Assembly: GCA_030052745.1 (NCBI GenBank)
Contig: JANBVO010000021.1
Location: 62,001 to 126,000 of the forward strand
Reading direction: 5' to 3'
DNA length: 64,000 bases
DNA from: Pleurostoma richardsiae
Taxonomy: Eukaryota > Ascomycota > Sordariomycetes > Calosphaeriales > Pleurostomataceae
Shown piece by piece: positions 1-64,000 of the stretch. A model generated the notes under the pieces. The model did no database searches. It was not told the origin of the DNA and saw only the letters and a list, made by a program, of their open reading frames with translations. The first letter of the stretch is position 1. Every line of letters starts with the position of its first letter. The position numbers were made by a program, and so were the translations under genes.

Positions 1-229
1 AGGCGGACGGCAGTGGCTGCTGAGAAGCTACCTGCACCTCCACCTCCACCTCCACCTGCAGAGCTGCTGCTGCTGCGACTAGCTCGGGAGCCTCCTGTTG
101 GTTGGCTGCCGCTGGCGCTGCCGCCGCCGCTGATGATGTAGCTCCAGCCTGGCCCTGCTCGCCCGCGTGCACCAGCAAATCCACCAGCGACGGCCGCGCC
201 TTCAACCGCGGGCGCAGGCCAAGCTGCAT
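1..229 (-). CDS. Partial unknown protein, runs off the left edge
   Basis: From an ATG at 229 the minus strand stays open to the window edge (76 codons, no stop). It begins MQLGLRPRLKARPSLVDLLV, then becomes rich in Ala and Gln, with an alternating Val-Glu stretch encoded by a CACCTC microsatellite. The first 20 residues look like a genuine conserved segment and the rest like low-complexity sequence. The ATG sits inside TTTATATGCAG, which could equally be an intron acceptor, in which case the gene would begin further right. I recognise no family. It may be an exon of a larger gene or a chance open frame in GC-rich DNA. Confidence 0.33.
   Translation of the reverse strand, partial: MQLGLRPRLKARPSLVDLLVHAGEQGQAGATSSAAAAAPAAANQQEAPELVAAAAALQVEVEVEVQVASQQPLPSA
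35..57. repeat. CACCTC hexanucleotide microsatellite
   Basis: Nearly four copies of CACCTC in tandem. Within the partial open frame on the minus strand they encode alternating Val-Glu, so copy number would change without shifting the frame. Confidence 0.8.
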
Positions 230-1176
230 ATAAAGGACAGCGCTCTCTCTGGAATTTCTGTGCTGTGAGGGCGAGAAAACGCTCTCTGTCGCCGCATCAA
301 AACGCACTGACGTGGGAAAATGTTGTGGTGGGGGAAGGAGGCCGCGCAGGCTGACGGTAGGGGCCCCGGCATGTGTACCTCTCCCTCCGATTTACCCGCC
401 GGAGGTACTTCGCACTCGCTGCCTAATAAAGTGACGGTATTCCGTACATCCATCTACACAACCCCCTGCCAATAACACGCATGAGCCGACGTTCACTCAT
501 CAATGCCGCCCCCAGAGACCAGGAACAGCTTGATTACTCTGCTTCGCCGTCTCGCACCCCATAAGTCGCTCTCCCTCTGTCTGTTCTTCCTGTGTTCGGC
601 GTGTTTGATCTACCGAGTTACCTCGATTCCACTCGGGTTCCCGGGCATGCGGCGAGTGCCATGGAAACTCTCCAGGATGTGCTCAATGTGCTCCATGCCA
701 GGACTATCCTTCCGTCTCGACTACGTCCGGACAAGGCGACTCCTGTTATGCAGGTCGACTTTGCCCAGCCTCTCTAAGATCTCTCCTTGTAGACTGTCAT
801 TGAGTAAAGGGACTCTATGTTCTCCCGGTTGAGAAAGGCATATGCGATACAGCAAGTGGGCACAAACAAGTGGACGACCACCGCTCGAGGGCAAGAATAG
901 GCTTCACTTCCCAGAGGCTAGGTCCTCCGCTTGCTACCGTATGGTCTGCCTACCTAGGTACTTTTTCGTTCTTAGAAAAGTAGCACGCAGTTGCTTCCCA
1001 GGCCTTCTTCGACCACCTTGTCACTAAGAAACACAGGCACAGAACAAGATGCATAGGTATAATCGACAGCCAAGGTCTATAGACATTATTCTAAACGTTC
1101 ACAGATATATACTAGGCGGGATTCATACATCCCATATGCAGAAATTCCGGTTTCCCTATATCCAACCCCCTCCCCC
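230..1176. other. Intergenic region, left edge gene to sphingomyelinase 3' end
   Basis: No convincing coding sequence on either strand. Short open frames here lack homology signals and codon bias. The left part is probably the promoter or upstream part of the partial gene, and the right part (about 1030-1176, A/T-richer) the 3' UTR of the sphingomyelinase gene. Confidence 0.5.
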
Positions 1177-3445
1177 TTAATCCACCACCCCCTCCGCTCT
1201 CCTCCGCTCCCCGTCCCTCACCCTCTCCTCCAACACCTCCAGCGCCTCCCTCCTAACCACCAGACTCCCCAGCGTCGCCCTTGAGACCGACACCCCACAC
1301 TCGTCCACGTGCGCCCCCGGGCCCATCTCGCTCCTCCTCGTGAAGTGCACCCCGGGCGTCAGCGTCGCGCAGTTATCCTGCGCCCGGCCCCCGCGCAGCG
1401 CGCAGATCTCCGCCGCCACGCACGACCCCGTGCACGTGTCCCCGGCCTTCCACCCGCGGCTCTTGCGCGCGTTGTACGCGTCGAAGGCCGCCTGGTCAGC
1501 CTCCAGGGCGGCGGTGACGTTGTGCCAGAAGGCCGGGGACAGCTCCTCCCTGGTCCAGGAGGCGTTGGGGGAGGAGGAGGACTGGGAGAGGGGCGGCGAG
1601 ACGAGGGGCCCGTAGGCGTCCCGGGCGGAGTAGTACTTCGTCCAGGAGGGGCCGGCGGCGGACTGGAAGGACGGGTCGGTCATGTCGGCGATGTAGGTCG
1701 TCGCGTCTAGGACGGCGAAGGTCACGGGGTCGACGTCGTACACACGGAAGGCCGGATGGCCGGACATGGGCATCAAGGACGGGGCGATGTAAGAAGTCAT
1801 GACGGCGGCGGAGTGGGTGCGGTTCTCGTAGGAGGAGTAATGGATCTCGAAGTGGTCGACGTGGGTGTGGCCTTCTCGGCTTGGTGGTCAGGACTGCTAA
1901 TTTAATCCAGGGTGAACACATGGGGTCTTACCGAAAAACATGGCTGCGATGGTCGCATCGTAGCGGTTGACGATCTGGTCGAAGTAGTTTGACCTGGAGA
2001 GAGCACGGTCAGCTAATGCCATCCCAGCATGTCCAATGGCCTAGCAGCAGAACTTACCCGTCGTGGAAGGCATCGTCGACGCCCATGGGCATATGCCCCA
2101 CGATGTACACCCTCTCGCCCGCCCTCTCCGACGCGTCCAGCTCCTCCACCAGCCACGCCAGCTGCCCGCTCGGGTCCCTCTCCATCGGCTCCTCGTACAG
2201 CCAGTAGTTCTGGGTGTAGTACAGGTTCGTGCTCAGCGACACCACCTTGAGGTTGCCCCCCGGGTACTTCACCGAGTACGCCCCGAAGTCCTTGGCCTCC
2301 GCCGCCTCCGTCGCCCCCAGCCACGGCGTCCACGCCGCCGACAGCGCGTCGTACACCCACTGCGCCTGGGTCCCCACCGCGGCCGGCGGGAACGCGTTGG
2401 TCGGCGACCCCTCGTGGTTGCCCACCGTGCCGTACACGAGCGGCAGGCCCGCGGCGGCCATGCGCCCGTACGCGTCGTCGATGTCGATGGTGTTCTGCGC
2501 CTGCGTCGTGTTCCACACGGCGTGGTCGACGATGTCGCCGGTGAAGAGGCTGAAGGCCGCGTCGGGCACGATGGCCTTGATGGCGGCGTACAAGCTGTCC
2601 TCCAGACTGACGGGCGAGTCGCACTTGTGGTCTCCGTTCCGCCCCGCTGGGGCGTCGTTGTGGCCCGGGGAGTCGTCGGTCGTGTAGCTCCTACGTCCAC
2701 AGTCAGCATCTGGCATTGAGGGCTCATCATGGACATCACGGTTTACCTGCAGCAGGTCGGCTTGGAGCAGTTTGCGTTGGACCCGGGCACGTAAAACTGG
2801 TCCACGTGGATATCTGAGAAGTGAACGACCTTGATCGGAGTCTGCCCGCTCGGTGCAGGACGCCCGGTGCTCGGCTTCGGTGACGGGAAAGGTACGGTAT
2901 ACGGGGTAACGTCCGGATAGTCACAGAGACCAAAGAAGGTGGTGCAGAAGATCTTGGACATCTTGGAGCCGATTGACATCTCGCGCAGATCGTGGGCCAT
3001 GATGGGGCCTTCAAGGGCTACAGCACCGTTGCAGACATCATCGTCCAAAGACTAGCCACCACAGTGTGAGTACAGAATACGTAGGGATCATGGGTGAGAT
3101 AGACTTGCACCAGAGAGCTTGCAGATATCCTGTATGGTCTTGACGAAGATCTTGTCGCCGAGAGCAGCAACGCCCTTGAGCAGGAGCAATACCGACTGTG
3201 ACTGAGAGTTAGTGCTTGGCGCATCCCCCAAGACTATGATAGATGCGTCGACAGACCTCGCATGCTGTGCAAGACGCAGCACCTTCGATGGCGTCCCAGA
3301 TACTCGAAGCTAAGCTTCGGGATTGGAGATCGACCAAGGTGTCCTCCCTGACGACGAGAGCGTCCTCCACGGGCACTCCATCGTTGATCAGAGGCGTTGC
3401 CAGGCTGAAGCTGAGGGCAAGCGGGAGCAAGCAGACGAGCCGCAT
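1177..3445 (-). CDS. Acid sphingomyelinase-like phosphodiesterase
   Basis: Predicted secreted sphingomyelin phosphodiesterase (656 aa), which would cleave sphingomyelin-type or related phosphodiesters outside the cell or in vacuoles. Six exons: 3445-3257, 3195-3109, 3051-2747, 2690-2058, 1993-1932, 1871-1177; all phases agree. Order: signal peptide (MRLVCLLPLALSFSLATP), saposin-B-like region with paired Cys (SCTACE, ICKLSG, DDDVCNG), then a calcineurin-type metallophosphoesterase domain with the five metal-site motifs FSDIHVD (about residue 172), TGDIVDH (about 246), GNHE (about 285), VGHMPMG and FFGHTHVDH. This order is diagnostic of the ASM family. The second intron starts with GC (GGT|GCAAGT), which is needed to keep frame. 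Function is by family; substrate preference of fungal members is not established from sequence. Confidence 0.9.
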
Positions 3446-4953
3446 AGTGAGAGTCCAGCGGCCTCGACCTAATAATAGGGGAAGCTAGCTACGTCGGCAT
3501 ACCAGGGACCAAGGGAGCCCTAAAGGATGAGCCCGCGAAGTGAGCCGGACGAGGTCACTTATAGCTCCCGTCAACTGTCCTTCCTGGCCAGACCCGAGCA
3601 GCGATCGATGCTTGCAAATGCCCTCCGCCAGTAACCAGTTCCCATGTGAGTCCATCACAAGGTAGAAAGCATCGCAGCTGCAGCTCTGGCGTTGTCTCGA
3701 CTTTATAGGGACCCATCCCCTTTCTCTCCTTGTGTAGACACATCTGCATAGGGGTCATCCGCAACCCCATCATGTTGGCAACACCCAATAGACGGCCACA
3801 TAGCCAGGGGATATCGGTCCAATTTGGGCAGGTCTGCTGGCGCGCCCGTTAAGAGGGGCAAAGAGAGCGGACAACATGTTTCTGTCCTGCATATGCCACG
3901 CTCCCGCACCTGCAGGTCCCAGCGGGACATTTGGTCACGGCTGTTGGTCAGCTCACCCCGGCTCTTCGTCTCATTCTCTTCATCACCCCCTGAGCTTCCC
4001 CTCGCCAATGCCGACGGAGATGGGGTGAGGAGATCAGGGCACGTGGAGGCCGAAGAAGGCCGTTCTAGAAGGCCATTGGACGGCGGGCTGCGGTTGGCAG
4101 ATTTGGCAGATGAGAGAGAAGCGCCGGCCGAGCCAGCTCCGAACAAGGGTGTGGTTGGTGTCTCTTGTTCGATGCCACCCACCAATGTCAAATAAGAAAT
4201 AGCAGGGGGAGTTGGTAAATGTCCAAGGGCGAAAATAGCTAATCTTGACCCCAGAAGCAGCTGAAAGCCTCGAGATGTGACAGAACACTCGGAGAGGTCT
4301 TCAGCTGCGTGGCTCCGCGAATGATGATACGTCTGTGTAAACTCAGTCACACATTTCCTGTGACAGGAGAGGAATTCACAAATTGCCGTAAGTGTCTCAT
4401 ATAGAAGTGAGATCCAGCACCGAGACTGAGGAAGTTTAGTTTAATAGGAATTGAATATTTCTGCTCTCCTCTCCTTCCCAAGTTCTCACAGTGTAAGCGA
4501 GGCAAGTCAAGGTCTAGTTTCAACAGACATATTGTGTCTAATCCTTCCTAGATAAGAAGTGGAAAACATCGTGAGGAAGACGTCCTCTAACCCCGGGGGA
4601 ATATATGTATAATGGTATATACAGGCTATCTAAAGAAGCCCTCACTTAGGTAGCCAGAGAAGCGAAGAAAATTTGTAATAAAAGATAAGGGGGTTTTCTC
4701 TTCCCTTTTTCCCTTCTAATGCCGGGCCATCGTCGACTCCTCCCCAGCACCGAGAGGGAGGAGGAGGAAGCCTAGTTCGTCGGCCGATAAAACCGCGCCT
4801 TTCCCGATACTCCTGAAGACTACCATCTCCCCGGAAAGAAAAAAAAAGTTGTTTCTTTTTCTAGTTTATTCTTCTCTTCCCTCCCGCCGAGTCATTACTG
4901 CTCCCCCGAAGCGACCATCGCTTTCGCTACGGCAATGATGTACAGTCCCTCGC
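3446..4953. other. Intergenic region between sphingomyelinase and Rds1-like genes
   Basis: Contains the upstream region of the sphingomyelinase gene and, towards 4953, a T/C-rich stretch (about 4680-4890) likely to be the 3' UTR of the Rds1-like gene. A 215-codon minus-strand open frame (3703-4350) is not convincing: it is low-complexity and lacks a recognisable domain. No RNA gene or repeat seen. Confidence 0.5.
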
Positions 4954-5964
4954 TCACGAGAGCTGCAGCACCATCGGCCCGGCGACGATGATGTCGTCGG
5001 TGAGCACCCCCGTCAGCGGGCTCGCGCTGGCGAGGTTAACGTAGACGACGCCCACCAGGTTCTGCGGCACCACGCACGAGCCGCCGGTGAAGGCGCTGAA
5101 GACGGTGCCGCCCGGGAGGCCGCCGACCGAGAACGCGCACGCCGTCGCCGACGACGCCGCGTCGCTCGCCAGCGCCAGGATGTCGCCGATCTTGACCTGC
5201 GTGCCCGCCGCCGGGCTGGACATGGTGAGCGTCGGGAACGCGGTGAGGATCAGGTTGCTGCCCGCCGGGCAGGACTGGATGAATGGCGCGGCCAGCGAGA
5301 AGACCTGCTTGGGCGAGAGGGGCGTGTCGAAGGCGTTGGGCGCGGCGGCGGCGCCGGTCCCGATGCGGACGAAGCTCTGGTGGCGCGCCTCGACGGTTAG
5401 GATGGACGCGGCGGTGCCGAGGATGGAGGGGTCGGCGAGGATGGGGCCTGCGCCCAGGTATGCCGACACGCCGACCTGCTCGAGCACGGCGGCCGTCGTG
5501 ACCATGGCCTGGGCCGAGGCGAAGGCCGCGTCGAAATTGTACGTGCACGGCTGCACGGGCTGCACGCCGGCCTGGGCGATGGCACCCTGAAGCAGCGAGA
5601 CGTGCGTCTGCTCGCTCGAACCGATGCCGATCAGGTCGGTGACCTGCGTCTGGCTGAGGCCCAGGGCCAAAAAGTCGGACTGGGGGAACTTGGCGAAGCC
5701 CTGCTGATAGAATGTCGCTTCCAGCCACTCAAGAGTGAGAGCGCTGCGAGCATGTTAGTCATATGCTCCCCTGGCGATGTCCTCGCGAGTTCGAAGGTTC
5801 CCTTACAATTGCAGGACGTCGATGTCCGTCAGACCCAGCGCCTGTTCTGCTGCGCTTTGCCTCTTCATCAGGCCGTGGATCTTCATTTGCCTCTCCGTCA
5901 ACTTGGGGAACGCCGGGAGCGCAGCGGCGACGGCAGCCAACCCTGCCACGATGGCGGTCTTCAT
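4954..5964 (-). CDS. rds1: Rds1-type secreted ferritin-like protein
   Basis: A 315-residue protein of the fungal Rds1 / ferritin-like domain family (Ferritin_2 type), named after an S. pombe stress-responsive gene; the biochemical role is unknown. Two exons, 5964-5807 and 5743-4954, with a 63-bp phase-2 intron. The N-terminus MKTAIVAGLAAVAAALPAFP is a signal peptide. The first ferritin-like helix carries FALTLEWLEATFY straight across the splice junction, which supports the intron. A later helix has TVEARHQSFVR with the ExxH pattern of diiron-type ferritins. Alternating Ala/Gly-rich loops and a Cys-containing C-terminal beta region (CVVPQNLVGVVYVN) are typical of the family. A TATATA sequence lies about 280 bp upstream, followed by a CT-rich leader. 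Confidence 0.87.
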
Positions 5965-8682
5965 TATGGACGGCATATTGCTTTCGGATTATGGTGTTTC
6001 CCCTGTTTCTTCTCTCGCGGAATGGCTCGTCGGGCTGTTCTAGACAACGGTTGACCTGTTGAACGTTGGAAAAAAGAGTGTCGTTCCTGAATCGAAAGCA
6101 AGACCAGCCTGGCTGTTCTTCAAAAGGGGTATTAAAGGAAGTAAGAAGACAAACAAGTAGAGAGAGAGACAGACGGAGATCCGAAAGAGAGTGAGAGTGA
6201 AGAGGAAACGGTGATCCCACAAGCAGACCAGCGCTTTTGGATATATAACAATGAGAGAGAGAAGGGTAGGGAGGAGAGGGAACGAAACCCACGAGGCCGG
6301 CCTTGGGAAACGGGCCAGCAATAAAGAGGCGCTCCGGCACTTGCCAAGACGTAAGACCAGCGGGTGGACACGCTCACGGCTGCTCGACCTTCCGTGGCCG
6401 GCTCCATCGCGTTCCTCCTGGCGGGCAATGCGGGAGCATCCAAGCTCAAGGCTAATAAGCTTCAGACCGTGGTCGGGATGGACAGGGAGAGCAGGGGAGA
6501 CGCCCAGGGGGGGCACGTCTCCTTCAGATGGCAGCAGGACCGGAGATCTCTAGCGTAGCGTTTCGTTTCTTGGGCGCTCCAGAGGGGCCGCTGTGAGGTC
6601 CGAAGAAGGCTTCAAGAGGCTGACGGCTGCCCAATGGGAGCGGTGGCAGCAGAGCAGGGTTGGCTAGATCCGATGGACAGCGGCCGACGCCATCCCACCC
6701 ACGACGAAGCTTCTTCTTGGCAGGGTCAATTACGGAGCACCTGGGCTCGGGTCGTCAGCGTGCCTTGCATGCCTGACAGGCTTAATTAGTGGACCGCAAG
6801 GGTCTGCCGGTGTGTCTTCAGGGGTGGCACGGGGCAGGCCGGGGGTGCTGTGACAGCGACGTTGTCTCAGGATGGTTTCGGTGCGGCGGACCGTGATGTT
6901 GCCGACCTCACTTCGTCTCTCTGCAGCCAAGCGCCCTTGCGACAAGCCGCTCTCGCTTGCGGGCCACAGCTTGCCCCTCTAGTCTCTGTACTCTACATAG
7001 TAACGCCGCAGAGAGAAACAAGCCTCTCGGTCCCTGTCTGTGATAGTCTGGAACGGGAGATCCTCGGAGAGGGATAGCAGCCCAACCGTCCAGTCGCCGT
7101 CGCATAGTAAAGATGCCGACGAGGATGATCTGGCTGATCTCTTGAGATGCCACGCTTCCGGGGCTTGGCGTCCGGGTAGCGAGGACAGCCGGCGACGCGG
7201 GCAGGAAGATGCCCGTAGGCTGTAGCGACTCTGTTTCTGTTAAGCTCATCAAGCATCGAGGCGGCGGCAATCCTCGCTGGCGGCCAATCCTGCGCGGAAG
7301 TTCAATGCTTGACTGCGGAAGTGAGGATGCATCTAGACGTATGCACCATCCGGAGCATAGACGCCGACCGGCGGCAGCTGTCTGTGATGTGGCTTGCGTT
7401 TGCTTGGGCACCACACTGGGCGGCTGAGCCCTGACTCGAAGCTGGCCGTGAGAGGCGAAACATCGTGACCTGCCCCTGTTTACCTGCGATACGCTCTGTT
7501 TGAAGGGGCCTCTTAGCGTAGGGGCCACGAGATGACGGTCTAGTGTCCTCGGTAAACACGAGGGCATGGCGGCCACCGGATCTTGGTTTGCATCTTAGAT
7601 CCATGTCCGACTATTCTAGTCGCTTGCGCAGGTCAGATTCTCCCCTCCTCGCTTCGAATGTGCGATGATGCAAGAAGCAGACCACGCATGCAGCCCGATG
7701 CACCGTTACAGCGGCAGCAGCAATAATTCAGACGAAAAGCGGCAGTTGTCTGAATGGGCCAGCTGAAGAGGCTGTCCACCACTGTGCTGCACCGATCGGG
7801 ATCTGGGAAAGTTAAGGAGGAATTTAGACTTAATACTCCTGCATGGTTAGCCCAGACACCGGTGCGGGCTTTAATAATACAGACCGCCAGGGACCAGCCG
7901 AGCCTCCTGTCATTTTAACCTTAACCACAACTACCTCCATCCCAAGGTACGGCAATTGAGAACTTGAATCAAAGAAGAGCTCTAATATGGCAGACGAAAC
8001 TTTCGGAGAAGAATCCACTCTCTTCCCTTTGCCCTTGTCAATCTCTGGAGTTATCTGAAGAATCTGCGAAGGACAGAGGTGCGAGTGACAGATTCCCCAC
8101 GGTCGGCAGTTCCCTCCACCAGCGGCCAACTGCTTCGGATGGTCTGCATCGTCCAGCCTGGGATATCATCATGCACTCTCTTCCTCCTTCTCCTGGCCCA
8201 CCGTCAGCTTGGGTACAGAGTCATCAGAGCGACGATCATCTTCCTGCACTGCTTCCGTCTGTGATATATAAGTGTGGGTGGCATGTATGGCTGACGCTGG
8301 ATGGTGTGCGAGGACACTGCAGTATGTGAGAGTACTCTCAACGCCATCTCCTGTCACAACGTCCATAAGTCTTTTCTCATCTATTCTCGGCTGCAACGAC
8401 AGACTATTTGCTCTTCTCTCTTGAATACTGCTACTGCCGCTTCCAAATGCACTCAGACTTTCGGCTGTCAACTAACAAAAGATATACCCGGACAAAGCCC
8501 CTGTGCTGAGCTTCCTTGGAACCGCTTGACAATCTTCCATTCTCACCTTCTTCAAGTTTTTCCTTTTGGCTGCTGCGCTGCTTCATTCTCCAGCTCGTTT
8601 GTTCTCGCTCCAGCAAATTCTCGGAGTTTTTGCCGCCCCTACCTTCTTTACAGTGCTTCTCATCGACGCCCTCATGTGCTCC
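5965..8682. other. 2.7-kb intergenic region
   Basis: No supported gene. Near 5965-6350 the minus strand reads as a CT-rich leader of the Rds1-like gene, with a TATATA motif at 6241-6246. The rest has only short or biased open frames; the longest (6908-7576, minus, 222 codons) has arginine/proline-rich composition and no domain. The last part, up to 8682, is the SSD1 3' flank. It may hold an unrecognised non-coding RNA, but nothing in the sequence shows one. Confidence 0.5.
6241..6246 (-). promoter_or_regulatory. Possible TATA box of the Rds1-like gene
   Basis: TATATA on the minus strand about 280 bp upstream of the start codon at 5964, with AG-rich plus-strand sequence (CT-rich on the sense strand) between them, as in leaders of strongly expressed fungal genes. 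Confidence 0.35.
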
Positions 8683-11600
8683 TTAGAGCGCATAAGGGTT
8701 GAGCGAGCGGATCGTCAGGCATCTGTGCACTGTTAGCATATCGTTCCAGGTTGTAATCTGGCCAAGCAGTACTTACGGTGGGCTCTTGCTGAGATCCGTC
8801 TTGAGGATAACCGGCACTCTAGTCATCTCCGTCACATCCTGGATGTACTCGCCACCTTCCTCTCTAAGCTTGAATAGCTTGAGGTACTTCTCCTTGTTGG
8901 TCAGGCGAGTCTCAGGGGCCTCCACCATCGGCACCTTCGAGTCGGACCTAGTGCGGTGCAGATTGCCGGCCGCAGTGGAGGAAGCGCGGGTAGGCGAGCC
9001 CGGCACACTCTGGGTTGGGCGCTCTGCGAGAGAGGCACCAGCCATGGCCTCCGTTATGTCTGACCCGTTGTCGTCATCATCGTCGAAGAGAGCGTCGACA
9101 TCATCCGTGGAGATGGTACCGGTCTCCGTCTGTTTCCTCGCCTGCTCCTCACGTTCCTTCTTGGCTCGCTCGGCTTCCTCAGCTTGACGAGCCGCGGCAT
9201 AGGCGTTGGACATCCTCACAGACGCCGCGGCCTTGGGGCGCTCGTCCTCCGGCACATATGCAGAACTGGGAACGCCCTTTTCCCAGTACAGCTCCAGTAT
9301 CCTCTTCTCCTTCCTGAACTCGGCCTTTTTCAGGGGCAGCTGATCACAGTGCACGCGCTTCTCGAAGCCCCACTCAGGAATGAGGACGTCAAAAGCCGAC
9401 TCGTAGACGCAGATCACAACGCCCTCGCTGATGAGGTCTCCGTTGACTTCCTGTCGCTTCTTGTCCATTATCCGGCAAGATTCGATGTGGATGCTCTGCT
9501 CTTGGGCGTTCTGGGCAGAGTCCTTCTTCGTATTGCAGGACTCAGTGGCCTTGACGAGCGTCTCCAGATCCTCGTTGTACTCGACCTTGCCCTCAGAAAG
9601 GACAGCATCAAGCTGGCGGTGGACTATAACATCGGCATAGCGACGGGTCGGGCTCGTGAAATGGGTATACAGAGGCAGATTCAAGGCATAGTGAGGCCAG
9701 AGCTGCTTCGCAGTTTTGCCAGCGATGAAGTACTTGGCACGCTGCATCGTCTTGAGTAGCAGCGTCTCCATACCCTTCCTGATATCCGCATCATCCACTT
9801 TGAACAGACTGTTTTGGAGAGCACCACTGCTTGAGTTGTCAATCTCATATCCCAGAGCCGTCATCCGCTCTACGAAGGTCTGGAGACGGCGAGGATTGGG
9901 AGCGGCTTGTCTCCGAAGGAATGCCTTCTCTGGCAGGCCTTGAGCCAAGCGCTGAGCCACGTAGGCGTTAGTCTTATGCATCAGCTCCTCAATCATCTCA
10001 GTAGCCGATGTGGAGTCAAAGATGTTGTGCTTCACTGGAATGTTTTCATCATCAAGCTGCTGCAAGAGCCGAAGAGGAGCGATAGGCTCGCCGCCTGCAC
10101 CCAGACGGGTCTCACGGAACTTCTGCGCAACGGCCTAAACACACACTGTTAGATTTGTCCTCGGGATGGAATCTCCTGTGGAAGTGAGGAAAGTAGCTTA
10201 CATTGAGAATCTGCAGGTCCTTAAGCTGCACCGCTTCATGCTTGAAATCCGGCTGAGCTGACAGAGCCGCATCAATCTGGTCCAGAGATACCTTGCCGCC
10301 GCTCTTGATGATACCCTTGCCAACCCAGGTGTCACCATCAGCAACCGAGCCGTTGTGTGGGTTGACATTGAAGACTACGCTGACAGTAAAACGGTCCTGT
10401 CCCGGCGTCAAGGAGCAGACCTCCCTGGACAACTTGGGCGGCAGCAAAGCGCAAATCCTGTTCACCAGGTGAACAGCAGTCCCGCGCTTCTTGGCCTCGC
10501 GATCCACAAGGGAGTTCGCCTTGACGAAGTGAGTAATATCCGGCACATGAACACCGATCTCGATCTTGCCGTCCGGTAGAGTCTTCACATGGATGGCATT
10601 GCCAAGTTCAGCGGAGCCATCAAGGTCAAGCGTGAAGGTCTTGTCGTTCCGGAAGTCGCGCCGGGAAGCAACCACTGCCTCATCCTCCTTGGAGACGGAC
10701 CAGTCTTGCAGGCCGACGCTGCGCAGCACCGCCTCGGAGAAATCATCCGACGCGAAATTATTGTCACGAAGGAGAGCATCGGTCTCCACCTTGAGATCAC
10801 CCATACGGCCAAGCTGCTCAACAAGGGTGCCGAAGGGATGAAGAGACGTAATGGGCCAGCGCTTGATACACGCGACGAAGATGCGGTCAGCGTAGTCCTG
10901 GTGCTTCTCAACAAAGTCACGCGGCGCCTGCTCCGTTGGAATGGCAATTAGGGGAACGCGCTTGTCGGTCGGCTTGAACCACACAATCTTGGGCTTGTCC
11001 TGCTGACGGCTATCTTGGTGCCGGCCAGAAGCGCCATCTCGAGCTGCTCGCTCGGCCTCTTGCTTCTCCTTTGTGGCCTGACTGCTGGGACGGAGCAAGC
11101 CAAGGGTTCCCGAGAACATCTGGCCGGCGACACGTTCGACCACAGCGACAATGTGGCCGGCGTACAGCGGCTTCTGCTCATCGTTGATCTCCTCTTCTTC
11201 AACAAGAAGTAGGCTTTGACCTTCAACTTCAACGTCGTCGTTCTTCTTCTGCGTCGGGCGCTGTCTCAGACTGCCCCGGCGGCGAATGCCACCATCAGCA
11301 GCGGCGGCGTCAGCGTCATTGGAGTTGGTTTGGCTGCCACCGTTGGTAGAGCCAGACCGGGTATCTGTAATGTCCTTGCGTTTCTTCTTCTCCTCCTTCT
11401 CTCGCTTCTGTGACCAGACCTCGTCCACGTCGAGCAGCTCCACAGCTACCAGATCGCCTTCCAGAGCGCGGTTACGATCTTTGCTTCCGCAAATAAAGAT
11501 ATCCGCGTCCAGAAGCCCGTCCTGGGTGGACACATACGCATCGCTACGGTTCTTCTTGTTTACACGGAGAATACCAGACACCAGTTGGCCGTCTCCAAGA

Positions 11601-12961
11601 AGAGCAGGAAGAGTCGCCTGAGGAAGGTAAGGAGTGAAGAGAGTCTTCCGCTGCTGCTGTTGCGGCTGCTGGGCTGAAAGTTGTGGTGCATGCTGGCTTC
11701 CCTGCAGACCCACAAAGTTTTGGCCGTTCATTTGGGCGGCTTGAAGAGCTTGCAACTGGCTGATCTGCATAGGATTTAGCTGCTGGCCCGGGTACATCCC
11801 GGGTATCAGCATCTGGTTGGGGAGCTGCACAATTTGTGGCTGACCAGGGTATTGGAAAGCATTCATGGAAGTGATCGACTGGTTCATTGAAGGTCGTGAA
11901 CGATGGCCAGGTTGAAAGCCTTGCTGAGGTTGGCCGACGCTAGGCTGGTCTTGGGCTTGACCAGCACCCTGGTTACGCCAATTGCCTTCAAAGTTCCGGG
12001 ATGATGAACGAGCGTGGCCGGAGCCATGCAGCGAACCTCCACGGCCGCCGAAGCTACCACGGTTGGGCCCGACAGCCATGCTCTGACTTCTGCCATGAGC
12101 ACCACCGCGGCCGCCTCGGGTTGAGGAACCTTGAGCGACCTGACTATCTGGAGGAGGTTGCGTAGTGGTCTTGGCTTCTTCTTCTGGCTTATCGCCAGTT
12201 GCCCCGGGACCAGGAAACTGGAACCCCGAGGTTGTTCGTTTCTGTTGGGCGATTTCCGCGGCCTTTTTGGCATCAGCCAGGGCCAGTGAGTGTCGTCTCT
12301 GGTGACCACCTCCAGAGCCGCCGCCGCCTCGCCCTCCCCGAGACGCCGAATTCTCTCGCCCAGGGGCCTGCGAGTTGTCAAAGTTGCCGAACGCAGATCC
12401 CGAGGCCCCAGAGGATGGTGCTGGAGGTGGTCCCATGCCCATATTCGGGAGTGCCGACTGATTACGGCGATGTGAAAGGGGTTGCGTGGGAGGACCCATT
12501 GAGACGTTCTGCTGTTGGAGCTGGTTCGGAAACTGGAATCCGGCTTGCGGTGACATGTTGGTCATGGGAGGCTGTAAGGGATTGTAAGCTCCGCCCGGGC
12601 CAAGACCCTGGCCGGGCGGGAGCATGCCCATATTGACATATTGTTGGTGCGTAGCTTGGATTTGCTGCTGCTGCTGCTGCAACAGCTCGATCTGCTGCTG
12701 GATAGCCAACTGTTCCACTGTGGTAGAGACACATGATGTTAGCAGCTAGCCAAGCTCTGCAGGGGATGCCATGGGAAACCGCGAGACTGCAGTAACGGGA
12801 CGGGCGTTGCGTGTGCAAGAAGGACAATGCTTACTTCCTGGATTCGCAAACATGCTCATCAGGGGGGTGAGCTCCGAGGGGCTTCTCCGATGGGCGATGT
12901 GAAGCCTCCGGCCAGCTGGCCCGGGGACGCCTCCTGCCTGAGGCTGCTGTTGCTGCTCCAT
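8683..12961 (-). CDS. SSD1: SSD1 RNA-binding protein, RNase II-like pseudonuclease
   Basis: Orthologue of yeast Ssd1 (1346 aa), an mRNA-binding translational repressor involved in cell-wall integrity and polarised growth. Exons 12961-12835, 12717-10202, 10134-8777, 8722-8683; phases agree. The last exon codes only for the conserved tail CLTIRSLNPYAL after a 54-bp intron. The N-terminal 350 residues are disordered and Gln/Gly/Arg-rich (QQQIELLQQQQQQIQATHQQ; RGG-like repeats; phosphosite-like HRRNQS and RRHSLA). Cold-shock domains and an RNB domain follow. At the RNB catalytic loop the sequence is FTLDLDGSAELGNAIHV, lacking the aspartate cluster of active RNase II/Dis3 enzymes, as expected for the Ssd1 branch, which binds but does not degrade RNA. 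An RAM-pathway NDR kinase is the known regulator in yeast. Confidence 0.95.
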
Positions 12962-14996
12962 GACGGAAAAACTAGCAGAGCGCAGATATGCACGTCAAGT
13001 GCGAGATGAGGGTGGTCCTGGGAGGAGGTTGCAGCTGTGTTACAGCTAGTGGGAGCTTGGATCGCTGTGGTTGAGGAGGTGCGCGCGACGCTGAAGTTGT
13101 TGACGAGCAAAGACAGTGTGGAGTGCTGCGAGTGGATGACGATGTGGAGTTGGCCGAGTGCGAGTGCAAAGGAGGGTGAATGAGAGGATGGAAACGGGGA
13201 TCCTGCCTTTGTCAAGGAGTGTGAGATGACGGGGACGGGAGCGTGGCAGGCGGGTGATGAAGAAGGAAGAGGTTTTTCTGGGGAGGGAGCTTGTGGCGGA
13301 GAAAGGATTGATAGATGGAAAGATAGAGGAGGTTCAAGAGAAGGCACTGGTGATGGAGGACAGGAAATCCCAGAAAGCAGGTGGTGTCTCTTTGCTGAGG
13401 AAACCGCCCACACCCAAGCGGCCCACAACTTGTCATAGGCCCGCCCGCCAGGCCGCCCGCCAGCCAGCCCAGCCAGCCAGGAGCTCCCCCCAATGGAAGC
13501 AAGGCCGCCAAGGCAGGAGGATGTACTCTGTACTGTGCCTGCCTTACATAACCACATCACATCAGGTGGAAGCAGCGGCGATGGACTCGTCTTACGCAGC
13601 GCTCAGGTATCTGCTACATGCCACTGGAGGTGGGAAGGAGGCCCGTACGCCATCTGCTCGCACAATGAGGAGGAGCACCGAGCACAGGACCCGCTTTTCT
13701 GCTTGGGATTTCCTCCGCTAAAAGCTCCTAGCGGCCCGCTGCGTGGACGCCTCCTCCCTTGCCGAAGGGAGACAGACAATGTATCAGGGACATGCGCAGT
13801 CACAGGGCGATGTTAGGTCGACCAAGACCCGAGCTTTGCTAAAGTACGATGTACGCTGTGCGCCGCTGTACATGGCTCGTATGTGCCTCTCACCGGATTC
13901 ACAGGCTTCTGGAAGAGTGAAAAGACTCCCCTATCTGCCTATGTACAGCCATGTCCTTGCTTGCCGTCATCTTCACTGCCCGGGTACAAGAAGGTCATGT
14001 CACCCCCGTTACGCGTTCTTCGCATATCGACCAGTGCGGGCGGATGGGAAGAGGCTGAAGTTGTGATGGCCGAGCTCAAAAAGCAGCCCGCGGGGTGATG
14101 TGCGCAGCTGCCGTCTCCCACATCCTGGTTTTGCTCCAGGCGGCTTTTCTCGGATAAGGTAGCAGCAGGCCCGGCAGCCTTGAGCTTTGTTCCGCGACTT
14201 TGTCAAGCCCCGAAATACGAAACGCTGACGACTGAAACTGGGCGGTGGCCTCGTACACCTTCCTGCGTCCGGACTTCGCCCGTCGTTGTGCTTCGTTCGA
14301 GGTCGAGCGAAGGATCTTGTACCGCCTAGTAGGTACAATGGTTTCCATTAAGTTGAGAAACAACGTGCAAACAGCCAACGGCCTGGCCCGTAAACCTTGT
14401 CAGTCTACCAAGACACCCAAATAGCCGCAACGACCTCCCGATCTGCTCTTCTCTGGCTCGCCGAGCTGGTGCAGAATCATATGACACTCCGCTCTCGTAG
14501 CTGCTCTTGATAATTGGAGGTCTCTGCCTTCAGTGCAGTCATGAAAGGAGCCTCCAAGACCGCTCTAAAGTCGGCAAACAGTTGAACAAAGACAGAGTAG
14601 GTCGAGCTAGGGGTAGCTCATTACTTGGCTGGGGAAGAGTCCCCTTCGGTGGATGATCCCCTACCCCACCGTACGGCACACTACGTAGCACCTGGCAATT
14701 ACCTAAGGTTTGGCAGGTAGGTACCTGCACACTCGGCCCGTGATTTTATGACCATGACCAAGGTGTAAGTCTGGTAAATCCACCACCCAATTTTCTGCCG
14801 GCAGAAACAGTCTCACCACCTGCTTGAAACAATGCTTTCAATCGGCGCGCCGAAACCATCCACTTACACAGTACATACGCGAACCACAGCACCAACTATC
14901 GTCCGAAAGACTTGCCTAGTTTCCCGTCCACTCTCTCCATTTTCTTACTTCCTTCATATGGAGTCGTCATTATAGCTATCGCGCTACTAGGGAAGC
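12962..14996. other. Divergent promoter region between SSD1 and GLE1
   Basis: About 2 kb shared by two head-to-head genes. No open frame with recognisable coding character. The part next to SSD1 (12962-13450) is purine-rich on the plus strand, that is pyrimidine-rich in the SSD1 sense direction, consistent with the long 5' leader known for SSD1 homologues. No tRNA or repeat seen. Confidence 0.5.
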
Positions 14997-16764
14997 ATGG
15001 CAGGGTCATCGCCTGCCCCTCGACTCTCCAGGAGCTCGAGGCAGAGCTTCCAATGGTCAAGCCCAGAGACGACACGGCTCGACGACTTCTTAACCGATGC
15101 GCGGAACTCAGAGTTGAGCCACAGGGAAGCTCTTGCAGCTGCTCAGGCCGAGCATACGCGCATTCGGCAGAAAGCTGAACATGTCTACGACCAGCATCTC
15201 CGCGCCGAGGAACAGCGCCGAATCCTGGAGGAGCAGCAAAGAGAAAAGGAGAGACTGAGAGCAGAGGAAGCACTTCGAGCTGAAGCTGAGAGGCTGCGCG
15301 CATTAAGGGCAAAATCAGTACCGAAACCTCGGCCTGAACCAGAGCCAGAGTTGGAGAGACCGAAGGATCGTGTACAACCACCGCAGCCCCGCGTAGTGAC
15401 GGAGTCGCCGGCGCCTCCCCAGGAACCAGTGTTATCCAAGCAAACATTCACTCCTGCTCCGAATGGCACGACAGCTGCTCAAAGAGCATCCACAGTTACT
15501 TCACCATCCACGCACCGCACCATTTTCGGGACGCCTGCTACCTCCTCACCCAGTCCGACGCTCCAGCCTGGCTTGTTCAACAAAGCAAATGCAAGCCAGG
15601 ATCTCAACAAAGCACAGTCGCCAACACCAGTCTCTCAGAAGCCTCAATCCCTCTTTTCCGCCATAAAGCCACAGTCACCTAGTCCGCCGGTTCCACAGCA
15701 GTCAAAAACAGTTCCTAATGGATCAACGATACAGCCACAAGCAGCTCAGCAGCCCGCAAAAGCGCTGACTGCGGACAGGTACTCTGCCATTCATCAGAGC
15801 CTGAAGCAGCTGCGCGCCTCGCTGGCGAAGCAGGCGGAGAGTAACAAACCGCTGAAGAGCAAGATGGGCGATATGCGACGGGAGATTAGGAAATCTGTTG
15901 GCCAGTTGACTCTGGACAAAGCGTCAAACAAGAAGATTGTAAGCTTCCCTGATCAGAGTGCCAGCACCGTGAGCTAATGATTGCACGCAGATGGATAAGA
16001 TAATGGCTACGCTCAGAGAAGGCCTCGCCAATGCCGTAGGAAGTCAACTTGTTGACCCCAGTCAGTTCGTGCACAGTCCACGGGACGCGGTAGAGGGTGC
16101 ACAACATAACGACCAGCTGCCGTCTATGTTCATCTACCTCCTGAACCACTTGTCAAAAGCCATTATCAACCAGTTCATCAACGAGTGCAGCGCAAACCCT
16201 CGGGCTGCGGACCCAATCGGAGTTGCTACAGCGCACATATTCTCTGACCCGGGCTTTCACTGGCGTGGTCAATCTCTTATCGATGTTCTCATCGCCAAGT
16301 ATCGAATTGTATGTCCCGTCCTCTTCGGCCTTAGAGGGTCCGAGAAGACAGAACAGGGCAGGCAGCGGCTTGGATGGCAGCGGAAGAGGGGCACCTGGGC
16401 AACCGAGCAGGAGCACATGGACCGCATGACGGGACTGGGGGCAGGCTATGCGGCGATATCACTGAGAGACTTCCAACGATCCAAGAAGGAGAACCCCTGG
16501 CCGCCTAGAAAGTACTGGGAGGCCTTCGCCAAGATCGTCAACACTCCGCCTCAGGAGATCTCCGATACTCAGTGCAACGTCCTCAAGGCCATGATCGACC
16601 ACTACGAGCAGCGGTTCATTGGGTTCTACGGGACGGCAGGAATCGCAGCGTTGCGGCTTGCGCTTGTGGATTTCCCAGCCAGCGCTCCGGCGAAGACTAC
16701 CCCGGTTACTTCGCTCCAAGTCCATGCACAGCTGCTCAAAAAGGATGCGGGGCTTCGGCTTTGA
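14997..16764 (+). CDS. GLE1: Nucleoporin GLE1, mRNA export factor
   Basis: Gle1 (571 aa) sits at the cytoplasmic face of the nuclear pore and, with inositol hexakisphosphate, activates the DEAD-box ATPase Dbp5 to release exported mRNPs. Exons 14997-15938 and 15991-16764, with a 52-bp phase-0 intron. The N-terminal part has a long charged coiled coil (about residues 55-105; EEQRRILEEQQREKERLRAE), then a Pro/Ser/Thr-rich disordered linker with TIFGTPATSS. The C-terminal Gle1 HEAT-like domain contains FIYLLNHLSKAIINQFINE, then HIFSDPGFHWRGQSLIDVLI, VLFGLRGSEKTEQGRQRLGW and GLGAGYAAISLRDF. These are strongly conserved. The start is the first ATG before the coiled coil. Confidence 0.95.
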
Positions 16765-17081
16765 TAAGGTGGATGGTCCAGGCGTTCGGACGAGGTTTCA
16801 TTCAAGACCATGAGATAGCATTGACACCGGCGTTTTAAGGATATGGGATCAACGAAGACTTGTGATCGTTACGTAAGGGGAGCTTGTCGCCTTTCCAGCG
16901 TGCGCTTAAGATAGGAGATGCCACAGTTGGCGCAGTCAAAAAGATGCTAGGTATATAGGGGATACCCCTGATACAGAAATACAATGTCTGCCGAAACGCC
17001 CAGCTTAAGAAGCCATCTACAGTCCTAGCAGAAGGACTCTTCCCGTATAGTAAACGCCAATTCTAGAAATTCCAGATTCAT
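16765..17081. other. Convergent 3' flanks of GLE1 and TLG1
   Basis: About 320 bp between two stop codons. Presumed overlapping 3' UTRs; no gene or repeat seen. Confidence 0.5.
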
Positions 17082-17947
17082 TCACAGCACCAGCAGCAAA
17101 ACCAACAGAACGATCAGCACGATGATCAGCAGCCCGATGCACCAGCTGCTCAGCCTGTCCTCGTTGTGCCGGATTACGTACCGCAGCTTGTCCACGCCAG
17201 TCTGCAGCCTGCCGCCCACCCGGTCCGCCAGGTTGTCCGCGACCTCCAGCATCTCCGCCTGCTCTTCCAGCTCGCGGCCCATGTCGTCCGCCTGCTGCCG
17301 CAGGGTGCCCACCGTCCGGAACACGCCGTCCAGGTGCTGGTCCTGCTCGCGCATCATCTGCTGCTGCTGCTGCTGCTCGAACTCGGCGTAGTACCCGTCG
17401 TCGCCATTGCCGCCATCCGCGCCCTCGTCGCCATCTGCGATCGCAAAGGAGCTCGGGTGCGGCAGGTCGTGGCCCGCGGCGGCGGCGGCCCCCGCCTTGC
17501 CGCCGACCACCGCGGAGTCGAGCGTCTTGGCCAGCTCCTCGCGCATGTCCTCCACCTCCCCCCCGGCCTCCTGGACGAGCCGCTTGCGGCGCGCCACCTC
17601 CCCGGCATCGAGGCCGAACTGCGTGGGGTCGCGCTCTACGGCCTTCACGGACTCGACTAGGTCGGCAAGGTCCTCGGCGAGGGAGGACAAGGCGGACTCA
17701 AGGTCGGACCGCGCGGAGGCGAGCTCGGGTGAGGCGGCGGTCGTGCTTAGGGAGCGGATGCGGAGGTAGGAGGTGAAGAGGGGGCGCGTGGACTCCAGCT
17801 GGGAGAGAACATCTCTGTGAGGGCCGGAGTTAGTCAAGTACACATGAAGGATGGACGTCGTTCTTTGACGCTGCTCTGGGGACGGCGGTTGCTTCCTTAC
17901 TGCTGGACTTGGAGGAACGGATCCTCCTCATTCGTCGAAGACATCAT
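17082..17947 (-). CDS. TLG1: Syntaxin-6/Tlg1-type Qc-SNARE
   Basis: t-SNARE of the trans-Golgi/endosome (259 aa) for retrograde endosome-to-Golgi fusion. Exons 17947-17901 and 17814-17082; intron 86 bp, phase 2. The N-terminus MMSSTNEEDPFLQVQQDV leads directly into the syntaxin-6 three-helix bundle (residues about 10-110, DPTQFGLDAGEVARRKRLVQ). A low-complexity Ala/Gly/Asp linker follows, then a Qc SNARE motif from about residue 165 (HLDGVFRTVGTLRQQADDMG, with central-layer Gln in LEEQAEML), and a C-terminal membrane anchor of mostly Ile/Leu/Val ending VLLVLLLVL. It is head-to-head with cyclophilin B. Tlg1 is the best match because of the N-terminal bundle, rather than Syn8 or Vam7. Confidence 0.88.
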
Positions 17948-18397
17948 CGTGAAGGAGCTACTCTGTCAGGCACCATGGGGCGGAGCATCTGTGTTGCGAT
18001 CGCGGTAGAGAATCGGCCCTGGAGGTGTACGTTGCGTGCGGAGGATTCATCCAGCGTACCTACGGATAGATAGCCATGGTAGCTTCACCACAGAGGCTGG
18101 GTGGAATGACGTTGCCTGTAATTTCACTGGTTCTAGCCGCTTTGGAATAGACCCGGACGCTGGGGCCAGCATCCCCCACACCACCCAGCCCCATCCAAGG
18201 CCCCTGTCCCACCTGCGTCGAACAGCTGCACCCTCATTTGAAACGTGTAGCTTACTTCTACAGCGGAGCCCTGAATCTGTCCTCTTGAAGGCCAGGCGTC
18301 GCACGTTTCCCCTCTCCAGTTCTCCTTCTCACCCAATTCCTTCTCTTCTATACTGGAATACCAGTTTCTTCGTATTTCCATCTTCCTCTAGCCCAAA
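17948..18397. promoter_or_regulatory. Shared promoter of TLG1 and cyclophilin B
   Basis: A 450-bp head-to-head interval. It must contain both 5' leaders; the right part is C/T-rich (18305-18395), typical of leaders of abundantly expressed fungal genes such as cyclophilins. No clear TATA box seen. Confidence 0.5.
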
Positions 18398-19475
18398 ATG
18401 CTCAACCTCCGGCGGCTCTTTGTGTCCGCGGCGCTCCTGCTGGGCCTGAGCGCTGTCTGCTTCTCGCAGACGGCCGCCGCGGCCAAGGGACCCAAGATCA
18501 CCCACAAGGTCTACTTCGACATCACGCACGGCGACGAGCCGCTAGGCCGCATCGTCATGGGCCTCTACGGCAAGACGGTCCCCAAGACCACCGAGAACTT
18601 CCGGGCGCTGGCGACGGGCGAGAAGGGCTACGGCTACGAGGGCTCCAGCTTCCACCGCGTCATCAAGCAGTTCATGATCCAGGGCGGCGACTTCACAAAG
18701 GGCGACGGCACCGGCGGCAAGTCCAGTGAGTCTTGACACAATCTAGGAAGCATCGTCCGAGAGGTAATACGGCGGCTGACACTCGATTCCCGCAGTCTAC
18801 GGCGAGCGCTTCCCCGACGAGAACTTCAAGCTCAAGCACACCAAGAAGGGTCTCCTGTCCATGGCCAACGCCGGCAAGGACACCAATGGCTCTCAGTTTT
18901 TCATTACTACTGTCGTGACCTCGTACGTGACAATCACTGAATGCCTTCTCACCGCTAAACAGTCCAAATTGCTGACGCGGGGTCTCTACAGCTGGCTGGA
19001 CGGCCGCCATGTGGTGTTCGGCGAGGTCCTCGAGGGCTACGATATTGTCGAGCTGATCGAGAACGTGAAGACGTCGAAGCCGAGCGACAGGCCCGACAAG
19101 CCCGTCAAGATTGTCAAGAGCGGGGAGCTGCCGGTGCCAGAAGAAGGTATTCACGTGGAGCTCTAGGGGGGTAACGATACAATCAGTATATCAGACCTCC
19201 CAAGCACCCATCCAAAACCACTCTCTTAGTGTCCCTCTGCTTTTCCTTGGGCCGTCTCTTGAAACCATCGCGTCTAGTCCGTTGGCTGATCAGTCCTGCA
19301 CGAAGGCGCCGATTCGGCGGTCGGCTACAAGACCCAAGTGCTGGCGGCGGAGTGGTCCGTCGTGCAGAAGGCACTGCTCTTTGCGGTCATTGTTGGCGGT
19401 GTCGCTCTGTACCTCCGCCTGACGAAGAAGAGGGCTGAGAGAGAGGATTTCGGATTTGAGAAGACTATGGCATAA
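18398..19475 (+). CDS. cypB: Cyclophilin B, ER peptidyl-prolyl isomerase
   Basis: Secretory-pathway cyclophilin that isomerises X-Pro bonds during protein folding. Exons 18398-18725, 18796-18922, 18992-19146 and a probable fourth, 19294-19475 (263 aa). The N-terminus is a signal peptide ([20 protein letters not shown]). Catalytic cyclophilin motifs are present: [36 protein letters not shown] and [14 protein letters not shown]. If the third intron is retained, the frame ends at 19166 with IHVEL, a KDEL/HDEL-like ER retrieval signal (209 aa). If it is spliced (G|GTATTC to CAG), a tail follows with a transmembrane segment ([15 protein letters not shown]), a basic flank and a stop at 19475. Both versions keep frame. 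The enzyme call is certain; the C-terminus is not. Confidence 0.92.
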
Positions 19476-19697
19476 AGGGCATCATGCAATTAGAGGAAAC
19501 AGGTTTTGCGTGAGCATTTGGTATATGGTGTATGATGGGTGTTGTCGCCTCCGTACCTATCGCTGTCTTCCCCGTATCACGTGTCCGCTCTTTGGTGAAC
19601 TTTGTGAAGCTCCTAAAATTTTATCAACGTCTAGCGACACTGGAACCGCCTGGAACTGCCTACACTCTATGAAAACCATAAAATTGTATATTTCAAG

Positions 19698-20160
19698 ATG
19701 AAGGTCCTGACGATAAATTTCCTCACCTGCGCGGTGAAGGCGTGCAAGTCATCGTCCAGCTCATTTCCGTTGCATCCCAAGGACGCCGAGCTGGTGCAGG
19801 ACGACGTCGAGGTCAACCCTCAGCTCATAATAAACGTGCTGCCCCGCCTCGACTGGGCCGCCCTGCAGACCACGTCCACAGAAGTAAGGCCCGGCTGTTC
19901 AGCACTCATGCCAATCCTTCTTTTTATATCTAAATGCACCGCGTGCTAACACCACTTCACAGCTTGGCTTCCCGGCACTCCCTCCGCAGCCGCCCACGCC
20001 GGAGGAGCTGCAGGCCAACGAGGAGATGCTGAAGGAGCTGCACAACCTGCTGGTGCAGACGCAGATCATGGAGGGCAAGCTGGTGTGCGGTAACTGCGGG
20101 CACGAGTACCATGTGCGGGAGGGGATTGCGAACTTCCTGCTGCCGAGCCACCTGGTATGA
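19698..20160 (+). CDS. TRM112: TRM112 methyltransferase activator subunit
   Basis: Small zinc-binding partner (127 aa) that stabilises and activates several methyltransferases acting on tRNA, 18S rRNA and release factor eRF1 (Trm9, Trm11, Bud23 and Mtq2 in yeast). Exons 19698-19883 and 19963-20160, phase-0 intron of 79 bp. Zinc ligands are visible at both ends, as in yeast: Cys11 and Cys16 (NFLTCAVKACKS), and a C-terminal C-x2-C (LVCGNCGHEYHVREGIANFL). The DVEVNPQLIINVLPRLDW region matches the family helix. It starts only about 220 bp after the end of the extended cyclophilin B frame, on the same strand. Confidence 0.95.
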
Positions 20161-20532
20161 GGCCTCAGGGCAGATCTTTTGGTGACGGAGGGAGTGACGG
20201 ACGGTGGATGGCGTGTGACTAGGGGTTGTTGGGATCTCGTGAGAACGCAAGCAGCAGTCTCTTACTGACGGATTTGCACGGCGTTCCGGAAAAGTGAGCA
20301 TTTGGGAGGCTCAAGGCTTAGACAAATACATTTACTGTTCTTGCAAGGCATGGACTTCCTGCCGGTTTTACCTGCTAAGGCATCCCGTTCTATCTAGATA
20401 ATAACACATCGCGAGGCCGGGCCGTATTGGATACCAACAAAGTAAAAGCACGCCTGAACTCCTCACATTTCAGTAGACTACACCCGTTCCAGTCTCCCAC
20501 GTTTGCCCGGAATCAGGGCACCTTCTGCCCGT
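20161..20532. other. Convergent 3' flanks of TRM112 and BIG1
   Basis: 370 bp between stop codons; presumed 3' UTRs. Nothing else seen. Confidence 0.5.
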
Positions 20533-21628
20533 CTACAACTGCTTTTTCTGAGCTGCGGGGCCCATCTCCTTGTCGAAGGCGCCGTACGAGACTTCCAGGC
20601 TAGACAGTGCAGACAGGCCGGCGTAGAGGATCGCCAGCATAACGAGAACTGCGATGAAGATCATGAAGAGGCCTTTTGAGATGAAGGTTAGCCACGCCTG
20701 CAAAATTACTTGAAACATGCAGGGGCTGTCACTCTGAGTTAAAACTTACCAGGCGTGAAGAACTGATACTTCTCGAACAGTGGGAGCCCGGCCCCGTCGT
20801 CGTCCTGCCTCCGGCCGACGTAAGGAGCCTGCGCCTGCCGCTTGAGTTCCATGCGCACCGGCTCGATGAAATCCGGCTCGTAGGCCCCGAGCTCGTGCGG
20901 GCTGGACAGGTAGATGACGGTGTAGTCGCCATCGGCGGCGTACTCTCCAAGAATCTGGCCCAGCTCATGGTCTACCCGGACAGTGCATCAGCAAGTCAGC
21001 TCGCCTCCGGTAGCATATTCAACATAAGGAGAGGCCACAACTCGTACCGTTATCACCACGAGCACTTTCCCTCTTCGTCTTCCCGGCGGGCAGAGCCGGC
21101 AGGCTGTGCTCCTCGACCTTCACATCCCGCCCGGCCTCTAGGCAGGCGCCCTTGATGTATGCGGAAAGGGCGTCCATCGACAGGTCGTCACCCAGGACCT
21201 CGGCCACGCTGAACTGACCCCTGACCGCCTTGTCGGAGATGGCGCGGCAGAGGTTCGGCGCCAGACATTTTCCCGACGGGTTCCGCAGGTCGGAGGCGTG
21301 CGCGTTCGGCTGCGAGACCAGCACGTACCGGCTCGTGGGGCATCCTCGCAGGACAGCTTCCGCCGCGGCGCGCACCTGCGCGCCTGTCTGGAGCTGGGAC
21401 TTGCTGCTAGATGGGGTTTCGAAGCTAGGTGGGCATGTGGTTAGATCTCGTGTCTCTGTGCTTTGCAAGCTTGGTCGACTGAAAGGCAGCAAGGACAGAA
21501 CGTTGATTTGTATAGTCGTGCAGGAGAGGGACTCACTCGGCTGTGGAGAAGAGGGCGAAGGGCGATGAGTCGGAGAATGCCTGGGCTGTCGCAGCAGCCA
21601 GAAGGCCGGCAGCTACGGAGAAACGCAT
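20533..21628 (-). CDS. BIG1: BIG1/VOA1-type ER membrane protein
   Basis: Type I ER membrane protein (276 aa) related to yeast Big1, needed for cell-wall beta-1,6-glucan, and to the V-ATPase assembly factor Voa1/Ac45. Exons 21628-21537, 21424-21048, 20971-20750, 20672-20533; phases agree. Signal peptide MRFSVAAGLLAAATAQAFSD; lumenal domain with paired Cys (RGCPTSRYVLVSQPNAHASD, SGKCLAPNLC); then the family hallmark LPLFEKYQFFTPG running into the single membrane span LFMIFIAVLVMLAILYAGLS and cytosolic tail SYGAFDKEMGPAAQKKQL with a KKxx-type end. The last intron uses an acceptor at CTCAAAAG|GC with a GCTAAC branch site just upstream. The more obvious TTTTGCAG acceptor further upstream would break the frame. 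Confidence 0.87.
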
Positions 21629-22070
21629 CGTGGCCCGGTTGCGCGATGTCGCTGTTGGCTGGCAATGTGTTCTTGAGGTTGAAGTTTAGCTGGAGTAGGT
21701 AGAGAGGATATGCGTAGGTGGAGCTCGCTGGCCACGATGCGAGGAGCTTAGGGCGGCAAGTTCCGGCCAATTGCTAGCCCAGGTGTGCGGCAGTGGGCTC
21801 CGCAGCGGCAAACGTCACTAAACTCTCAAGGCTTTCGTAGCGCCGTATTTAACTGAAAATCCAGGGTCTGGCGCTCGCTGGGAATCACAGGTGCTTCACG
21901 AAGATTCCCATCCAGTGCCCGCAAGCGAAGCAAAGTAACAGACGCAGGCCGTGTGCGGGATCGGCGAACACGTCCTAACAGTATCACAATCTCTTTAACG
22001 GAACTTCACCCCCTACGCAGCTTGAGGCTGCCGGGCGAACAAGGCAAGGGGGGGAAAAAATAGGACGAGG
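21629..22070. promoter_or_regulatory. Shared promoter of BIG1 and RRP17
   Basis: A 442-bp head-to-head interval with no coding content. Both 5' leaders and promoters must lie here. No clear TATA or other motif identified. Confidence 0.45.
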
Positions 22071-22806
22071 ATGTTTGCTCATCCCAGGCCGAAGAAGTCG
22101 GTTCTGCCGCCGCCCTCCAAGAAGAGGAAGACTGCGCATTCGATCGAGGAGATCACCTTCGACCGCAGCGCCCGTACGGAGTACCTGACGGGGTTCCACA
22201 AGCGGAAGCAGCAGAGGATAAAGCACGCGCAGGAGATCGCGGCGGAAAAGGAGAGAAAAGAAAAGATCGAGTTCCGAAAGCAGGTGAGACGGACAAGGAA
22301 CTCCCAGCCGGACATTTTGATGCGAGGTCAGTGGTACTCACGAGACGTAGGTCAGGGAGGAGCGAAAGCAGCAACTCGAAGACCATGTCAGGAAGGTCAA
22401 GGCCATACTCAAGGAGACTGGCATACCCGGGCTGGGCTCAGATTCCGAGTCAGAAGACGGCGAAGACGGCGACGAATGGGGCGGGTTCCAAGATGAGCCT
22501 GCGGCTCTTGAGCCGGTAGATCACGAGGAGGAGTACATTGACGAAGACCGGTATACTACCGTGACCGTGGAAGCCGTCACCGTCGACAGGGACGGCATGC
22601 ACAAGCCGAAGCGAATAACGGAAGAGGAAGAAGATGAAGATGAGGCAAAAGACAAGACAGCTGCGAAATTCGAAGGAAAGGATAGCGAGGGGAGTACGGA
22701 CAAGAAGAAATTCCCGCCGAAGAAAAAGAAGAAGAAGTTCCGATATGAATCCAAGGCGGAGAGGCAATCGGCAGAGAGGAGGAACAAGGCAAAGAGGAGA
22801 CGGTAG
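22071..22806 (+). CDS. RRP17: RRP17/NOL12 ribosomal RNA processing factor
   Basis: Nucleolar protein (222 aa) of the Nop25/NOL12 family; yeast Rrp17 is a 5'-3' exonuclease for 5.8S and 25S rRNA maturation in pre-60S particles. Exons 22071-22283 and 22351-22806, with a phase-0 intron of 67 bp. The family core is at the N-terminus: EEITFDRSARTEYLTGFHKR, then KRKQQRIKHAQEIAAEKERK and IEFRKQVREERKQQLEDHV, a long basic helix. An acidic segment follows (DSESEDGEDGDEW) and then a Lys/Arg-rich tail (KKFPPKKKKKKFRYESKAER) that should act as a nuclear/nucleolar localisation signal. Confidence 0.92.
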
Positions 22807-23124
22807 GTATTATAACGGTTGGCATCCCGAAGATGGCAACCGGAAGCGTATAATTAGATTGCCTACTGCAAACTCTAGGATGACATGATACCCTACTTCT
22901 AGACTTATCTCATCAGTCGCCATTTCGCAATCGAGAATTGTCAAGTGTCATGTCTCTCATTTAGTCCTTCATAGCAGCATGCCATGTCAAAAGCTAGGTT
23001 CCCTGAGCTGGCTGTACGACAACCCATCAATGCATATAACGTAGACGAAAACCTCCCTCCAAAGCCGGACGGGTCAACTGATTACAGCCTCCAAAGCATG
23101 TCTCCGCAATCGTGCAAAGAGAGT
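22807..23124. other. Convergent 3' flanks of RRP17 and tropomyosin
   Basis: 318 bp between stop codons, A/T-richer than neighbours; presumed 3' UTRs. No gene seen. Confidence 0.5.
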
Positions 23125-23885
23125 CTAGATGTTGCCAATCTCCTGCTGGAACTCCTCCAGCTCCTTCTGGACTGTGCTGTACTTCTTGGCCATCTCTTCG
23201 TACTTGGACTCCCACTGGTCGCGCTCGGCCTCGAGAGCCTGCACTTTCCGCTCGAAGTGGCCGGCCTTGACGTCGGTCTGGCGAAGCCTAGGAGTGGGGG
23301 CAAACATGTCAGCTCTCAGAACGGTCATGTAATAAAACGGTAGCGAGTATAGGGCTCAGAAAGGGTTTGGGCCTTCTGACTCCTCCACCACCTAGGAGGC
23401 CGGGACTTCTTACTTCTCGTTTGCCTCGCGGAGGGTCCGGTCCGCAGTCTCAGCCTCCTCCTCCAGCAGCTGCAGCCGCCGCGCAAGAGTCTCGTTCTGG
23501 GTGCCGTGCTGCTGGCCCTCGTCGGCGGCCTTCTTCAGTTTGTCGACGGTCTCCTCCAGCTTTTCGACCTGAGACTCGAGGAGGCCGTTCTTGTGCTGCA
23601 GGGAGGTGATCTCCTGCTCCTTGGAGAGGTTCTCCTGCTCGAGCACCTTGACCTTGGCCTGTAGCTCCTCAACCTTGCCGGAGGCTTCGTCAGCCTCCAG
23701 GCGTAGCTGGTTCATTTTCTGCAAGTGGACGTCATGGGTCAGCCGACAGAAATAAAGACGTTGGGGAGTGCCGGTGCATGGCGAGGCGTCGCGACGCCGC
23801 GTTGATTGCGAAGATGTCGGGTATGGCGGGGTAATCAGGGGTGAGAAGCAGGCGGTGGAAAACTCACCTCCTTGATGCGGTCCAT
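23125..23885 (-). CDS. tpmA: Tropomyosin
   Basis: Coiled-coil protein that stabilises formin-nucleated actin cables and rings. Exons 23885-23868 (only 18 bp, MDRIKE), 23718-23414 and 23287-23125, giving exactly 161 residues, the length of S. pombe Cdc8 and yeast Tpm2. Continuous heptad pattern from residue 1 to the end: KMNQLRLEADEASGKVEELQ, KVKVLEQENLSKEQEITSLQ, then KHNGLLESQVEKLEETVDKL-type repeats, QALEAERDQWESKYEEMAKK and ELEEFQQEIGNI. The tiny first exon is forced by frame and by the family start MDRIKEKMNQLR. N-terminal acetylation of the initiator Met regulates actin binding in this family; the MD start fits that. Confidence 0.95.
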
Positions 23886-24680
23886 GACGATCGAATTATC
23901 GGTGGCAGATGTCTACTAGAAGGTAGAAAATTCAGGCTCGTTAGATGCAAGAGGCTGGCAGGGTAGAAGGCGAATAGAGAGGTTGCGACTTTGAAGGTTG
24001 GGAGATGCAGGAGGAAAGGTCGGGAGAACGTGTGAGAGGTGTGAACCAAATACCTCCAAAATGCCCCTCTGGCTGTTGCTGGCCCTTGCCGGTCTGATCA
24101 GCAGGGATGTCTGTGCTGGAAGGGCCAGGGCAGGTGGGGGTCGAACGAAGCCACAGGGGTAGTGCAAATAAGCGAGGTGTACCTATCAAGGACACACCAC
24201 GCGCTGCCCAGTGCCTGGAGCAGCAAATCTGAGGTGTATCACGATATTCACTGCGGCTTCAGTCACCACTATACGCCTGATTTCCTTGGGACCAGAAATT
24301 TCAACTTACAAGGCAGTAAACGCCGTCTATGAGGGGATGACTGAGGCGGGTTCTTGTCTGAGACAGTGTCTTTTCGCCTACTTACACCAGATTCCACGCC
24401 AGCCTAAAATGCCCCGTTTCAGAACGCCTGTGACGTTTGGGCAACAAGCGGTTGCCAGGTCAACCACACCCCGGCAACAACGGCGTGGGTGGAATGCAAG
24501 CCACTTTAACAGCCTCCTCTGCCCCTGGATAAGAACACGCCAATCGCGCCACTGATTGCAAGCAGCTGGTCTTCCTCTATCGACCTTCGTCTTCTCACCA
24601 TTCCGACACTGGCAACGATAAAAATCAGGACCACGAGCTGACGGGTAAAGCCAATTTCGAAGAGTGCTACGAACAGCACA
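23886..24680. promoter_or_regulatory. Divergent promoter of tropomyosin and securin-like gene
   Basis: 795 bp head-to-head. Short open frames only. The sequence just before 23885 on the minus strand is C/T-rich, as in leaders of actin-cytoskeleton genes. No defined sites recognised. Confidence 0.4.
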
Positions 24681-26113
24681 ATGCTGGCCGCACATGACCA
24701 AGAGAATAGGGTCTTTGGGCAGCAGGCCGGCGCCGCTGCAAAGCAGCAGCTTCAGCCGAAGACCCCTGGAGCACGATACCCGAAGACGCCTCTCAAGGTC
24801 CCCCTCAACGACGAAAACGCCAACTATGGACTGGGTAAGAGCGTCCTCGGAGCGAAGTTGGGAGGTGGGAACGAGAATGTCATGACCATTGGCAAGGGTG
24901 GAAATGCAGGAGCCACGGGAAAGGCGAATTGGGTCACGCCGCTTGGTATGCCACCTCGGCGACTGTGGTTCTTGTTGGGCTGAATAGCTGACTCCAGAGT
25001 TTAGAACCCCGGACAAACCGAGCACCTCTTGGAAACAAGACGACAAATGCAAAGGCGAGGACGACACAGACTCTCGCCGTCAAGGATATTGTCCAGGAGA
25101 TCGAGAAGTCACAGCTCAAGCCGAATACGGTCCAACGGCCCAAGCCGCGGTCGCCAAAGGCCGAACCCTTCAAGTTGGATGTTCTCAACGACCAGACGGA
25201 TCCTCTGGGTGGCGAGGAGGAAGAAATCGAATATTGCCCACCAAGGCCAACTGACCTTCCCTACGAGTCGGACATCATCCCCGAAGGCGCCCTGACTACG
25301 GAGTCGCTAAAGCCAGAGAATATGTTCAAGGGCTACCACGACTACTATCACAGGGCTGTGGATGAGTGTGGCATGACCAGGCTGGAGCGGGAAATGGAGA
25401 AACGGAAAGAAAACGCCTTCCGAAAGGCAGAGAAGCAAATCCAGAAGGATCTCGATGAGTTTGAGTGGGATCTCGGTCTTGATGACGATGGCCCACGAGG
25501 TCCCGGCAAGAAGAAGCTCGCTGTCTTCGCAACCTCTGATAAACCCCCGTCAGTGGTGGGCAGAAAGACGTCGCGGGTGGTACCGAAGCAGGCTCCACCG
25601 ACTATTGCAGCCAGGAAAGCAGCCTCAGTCCTAGCCATTGCCCCGAAGGCGCCAGTAAACCCTCAGCAGAAGCTAGTAAAGCCGATGACACGCCATGCGA
25701 GGAGTGCGTCCTCGTTCCTCCCTGGGCGGCGCCCTGCTGCCCAAAAGGTCCCTGCCTCCAAAGATCCATTGTCTGCGGAGAACACTGCAGCTATGGCTAC
25801 CTCCCGAAGCACCCTTGGATACACAAAAGGGCGAACGGCTTCTTCCGCCCTCCACGGTCGGACGAGCTCTGAGAATGCCAGCCGCCGCACGCTGACTCGA
25901 TCAGTCAGCACCGCGTCGTCAGGATCGGACACGACTATTACTCCTGCCCGCTTCGCGGCCAAGAGCAAGAACAGCGACAGCAGCGACCTGAGGCGTCCGG
26001 AGTTTTTGTCTATTTTCGACATCAACGAAGATGATGATGGCCATCTCGGGGTCTCTGCTGACCTTATCAATGATGACCTTGACGACGACTTTGAATTCAA
26101 GGTCAACTTCTAA
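24681..26113 (+). CDS. Securin-like anaphase inhibitor candidate
   Basis: A largely disordered 457-residue protein with features of securin (Pds1/Cut2), the separase inhibitor destroyed by APC/C at anaphase. Exons 24681-24945 and 25005-26113 (59-bp phase-1 intron). The second exon opens with RAPLGNKTTN (residues 94-103), a full RxxLxxxxN destruction box almost identical in its first five residues to a Cut2 D-box (RAPLG). A KEN motif lies at about 222-224 (EKRKENAFRK). The N-terminus has conserved short blocks (HDQENRVFGQQ, KTPGARYPKTPLK, VPLNDENANYGLG). The middle has YCPPRPTDLPYESDIIPEG and a charged helix. The Ser/Thr-rich basic part ends in an acidic tail (FDINEDDDGHLG, NDDLDDDFEFKVNF). 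A D-box and KEN-box also occur in other cell-cycle substrates, so securin is the leading hypothesis only. Confidence 0.6.
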
Positions 26114-27449
26114 CTGACTCGTCATTTGAGCCTTGAACTCTCCCTGAGCATCAGAGGCGTGGTATCGTCAGATATGTTTATGATGAACGAAGCATTGTTC
26201 TATGTCTTGTAATACGCTCTTGCGCCAGCCAGCCGGCAGGCTCGCACTTCCTGTGTTACGCCATGGTGCTGGGAATATGATTGCAACCGGCGCGCGAGAG
26301 AAGCAGGGTTTCATCAGGTCCACATGTTGGCATCTTCTTATACTCACGGAGCCTCGGTATCAGGCGCAATGGACATCGTTGTGGGCTGCAAATACGGCTG
26401 GCACCTTGGGACTCGGGACCATGATAGGCATGGTGTACGCTCATTACTGTATCAATAGAATGACACTTGGTATTTACCCATTTATCCAGCAAAGTTCAGT
26501 GGTGGTTGTGGACAGTATCCTATCCCTTGGGAACTGATGGAATGAGACTTGCCGGTACCACGGCGATCTACGCTGACTAGTAATAATGCAGGTACTGAAA
26601 GTACTCCGTGCTGTATGGAGGAGTATTCATCCATCAAACTGGTAGTCTCCACCAAAACACATATACTTTAAGAGTTGTAGTCTGGCTCCCTCTTCCGTTT
26701 TGTTGTTATCGGCAACAGCGATTTTCGTCTAGGCAGCAGGTGACAGAAGAAGTAGGTGGTGTTCGCAAAAGCGTGCAGCATGCAGGTTGTGGCTAAATAA
26801 AGAGACGCGCATGCACAGCCACAGCTTGATTTTCGTGTGCGCGTTCTGTCGCCCAGCCACAGTGCACGGGCCATATGAGGCCAGCTCGGAAAGTCCTGTG
26901 TACTCCGTGCTTCGTATGGGCATGTACGCCAGCCCAGGTACCTCACTACGGCAGGCAGGTACGTACCAGCCCCCGACGCTCGCTAAGATCCATCGTCATC
27001 CCTGAACCGCCAACTTTCTTTGGCTGGCCCATCGCCTTTTGGCATTTCCTCATAGAACGCTTAACTTTTCGACAACCTCACCTCCTCGTGATCCCTTTAT
27101 TCCCCCCCAATCCGCCTCCATCTTCCCCCCTCAAAATGCCCGTTCACCAGTCGAAAACCGGTCGCTAACATCAGCTCTTTCATCTCCCAGGCCTGGCTTG
27201 GGCTTTCGAGACGCCGGTGGCCCCTCTATGACCGCCTGTCCGACCGCCATTGTCTGGCATTTGCCCCGGCATTTTCCCCTTAGGCGCTTTGTCGCTTTGT
27301 CGCGTGGACGCTCCCAATCGCGCGTAATTTCTCCCGCAACAACCGCATTTCCCCCCATCGACACTCATGCATGGTGTCTGTTAGCACGCCCGACGCGAGA
27401 TATGATGGTTGGAGGAAGGCGAAAACGGTAGAATATCCAGTTTCCCACG
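26114..27449. other. Intergenic region upstream of SET1
   Basis: 1.3 kb with no supported gene. The last 400 bp are C/T-rich and contain several upstream ATGs and short frames (for example from 27039), consistent with a long SET1 leader with uORFs. No tRNA or repeat seen. Confidence 0.5.
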
Positions 27450-30400
27450 ATGACTCGCCCGACGGGGACGGGTGCGAGCTTCGCTCAATTTTTCCCTGCC
27501 GCTCCCCGCGCCGCTAGGGACCGAGCCATGGAGCGCGAGAGAGCAAGAGCAAAAGCAGCAGAGTCGCCCTCCAGCAATGTTGAGCATAATGGCCGGCAGA
27601 CCCCGACAACCCATGGGTCTACCGACGCTGTCGCGTCTTCTCATTCTGCCCGTGGCGCCTCGATATCAGATGCCGCGCATCCAGCCACCGCTGATGATAA
27701 TGAATCTGTCCAGGGAGACACGCTCAATACCGTTGGCTCTGCCAGCTCGCACACCAGCACTGCATCGTCTGTGTTCAGCTCGTCCGCGCGACAAGACGGG
27801 CTTAACGGCCTGCAGGCATCCAAGACATCCTCATCTCAGAGCCACCTCACTCCGCTTACGACTGTCGAGTCACCTTCCTCGTCTATCAGTCCTAACCCAG
27901 CGAAACAAAGCACACTTACTCCCCGGTCTACCGCTGATCAGGTGAACGGATCCGCATCCCAGCCCGCCTCGGCGGCTCACATATCTTCCTCCTTCGGAGC
28001 CTCCAGTACCATCGAACGCGTATCAGCCCGCGATCACACCCGTGCGGTCAAGGGCATAAAATGTGCATATGATCCATTGCTCGACCGAACCATCTCGAGT
28101 GCCGAGAAGAAGAAGGCGAAGCCGATATACAAGGAGTTCGGAGCGGTATGTACACATATAATAATACACTCGACCCGGCAGGGGGAGCGTCATCTGACTT
28201 GAGGAATATTCTGGCTAATAAAGATTTCTGCGAACAGGAAGATGACGCTCCCCCTCCGGATCCCAGGTTGTCGAAAGGCGGCCGATTGAACTATATCAAC
28301 GTCGACTTCCACCTCCCTAGAGCCCGACTCCGCCATACGCCGTATAACCTCAAGCCGTATGCGTGGGATCCTAAGAACTCCGTAGGGTCCGGCCCACCAA
28401 CGCAGGTCGTCGTGACTGGATTCAATCCATTGATCGCCTTCTCCAAAGTGGCCGCTATCTTCGCTTCCTTCGGTGATGTGGCTGAGAGCAGCAACAAGAT
28501 GCACCCGGAAACGGGGAGCTATCTGGGGTTTGCCACGTTCCGATATAAAGACTCAAAGCCTACTCGTGTCAGGCCAATGCCTATCTCCGCCATAGATGCC
28601 GCCAAACGTGCCGTCAGAGCCATGCATGGAAGAAAGATTGAGTCAAACCATGTTCGAGTCGAATACGATCCGGAAGGCAAGAAAAGCCGGCGCATGCTTG
28701 AGGAGGTACTAAAGAAAGACAGAGAAACCTCTCAAACGGCAATACCAAGTGTGTCTAGCATTCCTACAGCGCCAAGGGCTAAGGAGGTCCTCCCCGGGCC
28801 GCCGCCAACGGCACCAAAGGGGCCTGCTGCGTATAGACAGCCACCCCCGCCGCCGCCGCCGCCAGTTGCGGCTGATCCGGTGCGAATACCGATTGCTCCC
28901 AAAGTCCCGGTCGTAGCCGAGCAGACAGTCCTAGCACATATTCACAGAGAGCCGTACATCTTCGTTGCGCATGAGCACGTCCCCGTCATGTTAACGACAA
29001 TTCCTCATATGAAGAGGAGGCTCAAAACGTACGTCTTTGACGATATCCGCTGCGACAGGACCGGGTACTATATAATCTTTCGAGATTCGAGATATGGTCG
29101 GTCAGAAGCGGAGAGGTGTCACAACGCTGTTGATGGCACCCAGCTCTTCACATATACTATGGTGATGAAACTACATCTATATGGCACAGCAGGTAGCACT
29201 GGCCACTCGACGTCGGATGCGCCAACGCGGGCACGCACTCCTGAGCGGAGACCGACCATCGAGAATCGACAACGGGAGGAGCACGAGCGAAAGCGGAGAG
29301 AGGACCTTAAAGACCTAGAGGAAGAGAAGAAGGACCGAGCTAACAACTTCGATCCCGTCTTGGAAGCGCGCGACGTTGTGCGGCGTGAGATGCTTGAGCA
29401 CCTTATCAAGCACATACGTACCAAGGTCGCTGCACCGGCCCTGTTCAACTTTCTGGACCCAGCCAACCATGTCGCGAGGCGACGGAAGTACAACATCGAA
29501 GATCCGCAAGGCTCGAGGATCCCCGCTGTGCTCCGAGATGACAGCGAAGATAGGTCTCCCGTCAGCACACCGAATTCTCGCGCGGATCCGATCGAACGGC
29601 GGACTGGCCGTCTTGATATTGCCGCGCTTCCACGGATACGCAAGGCTAAGGGTGGCGCTCTTATGCGCAAGCATGGCTTCGCCGACCCCTTCGCTCGTAA
29701 GCGGCCTGCGGCTGTCCGTAATGCGTTCCGGTCCTTGCACCATCGTTTGCAGGCTGAGAGCGACGAGGAGTCCGAAGATGAGACGACTGAGAACAGGGAC
29801 TCACTCGCCAGAGATACAGAAGAACCCGATTCGAGGCCTCGGAGTCGCATGAGCACCGATGACTTTGCAAGGGATGATTATGGATCTTGGGGCCCTGCCG
29901 AGGAGGATTCCATGACCGAAGCTAGCTTTGCGGTTGATGGGCCATTACAACCCGCCACTAAGAAGAGAAAGCTAGATTTGCAGGTCGAGACAGCCATCAA
30001 GCGGCAGAAGAAGAGCGACGAGGAACTGTTCGGTGTGACCATCGATCGCATTGAAACGGAGTATCCTCTTCGAGAGGCTTCTGAAGACATTGTTCTCCCT
30101 GATGCCGAGCCTGTCGAGGAGAAGGAAACTGATGATTCTCGATTACCTACTCCGGTCTCTTCTCTCAAAGACAAGAAGAAAGCGGTGAAGCCAAAGAAGA
30201 AGTCCAAGAAGCAGATATTCGAGGAGCGTGAGGCTTTGAAGAAGCAACAGCAGGAGATCTACGAGAGGGAGGCTCTGCAGCCGTCAGAGTCACCCGAGGA
30301 GCAGGAGCCAACTCCTAAGGCTGAACCCGAGCCCAAGAAGGCGGAGCCGACAGCTGTGGATGAGCCAGTCAAGGCGTCCGCTAAGTTGGATGATAACCTC

Positions 30401-31456
30401 TACCCACAAGAGGTTACATCTGTGCTTGTTCTTCCTTCGGATTTCTCGCTCGATGTTGCATCTCTTCAAGAGCTACCTATCAAGCTGCAGGACCGTCCTG
30501 ACATCCAAAAACTTGCAAAGAGGTTTGGTGCCGCTAGTATCGGCGAGCCGGAGTTATGGATATGGAGGCGGGATCGTATCCGTGAGCTGAATTCCGATGA
30601 TGGCTCTACGAAGAAGCCCGTGGGCATCACAGGATATTACGTTCCCAATCCTACCGGCTGCGCTCGTACCGAAGGAGTCAAGAAAATTCTCAACTCGGAA
30701 AAGTCGAAGTACCTGCCTCATCACATCAAGGTCAAGGAAGCCAGAGAAAAGCACCAGGCGACGGCGGCTGGCAAGAACGGCAAAGAGGCCGCTGCTGAGG
30801 CGGCAAGGATTGCGCAAGAAAACTTGGTCGCAAAGGGCAATTCTCGCGCCAACCGCGTCAACAATCGTCGCTGGGTCGCGGACCTCAATGACCAGAAGAA
30901 GACTCTGGGACAAGACTCGGACGTCCTCCGCTTCAATCAGCTGAAGAAGCGAAAGAAGCCTGTGAGGTTTGCGCGGTCCGCCATCCACAACTGGGGCCTG
31001 TACGCCATGGAGAACATCGCCAAGGACGACATGATTATTGAGTACGTCGGCGAGGAGGTGCGGCAGCAAATCGCTGAACTCCGTGAGAACCGGTACCTGC
31101 GGAGTGGAATCGGAAGCAGCTACCTGTTCCGCATCGATGACAACACCGTCATCGACGCGACCAAGAAAGGAGGAATAGCGCGGTTCATCAACCACTCTTG
31201 CATGCCCAACTGCACGGCCAAAATCATCAAGGTCGAGGGCAGCAAGCGCATCGTTATCTATGCTCTGAGAGACATCGCCCAAAGTGAGTAGCATGCCGTG
31301 TTCCTTCCTCTCCTTCAATTGAGGAAACAAGCTAACATTGCCGGCCCCACAGACGAGGAGTTGACTTACGACTACAAGTTCGAGCGTGAGATTGGCAGCT
31401 TGGATCGCATTCCCTGTCTTTGCGGTACGGCAGCGTGTAAAGGGTTCCTCAACTAA
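27450..31456 (+). CDS. SET1: SET1 histone H3-K4 methyltransferase
   Basis: Catalytic subunit of COMPASS (1281 aa), which mono-, di- and trimethylates H3 lysine 4 using S-adenosylmethionine. Exons 27450-28145, 28238-31283, 31353-31456; phases 0 and 1. Start [20 protein letters not shown] matches other fungal Set1 proteins. Order: disordered Ser-rich N-terminus; first RRM ([20 protein letters not shown] to [13 protein letters not shown], about residues 310-410); Pro-rich linker; a second RRM-like fold ([20 protein letters not shown]); charged middle; nSET region ([16 protein letters not shown]); SET domain with [50 protein letters not shown], catalytic [11 protein letters not shown] and ELTYDYKFE; and a complete post-SET zinc motif [15 protein letters not shown] ending the protein. 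All key residues are present, so it should be active. Confidence 0.97.
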
Positions 31457-32775
31457 CCCCATGCTTTTGGTTTTCACAATCGGCGTGGATCGGCGGTTTG
31501 GTGGGCATCTTTCAACTTCATGTTACGGTCGGACATCTCTTGTGGCTCAAGGAACTCGGCAGAGGGAGCCGAGACGGGTCTTGCGAGCATCTGCTTTTCC
31601 CATCCTTTTACGGATCATGGAATCGGGGTCTTTTTCTGCCTATCCAGACTGCGAGTTCATCGTCTGGATCCGCCCTGTGGCAGGGCTGTGATGATATATA
31701 TGCATAAAGTTTGGGGGGTTCTCCTCACTCCCCCTGTCGGCAAAAGCCCCTAGGAGAGAGGGGGATGCGAATGTGTAAATTCTCTGTTTTAATGTCTTTT
31801 CGGGGCCGTTCTCCGTCACATCACAGGTCTGGACTGGCTGGCGTTTTTCGTGCCTGATTTCGAGGGGAGTGGAAAACCAAGGCAAATGAAAAATGCGGAT
31901 CGGACCTCTTTTTCTTTTTCTTTCTTCTTCTGCGGTGACAGGTTTGACTTGATGCCAGACGGGACTGTGGGCTGTTTATCTGTCGACTCAAGGCCGCTCG
32001 CTAGCTGATGCAGCAGCCTCTGCGCATTTCCTAGGACTGGAGAAGAGGGAAGCCCTCGACGGCGAGGCGGCGCAGAATAAGGGAGGAGAGGCGATCGATC
32101 GTCTTTGTCGGCTCGCTGATGACACCCTGCCCAGGGCCCCGGCGGAACATCGCTTCAGGCGCCATGCATATCGATGTACATAGTGGGAATTCATATTGGG
32201 ACGGACGTTATTATCCCTTGAGAGGGGTCGTGGAATGGACACGGGGGTCGGCTTTTGAAGAAGAGCTACGCGCGGCAAGCGAGCCCTGGGGAAGAGAATT
32301 GATTCAACATGCTTTTGCATCTGTATTATACGAGATCATGTGGCTCTTCCTTGCTCTGTACTTACTTGAACTCGGTGATGCTGCGTGAGTCGGAGACATC
32401 AGTAGTGCGTACGGTGTAGGACCAAGGCGAGAGAGTATTCAGGGAGAACGACGACATATGCGTCGGAGAAAGCGAAGATCGATCTGATTGATTGTACGGC
32501 CAGCCAGGCCAAGTTGTATCCTGAAAATCCCATATAAAAGATGGAGTTGGTAGATCCTCCCCTTTCCCCTCCTTTCCAGCCATAATCAGCTTACGCCATA
32601 CGCCTCCTAGTCCCGTCCAGAAGGGATGTCATGTTCCCAGTAGCCGACTCACAATTCTATATCAACCCAACATTGCCCGCTAGGTAAAGGAGAGGGGAGT
32701 AGATTAAACACGTAGTATCCCAGACTCACAGAGAAGAGAGACATCCATAGAAAAGGAAATAATAAACCGAGAAAA
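31457..32775. other. Convergent 3' flanks of SET1 and the GMC-hydrolase gene
   Basis: 1.3 kb between stop codons. The T-rich part around 31905-31935 may belong to the SET1 3' end. No coding region with family similarity, no repeats, no RNA gene seen. Confidence 0.5.
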
Positions 32776-35700
32776 TTAGTACACCAGGTCCCCGTTCTTG
32801 ATCATCTCCGTGAAGCGGTCCTCCGGCTCCTCGAACCGGTACGTCTCGCCGCGCACCACACGGTCGACCTCCTCGCGCACGAACGGGTACACGTCCTTCC
32901 AGGCGTTGCGGCCCATCCAGCAGTCGAGGTGGCCGTACCCAGGCACGACCCTCCGCCGGTACTCGACGGCCCCGCCGGCGTGCGCGCCGCTACTGCCGAA
33001 TGTGTCGCAGAGGATCTCGTACGTGCGTTCCGTGCTCTCAGGCGATAACACGGCGTTGTCGCGGCCCACGAAGAGCAGGAAGGGTAGCCCCTTTAGATGG
33101 GCGATGTTCTGGCGGGTGGTCAGCCGCTCGAAGAGCGGGCCGTTGCCCATGACGTGGCCGTCGGCGCCCATGCGCATCAGGAGGTGGAGCAGGGTCATGT
33201 TGACGCCGCCAAAGAATCTGTCGATCTGCCGGTGCGTTGCCTCGTTGAGGTTGCGATGGTTCCAGCAACGGCCGAAGACGAGGCTGGTGCGGTGGCAGGC
33301 GGCGCTATTGCACAGCTCGCTGCGCGAGTCGGGCATCAGCCGCAACAGCTGGTTGAGACCACGCTGCACGAGCGAGTCGTCAGTCGAGGTGCTGCAGCTG
33401 AACCAGCTGCCCGCCAGCTTTTTGTACATGTAGTCCAGTGGGAAAGGCCCCGCAGTGGCCTTGATGAAGTTCAGCGTGTTCCAGATCGGGTTCATGAACA
33501 CCTGCGAGCAAGTCACGCCTAGAATCCAGTCCGCGGGGATGGTGCCGTCGAGCAGGCCGCTCGCGAACGCGACGCTGCCCATGCAGTGTGCAATGGTGTA
33601 GATCTTGGGCGGGTCGCGGTTCAGGCCCTTCTTGTAGAACTCCTGGCGGATGTAGTCGAGACAGGCACGGATATCCTCTCGCGCATTGTACGTCGTCCAG
33701 TTGTTCTCCGCGATCATCAGCTGCCCGATTCGGTGCACGGTGATCCATACACGGTACCCGGCACGTGTGAAGTAGTTGACCGCGTTGTAGGGGATGGTCG
33801 GTAGCGCGTAGATCTGGTGGTCTACCGACGCGCCAGGGATCATGAAGAGATCCTTAACTTCCGTACCCTTGGGTATATGTGTTGGCTTCCACATGTGCAT
33901 TTTGGTGCAGACGCCATCGCGAGCATAGATGCTGAAAGACTCGTCTGGCTGCGAGTAATCGTTGATGTAACCGTTGTAACTCTGGCTTGGGTATTGGAGA
34001 GGAGTGAGAGGAGCAAGAAACAGTGACAGCGATTTGCGCGTGAAGTAGGTCATGAAATTAGTCGCGCTTATGACTTTCTTAAGGAGAGAGCTACCAGTCG
34101 GGGTCATCGTCATGACCTCAGACAGGAAGTCCTTGGGCTGGATATGCATGATGCCCTTCGCAATGACCTTGCCACGCCGCCATGCGTCTTGGTCTTCATC
34201 GTAATTGAGGCAAGGCGCCAGGGGTTCCGTAACCGTGATATAAAGCGTGCTAGTCGATCTCCAGAAGTTGACGGGAGCCAGTGCCACGGAGGAGTCCACA
34301 ACCTTGTAGCCATGGAAGTGAAGCAGCTTGCCATTTGTGCCCTTCATGTCGAAGTCATATGTCAAGTTCTTGGTCCCGGGAGCTTTGTGGTCCATGATGA
34401 ACAAGTTGAACTCGCCGCGCTGGACCATGAAAGGTGATCCGGGTATCGTGGGGCAGACGAATGTCCCCGTCAGCATACCTCTGTGCTCTGGATCGTTCAC
34501 AATGACCTTGGTGTTGAACGCCTGAACACTGAGGAAGAAACGGGCACTCTCGCACAAGTTCTTCGCCGTCCTGGCTGCCAGTTCGTAAGTCTCCCGCTTG
34601 TCGTCCTTCATGTTCTCGTCGTAATGGACAAATCCTGACATGACCTCGGTGAAGCCAAAGCCGCTGGCATTGATGGCTTCAGCCTTCAGAATGACATCTT
34701 TCGCCTCGTCAACACTCTCAATTTCCGCTTGAGCTTCAGCCGCTTGATAAGCACGCTCCTCTCGGGTTGCATGGCGTCGCTGAGGTGGGTGTTCTGGCTC
34801 TCCGAATAAGTCGAGGATGCCGTTCTCCTCTTCACTTATCGTGAGCTGTTTCTTTTTGCAGTATTCGGCCACAGAGCGCTCCGCCAGCGCAGTAATGGTC
34901 GCAAAGGGATTGGCTCCCAGAGCGCCAGGGATGATAGCAGCATCAGTGACAATGAGTCCATCGTGTGTTTCTTTGCCAGGTCCGCTGAAAACTTCACCCA
35001 AGTGGTTTGTGACACCGGTTTCACCGGTACCGTCTCGGGCCATACAGGCACCTCTGTCACAACAGGTGTTAGTGTTCCATCAATTGCTGTGCATGATCTC
35101 CCGGTGTAACATACCCAATGGGATGAACAGTAACCTGCTGCTGCCCCATCAGAGCGAAGAATGGGGTCTGCACGAAGGTACCGCCGACAGCCTGCGTGGC
35201 CTTTATCAAGAGATTGTTCAGGTACTTGACATGGTCGCTTCGGCCGACGCCGAGGAACTCAAGAACAGGCTTGTCATCCTTCAAGGTAAGCATTGCCTGG
35301 TTACCTTGAACACAGTCAGCATCTGTATAGCTGCGGGGGTCCAAGAAGACTCACTGTCATGAGACATGATGAGGTAGATCTGTGTCCTCTCTATGGCGCC
35401 CTTCTTGAAGTATGGACCCAGCAGTCGACTTCCCCAGCGGGCTAGAGCGGCATGGGCACGGTCTGAAATGGTCTCCTCGGATGAGCTGCTGCCCGGCATG
35501 AGATCCAGCATGGTCTGTAAGAAAGGCGCCAGTGCTTGAGGAACCGCGCCTTCCTCTATGACAAACCCATCCAGGGGATTCTCATGTCCCCTGCGGTTGT
35601 CGATGATGCCAGTGATACAGGGGCCGACCGGGTTGTACGGTGATGGGAATGGTCGCCCAATGCTGTTCACTTCGTAATCTGTGTTGTATCTAGAGAATTG

Positions 35701-37184
35701 TAAGCATAAAGAGGGAGTGGAACTGGAGTGTCGCGGATCGACGCACCCGAATGCGAGGATGTCTCCATTCCCGCTCATGTTTTGGCCAACATTGTCGCTC
35801 ATACTGAGGCCCATGGCCTTGCTGCGCAGCAAGATCTCAGTCGTGCCAATGGTGCCAGCACCGAGGAACACAGCCTTCTTGGCATGCACCCACATGAGGT
35901 CACCGTGCAAGTTCGCTTTGAAGTGGCCACGATTTCTGCCGTGCCAGGCGAAGTAGACAAGGTAACCCCCTCTTTCGTCCTTTACCTTTTCGATGTATCG
36001 AACCTCACATTCGCAGAACATCTCTGCACCCCAGTTCCACGCATCAGCAAGGTAGGTCACCAAGGTGGTATTTTTGGAGCCGTCATTGACACCAGTGCAG
36101 TCTTGACCGGTGAGCGCCGAGGGCGACATCTCAACACCACAGCTGTTGGGACCATTGCGAAACCGCGTGGTCTGCTCTACTCTGTGGAACTTGTCGGCCA
36201 TTCCAAGGTATTCTGCTTGCTTCTTGAGAAGTTCCATCTTTGGCAATTTGGGCCAGTCCTCGGGATATCGCTTCGGCTGGAGAACCTTTCTCGCTTTCTC
36301 ATAGTCTGTGGGACGATTAGCTCCCTGTTCCGACTCCATAGGAAGCCCTCGCGGAAATGACGGCCGGTACTTACACTCATCCAGAGCACCTTTGTGATCC
36401 CTGATGTCAGAAGGCCACATCTTCATAGCCAAAGTATCTTCATCAGCCTCCAAGAACACGTTGGCGTTCATCAAGCTTGTGCCCCCAAGCCCTGAAGTCA
36501 AGTCAGCACCGCTCAAGGAATCCCTGATCCCGTGCAATTCGACCAAGTCTTAAGACGCCACTCACCATTACAGACGACAGCATTCTGCCCCTTTCCAAAA
36601 ATCAAGTGGTACATTCCTGTTGGGTCACCCCCCTCGACAAGTGAACCGTCGAGGAACCCCGGTGCAAAGTTGCCAGAGTAATGCAGCTGGTCGAAGGCCT
36701 CCTTGGGGCCATTGGGGTATTCGCCGGGCCAGCGCTCCTTGCCACGCTCGAGGACACAGACGGACTCTCCAGCACGCGCCATTCTTGACGCTGCGACGCC
36801 CCCGCCGTACCCCGAGCCGATCACGATGCAGTCATAGGATGACCGCAGCAGCTCGACAGGCTTTGATATCCTCGGGAACTGCCGCCGGCGAGAATCGTCG
36901 GTGTACGTGCGGATCTTGGCGTGAGCGCGCGACCGCGGACCCCCGGCGTCGCCATCGTGCAGCCCTGGGGGCCTTATGGGGTGCGACTCGTGACGGTGGA
37001 ACCCGAACCCGTCGAGTGCCGGCTCGCTATCCGACAATCCGGCCGACCCAGGCTCTGGGGATGCTGACCAATTCCGTGGCACATCTCCATTGGTGCCGTT
37101 CGCGGCGTTCACGCCGTTGTTGCCATTCGGAGACAATGAGTGGCCATTCGAAGTAGCATGCGAGGCTGGGATTGGAGCAGCCAT
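32776..37184 (-). CDS. GMC (cholesterol-oxidase-like) oxidoreductase fused to alpha/beta hydrolase
   Basis: A 1365-residue two-enzyme protein. Exons 37184-36566, 36491-36375, 36305-35747, 35689-35355, 35304-35115, 35053-32776; all phases fit. A disordered N-terminal 110 residues precede the FAD-binding GMC domain: CIVIGSGYGGGVAASRMA (GxGxxG, about 120-137), GLGGTSLMNANVFLEAD, KKAVFLGAGTIGTTEILLRS and, at its end, HPIGGACMARDGTGETGVTN with DAAIIPGALGANPFATITAL. This matches cholesterol-oxidase/sterol-dehydrogenase-like GMC enzymes. A middle beta-rich region (GTFVCPTIPGSPFMVQRGEF) leads to an alpha/beta hydrolase with nucleophile elbow IAHCMGSVAF (Cys1097 in place of Ser), acid LFVGRDNAVLSPES and His VPGYGHLDCW. 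No signal peptide, so probably intracellular. The substrate is unknown; a sterol or fatty-acyl lipid is a reasonable guess. Confidence 0.88.
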
Positions 37185-40100
37185 TGGGCAGGCAGGGCAG
37201 CGTGTGCTTCTCAAGCGGCTCAAGCTCTTGATATCCCGGGTGGATCTATATATATGAATAACAAGCAACACTTGAGCTTTCTGGGTATACTCGACAAGAG
37301 GAACAGCTGGATATCAAGAAACGGTAATAGGGGACAACCAGATGCTTACGAGACAGGCTGAAGAAGAGAGGGTAGCAAGACATCGGCGAGGGCAGCCCCG
37401 TGAGGAGCAGAGGACGACTGTAGAATCTACTTATATCTCTGCCTCGACCGGGGCGCACGCTAGCCATGACTCTGCAGAAGATAGCCTCTCTTTCAGCGCG
37501 CCGGCTGACGGAAACGCATGCAGCCATGTAAGATCCATGTGGTGTAGGTATGTGGGGAACGAACGCCGGAGGAGCGGGCTTGTCTACCGGCCTTTCACGG
37601 CGCAGACACAGCCATCATGCCCCTGTTGACTTGCTGCTGCATCGGGGCTGGGCTGAAGGGACGAAAATAAGAGTTGATGAATCAAACTATTCCATTGGCC
37701 GGTTTACTGATGGCAGGCAGCTGGAAAGGACGGGAAAGGACCGGCTAGGAATAGCGCACTGGATAGCGGATCTTGGAGCGGGAACGATTGGCACGGTTGG
37801 GGGCTATCGGCGGCTTCGCCAGGCATGGTGTTGTACTCGTACATGGAAATAGTGCTGATGCAGCCACATCTAGGTACCTCGGGAGACGGCTGGGGACTTG
37901 GCGAGAACCGTCATTCGAAAGCGGACGAACAGCATGAGGGGAAAATCCAGACACGTTTCGGGTCTGCGAAGCCGCAGGATGGGACAGCTCCCGAGTCCGG
38001 AAGACTTGCAGGTCTCCATCAAGCCTTTGTTTGGCCAGCCAGACTGCAAAGCTGTCCAGAGCCCGGACTTGAGAAGAGGACCAGGATATCCGCCGAGGTT
38101 TCGTCCCAAGTTTGTCGTCAGCCCTGAGCCTAGGCCACGGGCCCTGACCGCGCTAAGGAGCGGTAATGCAATTTTCAGCGCTATCGATGCCTTAGCAACC
38201 GCTGTAAGCAGAGTAAGCGTAGCATTTCGGGCGATTTTGTCTGCGCCGTCTGCGGGAAGGGCCTCGGAGGAGAAGCGCCGCTCGCGCAGGGGCGGTGCGA
38301 CTTAGTACAGCAGCGCATGTAGTGACATTCGAGAAAGAATCCAGCACAGACGGCTCCTTTCAACGGCGCCTGTTGCAGAACCATATGTCATCATCGCCGT
38401 CACCGTACCGCAGCACGACTTCCTGTCGCGTAGACCGAATTAGTAGGCGACAATTGAGGGTTGCTGCACCTTGGAGATTGCAATTCGGTGACAAGGGTCC
38501 CGATTCTCGTGTAGCTATCTCCCAAGCCCCCGGCTCTCAAGGTTCTGCATTCTCATTGGCCTAGAAACGATAGAAGATGGTGTGCGCCTATGCCTATCTC
38601 CCAGGCATCGACATGTGAAGGCGGACAGGAGAATGAGAGACCAATAGAACAGGCTAATTCGTCTCGAAAAATATGGCCTTCTCGATGATTGCATGTGTGT
38701 TCAGCCCTGCAAAAAAGCGAAATCCGTGACTGACACATTCTGCTCGTCTGACCGTCTCCCCGATGTTCTCCCTGTCATTCAACAGTTGTGTGTCAAGCGT
38801 CAGGTCCATGTTCTCGTTTACCGTGCGGCGCGGAAGAGGAAGGGACCACATTTCCAGCCCGCGAATAGCTCTCGCTCCGGCGCAGCTGCATACCTAACGG
38901 ATAGACGCTGCCCAGGCCAGCTGCACGTCTGAGTCGTAGAATTGGCGACGGCTGGTCGCGGCTCCGATAGGCTGGGGCTGCCACGGCTTGTACGCATGTA
39001 ATCCGTATGTCATCATGGATGGCATGATACAGACGCATGTGCAACGGTCGCTTCGCCCGTTCGTCCATCGGTCGTGGCCGTCGGAGCTGAAGCGTGCTGC
39101 CGTCCACTAAGATGTCGTGATCTCGCGGAAAGCGAAGGAATTGGAGCTGCTGGCCGTAGGGCTGACGGGAGCTTCTGCAGGAGGCAAGGGGGCCGCTCGC
39201 TCCTTGTCCTGTTCATGGACCGACCCAACGAGGGAGCTCTGTTTCGTTTCAAGGGTTGGTCTCACAGGTCCCGTCAACCATAACGTTATTGAAACGTCCA
39301 CAACCAGGATCCCATGGGATTCGCACCGCCTTGTCCGTCCTCTGACGCTGCGGTGGTGCTGTATCGCCCCGACGCCCCGGCACCCATCCCATCACTCGCG
39401 ACGTCAATGGGAGAAGATCGGACCATATCCGGAAAATGCAGCACTGCCACCACAGCCGTACATTCTCGGAGACATTCTGCATCTCCAACGAACAGAACCA
39501 AAGCTAGGCAGAAAATGTCCGCAGGCTTCCATTGGCCAGGGCCGCCAATCAATCACGTCGTCCATCACCGCTCTCTTCAGATGCGAGATGGTGTGAGTGA
39601 AGCGGAAGGATCGGTCGCTGAAGACGGCAATTGGAAGAGAACGCGGCAATGGGACGAGGGATAGTGAGGCAGGTATTCTGTACCTCTGCGAGCAGAGCCC
39701 CGCCAGATCTTGAGGAGGAAGGAACATCCATGATAGCAGGATGGTAGGAAGGCGCTTCATCGTCCCTTCCATCTGCATACCTCCCTAGGTATGTACACAG
39801 GTACCGTTTGCTGCTCGAGAAAGAACGACCCAAAAGACTCGGGATACCTCCAGGTACTTGGCGCAACATGTGGGCGCTTACTCGTCGGCCAGGTTAGCGA
39901 CTCCTTTGCATGCCCTGCGTTTTGGGATGCGTCAGGGCCAATTCCTCATTCGCCAATTCCCAGCATCCTCTTCACCGAACCCGCAACTCACCGAACAGCC
40001 TCGTCACTCAACGCCAGGCACCACCACCGACGGGTTGCATGCGGACAGTCCGTCAGCTTCACATGTCAACGAATGGGAAACGCCGGCACAGAGAAGACAG

Positions 40101-40332
40101 AGAGCTCTTAGGCGGAGAGAGGTAAAAGTAGGGATATTCGTAATATCGTGTCTAACTACCGACAAACAGGCGACAAAAGATAGAGCATCAAAAACCCAGA
40201 AAACCAGCCTATGGCTGCCCTGCCATGCATGGACACCATCTTCATTCCGAGACGGCTCAGCCAACGCTAAACGAATCAGATCCCCGACCGACGCCATTCC
40301 TCCGCTGCCCTCTTACACCTCCTTTTCCCCGC
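37185..40332. other. 3.1-kb intergenic region
   Basis: The largest gap in the window. It lies upstream of the GMC-hydrolase gene and downstream of the GDH gene. All open frames are short, overlap in several frames, and show no domain or codon bias. Some ATGs just upstream of 37184 could extend the GMC protein N-terminally (an in-frame ATG lies near 37271) but would add an unconserved segment. No transposon remnant, tRNA or repeat array recognised. Confidence 0.5.
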
Positions 40333-41973
<1,641 letters not shown>

Positions 41974-43751
41974 GATTGCGGGGTTGAAAAGGCGGCGGAC
42001 AGTGAGTCAATTGGCTTTGTCGTGTGGGTTGCGAGGGCTAGACTTCTAGGGGGCTCAACGGGCTGACTCGTCTGTGTCCGGAGAGATGATGAAGAGGTGG
42101 CGGGAACAGAGAGAGAACAAGGACGGGCGGAGGGTCGAATGCGCGGTTTTATATACAACAAGCACGCGAGTAGCCTCGGGTCGGACGAGCTCCAGCATCG
42201 GCGTCGGACGAGCTGCTCATGGCTGGCGTGAGAGGCAGCTGTTTCTCCCACCCAAAAAGCTTTCCCATTTTCTTTTCTTTGATGTCATGCAGCTCCGGTA
42301 CAGGCTGGTTGTGGTGGGGGGCACTACCGGGATTGCGACAAGTCCAGGCCATCGGTAAGGCGCCGTCTTCGCACAGCTGCACTGACTGGCTGGCTTATTG
42401 GCGAACCTAACCAGCCGAAGCGTAGCAAATGCTCCCCCCGTCCGCCCATCGCATGGTGCTAGACTCCCCGTTACAGTTCGTCTGTCTCCATAGCGAATCG
42501 TGGAGGCGGCGAATGCGGGACTAGAGCTGGTGGGGAAAAAGGCTCTGCGGCCTTTATTATTGACGCATCTGAAGGTTTCCGCGCAGTGCCTCGAGGGCCT
42601 CGTTTCCGTGGAGCTGATAGAGAGGCAAATATCTCATTCGATGGAAGCAACAGCCGGGCCACTAACACAGCGAATACCGGGCGTTCTGAAGCCTGGATCT
42701 GCCATATCGCTCTCTATCTTATCTCGCCCAACGCCACCAGCGTGCGTGATTGGCAAGCTGACATTCTATCTTGGGCTGCTTGGCAGGAGGCTGCATGGAC
42801 TGGACAGATTTGCGCGGTTTCCAGGAAAGAGCTGCATGTCGGATTACCCGCCGTGATGAAGAAACGACGTGGTTGCAGCATGACGCGGACGAGTCCTCGT
42901 GAGAGCGGGAAAACAAGCAAACCTGGAATAGCTACCCCTGACCCTGACCAGAGGGGTCCAACACCCTCCCCCCATCAAGCTAACTCGCCGGCTCCAGACA
43001 CGGGGTCTTCACGCCGTACCCGCAAATTTTCGATCTGATAAAAAAAGGCGGTGCCGGCTGGGCCTCTTCCGAGACTCGCAGCGGCCTGGCCGTGCGACAA
43101 CGGAGCGCCAGCCCTCTCAGCCCATTCAGCAGCGACCCCCAGAATGCATGACAGAACGAATTTTCTCACAGCGCACCTCCGATCCTGGAGGTGTCGAAAC
43201 TGGCCAGGCTGGCGACCAGCCAGAAAAGCCCCCCGCGCGTTTTAGAGGACAACTTTCCATTTCCCGTCTATACTGTTTAGCATTTGATTGAAGGTCCGAA
43301 ACTCGGCCCTCACCTGAGGGGGAACAGATCCTTTGTTCGCGTTCCTCTCAGTATCTGAGGCTGAGGAGCAGAGGCTAGAGAACGGTGAAGCGATCCCCCA
43401 CGACGGACCGCCCTGATTTATCCGTCTCATGTGAGCTGCTCCCACGAATACAACTCGGAACCAAGCCTCTTGGGGAGTCGGGATGACCAGTTCTGAAACG
43501 GATCTCTCAGCGATCACGGCGTGGGGAGGCATTTCGGGTGACGAGAATCGTGATGAAAACGAATTGAGGCTGTCCTATGAGAGCCACAAGCTAGCGGAAC
43601 AAACATTGTCCCAACATCGATATTGCATGCTCTCCCTCAGATGCTCTCGCATTACCTTCGTGGCTATTCCTACCTATAACGCCCACGCCTATATCCCATG
43701 CTCTGCACACCTGAAAGAGGAACAACAAACGCCCTGTCGGCCGCCCTCCAA
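41974..43751. other. GDH promoter and Pol delta 3' flank
   Basis: 1.8 kb. The left part is the promoter and leader of the GDH gene (TATA-like sequence at 42147-42155, CCAAT on the minus strand at 42010-42014); the right end is the polymerase delta 3' UTR. No other gene supported. Confidence 0.5.
42147..42155 (-). promoter_or_regulatory. TATA box of the GDH gene
   Basis: TATATAAAA on the minus strand about 175 bp before the GDH start codon, a canonical TATA sequence at a plausible distance for a highly expressed, nitrogen-regulated gene. Function is inferred from position and sequence only. Confidence 0.55.
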
Positions 43752-46700
43752 CTACCAGATCGCAGCTTGGTCGTAGTCGAACCGCTGCAGCTCCTTGTTC
43801 GCGTCCTCCAGATCCTTCTTGGCCTTCATGCGCATGTAGAAGATGGGGCAGTCCTTGCTACTGCAGATGACCTCGCAGTGCATACTCCCCTGGCAGCGCT
43901 GGCACTGCGTCCACAGCCTGCCGAAGCGCACCTCCAAGTCCGACACCTTGTCCAGCGTCTTCTTGTACAGCTCGCCCACCCGCGGCGCGTCGTCCGCGCA
44001 CACCGCGCCGGCGCTCTCGTCCTTGCCCGTTAGGGGCTTCTTGCAGCCCATGCAGGTCTGCGTCTTCTTGGCGAACTTCATGAGGCCACCCACGGTGGGC
44101 GCTGCCACGGAGATTGCCCGCGTGTGCGCGCCCGTCAGCAGCGACTTGGCCTTGGTCTCGCCCAGGATGGGCTCGAAGATGCGGCTCAAGGGCTTGGCGA
44201 GCTGGTTGTCAAGGTAGTACTTCGTGTCGATGGGAACATTGTGCTCCAGGACGTAGATGGGGTCTTCGGACCGCTCGAAGTTCTTCGAGCCCGCCGCTCC
44301 CTTGACCATGACGTAGGCAACTCGATCGCCCAAGCCTGGTGCAGAACCGGCATCCCGCTTCTTCATCCGCTGGGCGAGCTCGACGTGAGCCTGCTTTGCG
44401 GCGTAGTCATCTTTGGTGAGCGCTTTGGTGATGACGAGCTTGGACATGTCGACCTTGTTCTGCAGAAGATCCGCGATGGTGTCCTTGACGTAGCTTGAGG
44501 AGATTCAGTAAGTATAATAAGTGCATTTTGAGACAAGGAGACGGCTCTTACTCTTGTGCTCCCGGGACATCCCGGTCGATCAGAATCATCCTGAGCACCT
44601 TCTCAATGACGGTCTGAACCAGGAGACAATTATCTCGTCGTACAGTCTCAATACCCTTGGTGTCCATCTTGTCGAACTTTTCGGGTTTGGTCCAGTATAG
44701 ACCAGCGTATCGCTTCTTGTTGATGAGCAGATACGGGAAGTAGACCTTTTCGAACTCCAGCTTGATGGGCTTGATGAATTTGGACGATACGTATTGTGAC
44801 GCATCTTCGCCCAACTTCATCGCCTCTGCCAAATCTTTGGTGCCGAATTTGACCATGACCGAATCAGTGTCACCGTAGATGACCTGGGCGTCATGGGAGT
44901 AGCCGTTCGCAATGCAATACCTCTGCTCGACTTCGTTCTTGGTTTTCTCAATCATTTGACGGCCGTAACTGGTCGTGCTGCTGGCGATTTCCAAGCACGG
45001 GAGCTTTCCGTTGGTTGCACCAGTCAGACCGTAAACGGAGTTCGCGCTGATCTTCAGCGCCAATTGGCGACCGTTGAGCACGGCTTTCTTGAAAGGATCG
45101 GTCTCTGCCGCCAGCTCTCTCTTCGCCTGCTTTCTGGCGTTCAGCAGTTCATCGAGAATCTGAGCGAGGAGACCCTTCCTCTGTTTGACGGTGACGAAGG
45201 CGTCGCCGTTCGGAGTGACGATATAGTCTTCGTCCTTCTTGAGTCCGAAAGCGTCGATTGCTTTCTTTGACACAAGCGTGGTGTAGCATAAGTTGTGTGC
45301 CTGGATAATACTGGGATACAGAGATGCGAAATCCAGAGTCGCAATGGGCACATCGTAGTAACCACGTGTGGGCTCGATGACAGTAGCGCCTTCGTATTGC
45401 TCTTCAGAGCTCTCCGCCCTTATATCCGGAATGACGAGCTTCTGCTCGAGAGCTTTCCGGAACAACTGGCTGATAAACTTCACCTGCTGCCCCCGGGAGA
45501 GGAGGAAATTGAATGGGACACCTGTGACTCTTGCCATTTCTGTGTAGTTTTCGAGGCAGGATAGCTTGTCCATCAATCGCTGTGGCAGGTACGCGTCCTT
45601 GAGACAGTATAGCGCCAATCTTCGCCTTGACTCTGGCGTGCCGTTGAACAGTTCTGTAATCATCGTGTAATGTACATCTTCTTTCTGCTCCCCCAGAAAA
45701 TGTGAGCACACGGAGTTCAGTGTGTAACTTCTCAGGTGATGGTCACGCTGAATAAGCTGCAAGAGGTCGAGCTGGAGACGACCGTTGGTGTTGGTGGCCT
45801 TGGTGTCGCGATTACCCATCTGCTTAGACGAGATGTTGGTCTCCTTGGAGACGGACTTCACGGTCGGAATACGGGACCAATATTCGAACCCATGGACCTT
45901 GAGATGCCTGGCTCGGTCAAGTAAGTACGGAAAATCGAAGTTGGCAATATTGTACCCTGTGATGATGTCCGGATCGACTCTCTCCAGGAAGTTTCTCCAG
46001 GACATCAACATCTTCTCTTCCCTGTCGAATTCAAGAATTTGCGTAGCTACTATCGAGCTAGTAGTATCGAGACAGAAGACATTCCGGACGAACGGCTTCT
46101 TCTCTCCATATCTGGTCACAACGTTGGCGATCTGGATGACGGGGTCATAGTTGGCTTCTGGGAAAATGCCCTTTCGGCCAGCGCACTCGATATCGAATGA
46201 GAGGATTCTCAGGGGAGCCATCTTCGACCACTCTCCCACCGGTTGATGTGCTATCAAGTCTAGGTAGCTCATTTCCGCTTCGATTTGACAATTTGATTGT
46301 CTCTGAGACTCGGGGACGATGTGGTATTTCCCTGCTGGTGCTTCTACCCAGGACATACCAAAGATCTATTGCGAATTAGAACCATCACCCGCGTGTGCCC
46401 AAGGGGTTTTGCGGTGACTCACCTTGCAGTCAACCATAAAGCGCAGCACATATTGGATGTTGTCGAAGGTGAGGATGCCGCCATCCGGCGACTTCCATAG
46501 TCCCTTCCAGTTGGCATTTCCGGACGAGATGGTGGTGCGTACTCTATTGATGAACTTGGGGTCGGTTACGGTAATCTTCAAGTAAGGGTTTTGCGTGTTG
46601 TTCTGAAAGCCGTAGATGTTCTCTCGCATGGTCATCTGGACGGAATGTACGACGGGCTGGTGCTGGGCAACCTGAGTCTCGAGGTAGGCGCGGAACGCCG

Positions 46701-47181
46701 GGCAGTCTTGCGGCTGGAACGAGCTCGGAGCAGCGACGTAGATATAGTGCTTGAAGTCCCTGACATGAAGCATAACAGAGTTGCCATTCTCGGTCACGCC
46801 GAAGAGCTTCACTGTGGGATGTCCGCCGTGTATGGTGCCCTCTTCAGCCTCAATCTGCTGGAAGCATAGGTTGTCCTTTTGCGCACTGAAGCCTTTCGGC
46901 ACAGGTGGCCGTTCCCAGGACTGGTCCTTCTCCGAGTTGCTCTGCTTGAGGTCGGAAATATCTTGGCTGAGCTTCTCCAGAACTTCGGATTCGAACGCGC
47001 TCTTCGGCTGGCTGGAACCGAGCTTGGTGCCATTTTGGAGGCCATTGACTCGGCGTGCTGGGGATGATGAGAACGGCTCAAGCCTCCTTTTTTTCGTAGC
47101 AGAAGGCGTTGCAGCTATGTTGTGGCGGGCGCTGGAAGCCTCGCCAAAGACGCGTTTATGAGGCAGCACAGAGGCGGACAT
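43752..47181 (-). CDS. POL3: DNA polymerase delta catalytic subunit
   Basis: Family B replicative polymerase, mainly lagging-strand synthesis with PCNA, with 3'-5' proofreading (1104 aa). Exons 47181-46423, 46365-44552, 44493-43752; phases fit. Exonuclease motifs: Exo [18 protein letters not shown] (Asp311, Glu313), Exo [14 protein letters not shown], Exo [12 protein letters not shown]. Polymerase motifs: [52 protein letters not shown]-terminal metal motifs: CysA begins CMGCKKPL but its second pair reads VCADD, so the fourth Cys is replaced by Asp; CysB ([19 protein letters not shown]), the Fe-S cluster site, is complete. A basic N-terminal region (THKKRRLEP-like, [20 protein letters not shown]) is a likely nuclear localisation signal. 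Confidence 0.97.
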
Positions 47182-48372
47182 CGTGACTGACGGCGGTACG
47201 GGGAGGAGGATGGCAGGGCGCGTAGTCAGAGCTCTCTAAGAGAGCAGATACTCGAAAGAAAACAGCCTAGAGCCTCATGTAAAAGGAGGCTTGCTAGAAC
47301 TGCCACACTTTAGAGGGAGGATTGTGAATCGCGAGTGAGGGTGGTTCTGGGCGAGCTTGCGGAAGAGGGAGGGACGATGTCGAGGAGCTCTCGCGAAATG
47401 TTTCCCCGTCACGACAGGAACGCGTTATGTCAGGCACGACGTGACTGCCCCACTACGTCAATTAAGGGCGCGACAATTGGAGGGTCGGCACGTGATGTGG
47501 GAAGTGTGCTGACAAAGCCTCTTCAACAACTGTTGACTCTTCACTGAACAGTGGACGGACGACTTGCGACTGTCTGCACTCACTTGCATTGTCTCGATCG
47601 ATGGCTACCTAGGCACTCAGCAAGGAGATGTTCTTAAGTCGATAGTTTCATTTACGAATGGCCTTTTATAATGGACTCCTAGCAGTGCCCGTTACACCTC
47701 AAATGCTCCAGCTGGACCTACAACTGCCTGCCGCTAACATCACAGGGGGATGTTGACCCTCCGCCATGTTGAGCCAGACTCAAAGGGTGAAACGTTCGAG
47801 CTGCCCGCTTCCTAGAGCGTCACCACCAAGTTTCGAGCTGTTGTTTGGAGCTCGAACTGTACTTGCTTACACAGGCAGCTGCTTGCAGCTGGTCTAGGCA
47901 GGGGATTTCCACCTTTCTGTGCTCCCGAAACGTTGCTTTGTCGTCATCTCGTGGTCCATGACGGTTGATAGGATAGTGCACACTTGTTGTATACGAAAGG
48001 TCTCTGTCGCCCGTGAGCCTATGCAAGATTTCTGCCGTGATGCTCGCAGGCCTGACCACACAAAGACTCACCAAGTGTGTTCAGAAGTTGTGGTGTTCTA
48101 GGATCCCATTAAGGAAAGGCAAGTGAATAGGAGCTAGGTGGCTGCTAGAATGAGTACCTCATTTGCTACAGGTCCCTCGCGCCACAGCCAGTGCCCGCCA
48201 ACCGCCCTCTAAACGGTAATAAGTAAATAAAAGCCACAACCTCGCCTGAACATCACGAGGTACAGGTCACTTCATGCGCAGCACCAACAGTCCTCAAGGC
48301 TTCCCCGTAACCTACCATACACATCCAGTATCTAGTACGACCGCTCGACTACTCTCAGATTGACTAAAGAAA
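47182..48372. promoter_or_regulatory. Divergent promoter region of POL3 and a small unknown gene
   Basis: 1.2 kb head-to-head. ACGCGT, the MCB element used by MBF for G1/S genes in yeasts, does not occur here; ACGCGT-like ACGCGTT occurs at 47410-47416. No coding content supported. Confidence 0.4.
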
Positions 48373-49063
48373 ATGGCCGACCGCCATGGTCCACGGGGCG
48401 GGAACCCCGCACTGGGCCACCGGGCGCGCAATGCCGCCGCCGCCTCAGCAGCGCCGTCGGCACCTCCTGCTGCATTGGCATCCGCGGCCGTCGGCGTGCG
48501 GCGCAACTTGTTCCAGAGCCAGCTCACGCGGCGGCCTACGGCAGGCAGCACCTCCTCGTCCGGCACGGCGGGCGGCGGAGGCACAGGCCTAGGCCTGGGC
48601 ATGGACGTGGGGCTGGGGGCGGACCCCATCCTCGTCGAGGATGCTGGGGGCATCGTGGTGCGCGACCGGAATGGCGAGGTGGCGCTGGAGGATCCACCGA
48701 CGCCGCTGGTGGACGACCCTGATGAAGTGGCCCTCGACTCGAGATTGGAGAATGAGAGTGAGTTGGACTGGAGAGCGTGGGAGAGAGAGGAGAGATTGCA
48801 GGCGAGGGGCTAATATTGGCGTGAACTATAGAGGAGAGGCAACGTCTAGCTGATGCGGTGAAGTTCCACCAGATCAACCAGCATAGCGTCCCGGCACAGC
48901 CTGAAGGTAGGCATGGAGTGCTCACCTCAATCTTCGGAAGATCTCGCTTACATATCCTTCAGAGTTGCTCGAAGCAGTCAGGGCAAGTTTGAGGGCCAAG
49001 GTGGCGGCTCTAGCGGAAGACAACTGGATGTTTGAAAGGGAAGATGACCTCCGGCACCAGTGA
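48373..49063 (+). CDS. Small uncharacterised protein with conserved C-terminal helix
   Basis: Three exons, 48373-48757, 48832-48906 and 48963-49063, join in phase to 186 residues. I do not recognise the family. The N-terminus (MADRHGPRGGNPALGHRARN) is Ala/Gly/Ser-rich and disordered, interrupted by a basic block VRRNLFQSQLTRRP. The acidic middle reads ILVEDAGGIVVRDRNGEVAL, then DPPTPLVDDPDEVALDSRL. The spliced C-terminal half is helical and charged: ERQRLADAVKFHQINQHSVP, then EELLEAVRASLRAKVAALAE and DNWMFEREDDLRHQ. The coherent helix running over both splice joints, with a Trp/Phe motif near the end, suggests a real gene with a binding function. No signal peptide or membrane span. It ends 95 bp from the GET4 stop (convergent). 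Confidence 0.68.
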
Positions 49064-49157
49064 ACAGGGACTACGTCGGTTTGGCTTGATTTTTGGCCTA
49101 TGGTATTTCTTCTGCTGTGCGGGCACCACGCATGGTCTACCTGAGAGAACTCCCCAT

Positions 49158-50223
49158 CTAGTCAAGCCCCTCGGCGGCCGGGGCTTCTACCCTCCTCACG
49201 GCCGGCTTCTTCGCTCCGGCGCCAGCCCCTGCACCGCCTCCGAACAGGCTGCCCATCATGTCCAGCAGCGGGTTGCTCTGCCTTGGCCGCTGGATACCAA
49301 AGTACATTTCGGCGATCATCTCCAGGGCGTCTCCCCACTCGCCGGCCTCGGCAATGTTCGTCGCGTACTTGGCCGTCAGCTGCCTGAAGAGGTCCGGGCT
49401 GCCCTTCTGCACCGCGAGGAGGAGCAAGCCGAGGAAGTTGAGCAGCGGCAGGCTGGGAAACACGTGCAGGTCGGATGAGCCGGAACTGACGTCCTGCACA
49501 CTCAGCCCCTTGTTATCCGCACTCAGCGCGCTGGTGAAGGCTCGGTAGGCGGCATTGGCGGACCGCAGGTTGGCCACCAGCAGGTAGGGGAAGACGGCAC
49601 GGGCGGCGTATAGCGCGGCGGTGTGCGAATCGTCCTCCTTGTACCACTCGTACTCCATGTGCGTCAGGATCTCCGGCGAGTCTCTAGTTCCCAATACCAA
49701 ATGCCTTTCCGCCTCGTATGTCTCGTGTTCTTCTGCATATAGTGACCCCGCGACGTGATGCAGCTCCGGGTCGCCGGCGGGATACTCGCCGAACTTGGCC
49801 GACCATCTGCCCGTTCATCCCTCGTCAGCATCCCCGTGTGCACAAAAGCACAAGACTGCCAGTGGCGAACACTCACGCAATCATGTCCCCGATGAACTTC
49901 TTCCTCGTCGGCTCCTCGGCGTCGAATAGCCGCAGGCAGGTGAGCAGCCGCCCCTTGGCCGTGGCGTCGGGCTTCAGCTCGGCCTGCTCGTAAACGTCCA
50001 CCAGCAGGACGGCCAGGTCGCCGCCGCTGCCGCCTTGCCCCGCGCGGAGCAGGGCCTGCGCGACGCCGGACAGGACATCGATGGCGGCGGGCCAGTTGGC
50101 CGCCTTGGTATACCTCGCGGCAACCACGCGCGTCTGCTGCTGTGCCTCATAGTACTGGCCCTCGGCGATACGCTGCTGCAGCCGCGCAATGATCTTCTCG
50201 ATCTTGTCGGATTTGGCGGCCAT
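49158..50223 (-). CDS. GET4: GET4 tail-anchored protein targeting factor
   Basis: Cytosolic alpha-helical-repeat protein (331 aa) that, with Get5, bridges Sgt2 and the Get3 ATPase to hand tail-anchored proteins to the ER. Exons 50223-49877 and 49806-49158; 70-bp phase-2 intron. Recognisable segments: KIIARLQQRIAEGQYYEAQQ, QTRVVAARYTKAANWPAAID, LLVDVYEQAELKPD, KFIGDMIAWSAKFGEYPAGD (crossing the splice joint), PELHHVAGSLYAEEHETYEA, ERHLVLGTRDSPEILTHMEY, EWYKEDDSHTAALYAARAVF and PLLNFLGLLLLAVQKGSPDL. A Gly/Ala-rich tail (LFGGGAGAGAGAKKP) ends the protein. SNARE TLG1 in this window is the kind of tail-anchored client the pathway serves. Confidence 0.94.
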
Positions 50224-50563
50224 GATGGGTGGTGAGGGTAGAGGGTAGAGAGCGGCCTTATAAGGTGTTCAGTAGTATTTAGGAGGGGTAGCTTCAAAAA
50301 GACCAGATACTGACGCCCAATAAATTGTTTCTAGGTAGGTGGTTAAGATGTCCACTTAGTTTCATGTAGCTTAAGAGGTACTTGTTCGGGTTTAGGCGCT
50401 CGGAAGCGCCAACTGTTCCTAGACCTACGGTACATCTATGCACTATTTGACCTGAAACATCCTAGGCCGCAGTGCTGAGAGGCTGGCCACAGAGTTCCAC
50501 GTGGCTCTACACCAAACTATTTGAGCTTCCGCTCGAGGCGACTAGTGTCAACCGTTAACCCTA
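50224..50563. promoter_or_regulatory. GET4 promoter region and tRNA 5' flank
   Basis: 340 bp between the GET4 start and the tRNA gene. No defined elements recognised. Confidence 0.4.
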
Positions 50564-50645
50564 GCGGCGTTGGTGTAGGGGTAACATAGAAGCTTCCCAT
50601 TCAAATATCCTGCTTCTGCTCCGGGTTCGAGTCCCGGACGCCGCA
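50564..50645 (+). tRNA. tRNA-Gly (anticodon CCC), intron-containing
   Basis: Cloverleaf: acceptor stem GCGGCGT pairs with ACGCCGC, discriminator A at 50645. D arm GGTGTAGGGGTAACAT carries the A box. Anticodon stem GAAGC/GCTTC with loop TT-CCC-A-T; anticodon CCC at 50596-50598. An 11-nt intron (TTCAAATATCC, 50600-50610) sits one base after the anticodon, the standard position for nuclear tRNA introns. T arm CCGGG-TTCGAGT-CCCGG contains the B box. The mature length without CCA is 71 nt, normal for tRNA-Gly. A T7 run at 50681-50687 would terminate Pol III. Confidence 0.93.
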
Positions 50646-51134
50646 TATCGAATGGGCACCCAGAAAACTAGGTGTAATGATTTTTTTGGTTACAATTGAA
50701 CACGGACTTGCATATCTAGTCATGTCCTCTGTGTACTCTTTTTGACAAGCATCTTCAATCCTGTTTCTGGTTGTAATCTGCGTCTTATGTGTGGCTACGG
50801 TCTCCTTGGAATCCAGGCGCATAGGAAGCCAAGCACTGTTCGAGTCTTGCAGACGTATCACAGTATCACATATACCTGCCCAGTTCGATTGCGGCTAGCA
50901 ATTTACAGGAGCCAACTGCCCACATGCTGTGACCCTTTTCCATCCTGAAAGCAAAATAGAATGTGCCGACCGGCAATGCAGAGGCCATGTGGTTCCCAGG
51001 AGCAAGGCCACCGCGGCATATCATCCTCGTAAGTCATACCCGATAAAAGTCCCCTAGCAAAAGCCACCCACCAAGCCTAAACATTCACGCCTGCGATGCA
51101 CCCGAAGGACACGATGCCCTCTACACACATAGGC
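50646..51134. other. tRNA 3' flank and PFK-2 3' flank
   Basis: Contains the T7 Pol III terminator at 50681-50687 and then A/T-rich sequence, presumably the 3' UTR of the phosphofructo-2-kinase gene. Nothing else seen. Confidence 0.5.
50681..50687 (+). terminator. Pol III terminator of tRNA-Gly
   Basis: Run of seven T on the sense strand, 36 nt after the tRNA 3' end; the first T run of more than four after the gene. Confidence 0.75.
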
Positions 51135-53208
51135 CTAGTCCTCGTCGGCGAGCCTATCAGCCACCATCTCCGCTGCCGTATTGATGACCTTCTCGGGCGG
51201 CCGCTGGCCCTCCGCCGGCTCCGCAGGCGACGACAGGCCCGGGATGGGGGTGAGGTTCCCGCTGGGCGGGCCGGGGAACGGGATCCGGATGTCCTCGGGC
51301 GAGCCGGGTACCATCTTGGGGTCGAGACCGGGGATGTGGACGCGCTTGGCCTCGTTCTGGTACGCGGCCGGGATGATCTCGATGATCTCGTCGCGCGGGA
51401 ACTTGAGCTTCGGGATGTCCATGGTGCTGCAGTGCATGAGGTAGGCATACAGCACGCGCAAAACAGACTCGTGCGCGATAATGAGCAAGTCGTTCTGCTC
51501 GCGCTCTAGCTCGAGGATGATAGGCTCGAGGCGTACGGCAAGATCGTGATAGGACTAAAGAGGGTGTAAGCAGTGGAAAAAGTGTGGAGTCGGGAATCCT
51601 GGACGCCTGCAGGGACTCACCTCAGCTCGCGGATATCGGTGATGATAGGGGTCAAGCTCGTGCAGCTCCACCTCCTCCGGATATATAGCGCGGATGGCTC
51701 GCTCCGACAGCTTCTCGCACACGCCAGGGTTGATCTGGCTCATCTGTGGGCGCTGACGGACTCTGAACCCCTTCTCTTTGAGCGGATCGGCCGTCTGAAT
51801 CGTCCGAAGCCTCGTCGAAGTCCAGACCGTCAGGGGCCGCAGGGGAATATCGGCTCCGCCACTATCGATCAACAACTGCCTCTCCTGCTCGCGGTGCTTG
51901 AGCAGCGTGTCGGTCATTTTCGCAGCATATGCACGCCCAGCCTCGGATAAGGGAGCATCTGCTCTGTAGGAATCCTCCTCCGTCGTAGTGCCTGCGCGCA
52001 CGAAGAAGGTTGTGCGTGACTTAATGTGCAAGTTGGTAAGGTAGAAGACGATACGATGCGACAGGTAATTGAAGCTGACGTTGTTGTAGAAGAACGCCTG
52101 GCCTGCGTTGATCATCTTCACGTAGTTGAGCTCATTCTCGTTCATCGTCTCGAAGACGGGGATTTTCATGTCAATGCGCTTCAAATATAGCTTAGCAGCC
52201 TCATCGGGCTCCATGCCCTTGAACTACGGATCTTTAGTGCCTTTCATGGTGGACTCATTTCGCGGGTGATACATACGTCTGGGGAAGAGATCTTTACGTT
52301 CCTCGCATTTTCTCTCAGAATACGCTCGTCATCGACATACGACTCCAGGAATAAGGTCTAGCTGTTGTGTCAGCACATGAATGACCACTTTGGGTGGTTA
52401 TTCTCAACTGTATACCTGAACATCGTGTCTCGCGAACTCTTTTGCAAGGGAGCGACGGCCACTTGCAGTAGGGTTAACCGCATCGTAGATGGCCACCTGC
52501 CCGTTCTCGTGGTTAAGCCAGGCGTAGATGTCCTCACGGCATCTCTTCAGTATTTTCTGCCGAAGCATGACCGAAGCCGGAGACGCATTGGGGAAGAAGT
52601 AGTCCTCGGGCACATTACCACCGGGACCGACTGTAGCACGCCGATAATCTCCAAGATGGAAAATACGAGTCTTGACACCCAACCTGCCACACAGTCAGAG
52701 TGAACAATGTAACACGCATACCTAGGACAATCATACCATTGAAGATAGCGGGCCATTGAAACGCAGATGTGTCTACATTGTGTCAGCGTTGGGTAGTCTC
52801 GCCCAGGGGTAGGCTAGAGGTTACATACGTCTTGCCACGAGCAGGGAGGCCGACCATGACGATCGCTATCCGCCCAGAGTGGAATAGCCGACCTGACATG
52901 GTGCTATAGAGCTGGGCTGGGGCCATGGACTGGTCATCGCTCTGGTCATGGATTCCGTCGATGAAAGTCGAGCTCCGGCGACGGTAGCGCGGCGCGTTGG
53001 CCGCGATCTCGGCAGTCCTACTGCTGTCAGCCGGGAGATCCTCCGAGTCTCCATCATCTAGTTCGGCTTGAGGTGCAAGGCGGAGAGAAGCGGAAGTGGA
53101 AGAGATGGCCAGCTCAGATATTCTCTGGTCAAGGCTCAAAGTCGCTTCACCATCGCCTTGACCCGGCACTCCCTCCATTTCTGTATCTTGAGTGGTGGCA
53201 CTCTGCAT
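51135..53208 (-). CDS. 6-phosphofructo-2-kinase with degenerate phosphatase site
   Basis: PFK-2/FBPase-2 family protein (595 aa) controlling fructose 2,6-bisphosphate, the activator of glycolysis. Exons 53208-52829, 52772-52737 (36 bp), 52683-52416, 52357-52277, 52223-51621, 51554-51135; phases fit. The kinase domain has Walker A MVGLPARGKTHICVSMARYL, LGDYRR, NASPASVMLRQKILKRCRED, AIYDAVNPTASGRR, LFLESYVDDERILRENARNV and FYLTNLHIKSR. The phosphatase half keeps TSTRLRTIQTADPL, NPGVCEKLSERAIRAIYPEE and AHESVLRVLYAYLMH, but the catalytic RHG is VRAGTTTEEDSY: His is replaced by Ala332. It should therefore make but not hydrolyse fructose 2,6-bisphosphate, as in yeast Pfk26. The disordered N-terminus has an RRRSS phosphosite-like motif. 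Start at the first in-frame ATG, 53208. Confidence 0.94.
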
Positions 53209-54791
53209 CTTCTCTTTTCTTCCATGTGATATCACAGAGTCTAAGACTGTGGAGAAAGGAAAGACTGGGAAGCAGGGGCACGCAAAGGAAGAAAGAGATC
53301 TTCTGTGTGCCCCAGCGGATAACGGAAGGTGGGAGATGGAAGGGGAGGAAGGTGGAAGGGGAGTCCAAAGGTGAACTCACAGTAGGGTATCCATGGTGAA
53401 GGACCAGCAAGCTGCGACTTAGCAAGGACTCTTGGAGCCAAAACAGTTCCAAGCCACAGTTCAAGCCGCACCACGAGCCGCAATCTCTCGTCGCGGTTGA
53501 GTCTTGCGTGGACGAGAAAGCACACTGTCCGACGCCTTCAGTGGTTGTGCTCCGACAGCCAAGCAACGACGATGAGGGCCCCGCGGAACTTGAGGGTATA
53601 AAGACACGTGCGATTGCTGATATGCCTGCTGCCGGCTATGATATCAGAGCAGAAAAGGGAGGCATCCAAATATGATCAATGAGGACAAAATCGCGCAGAG
53701 ACAAGCGACGCAAAGGACTTCTATGTCAGTATCTCGGATATCCCATGTGCAATCGGTCGTCTGCAACAAGACCCTCGCTAACTCGTCCCTTCCCGGTTCG
53801 AGCTCGGCAATCTGGCTAGCTTCCCGCCCCAAAGGCTCGCTTTGAAAGTGTGACCGAGGGCTGAAGGAAGCAGTCAGGAGAAGTCGGGATCAGGGGCTCT
53901 CTTTCACACGGCCCGAAAGCTCGAGCTGCAGGTCTAGAGAAGAAGCGTGCCGGTGATCATAGCATATCATCGACGACCTCCATCCAAGTTTGCCTGGCAT
54001 GGAAGGATCCGGCGCGAAGAGACCGGCAGCCGGAAGAGATCTCCACTGATCTCATTACCGTCTCCGTGGGGCCCAAAGAGCGGAGTGGAGCCAGTCAGAG
54101 CGGATTCCCGGTGAGACCTGCTGCGTCAACGCCCAGGAGTTTATTTTAGGGAAGCGGGGGTTATTGTACTCTTACTCAGTACTCTACACGATACCTCTGT
54201 CCTCTGTATGTCTGCTGGGTTACCTAGCTCCAAGTGTACATGTATCATCACCATCACTGTTAGAATAAATAGTGTCAATTACGATATGTGTATTTGCTCT
54301 TGCGAACACATATCATTGAATGACCGTTATCCCATCGTCGAAGGACATATACTCGCATAGTTAGGACTGCCGAAGTAACTTTCGGTCTGACGGCCGAGGC
54401 TTGGAAAACGGTAAGAAGAACCACCCCCACCGTCCGCTTACTCACTAGATATCGAGGTACTCGTGCACGGGCCACTCAGCACCTTCGTTTTCCCGGCTCC
54501 GACTCCTTGTCGTCAGTGGGAGTTGGCCTGGTCGATGCACGGAGCTACCGCGAAATTTTTGGCCCTCAGCTTCCCCATCCATTGTAAAGCGAGCGACAAC
54601 ACAATCCGTCGAGCAAGCACCGCAGCAGCGTCTCTGCTTGACACCCCCCAAGGCCAGGCTTCGTCAGTTGGAGCCCTCTAATTCCCTCTCCCTTCTGACA
54701 CTGCCACCCTCGCCCTCTCGTCAATCCTCCGCCAATCCTGCCAGCCGGATTCTCCCTAGCCTCGCGATATCCTCCTACGCCTTTCGCGACC
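53209..54791. promoter_or_regulatory. Divergent promoter region of PFK-2 and TOM40
   Basis: 1.6 kb head-to-head. The plus strand near 53230-53370 is purine-rich (CT-rich in the PFK-2 sense direction). The TOM40 side (54680-54790) is C/T-rich. No open frame with coding character, no RNA gene seen. Confidence 0.45.
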
Positions 54792-56013
54792 ATGACTTCC
54801 ATATCAGAGCTGCCGCTGGGTTTCCTGCGGAACAACCCCTTGTCAAACAGTGTTGCAGATGCCATCGGCAACTTCCAAGAGCGTCGCGCGAAGCTGGGCC
54901 TGTCGAATCCCGGCACGACTGAGAATCTGGCGAAGGAGGTGCAGCGCGATGTCCTGCTGAACAACTACATGTTCTCGGGCCTGCGGGCCGACCTCACCAA
55001 GGCCTTCAGCTTGTCCCCCTTATTCCAGGTCTCTCACCAGTTTGCATTGGGTGAGCGCCTGAACCCGTACACGTTTGCTGCCCTGTACGGCACGAGCAAG
55101 GTTCGTTGTTTCCCCCTGTTCCGAGATCACCTCCGGCTTAGCCAGCTGCCACGCTCATCGACGTCTTTCTTTTGACTGCAATCTAACTATGGTGCCCATT
55201 AGGTTTTCCTGCAAGGGAACGTTGATAATGAGGGCCAGCTTTCCACGCGCTTCAACTACCGGTGGACTCCCGCCCAGGTCTCGAGGACGCAGTTTTCAAT
55301 TACGGGCACCGGCCAGGATATGGCGCAGTTCGAGCACGAGTTCACTGGCAACGACTTCACCGCCTCTCTCAAGGCCCTCAACCCTTCCTACCTCGAGGGT
55401 GGCCTGACGGGTATCTTCATCGGCAGCTACATGCAGTCAGTGACCCCCAAGCTCGCTGTTGGTCTGGAGGGTATCTGGCAGCGGGCCGGATTGACCCAGG
55501 GTCCTGATACGGCTGTTTCGTACTGCGCGAAGTACAAGAGCGCCGACTGGGCTGCCACCGCTCAGCTGTCCGCCCAGGGTGCCATCAACACGACCTTCTG
55601 GAGGCGGCTGTCCGAGAGGGTACAGGCCGGCATAGACATGACGCTTTCTCTTGCCCCCAGTGCTGGAGGGCTGATGGGTGGTGGCCTGCAGAAGGAGGGT
55701 GTCACGACGTTTGGAGCCAAGTATGACTTCAGGATGTCGACTTTCAGAGCGCAACTGGACTCCAAGGGCAAGCTCAGCTGCCTGCTGGAGAAGCGCGTGG
55801 CCGCCCCGGTCACCATGACCTTTGCCGCTGATGTGGACCATGCCACGGTACAGTCTCCTCCTTTTTGAGGCACGTCGGATGTTGTACTGACCAGTATCCG
55901 TACAGCAACAAGCCAAGATTGGCGTTGGTATCTCGATTGAGGCCGGCGGAGAGGAGCTCCAGGAGCAACAGGAGGCCCTCGGTGCTCAGGGATCCCCCAA
56001 CATCCCCTTTTAA
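54792..56013 (+). CDS. TOM40: TOM40 mitochondrial import channel
   Basis: Beta-barrel pore of the outer mitochondrial membrane TOM complex (353 aa), the entry gate for nuclear-encoded mitochondrial proteins. Exons 54792-55100, 55203-55847, 55906-56013; all introns phase 0. N-terminal helix region with [20 protein letters not shown] and [20 protein letters not shown], then alternating beta strands: [80 protein letters not shown] and so on to [20 protein letters not shown] and [20 protein letters not shown]. The last strand is [14 protein letters not shown], the C-terminal beta signal read by the SAM complex, followed by a short tail ending NIPF. Confidence 0.97.
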
Positions 56014-58404
56014 GAAGCACTGGCTTGGTAGCGAAGGTTATCTTTTGACCGAAATTCCCCGCTCTACTCTCCCGACTTAGTTCTAGCCTACTGCATCTAA
56101 TTAGTGGGACGGCGACGGCGGGCGAGCGTGCTCTCTTCATTTCGGCCAGAGAAACCGGATCTCTTCTTCCCTTGTTTTACTAACGGTCTGGCGATTGAAC
56201 CTCCCATTTCAGTCGATGGTGGTTGCACGGCTCGGCAACGGTCAAAGGGTCTTTGCATACAGCGTACGGACGATAGACATTTTCTCTCTTTTGCCCTCCG
56301 AGCCCTGGAACCCCGGACGATGGCCGCGCAGTTTGACAAAGGAAAACCCTAAAACTGTTTTGCTCCTCCTAGACTGCTCCTGTTCCTCCGCTCAGGCTCC
56401 TGTGCACGAACATGGAAGGGGTGCGGGACTAGGAGGGGGCTTATGTGTATGTATAATAGGAGCGTTGACCGTCAGCGCTCGGTGTCACTTTGGCGACGTC
56501 GTCTGTCGGTACTGGGAGAAGGAGGCGGGCTGGAGACTCGTTGGGCGGTCTCTGTTTTGTCGTTGGACCGAGATGGTCCAGCTGGCATGGCTGTCTGTTG
56601 TAGATATAGCAATGTACGGATGTAAAAAGGAATTGGACGCTGAAATCTCTTAATGTCACTTGTGTGTCCGTCTCCCGAGCTTCCTTCTTTGCCTTCTTGA
56701 GCTATGGTCTCACAGCTCAGACCGACAGCGTACCACCCCCTCCCCTCCACGACTGGTATGTTACGTTTCTTTCAAATGGCATTACAGAGTTTCGGGTTCA
56801 AAAGAAAATTGGTCTTCATCAGCCAGTCCTCGTCAATGCCTTGGTGATGAACAGATTGGGCTGGCAGCATAGTATGACGGACCACGACAGCGCTCAGACA
56901 TCCCAGGCGCCATGATGCCACATCCGCCTGTCGTCGAGGTCAGGTTCAAGGGCCGCGATGAACTGCCGTGAGCCGCCTGTTGTCTCTCGGAGCAGCAGCT
57001 TCCACCTGAATACGGCGGCGACACCAACCTCCTCAGCCCATCCATGTGGTTTCGGGCAATAACCGCAAAACCGGTATCGACCCCAGCGTACTACCCTGTC
57101 GTCGATGCCGAGAAGCCGATCGGCTCGTTTCTCACTCGGGCTCACGCGATGTACGGCCACGGGATGTGGGTGGAAGTATCGAAAATCCACCACGAAGGGA
57201 GAGAAGATAGAGGGTAGGTACGTAAGCCCCATGGCCTATATACATACAAGAGAGACAGACGTTCCGCATGGCATGAGTTGATACAAAGATGGGACAAGAA
57301 TATATGTTGGTGACGGGATCTACGTGTGGGGATCAATTAACATCAGGCCCTGGATATGGACGGAGAGAATCACGGTGAACCCTTCTGCATGGATGGGCAT
57401 GGTCATCGCCGGATGGTGCACGACTGCGGCTAAACACCCGCAACTTCAGCCGGCATGTCTATTTTGGATGCGATCTGGGGAAACAAGCCTTTCAAATATA
57501 TGAATTCCGCTCTGCGATGACGAAGCTCATGCTCTTCTTATTAACTAGTCATCGTGCGCGAGTCCAAGGAGCCCATCGCGGGCGACTGTCGGTCAGAGCC
57601 TCGCACCTGTCTCGTATACGGGAAGACCACCGCGAGCGTAGACCGTACTCTTCTCTCTAGCTTAGAAGAGTTCGCATTATTCATTTAAGCTGCAATGCTC
57701 ATATTGTTATTCCGCTCGCGGGCGATAGAGCACCACCCGGCCCTGAACTGGAGAGCGTGTCCTTTACGGGAGCTTTCAATGCAGTAGTAGGTCACAATGT
57801 TGCGACATGTCGTCAAGATGGCGAGCCTACACTGATCTACTCATTACCGACAATTTGGTCAGGATAGTCAAGACCGCTTTAACCGTCACCAGCAAGGATC
57901 AAATCTTGTCGGTTTGACTTGACGATCTGATAGGCACGTCTCAATATCGAGAGGTCCCTCCATCTAATCTGTCAGGTGGATAATTGTTGACAGAAGAGGA
58001 AGATCTCTAACCTCCGGGATTGGACTATGCCGCTGTGACAGTGCCGTCTGCCGGACTCTGGCCCTTCACTTCAAGATAGCATACTAAGATCACGCCCAGG
58101 ATCAGCAGCATCACGGCCAGGGAACAACAATATGAACGGCTTGTGTAAACAAGTAGCTCCCTTCTTCCATATTATCACTCATCTATCCGACTCCTCACGT
58201 CGTCGTAAGCTCTTCTGTTACAAGGACTGATATAGCAGCCGACTTCGATGTCCAGCTTTGTAGCTATAAGAGAATCGCATGCCAGCCTTGGCCTGGGAAG
58301 AAGCTGACTGTAGTCCCCAGCCGTGTTCCCGTCCCCGGTTCTTCTTCTGCTGTAATAGGATCTTGAAGGGCTCACTGACCTGACGACGTCGATAACTTCT
58401 CATC
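56014..58404. other. 2.4-kb region between TOM40 and the repeat-exon gene
   Basis: TOM40 3' UTR on the left and the upstream region of the repeat-exon gene on the right. Open frames are short and without domain content. Around 57240-58200 the base composition drops towards A/T compared with neighbours, as expected of a long regulatory region. A TATAAG lies at 58265-58270. Confidence 0.45.
58265..58270 (+). promoter_or_regulatory. Possible TATA box of the repeat-exon gene
   Basis: CTATAAGAG about 135 bp before the ATG at 58405, a plausible position for a regulated secreted-protein gene. Evidence is sequence and distance only. Confidence 0.4.
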
Positions 58405-59618
58405 ATGGCAGCCAAGCTTCTACTGACCGCCCTCCTCCTCGGCACCAGCGTGCTGGGTCGCGCTCTCCCGGACTCCACCACCGATGTTGTCCAAGAGGAT
58501 CGTGCTGCCGTTGTAGTGGGTTCTAGTCGTGACCACCGGTTTCTCCTTGTCAGGGGCTAATATTAGTGCGTGTAGAGCGGCGAGGTCATCGAGTTGCCAA
58601 GGCGGGAGATTGTGGACATACTCCCTCGCGATGACGCCGATGTGGAGGACGCGGACGACGATGACAAGTTCAAAAAGCGTACGCTCGGTCCCCACCAACG
58701 CGACAGCCCATGACTGATGGTCCCTCGTAGCCTTCCCCTTCCATAAGAAGAAGAAGTTCCCCCACAAGCCTCACTTCCCGCGCGACGTCGCCGATGAGGA
58801 CTCGACCGATGCGACAGATGACGAGGACAAGTTCAAGAAACGTATGCTCAACCCATTGTGGCTGGAGGAATACTTGGCGCTGATTTCTCCTTTCCAAAGC
58901 CTTCCCTTTCCACAAGAAGAAGCCCCATCATAAGCCGCACTTTCCTCGCGATGAGGCCGACGAGGATGACACGGACAGTGACGACAAGAAGAAGCGTGGG
59001 TTTCATGTCCAACCCGGCACAATATCTAGTGACTGACATTGCGTACCCCAGCCTTCCCCTTCCACAAGAAGAAGCCGCATCACAAGCCCCATTTCCCTCG
59101 CGACGTAGCTGAGGACGAGTCCGCTGAGACTGCGGATGACGACGACAAGTTCAAGAAACGCAAGTTCAGCCCGTTAACTCCCATAAACTTGTGTGCGAGA
59201 GCTAACAGGGCCGTTAATCAACAGCCTTCCCCTTCCACAAGAAGAAGAAGTTCCATCCCAAGCCGCCGCACTTCCCGCGCGACGTCGCCGAGGAAGACTC
59301 CGCCGACACCGTTGAGGCAGCTGACGAGGGTGACAAGTTCAAGAAACGTAGGCCTCACGCTCTCAGAGAGTGCTAAAAAGCCAAGGAACTGATGAATGCC
59401 TCTTGATGCAGCTTTCCCGCACAAGAAGCACAAGTTCCACCCCAAGCCTCACTTCCCCCGCGATCACGCCGATGCCGACGCCGCAGACGATGAGGACAAG
59501 TTCAAGAAGCGTATGATACAACCTCCCTTTTGTGTCTTAGAAGCAGTCTCTCGCTAACATGACCGCGATAGCGTGGCATCACCACAAGGGCAAGAAGGGC
59601 AAGTGGCATCCGTTCTGA
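58405..59618 (+). CDS. Secreted His/Lys/Pro-rich protein of tandem duplicated exons
   Basis: Unrecognised family. Eight exons join to 265 residues: 58405-58515, 58576-58678, 58731-58841, 58900-58995, 59052-59159, 59225-59347, 59412-59510, 59572-59618. Exon 1 gives a signal peptide (MAAKLLLTALLLGTSVLGRA) and pro-like region. Exon 2 (SGEVIELPRREIVDILPRD, then acidic, ending DDDDKFKK) resembles the second half of a repeat. Exons 3-7 each encode one repeat of 37, 32, 36, 41 and 33 residues: a basic block such as PFPFHKKKPHHKPHFPRD followed by an acidic block such as VAEDESAETADDDDKFKK. Exon 8 is a basic end (PWHHHKGKKGKWHPF). Introns 2-7 are all phase 1, so repeat exons are interchangeable modules. 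Intron 5 begins with GC. Options: a Kex2-processed peptide precursor, a metal-binding or antimicrobial secreted protein, or a charge-patterned wall protein. No Cys at all. Splicing is inferred. Confidence 0.8.
58731..59510 (+). repeat. Five tandem exon-intron repeats
   Basis: Five copies of a unit of about 150-190 bp made of one coding exon (111, 96, 108, 123 and 99 bp) plus the following intron (about 56-65 bp). Exons are clearly similar in sequence (CTTCCCCTTCCACAAGAAGA-type openings, GACAAGTTCAAGAA-type endings). Introns have diverged more, though openings such as GTATGCTCAACCC and GTATGATACAACC still look alike. Duplication included the introns. Confidence 0.85.
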
Positions 59619-59734
59619 GAACCTCTCAGGACCGCCTGTGGGTCACGGTCAGAGTCGCTTGCATATACCTGTCATCCCGTCAGGAGACTCACCAGGTGCG
59701 AGGAGGTTACCAAAAGTCGTTGACCGCCGCTCGC

Positions 59735-59756
59735 TTTTTTTTTTTTTTTTTTTTTT
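59735..59756 (+). repeat. 22-bp poly-T tract
   Basis: Uninterrupted run of 22 T about 117 bp after the stop codon of the repeat-exon gene. Could be a simple microsatellite; no SINE or retroposed sequence is recognisable next to it, and no target-site duplication was seen. Confidence 0.9.
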
Positions 59757-60355
59757 CACTTCTTGGGTCGAACATATTTGGACATCCGACGTCTGTATGT
59801 AGCTGTCGCTTGATGTAGGAACCATCGCCAATCCTTTGCGGTCGTCGAGCAAGACGCACTTACCGAACACGCTAGATGTCATCTGTTGTGCCATCGAGTG
59901 CTTCTATGGATGGAGGCATGCCACTCAGTCCGCTTGAATCGCGTCCCTAGTGGTCGTCCGTATCAGACTGAGTGTTTCAGTCTTCCACCTAAGGCAGGAT
60001 ATGTCATCCCACACAGTGAAAGCACTCTCCTCTGTGTACTCCTTCCATCCTTCATGTCCCCGTCGCATTCAATATCCCAACAGAACGCACGTACAAAAAC
60101 GTAGTCCGGTCCTCTGCCTCCAACCGATACTCCTCGACTCTCCCCTCCATCGCAATAGCTGAGAAGTTCACCACTGCCGGGCCCCCCTTCGTCACCACCG
60201 GCATGCGGTCGGGTTAGTCGTGTAGACCTCGCCTACGGTGTTGCTCGGCGTGAAATAATACATACGCATCTCAAAGGTATAATAGTTCCGACGTTCGTTC
60301 AAAAACCCTCCCATTTAGCACGTCAGTGCTAACGCGATATCGAGTTCGTCCATAT

Positions 60356-60373
60356 CCTAACCCTAATCCTAAC
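60356..60373 (-). repeat. Short interstitial telomere-like repeat
   Basis: Three units, CCTAAC CCTAAT CCTAAC on the plus strand; the minus strand reads GTTAGGATTAGGGTTAGG, close to fungal TTAGGG telomere repeats. Flanking DNA is ordinary and housekeeping genes lie on both sides, so it is not a chromosome end. Confidence 0.7.
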
Positions 60374-60972
60374 TTACTCTCACGTCCGGGCATTTAGTCT
60401 TACTGTCGTGCCCGACAAAACTTATGAGAAAACACTCCCATCCAGCTCATCACGAGGGACAATCACACAAACGTCAGAGATAGATCAAGATGTCTTTTCC
60501 ATCATTAACATTACTCATGATGGCGGGCACTCGAAGAGGCTGGGTTGAATCCAGCATTTGCCTTCCAGCCTTGTTGCCACCCTCCCTTTTTTTAGCCCTT
60601 TCTCTTTCCTCTTCCAGCGTCTCATCAATGCTGCCATGATTTACACCAGATGTATGCTATGCCTGTCATCTCGTCATCAGACCCCACTCCCAAAGCGAAA
60701 AAAAGACACAAGATGGGAGCGATGAGGACCTTCAGACGCGACGCCCGTCTCCCTGTCGTTTCAGTCCTCCGTCCCAGTGGTATCACTATGCAATGCGTCC
60801 CTCCTTTCCCTGTTCCCTTTATGAAGCGGGAACATTTAACCAGCATAAAACACGAAAAAACAATCCCCTTTTGTTCCCGAATTTTCGACCCTGAGGAACA
60901 GAGCAGACCATATGCTCGCGTCGTGACTCATCGTAACAACGGCGAGCAGACACATCGAATCTAAGGCGACGC

Positions 60973-63536
60973 TCACATCACGACGCACTCCCGCTCCGGC
61001 GGCTCGCCGGTCTTCACCTTCGCCTTCTCCTTCTCGCCGCCTCCGCCGCCTCGGCTCTTCGACTTCCCCCGCTCCTTCTTGTGGGAGTGGTGGTGGTGAT
61101 GGTGGTGCTCCTTTCCGTTCGGGATTTCCAGCTCGGCCGCGGCCGGCACGCCGTCCTCGTCGTCCGCCTCGTCGTCCCCGTCAGCCTCGCGCAGCGGCTC
61201 CTTGCTCGTGCGCATGAGCCCGCCCAGCCGCGACATGGTGATGCTGATGCGGTTCTCGCCCGCCTGGCTGGCTGGCCGGCTGCGGCTGCCGCCGCTGGCT
61301 GTCTTGGCGAACCGTCTGGAGATCCTCTGCGCCGTTGACGGCTCCTCGCCGGGTGTCACGGCGGGCGAGTGCCCGGTTTCGGGCGTGATGGCGGGAGTGG
61401 CGGCGGTCGACTCCGAGAAGGTGAGGCTGCCGCGGCGGGAGGAGGAGCTACCCCCAATGAGGGTGGATGACGAGTACGGGTCATCGTCGGCGGTGAAGCT
61501 CAGGCGCGGCGGACGCTCGAGCTCTGAAGAGAAGCGGATGCTGGGGCCCGTCGAAGAATTCGTCCAGCCTGACGAGTCGAAGTAGCCACTAGCCTGCCTC
61601 GACAGGGCGCCGTCCAGGGTCGGGGTCTGCGTGCCGGTCGCCCCACCCACGTTGCTGGTAGAGTCGTTGTACGACGGGGGCTCATTTTCTGAGCCGTTGG
61701 TCGAGGCTGCTGTGATATCAACCATCGGAACAATCTGGTAGAAAAGCAGGTAGGGCATCTCCTCCCTGAGGGCCTGCTTGATGTCATCCACATAGGAGAC
61801 CCGATTATCGAGGTTAAGATCGTCAAACTTGACCCACTGGGCTTCCTCATAATCCGGTGGCGGGTCGCTGTCGTGCCGGCGGTTATCGGTGAGCAGCTTC
61901 GGCGCGACTCTTGCGAACGAGATGTAATGGCCGCTGTGGAGAGAGTCTCCTCGGTGGCAGACTACGGACTGGAGCACTAATTTATACTCAGCACTCAAGC
62001 CGTTGACTTCGTCGACCTTCACGTCGTCCACCATCATGAAGTGAGGCAACCTCAAACTATCGGGAATATCTATGAATGTGTTCTGTCGCCTGGGCATCCC
62101 CGACTCAGTCATCATGTAGCGCTTTAGGCAGATGCCCACAACAGGTCGCTGGTTGAAATGTTTCGCGACCTCAACGTCTGTCTGGGGCTCACTGTTCGAG
62201 GCGGCGTGCCAGGCTATATCGGGTGGATGTTAGTGACTGTGAAATCCTGAGATGTGGCAGACAACTCACGTATCAATCTGAAGAACTGCCAAGCAGGAAT
62301 TGTGACAGCCTTTACAACCGTGGACCCTGTCCGCTTCGCTCTTTGCAGTAGAGTGCCCGCGTCCGTTTCGGTCGCTCGACCTTCCTCATCGAGAATGACG
62401 CGCTGAATTATACTCGTTGACCTATGACGCGCTTGCGGGCGTATATCTGACGCAGAAGTCGAGGCGGGCGACTCGAGCGTCGTCCACCTCCGGCGCAAGG
62501 CATGAATATCCTCGATGTGGTCGGTCGACTCGGGATCTGCGTTATCATCATCCGCATTCTGTATGAGATGTATCGTCGTGCCTCTTGGTGTCAGGGGAGA
62601 TCGTTCCCCTGCCATCTTCTCCTCCAGACTGTCCCGCAGGACATCTACCTTCGTGTTGAAGTATTCTTCGAGGCAGTCCTCGAGCTTTATGCCCTTCCCG
62701 TCGGGATCGGCAGGTACGGCCAGGTTGAGGAGCCTCTCATACACAACCTTGTGATCATCGTCGTCTCGTTTTCCTTGGTGGAACAGGTCCACTTGCAAGG
62801 TGAGCAGAGGGAGCTGCAGGGTTTCGGTTATGAAGGCGAACGCTTCTGAAGTGTCCTGTTGTTCAAGCAATTGAGCGTCCCGCCAGCCGCACGCAGCTAG
62901 TGCGTCCTGAATATGCTTCGTCTAAGCTACCGTTAGTAAGGATTGAACTCCTTGTCTCGGCCCGGGAGGGGGGGTTGTTGCGGGTGGTCTGCTGGCGCCT
63001 ACCATATCCGTGTGGATCAGCTTTCCCGTCCTCAGCATATTGACCCAGAGGCGAAGGAGGGCGGCGAGTTTGCGCTGCGGCTCGTCTGAAAGTTCGTTCT
63101 TGAGCATGCATTCAAATGCTTCGAGTTTGGCGAACATGGCGAATAGCAGGGCGTCCAGGTAGCACGTAACGTTCCCCAAGTTCTCGGCGCCCAGCATGGT
63201 CACGTTGGGATTGTAGGGCAGGACGATTCCAGCGAACGATTTTTGCTGGAGGAGCAGGACCTCGATGGCTTTGTCGACGTCTCCGGCAGCGTACTTGCTG
63301 CTGAGCGCAAATCGGAAGAAATCGGTGGGGATATCGGTAACGTTCATGTCGGTGAGCCGTTTCGTTATGTCCTCAATCTGTGCGTTTGGAAAGGCCCGGT
63401 TAGACAGGGCGAGTGTCCAAGGATGCAACCCAAGAGGGCAGGGGAGCTGAGCAAGACTGGGGAGTACCTTTGCGTTTTCCTTTTCCTTCTCATCGTCCTC
63501 CTTGGAGAATTGCCTTGACGCATCGTTCTTGAACAT
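60973..63536 (-). CDS. Ubiquitin-specific protease with C-terminal CaaX box
   Basis: Cysteine deubiquitinase of the USP/UCH family (778 aa from the ATG at 63536). Exons 63536-63468, 63377-63003, 62921-62270, 62213-60973; phases fit. The catalytic Cys box is ENLGNVTCYLDALLFAMFAK; a Gln/Asp motif follows in LLEQQDTSEAFAFITETLQL; the His box is VVCHRGDSLHSGHYISFARV and the end of the domain is QALREEMPYLLFYQIVP. The C-terminal 250 residues are disordered (Ser-rich, SRRGSLTFSES), then a seven-His run, a basic block (HKKERGKSKSRGG) and the final residues ECVVM. CVVM fits a CaaX farnesylation signal, so the enzyme is probably membrane-anchored. An upstream ATG at 63665 (MAQVTAEASPQR) may add a short first exon joining near TRPLSAEAFFS, but the donor site there is unclear. 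Substrates unknown. Confidence 0.9.
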
Positions 63537-64000
63537 GGAGAAGAACGCCTCAGCGGAGAGGGGCCGAGTCTACAGCGCAGTCAGCTGGCTTGTCCCAACG
63601 AACTCAGGCTGGGGAACGTACTCTATGACCCTCTGAGGACTTGCTTCGGCGGTGACCTGCGCCATTCTTGTCGCGTAGAGTCAGAAAGCGCTTAGGTATG
63701 CCGGCCTTCATCATGGCGACGGTGCGTGCGGGCGAGGTTGCTTGCGCGCTGGTGAGAGTGAGGGGCAGCGGAGGGGGGGGATGGAGGGCGGAAGAAGTGC
63801 GCTGCTGGATGGGCGAGCAGTGCAGACCAGAAGCCGGACGGCTAGAGGTTATCGCAGCTCGTGTGCAATTGGCATTTCCCGAGAACGAGCGACCTCGCGA
63901 GCCGAGCAGGCACGATAAATAGACTCTGGGGGGCTCCGAAGTGGTGTTAAGGAAAAACTATGGGCAGACGTGCAAGCGGGCACCAGCAGTGGTGGGATGG
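63537..64000. other. Upstream region of the deubiquitinase gene, right edge
   Basis: Probably contains the 5' end of the deubiquitinase: the minus-strand frame TRPLSAEAFFS continues upstream of 63536 to about 63570, and another ATG with a short frame lies at 63665. The rest is G-rich promoter-like sequence. An 84-codon plus-strand frame (63668-63922) is basic, Gly-rich and not convincing. Confidence 0.45.

Follow-up and report, generated by a model that had tools for sequence, protein, structure and literature searches.

Phase-1 repeat exons and Pro-Arg-Asp borders in a gene for a putative secreted charge-block protein of Pleurostoma richardsiae

What does a fungus make from a gene in which repeats of basic and acidic blocks are laid out one to an exon: a whole secreted protein, or a set of peptides cut from it and, if so, cut at which residues? 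The question is raised by a locus in Pleurostoma richardsiae that lies within the window, by which we mean the whole stretch of 64,000 nucleotides of contig JANBVO010000021.1 that was analyzed. Judged from the sequence, we give an even chance to the reading that the locus encodes an exon-built, kexin-cut precursor of zwitterionic peptides whose charge could be switched by pH, and the evidence for this and for the other readings is weighed below.

Gene model and history of the repeat exons

An eight-exon gene model on the forward strand fits positions 58405-59618 exactly and gives a spliced product of 265 amino acids (Table 1). Both the start codon and the end of the stop codon coincide with the bounds proposed in the first-pass annotation, and the five repeat exons it had described, the basic block it had given as an example (PFPFHKKKPHHKPHFPRD) and the K-K-K variant in the fourth exon were all recovered. 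The hydrophobic N-terminus was read by eye as a putative signal peptide (residues 1-18) and the protein ends in KWHPF. All six of introns 2-7 are in phase 1, as had been claimed for the introns between repeats, which leaves the repeat exons symmetric, and intron 1 is in phase 0. The repeat exons (exons 3-7) measure 111, 96, 108, 123 and 99 nt; each of these lengths is a multiple of three and therefore each exon could be skipped, lost or duplicated without a change of frame.

Table 1. Coordinates of the features of the gene model within the window; a slash within a motif marks a candidate cut.
Feature	Positions	Strand	Remarks
Exon 1	58405-58515	+	Putative signal peptide (residues 1-18, MAAKLLLTALLLGTSVLG, judged by eye) and start of pro-region
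Intron 1, phase 0, 60 nt	58516-58575	+	
Exon 2	58576-58678	+	Remaining pro-region, LPRR/E, octapeptide EIVDILPR, acidic half of unit 1
PRR/E candidate kexin site (LPRR/EIVD)	58597-58608	+	End of pro-region (residues 19-47); Kex2 preferences as in the parts used of PMC8528282
PR/D site 1 (ILPR/DDAD)	58624-58632	+	Directly 5' of unit 1
Intron 2, phase 1, 52 nt	58679-58730	+	
Exon 3, repeat 1	58731-58841	+	Basic block, PR/D at 58778-58786, acidic block
Intron 3, phase 1, 58 nt	58842-58899	+	
Exon 4, repeat 2	58900-58995	+	PR/D at 58944-58952; KKK closes acidic block
Intron 4, phase 1, 56 nt	58996-59051	+	
Exon 5, repeat 3	59052-59159	+	PR/D at 59096-59104
Intron 5, phase 1, 65 nt	59160-59224	+	GC-AG, donor GCAAGT
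Exon 6, repeat 4	59225-59347	+	PR/D at 59275-59283
Intron 6, phase 1, 64 nt	59348-59411	+	
Exon 7, repeat 5	59412-59510	+	PR/D at 59456-59464
Intron 7, phase 1, 61 nt	59511-59571	+	
Exon 8	59572-59618	+	C-terminal His/Lys/Trp block, which forms the basic half of unit 6; stop codon

A CTRAY branch point was found in all seven introns (52-65 nt), starting at -17 to -23 from the intron end, and the window background for CTRAY at that distance, with both strands counted, is 191 out of 8801 AG sites. Retention of introns 1, 2, 4, 6 or 7 (five of the seven) would bring a stop inside the intron itself and retention of intron 3 a stop in the following exon, while intron 5, if retained, is out of frame and runs without a stop up to the end of exon 6. 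The GC donor of intron 5 occupies positions 59160-59165; a GT lies four bases past it, and splicing from it to the unchanged acceptor would disrupt the reading frame.

All ten pairs of repeat exons align with each other (z 9.1-18.6) and the alignment is lost in the fifteen pairs formed among introns 2-7 (z -1.8 to 2.4). Across the ten exon pairs, dS runs from 0.75 to saturated and dN from 0.09 to 0.28. The pooled pN/pS amounts to 0.24 for the coding frame, against 3.18 and 2.45 for the remaining forward frames and 1.51, 0.27 and 1.96 for the three antisense ones, where the value of 0.27 is read as the mirror of the sense wobble positions. These comparisons indicate that the repeat exons are old duplicates and that their protein sequence is under purifying selection. 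The gene appears to be single-copy in its own genome, as the paralogue search there gave five matches at E≤10, all of them within the same gene.

Unit register and the placement of arginine

Where do the units of the protein begin and end? The first-pass annotation had taken each exon as a unit, basic block first and acidic block second. The charge blocks it described are present, but as a unit the exon leaves half units in exons 2 and 8. The PR/D register turns the acidic tail of exon 2 and the basic head of exon 8 into halves of units 1 and 6, respectively. Cuts in this register give a pro-region of 29 residues (19-47), the octapeptide EIVDILPR and six acidic-to-basic units, compared with five full repeats at the exon level. 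The six units are 34, 36, 32, 38, 39 and 31 residues long, carry net charges of 0, -1, -1, 0, -1 and 0 (K, R, D and E counted) and contain three to five His each. Nine D/E residues are found in five of the six acidic blocks, those five being 15-22 residues long, and seven in the last.

This even distribution of charge was matched in 7 out of 20000 draws when residues were placed at random, a null that ignores the shared ancestry of the repeats, whereas 17% of random re-pairings of the acidic and basic blocks gave an equally even charge, and the exon register, too, is balanced. Charge balance thus lends weak support to selection on charge and does not decide between the registers, and it was rejected as proof of the PR/D register. 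Since K+R and D+E cancel within each unit, it is His that sets the net charge; with assumed pKa values, the charge calculated for the untrimmed units lies between -0.5 and +0.7 at pH 7 and between +3.6 and +5.4 at pH 5.

The placement of Arg is more restricted. Residues 56-265 contain 44 Lys and 5 Arg, and in the repeats Arg occurs exclusively in PHFPR/D at the border between the basic and the acidic block (five of five repeats), with a sixth PR/D (ILPR/D) immediately ahead of the first acidic block. An acidic residue follows all five Arg in residues 56-265 and none of the 44 Lys. Ten Arg are found after the signal peptide, seven of which (LPRR/E and the six PR/D) are followed by an acid at P1' as well as at P4'; the remaining three are pro-region residues (Arg 19, 33 and 46) that lack this combination. 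Among the nineteen Lys-Lys sites, an acid at P1' or P4' was found in none. PHFPRD is also the longest ungapped residue-invariant run across the five repeats, and five of its six codons vary synonymously among them. Lys-Lys is present at every repeat end and all six block-end sites read KK/P, which bears out the earlier statement that Pro follows each exon-end Lys-Lys. Kexin does not normally accept Pro at P1'.

How do these sites compare with those that Kex2 is known to use? In the parts of the published work used here, P1 is Arg almost without exception, the five top-ranked alternative P2 residues include Pro and the P4 preference is aliphatic (PMC8528282), and PR is recognised by Kex2 in K1 although it is a less efficient site than KR or RR (PMC13404059). 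At cleaved sites, P1' and P2' are enriched in small residues and D/E, P4' is moderately enriched in D/E, and basic residues are depleted; processing of Pir4 was lost in a mutant where KR/D was changed to KR/A, and good-looking Kex2 sites are sometimes left uncut (PMC2515848, in part). Some Agaricomycete repeat precursors expressed in Pichia gave products apparently cut after a single Arg and many products of one Coprinopsis precursor in Pichia end in Lys (PMC9769878, in part), while KK is counted among the lesser Kex2 sites (PMC6339444, in part).

Read against the sequence, these preferences agree with seven of the ten Arg sites that follow the signal peptide and with none of the nineteen Lys-Lys sites. 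The exon-end Lys-Lys are disfavoured and look poor as kexin sites, although Lys-ended products are on record. At P4, LPRR/E and ILPR/D are aliphatic and follow the kexin rule, while HFPR/D has His and does not. Owing to shared ancestry the six PR/D sites are not independent of one another, LPRR/E being separate, and the P1' acid at PR/D comes automatically wherever an acidic block begins. The first-pass annotation considered Kex2 at Lys-Lys alone, came to no decision on it and missed the better-fitting Arg sites, namely LPRR/E, ILPR/D and the five PR/D of the repeats. A kexin with an S8 and a P domain is encoded in the same genome (locus L013).

Proposed processing and rival roles

In the reading to which we give an even chance, the gene would encode a secreted preproprotein that has grown through the duplication of symmetric phase-1 exons. 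Removal of the signal peptide would be followed by a kexin cut at LPRR/E that frees the pro-region, and then by cuts at ILPR/D and next at each HFPR/D to give six zwitterionic peptides, 31-39 residues long, in which an acidic N-half is joined to a C-half rich in Pro, His, Lys and Phe; Kex1-type trimming may take off the terminal Arg. The Lys-rich basic blocks would mostly survive because Lys is poor at P1 and Pro follows the block-end Lys-Lys, a step that is weakened by the Lys-ended Coprinopsis products (PMC9769878, in part). Complementary blocks would then associate with one another and the hyphal wall, and pH or a divalent metal would tune this association. The most likely role is that of a surface-active, repeat-derived peptide comparable to Rep1, and not that of a pheromone or a cyclised RiPP, and this is the least certain part of the proposal. 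More tentatively, and at a probability well short of even, the gene may represent a new class of precursor where kexin reads a single-Arg Pro-Arg/Asp in place of dibasic sites, every other basic residue of the repeats is Lys or His, the Lys/His cargo survives, the exons serve as neutral modules and the products self-associate in a pH-switchable manner.

If the PR/D reading is true, surveys that rely on KR, RR and KK would assign wrong cuts to it and may misread similar proteins, and dibasic-only screens would not find such precursors through their true sites. A logic in which Arg marks the cut and Lys is cargo could then be searched for across secretomes, and the units would represent a natural design for pH-responsive charge-block peptides. 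Growth exon by exon with a close charge balance would be an unusual case of modular exon duplication in fungi.

Two other peptide classes were considered and rejected. For an alpha-type mating pheromone precursor, STE13 dipeptides of the XA/XP type would be looked for after the cuts; the dipeptides after PR/ are DD, DV, DE, DV, DV and DH and the one after RR/ is EI, none of which is of this type. A UstYa-type (dikaritin) RiPP was rejected with no UstYa (DUF3328) match on the contig of the window (C51), at least sixteen matches at E≤0.001 being present in the genome as a whole, and there is no Tyr among the 265 residues for the ring closure of a UstYa-cyclised RiPP.

The alternatives named in the first-pass annotation, namely metal binding, histatin-like antimicrobial action and coacervation, may each apply to released peptides or to the whole chain. 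Among the rival roles, it is possible but doubtful that the protein stays mostly intact after removal of the pro-region, as a disordered block polyampholyte of 218 residues that self-associates or bridges wall polymers and in which the number of repeats sets the valency. Charge blockiness, measured in 5-residue windows over residues 48-265, reaches 0.180 compared with 0.075 ± 0.014 and a maximum of 0.122 in 300 shuffles, while SCD, a longer-range measure of charge patterning, lies within its shuffles and so counts against this role. About 48% of residues 56-265 are charged, Cys is absent and the stretch falls on the disordered side of the charge-hydropathy boundary; the chain looks disordered. 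The D/E count, almost constant despite the drifting length of the acidic blocks, and the Pro after the Lys-Lys ends would also suit an uncut protein. What an intact polyampholyte leaves unexplained is the limitation of Arg to PR/D in all five repeats, in a context that kexin favours, against 44 Lys elsewhere, although the invariance of PR/D could instead serve the uncut protein, for example as a turn at the block border.

A histidine-rich secreted binder of Zn, Cu, Ni or Fe, acting whole or as peptides in scavenging or tolerance, is unlikely. There are 23 His among the 247 post-signal residues, three to five per unit and beside Asp-rich blocks, and His-rich secreted proteins have been described in Serendipita (PMC3192844, in part). 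Against metal binding, the protein has no Cys, the spacing of His differs from unit to unit (7,3; 5,1,3; 5,1,3; 6,5; 3,3,4; 17,1,1,8), two repeat positions swap His for Phe or Lys, and neither a Pfam family nor a solved structure was matched.

It is even less probable that the gene product gives rise to proline-rich cationic antimicrobial peptides (PFPFHKKKPHHKPHFPR-like), which the acidic pro-pieces would mask in the precursor. Pro, Lys, His and Phe are abundant in the basic blocks, and exon duplication in Nasonia has given antimicrobial-peptide-like repeats with one unit per exon and phase-1 introns (PMC2853521, in part). A lone basic block would, however, require a cut at KK/P, as the net charge is otherwise about zero at neutral pH, and the Nasonia repeat proteins are reported, in the part of the source used, to be without processing signals (PMC2853521). 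Finally, that the locus is a chance or decaying repeat and not a functional gene is scarcely credible, the empty homologue searches, which are limited in length, being outweighed by the branch-point signals in seven of seven introns and the coding-frame pN/pS of 0.24.

Relatives, comparable systems and neighbouring genes

Does the protein belong to a family that is already known? The full-length protein search, which covers proteins of about 146-464 residues, had 2182 candidates with none at E≤1, and the repeat-dimer profile search, which covers roughly 40-140 residues, had 2677 candidates with none at E≤10; both would overlook longer relatives as well as multi-exon genes that the source had never spliced. 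No solved structure was matched at E≤1, and the sole Pfam match listed (E 4.5; 7.9 bits versus a cut-off of 27) is below the curated threshold. A control search with the neighbouring ubiquitin hydrolase (USP) gave 429 matches at E≤1e-10 among 7999 scored candidates, and at least four of the matches listed carry fungal names, and hence the protein database includes fungi. The searches of proteins (length-limited), Pfam and solved structures thus agree with the earlier remark that no family of this kind has been described, and the gene is apparently of an undescribed kind. The first-pass annotation had called the layout rare in fungi; in the part of the literature on repeats and exon structure that was consulted, no fungus with its repeats laid out one to an exon was found, and no paper was found on introns between the repeats of a Kex2 precursor. 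Words starting with intron or exon are absent from the main texts, as used here, of two surveys of KEX2-processed repeat proteins, or KEPs (PMC7329392 and PMC6339444).

By analogy, the protein would work like a KEP, with which it shares three or more repeats and, as candidate features, a signal peptide and basic sites between the repeats (PMC9769878, in part). Published KEP screens use KR, RR and KK, and the block-end KK would pass them, though it is KK/P here. Unlike in KEPs, the likely sites are the single-Arg PR/D, the Lys-Lys between repeats is followed by Pro, the units are charge-balanced and 31-39 amino acids long, and one repeat is found per exon. Rep1 of Ustilago maydis is likewise a Kex2-cut repeat precursor whose peptides act on the hyphal surface, but its peptides form water-repelling, amyloid-like fibrils whereas the units here are highly charged and zwitterionic, a comparison made by description (PMC8528282, in part).

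The SP7-like effectors of Glomeromycotina, also compared by description, resemble the protein in having a signal peptide and imperfect hydrophilic repeats, most of which end in a conserved island; they differ in having one conserved intron before the first repeat instead of one per repeat and, in several members, a nuclear localisation region (PMC11333574, in part). The DELD proteins of Serendipita (Piriformospora) indica are small, secreted and His-rich, but they have 101-135 residues, an RSIDELD end and a His/Ala pattern, while the protein here has 265 residues and neither feature (PMC3192844, in part); membership of the DELD family was rejected as RSIDELD is absent from the C-terminus, which is KWHPF. 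In the nasonins of Nasonia each repeat unit has an exon to itself and the introns are in phase 1, and as they are defensin-like wasp proteins described, in the part of the source used, as lacking processing signals, the analogy is limited to gene architecture (PMC2853521).

A closer likeness in the placement of a site is given by the His-Box of Sun4-, Scw10- and Tos1-like proteins, a His-rich basic stretch before a Kex2 site, which is described once per protein whereas box and site recur five times here and take up much of the protein; attachment of the His-Box to the wall is speculation only (PMC2515848, in part). A SUN protein of the same genome (L014, C1:46727-47500 with its upstream flank) has a His-rich box, HAAHQHRHRHVRKHEHGSPVEKR, before EKR/S, located soon after a signal-like N-terminus and upstream of the kexin-like site. 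This finding covers one of the two SUN loci in the genome.

The nearest domain-matched genes in the window are a VDAC-type porin at 55203 (+) and the USP at 60973 (-), and no peptide-modifying enzyme was found among the 31 ORFs scanned out of 56 listed at 170 aa or longer. Among the matches listed for the USP, the best named relatives are from Coniochaeta ligniaria (64%) and Humicola hyalothermophila (60%), both Sordariomycetidae, followed by Nemania and Xylaria (54-55%). Close to its end the USP (60973-62229, -) has a run of seven His, and its last residues are CVVM, which we take to resemble a CaaX prenylation box. A 22-base T run is located at 59735-59756, about 117 bases past the stop codon of the repeat gene, and a telomere-like run (CCTAACCCTAATCCTAAC) at 60356-60373, between this gene and the downstream USP. 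Elsewhere in the genome, seven UstYa (DUF3328) matches lie within about 23 kb (C48:369971-393293), and although some of them are probably exons of one gene, the group is a candidate RiPP-type cluster.
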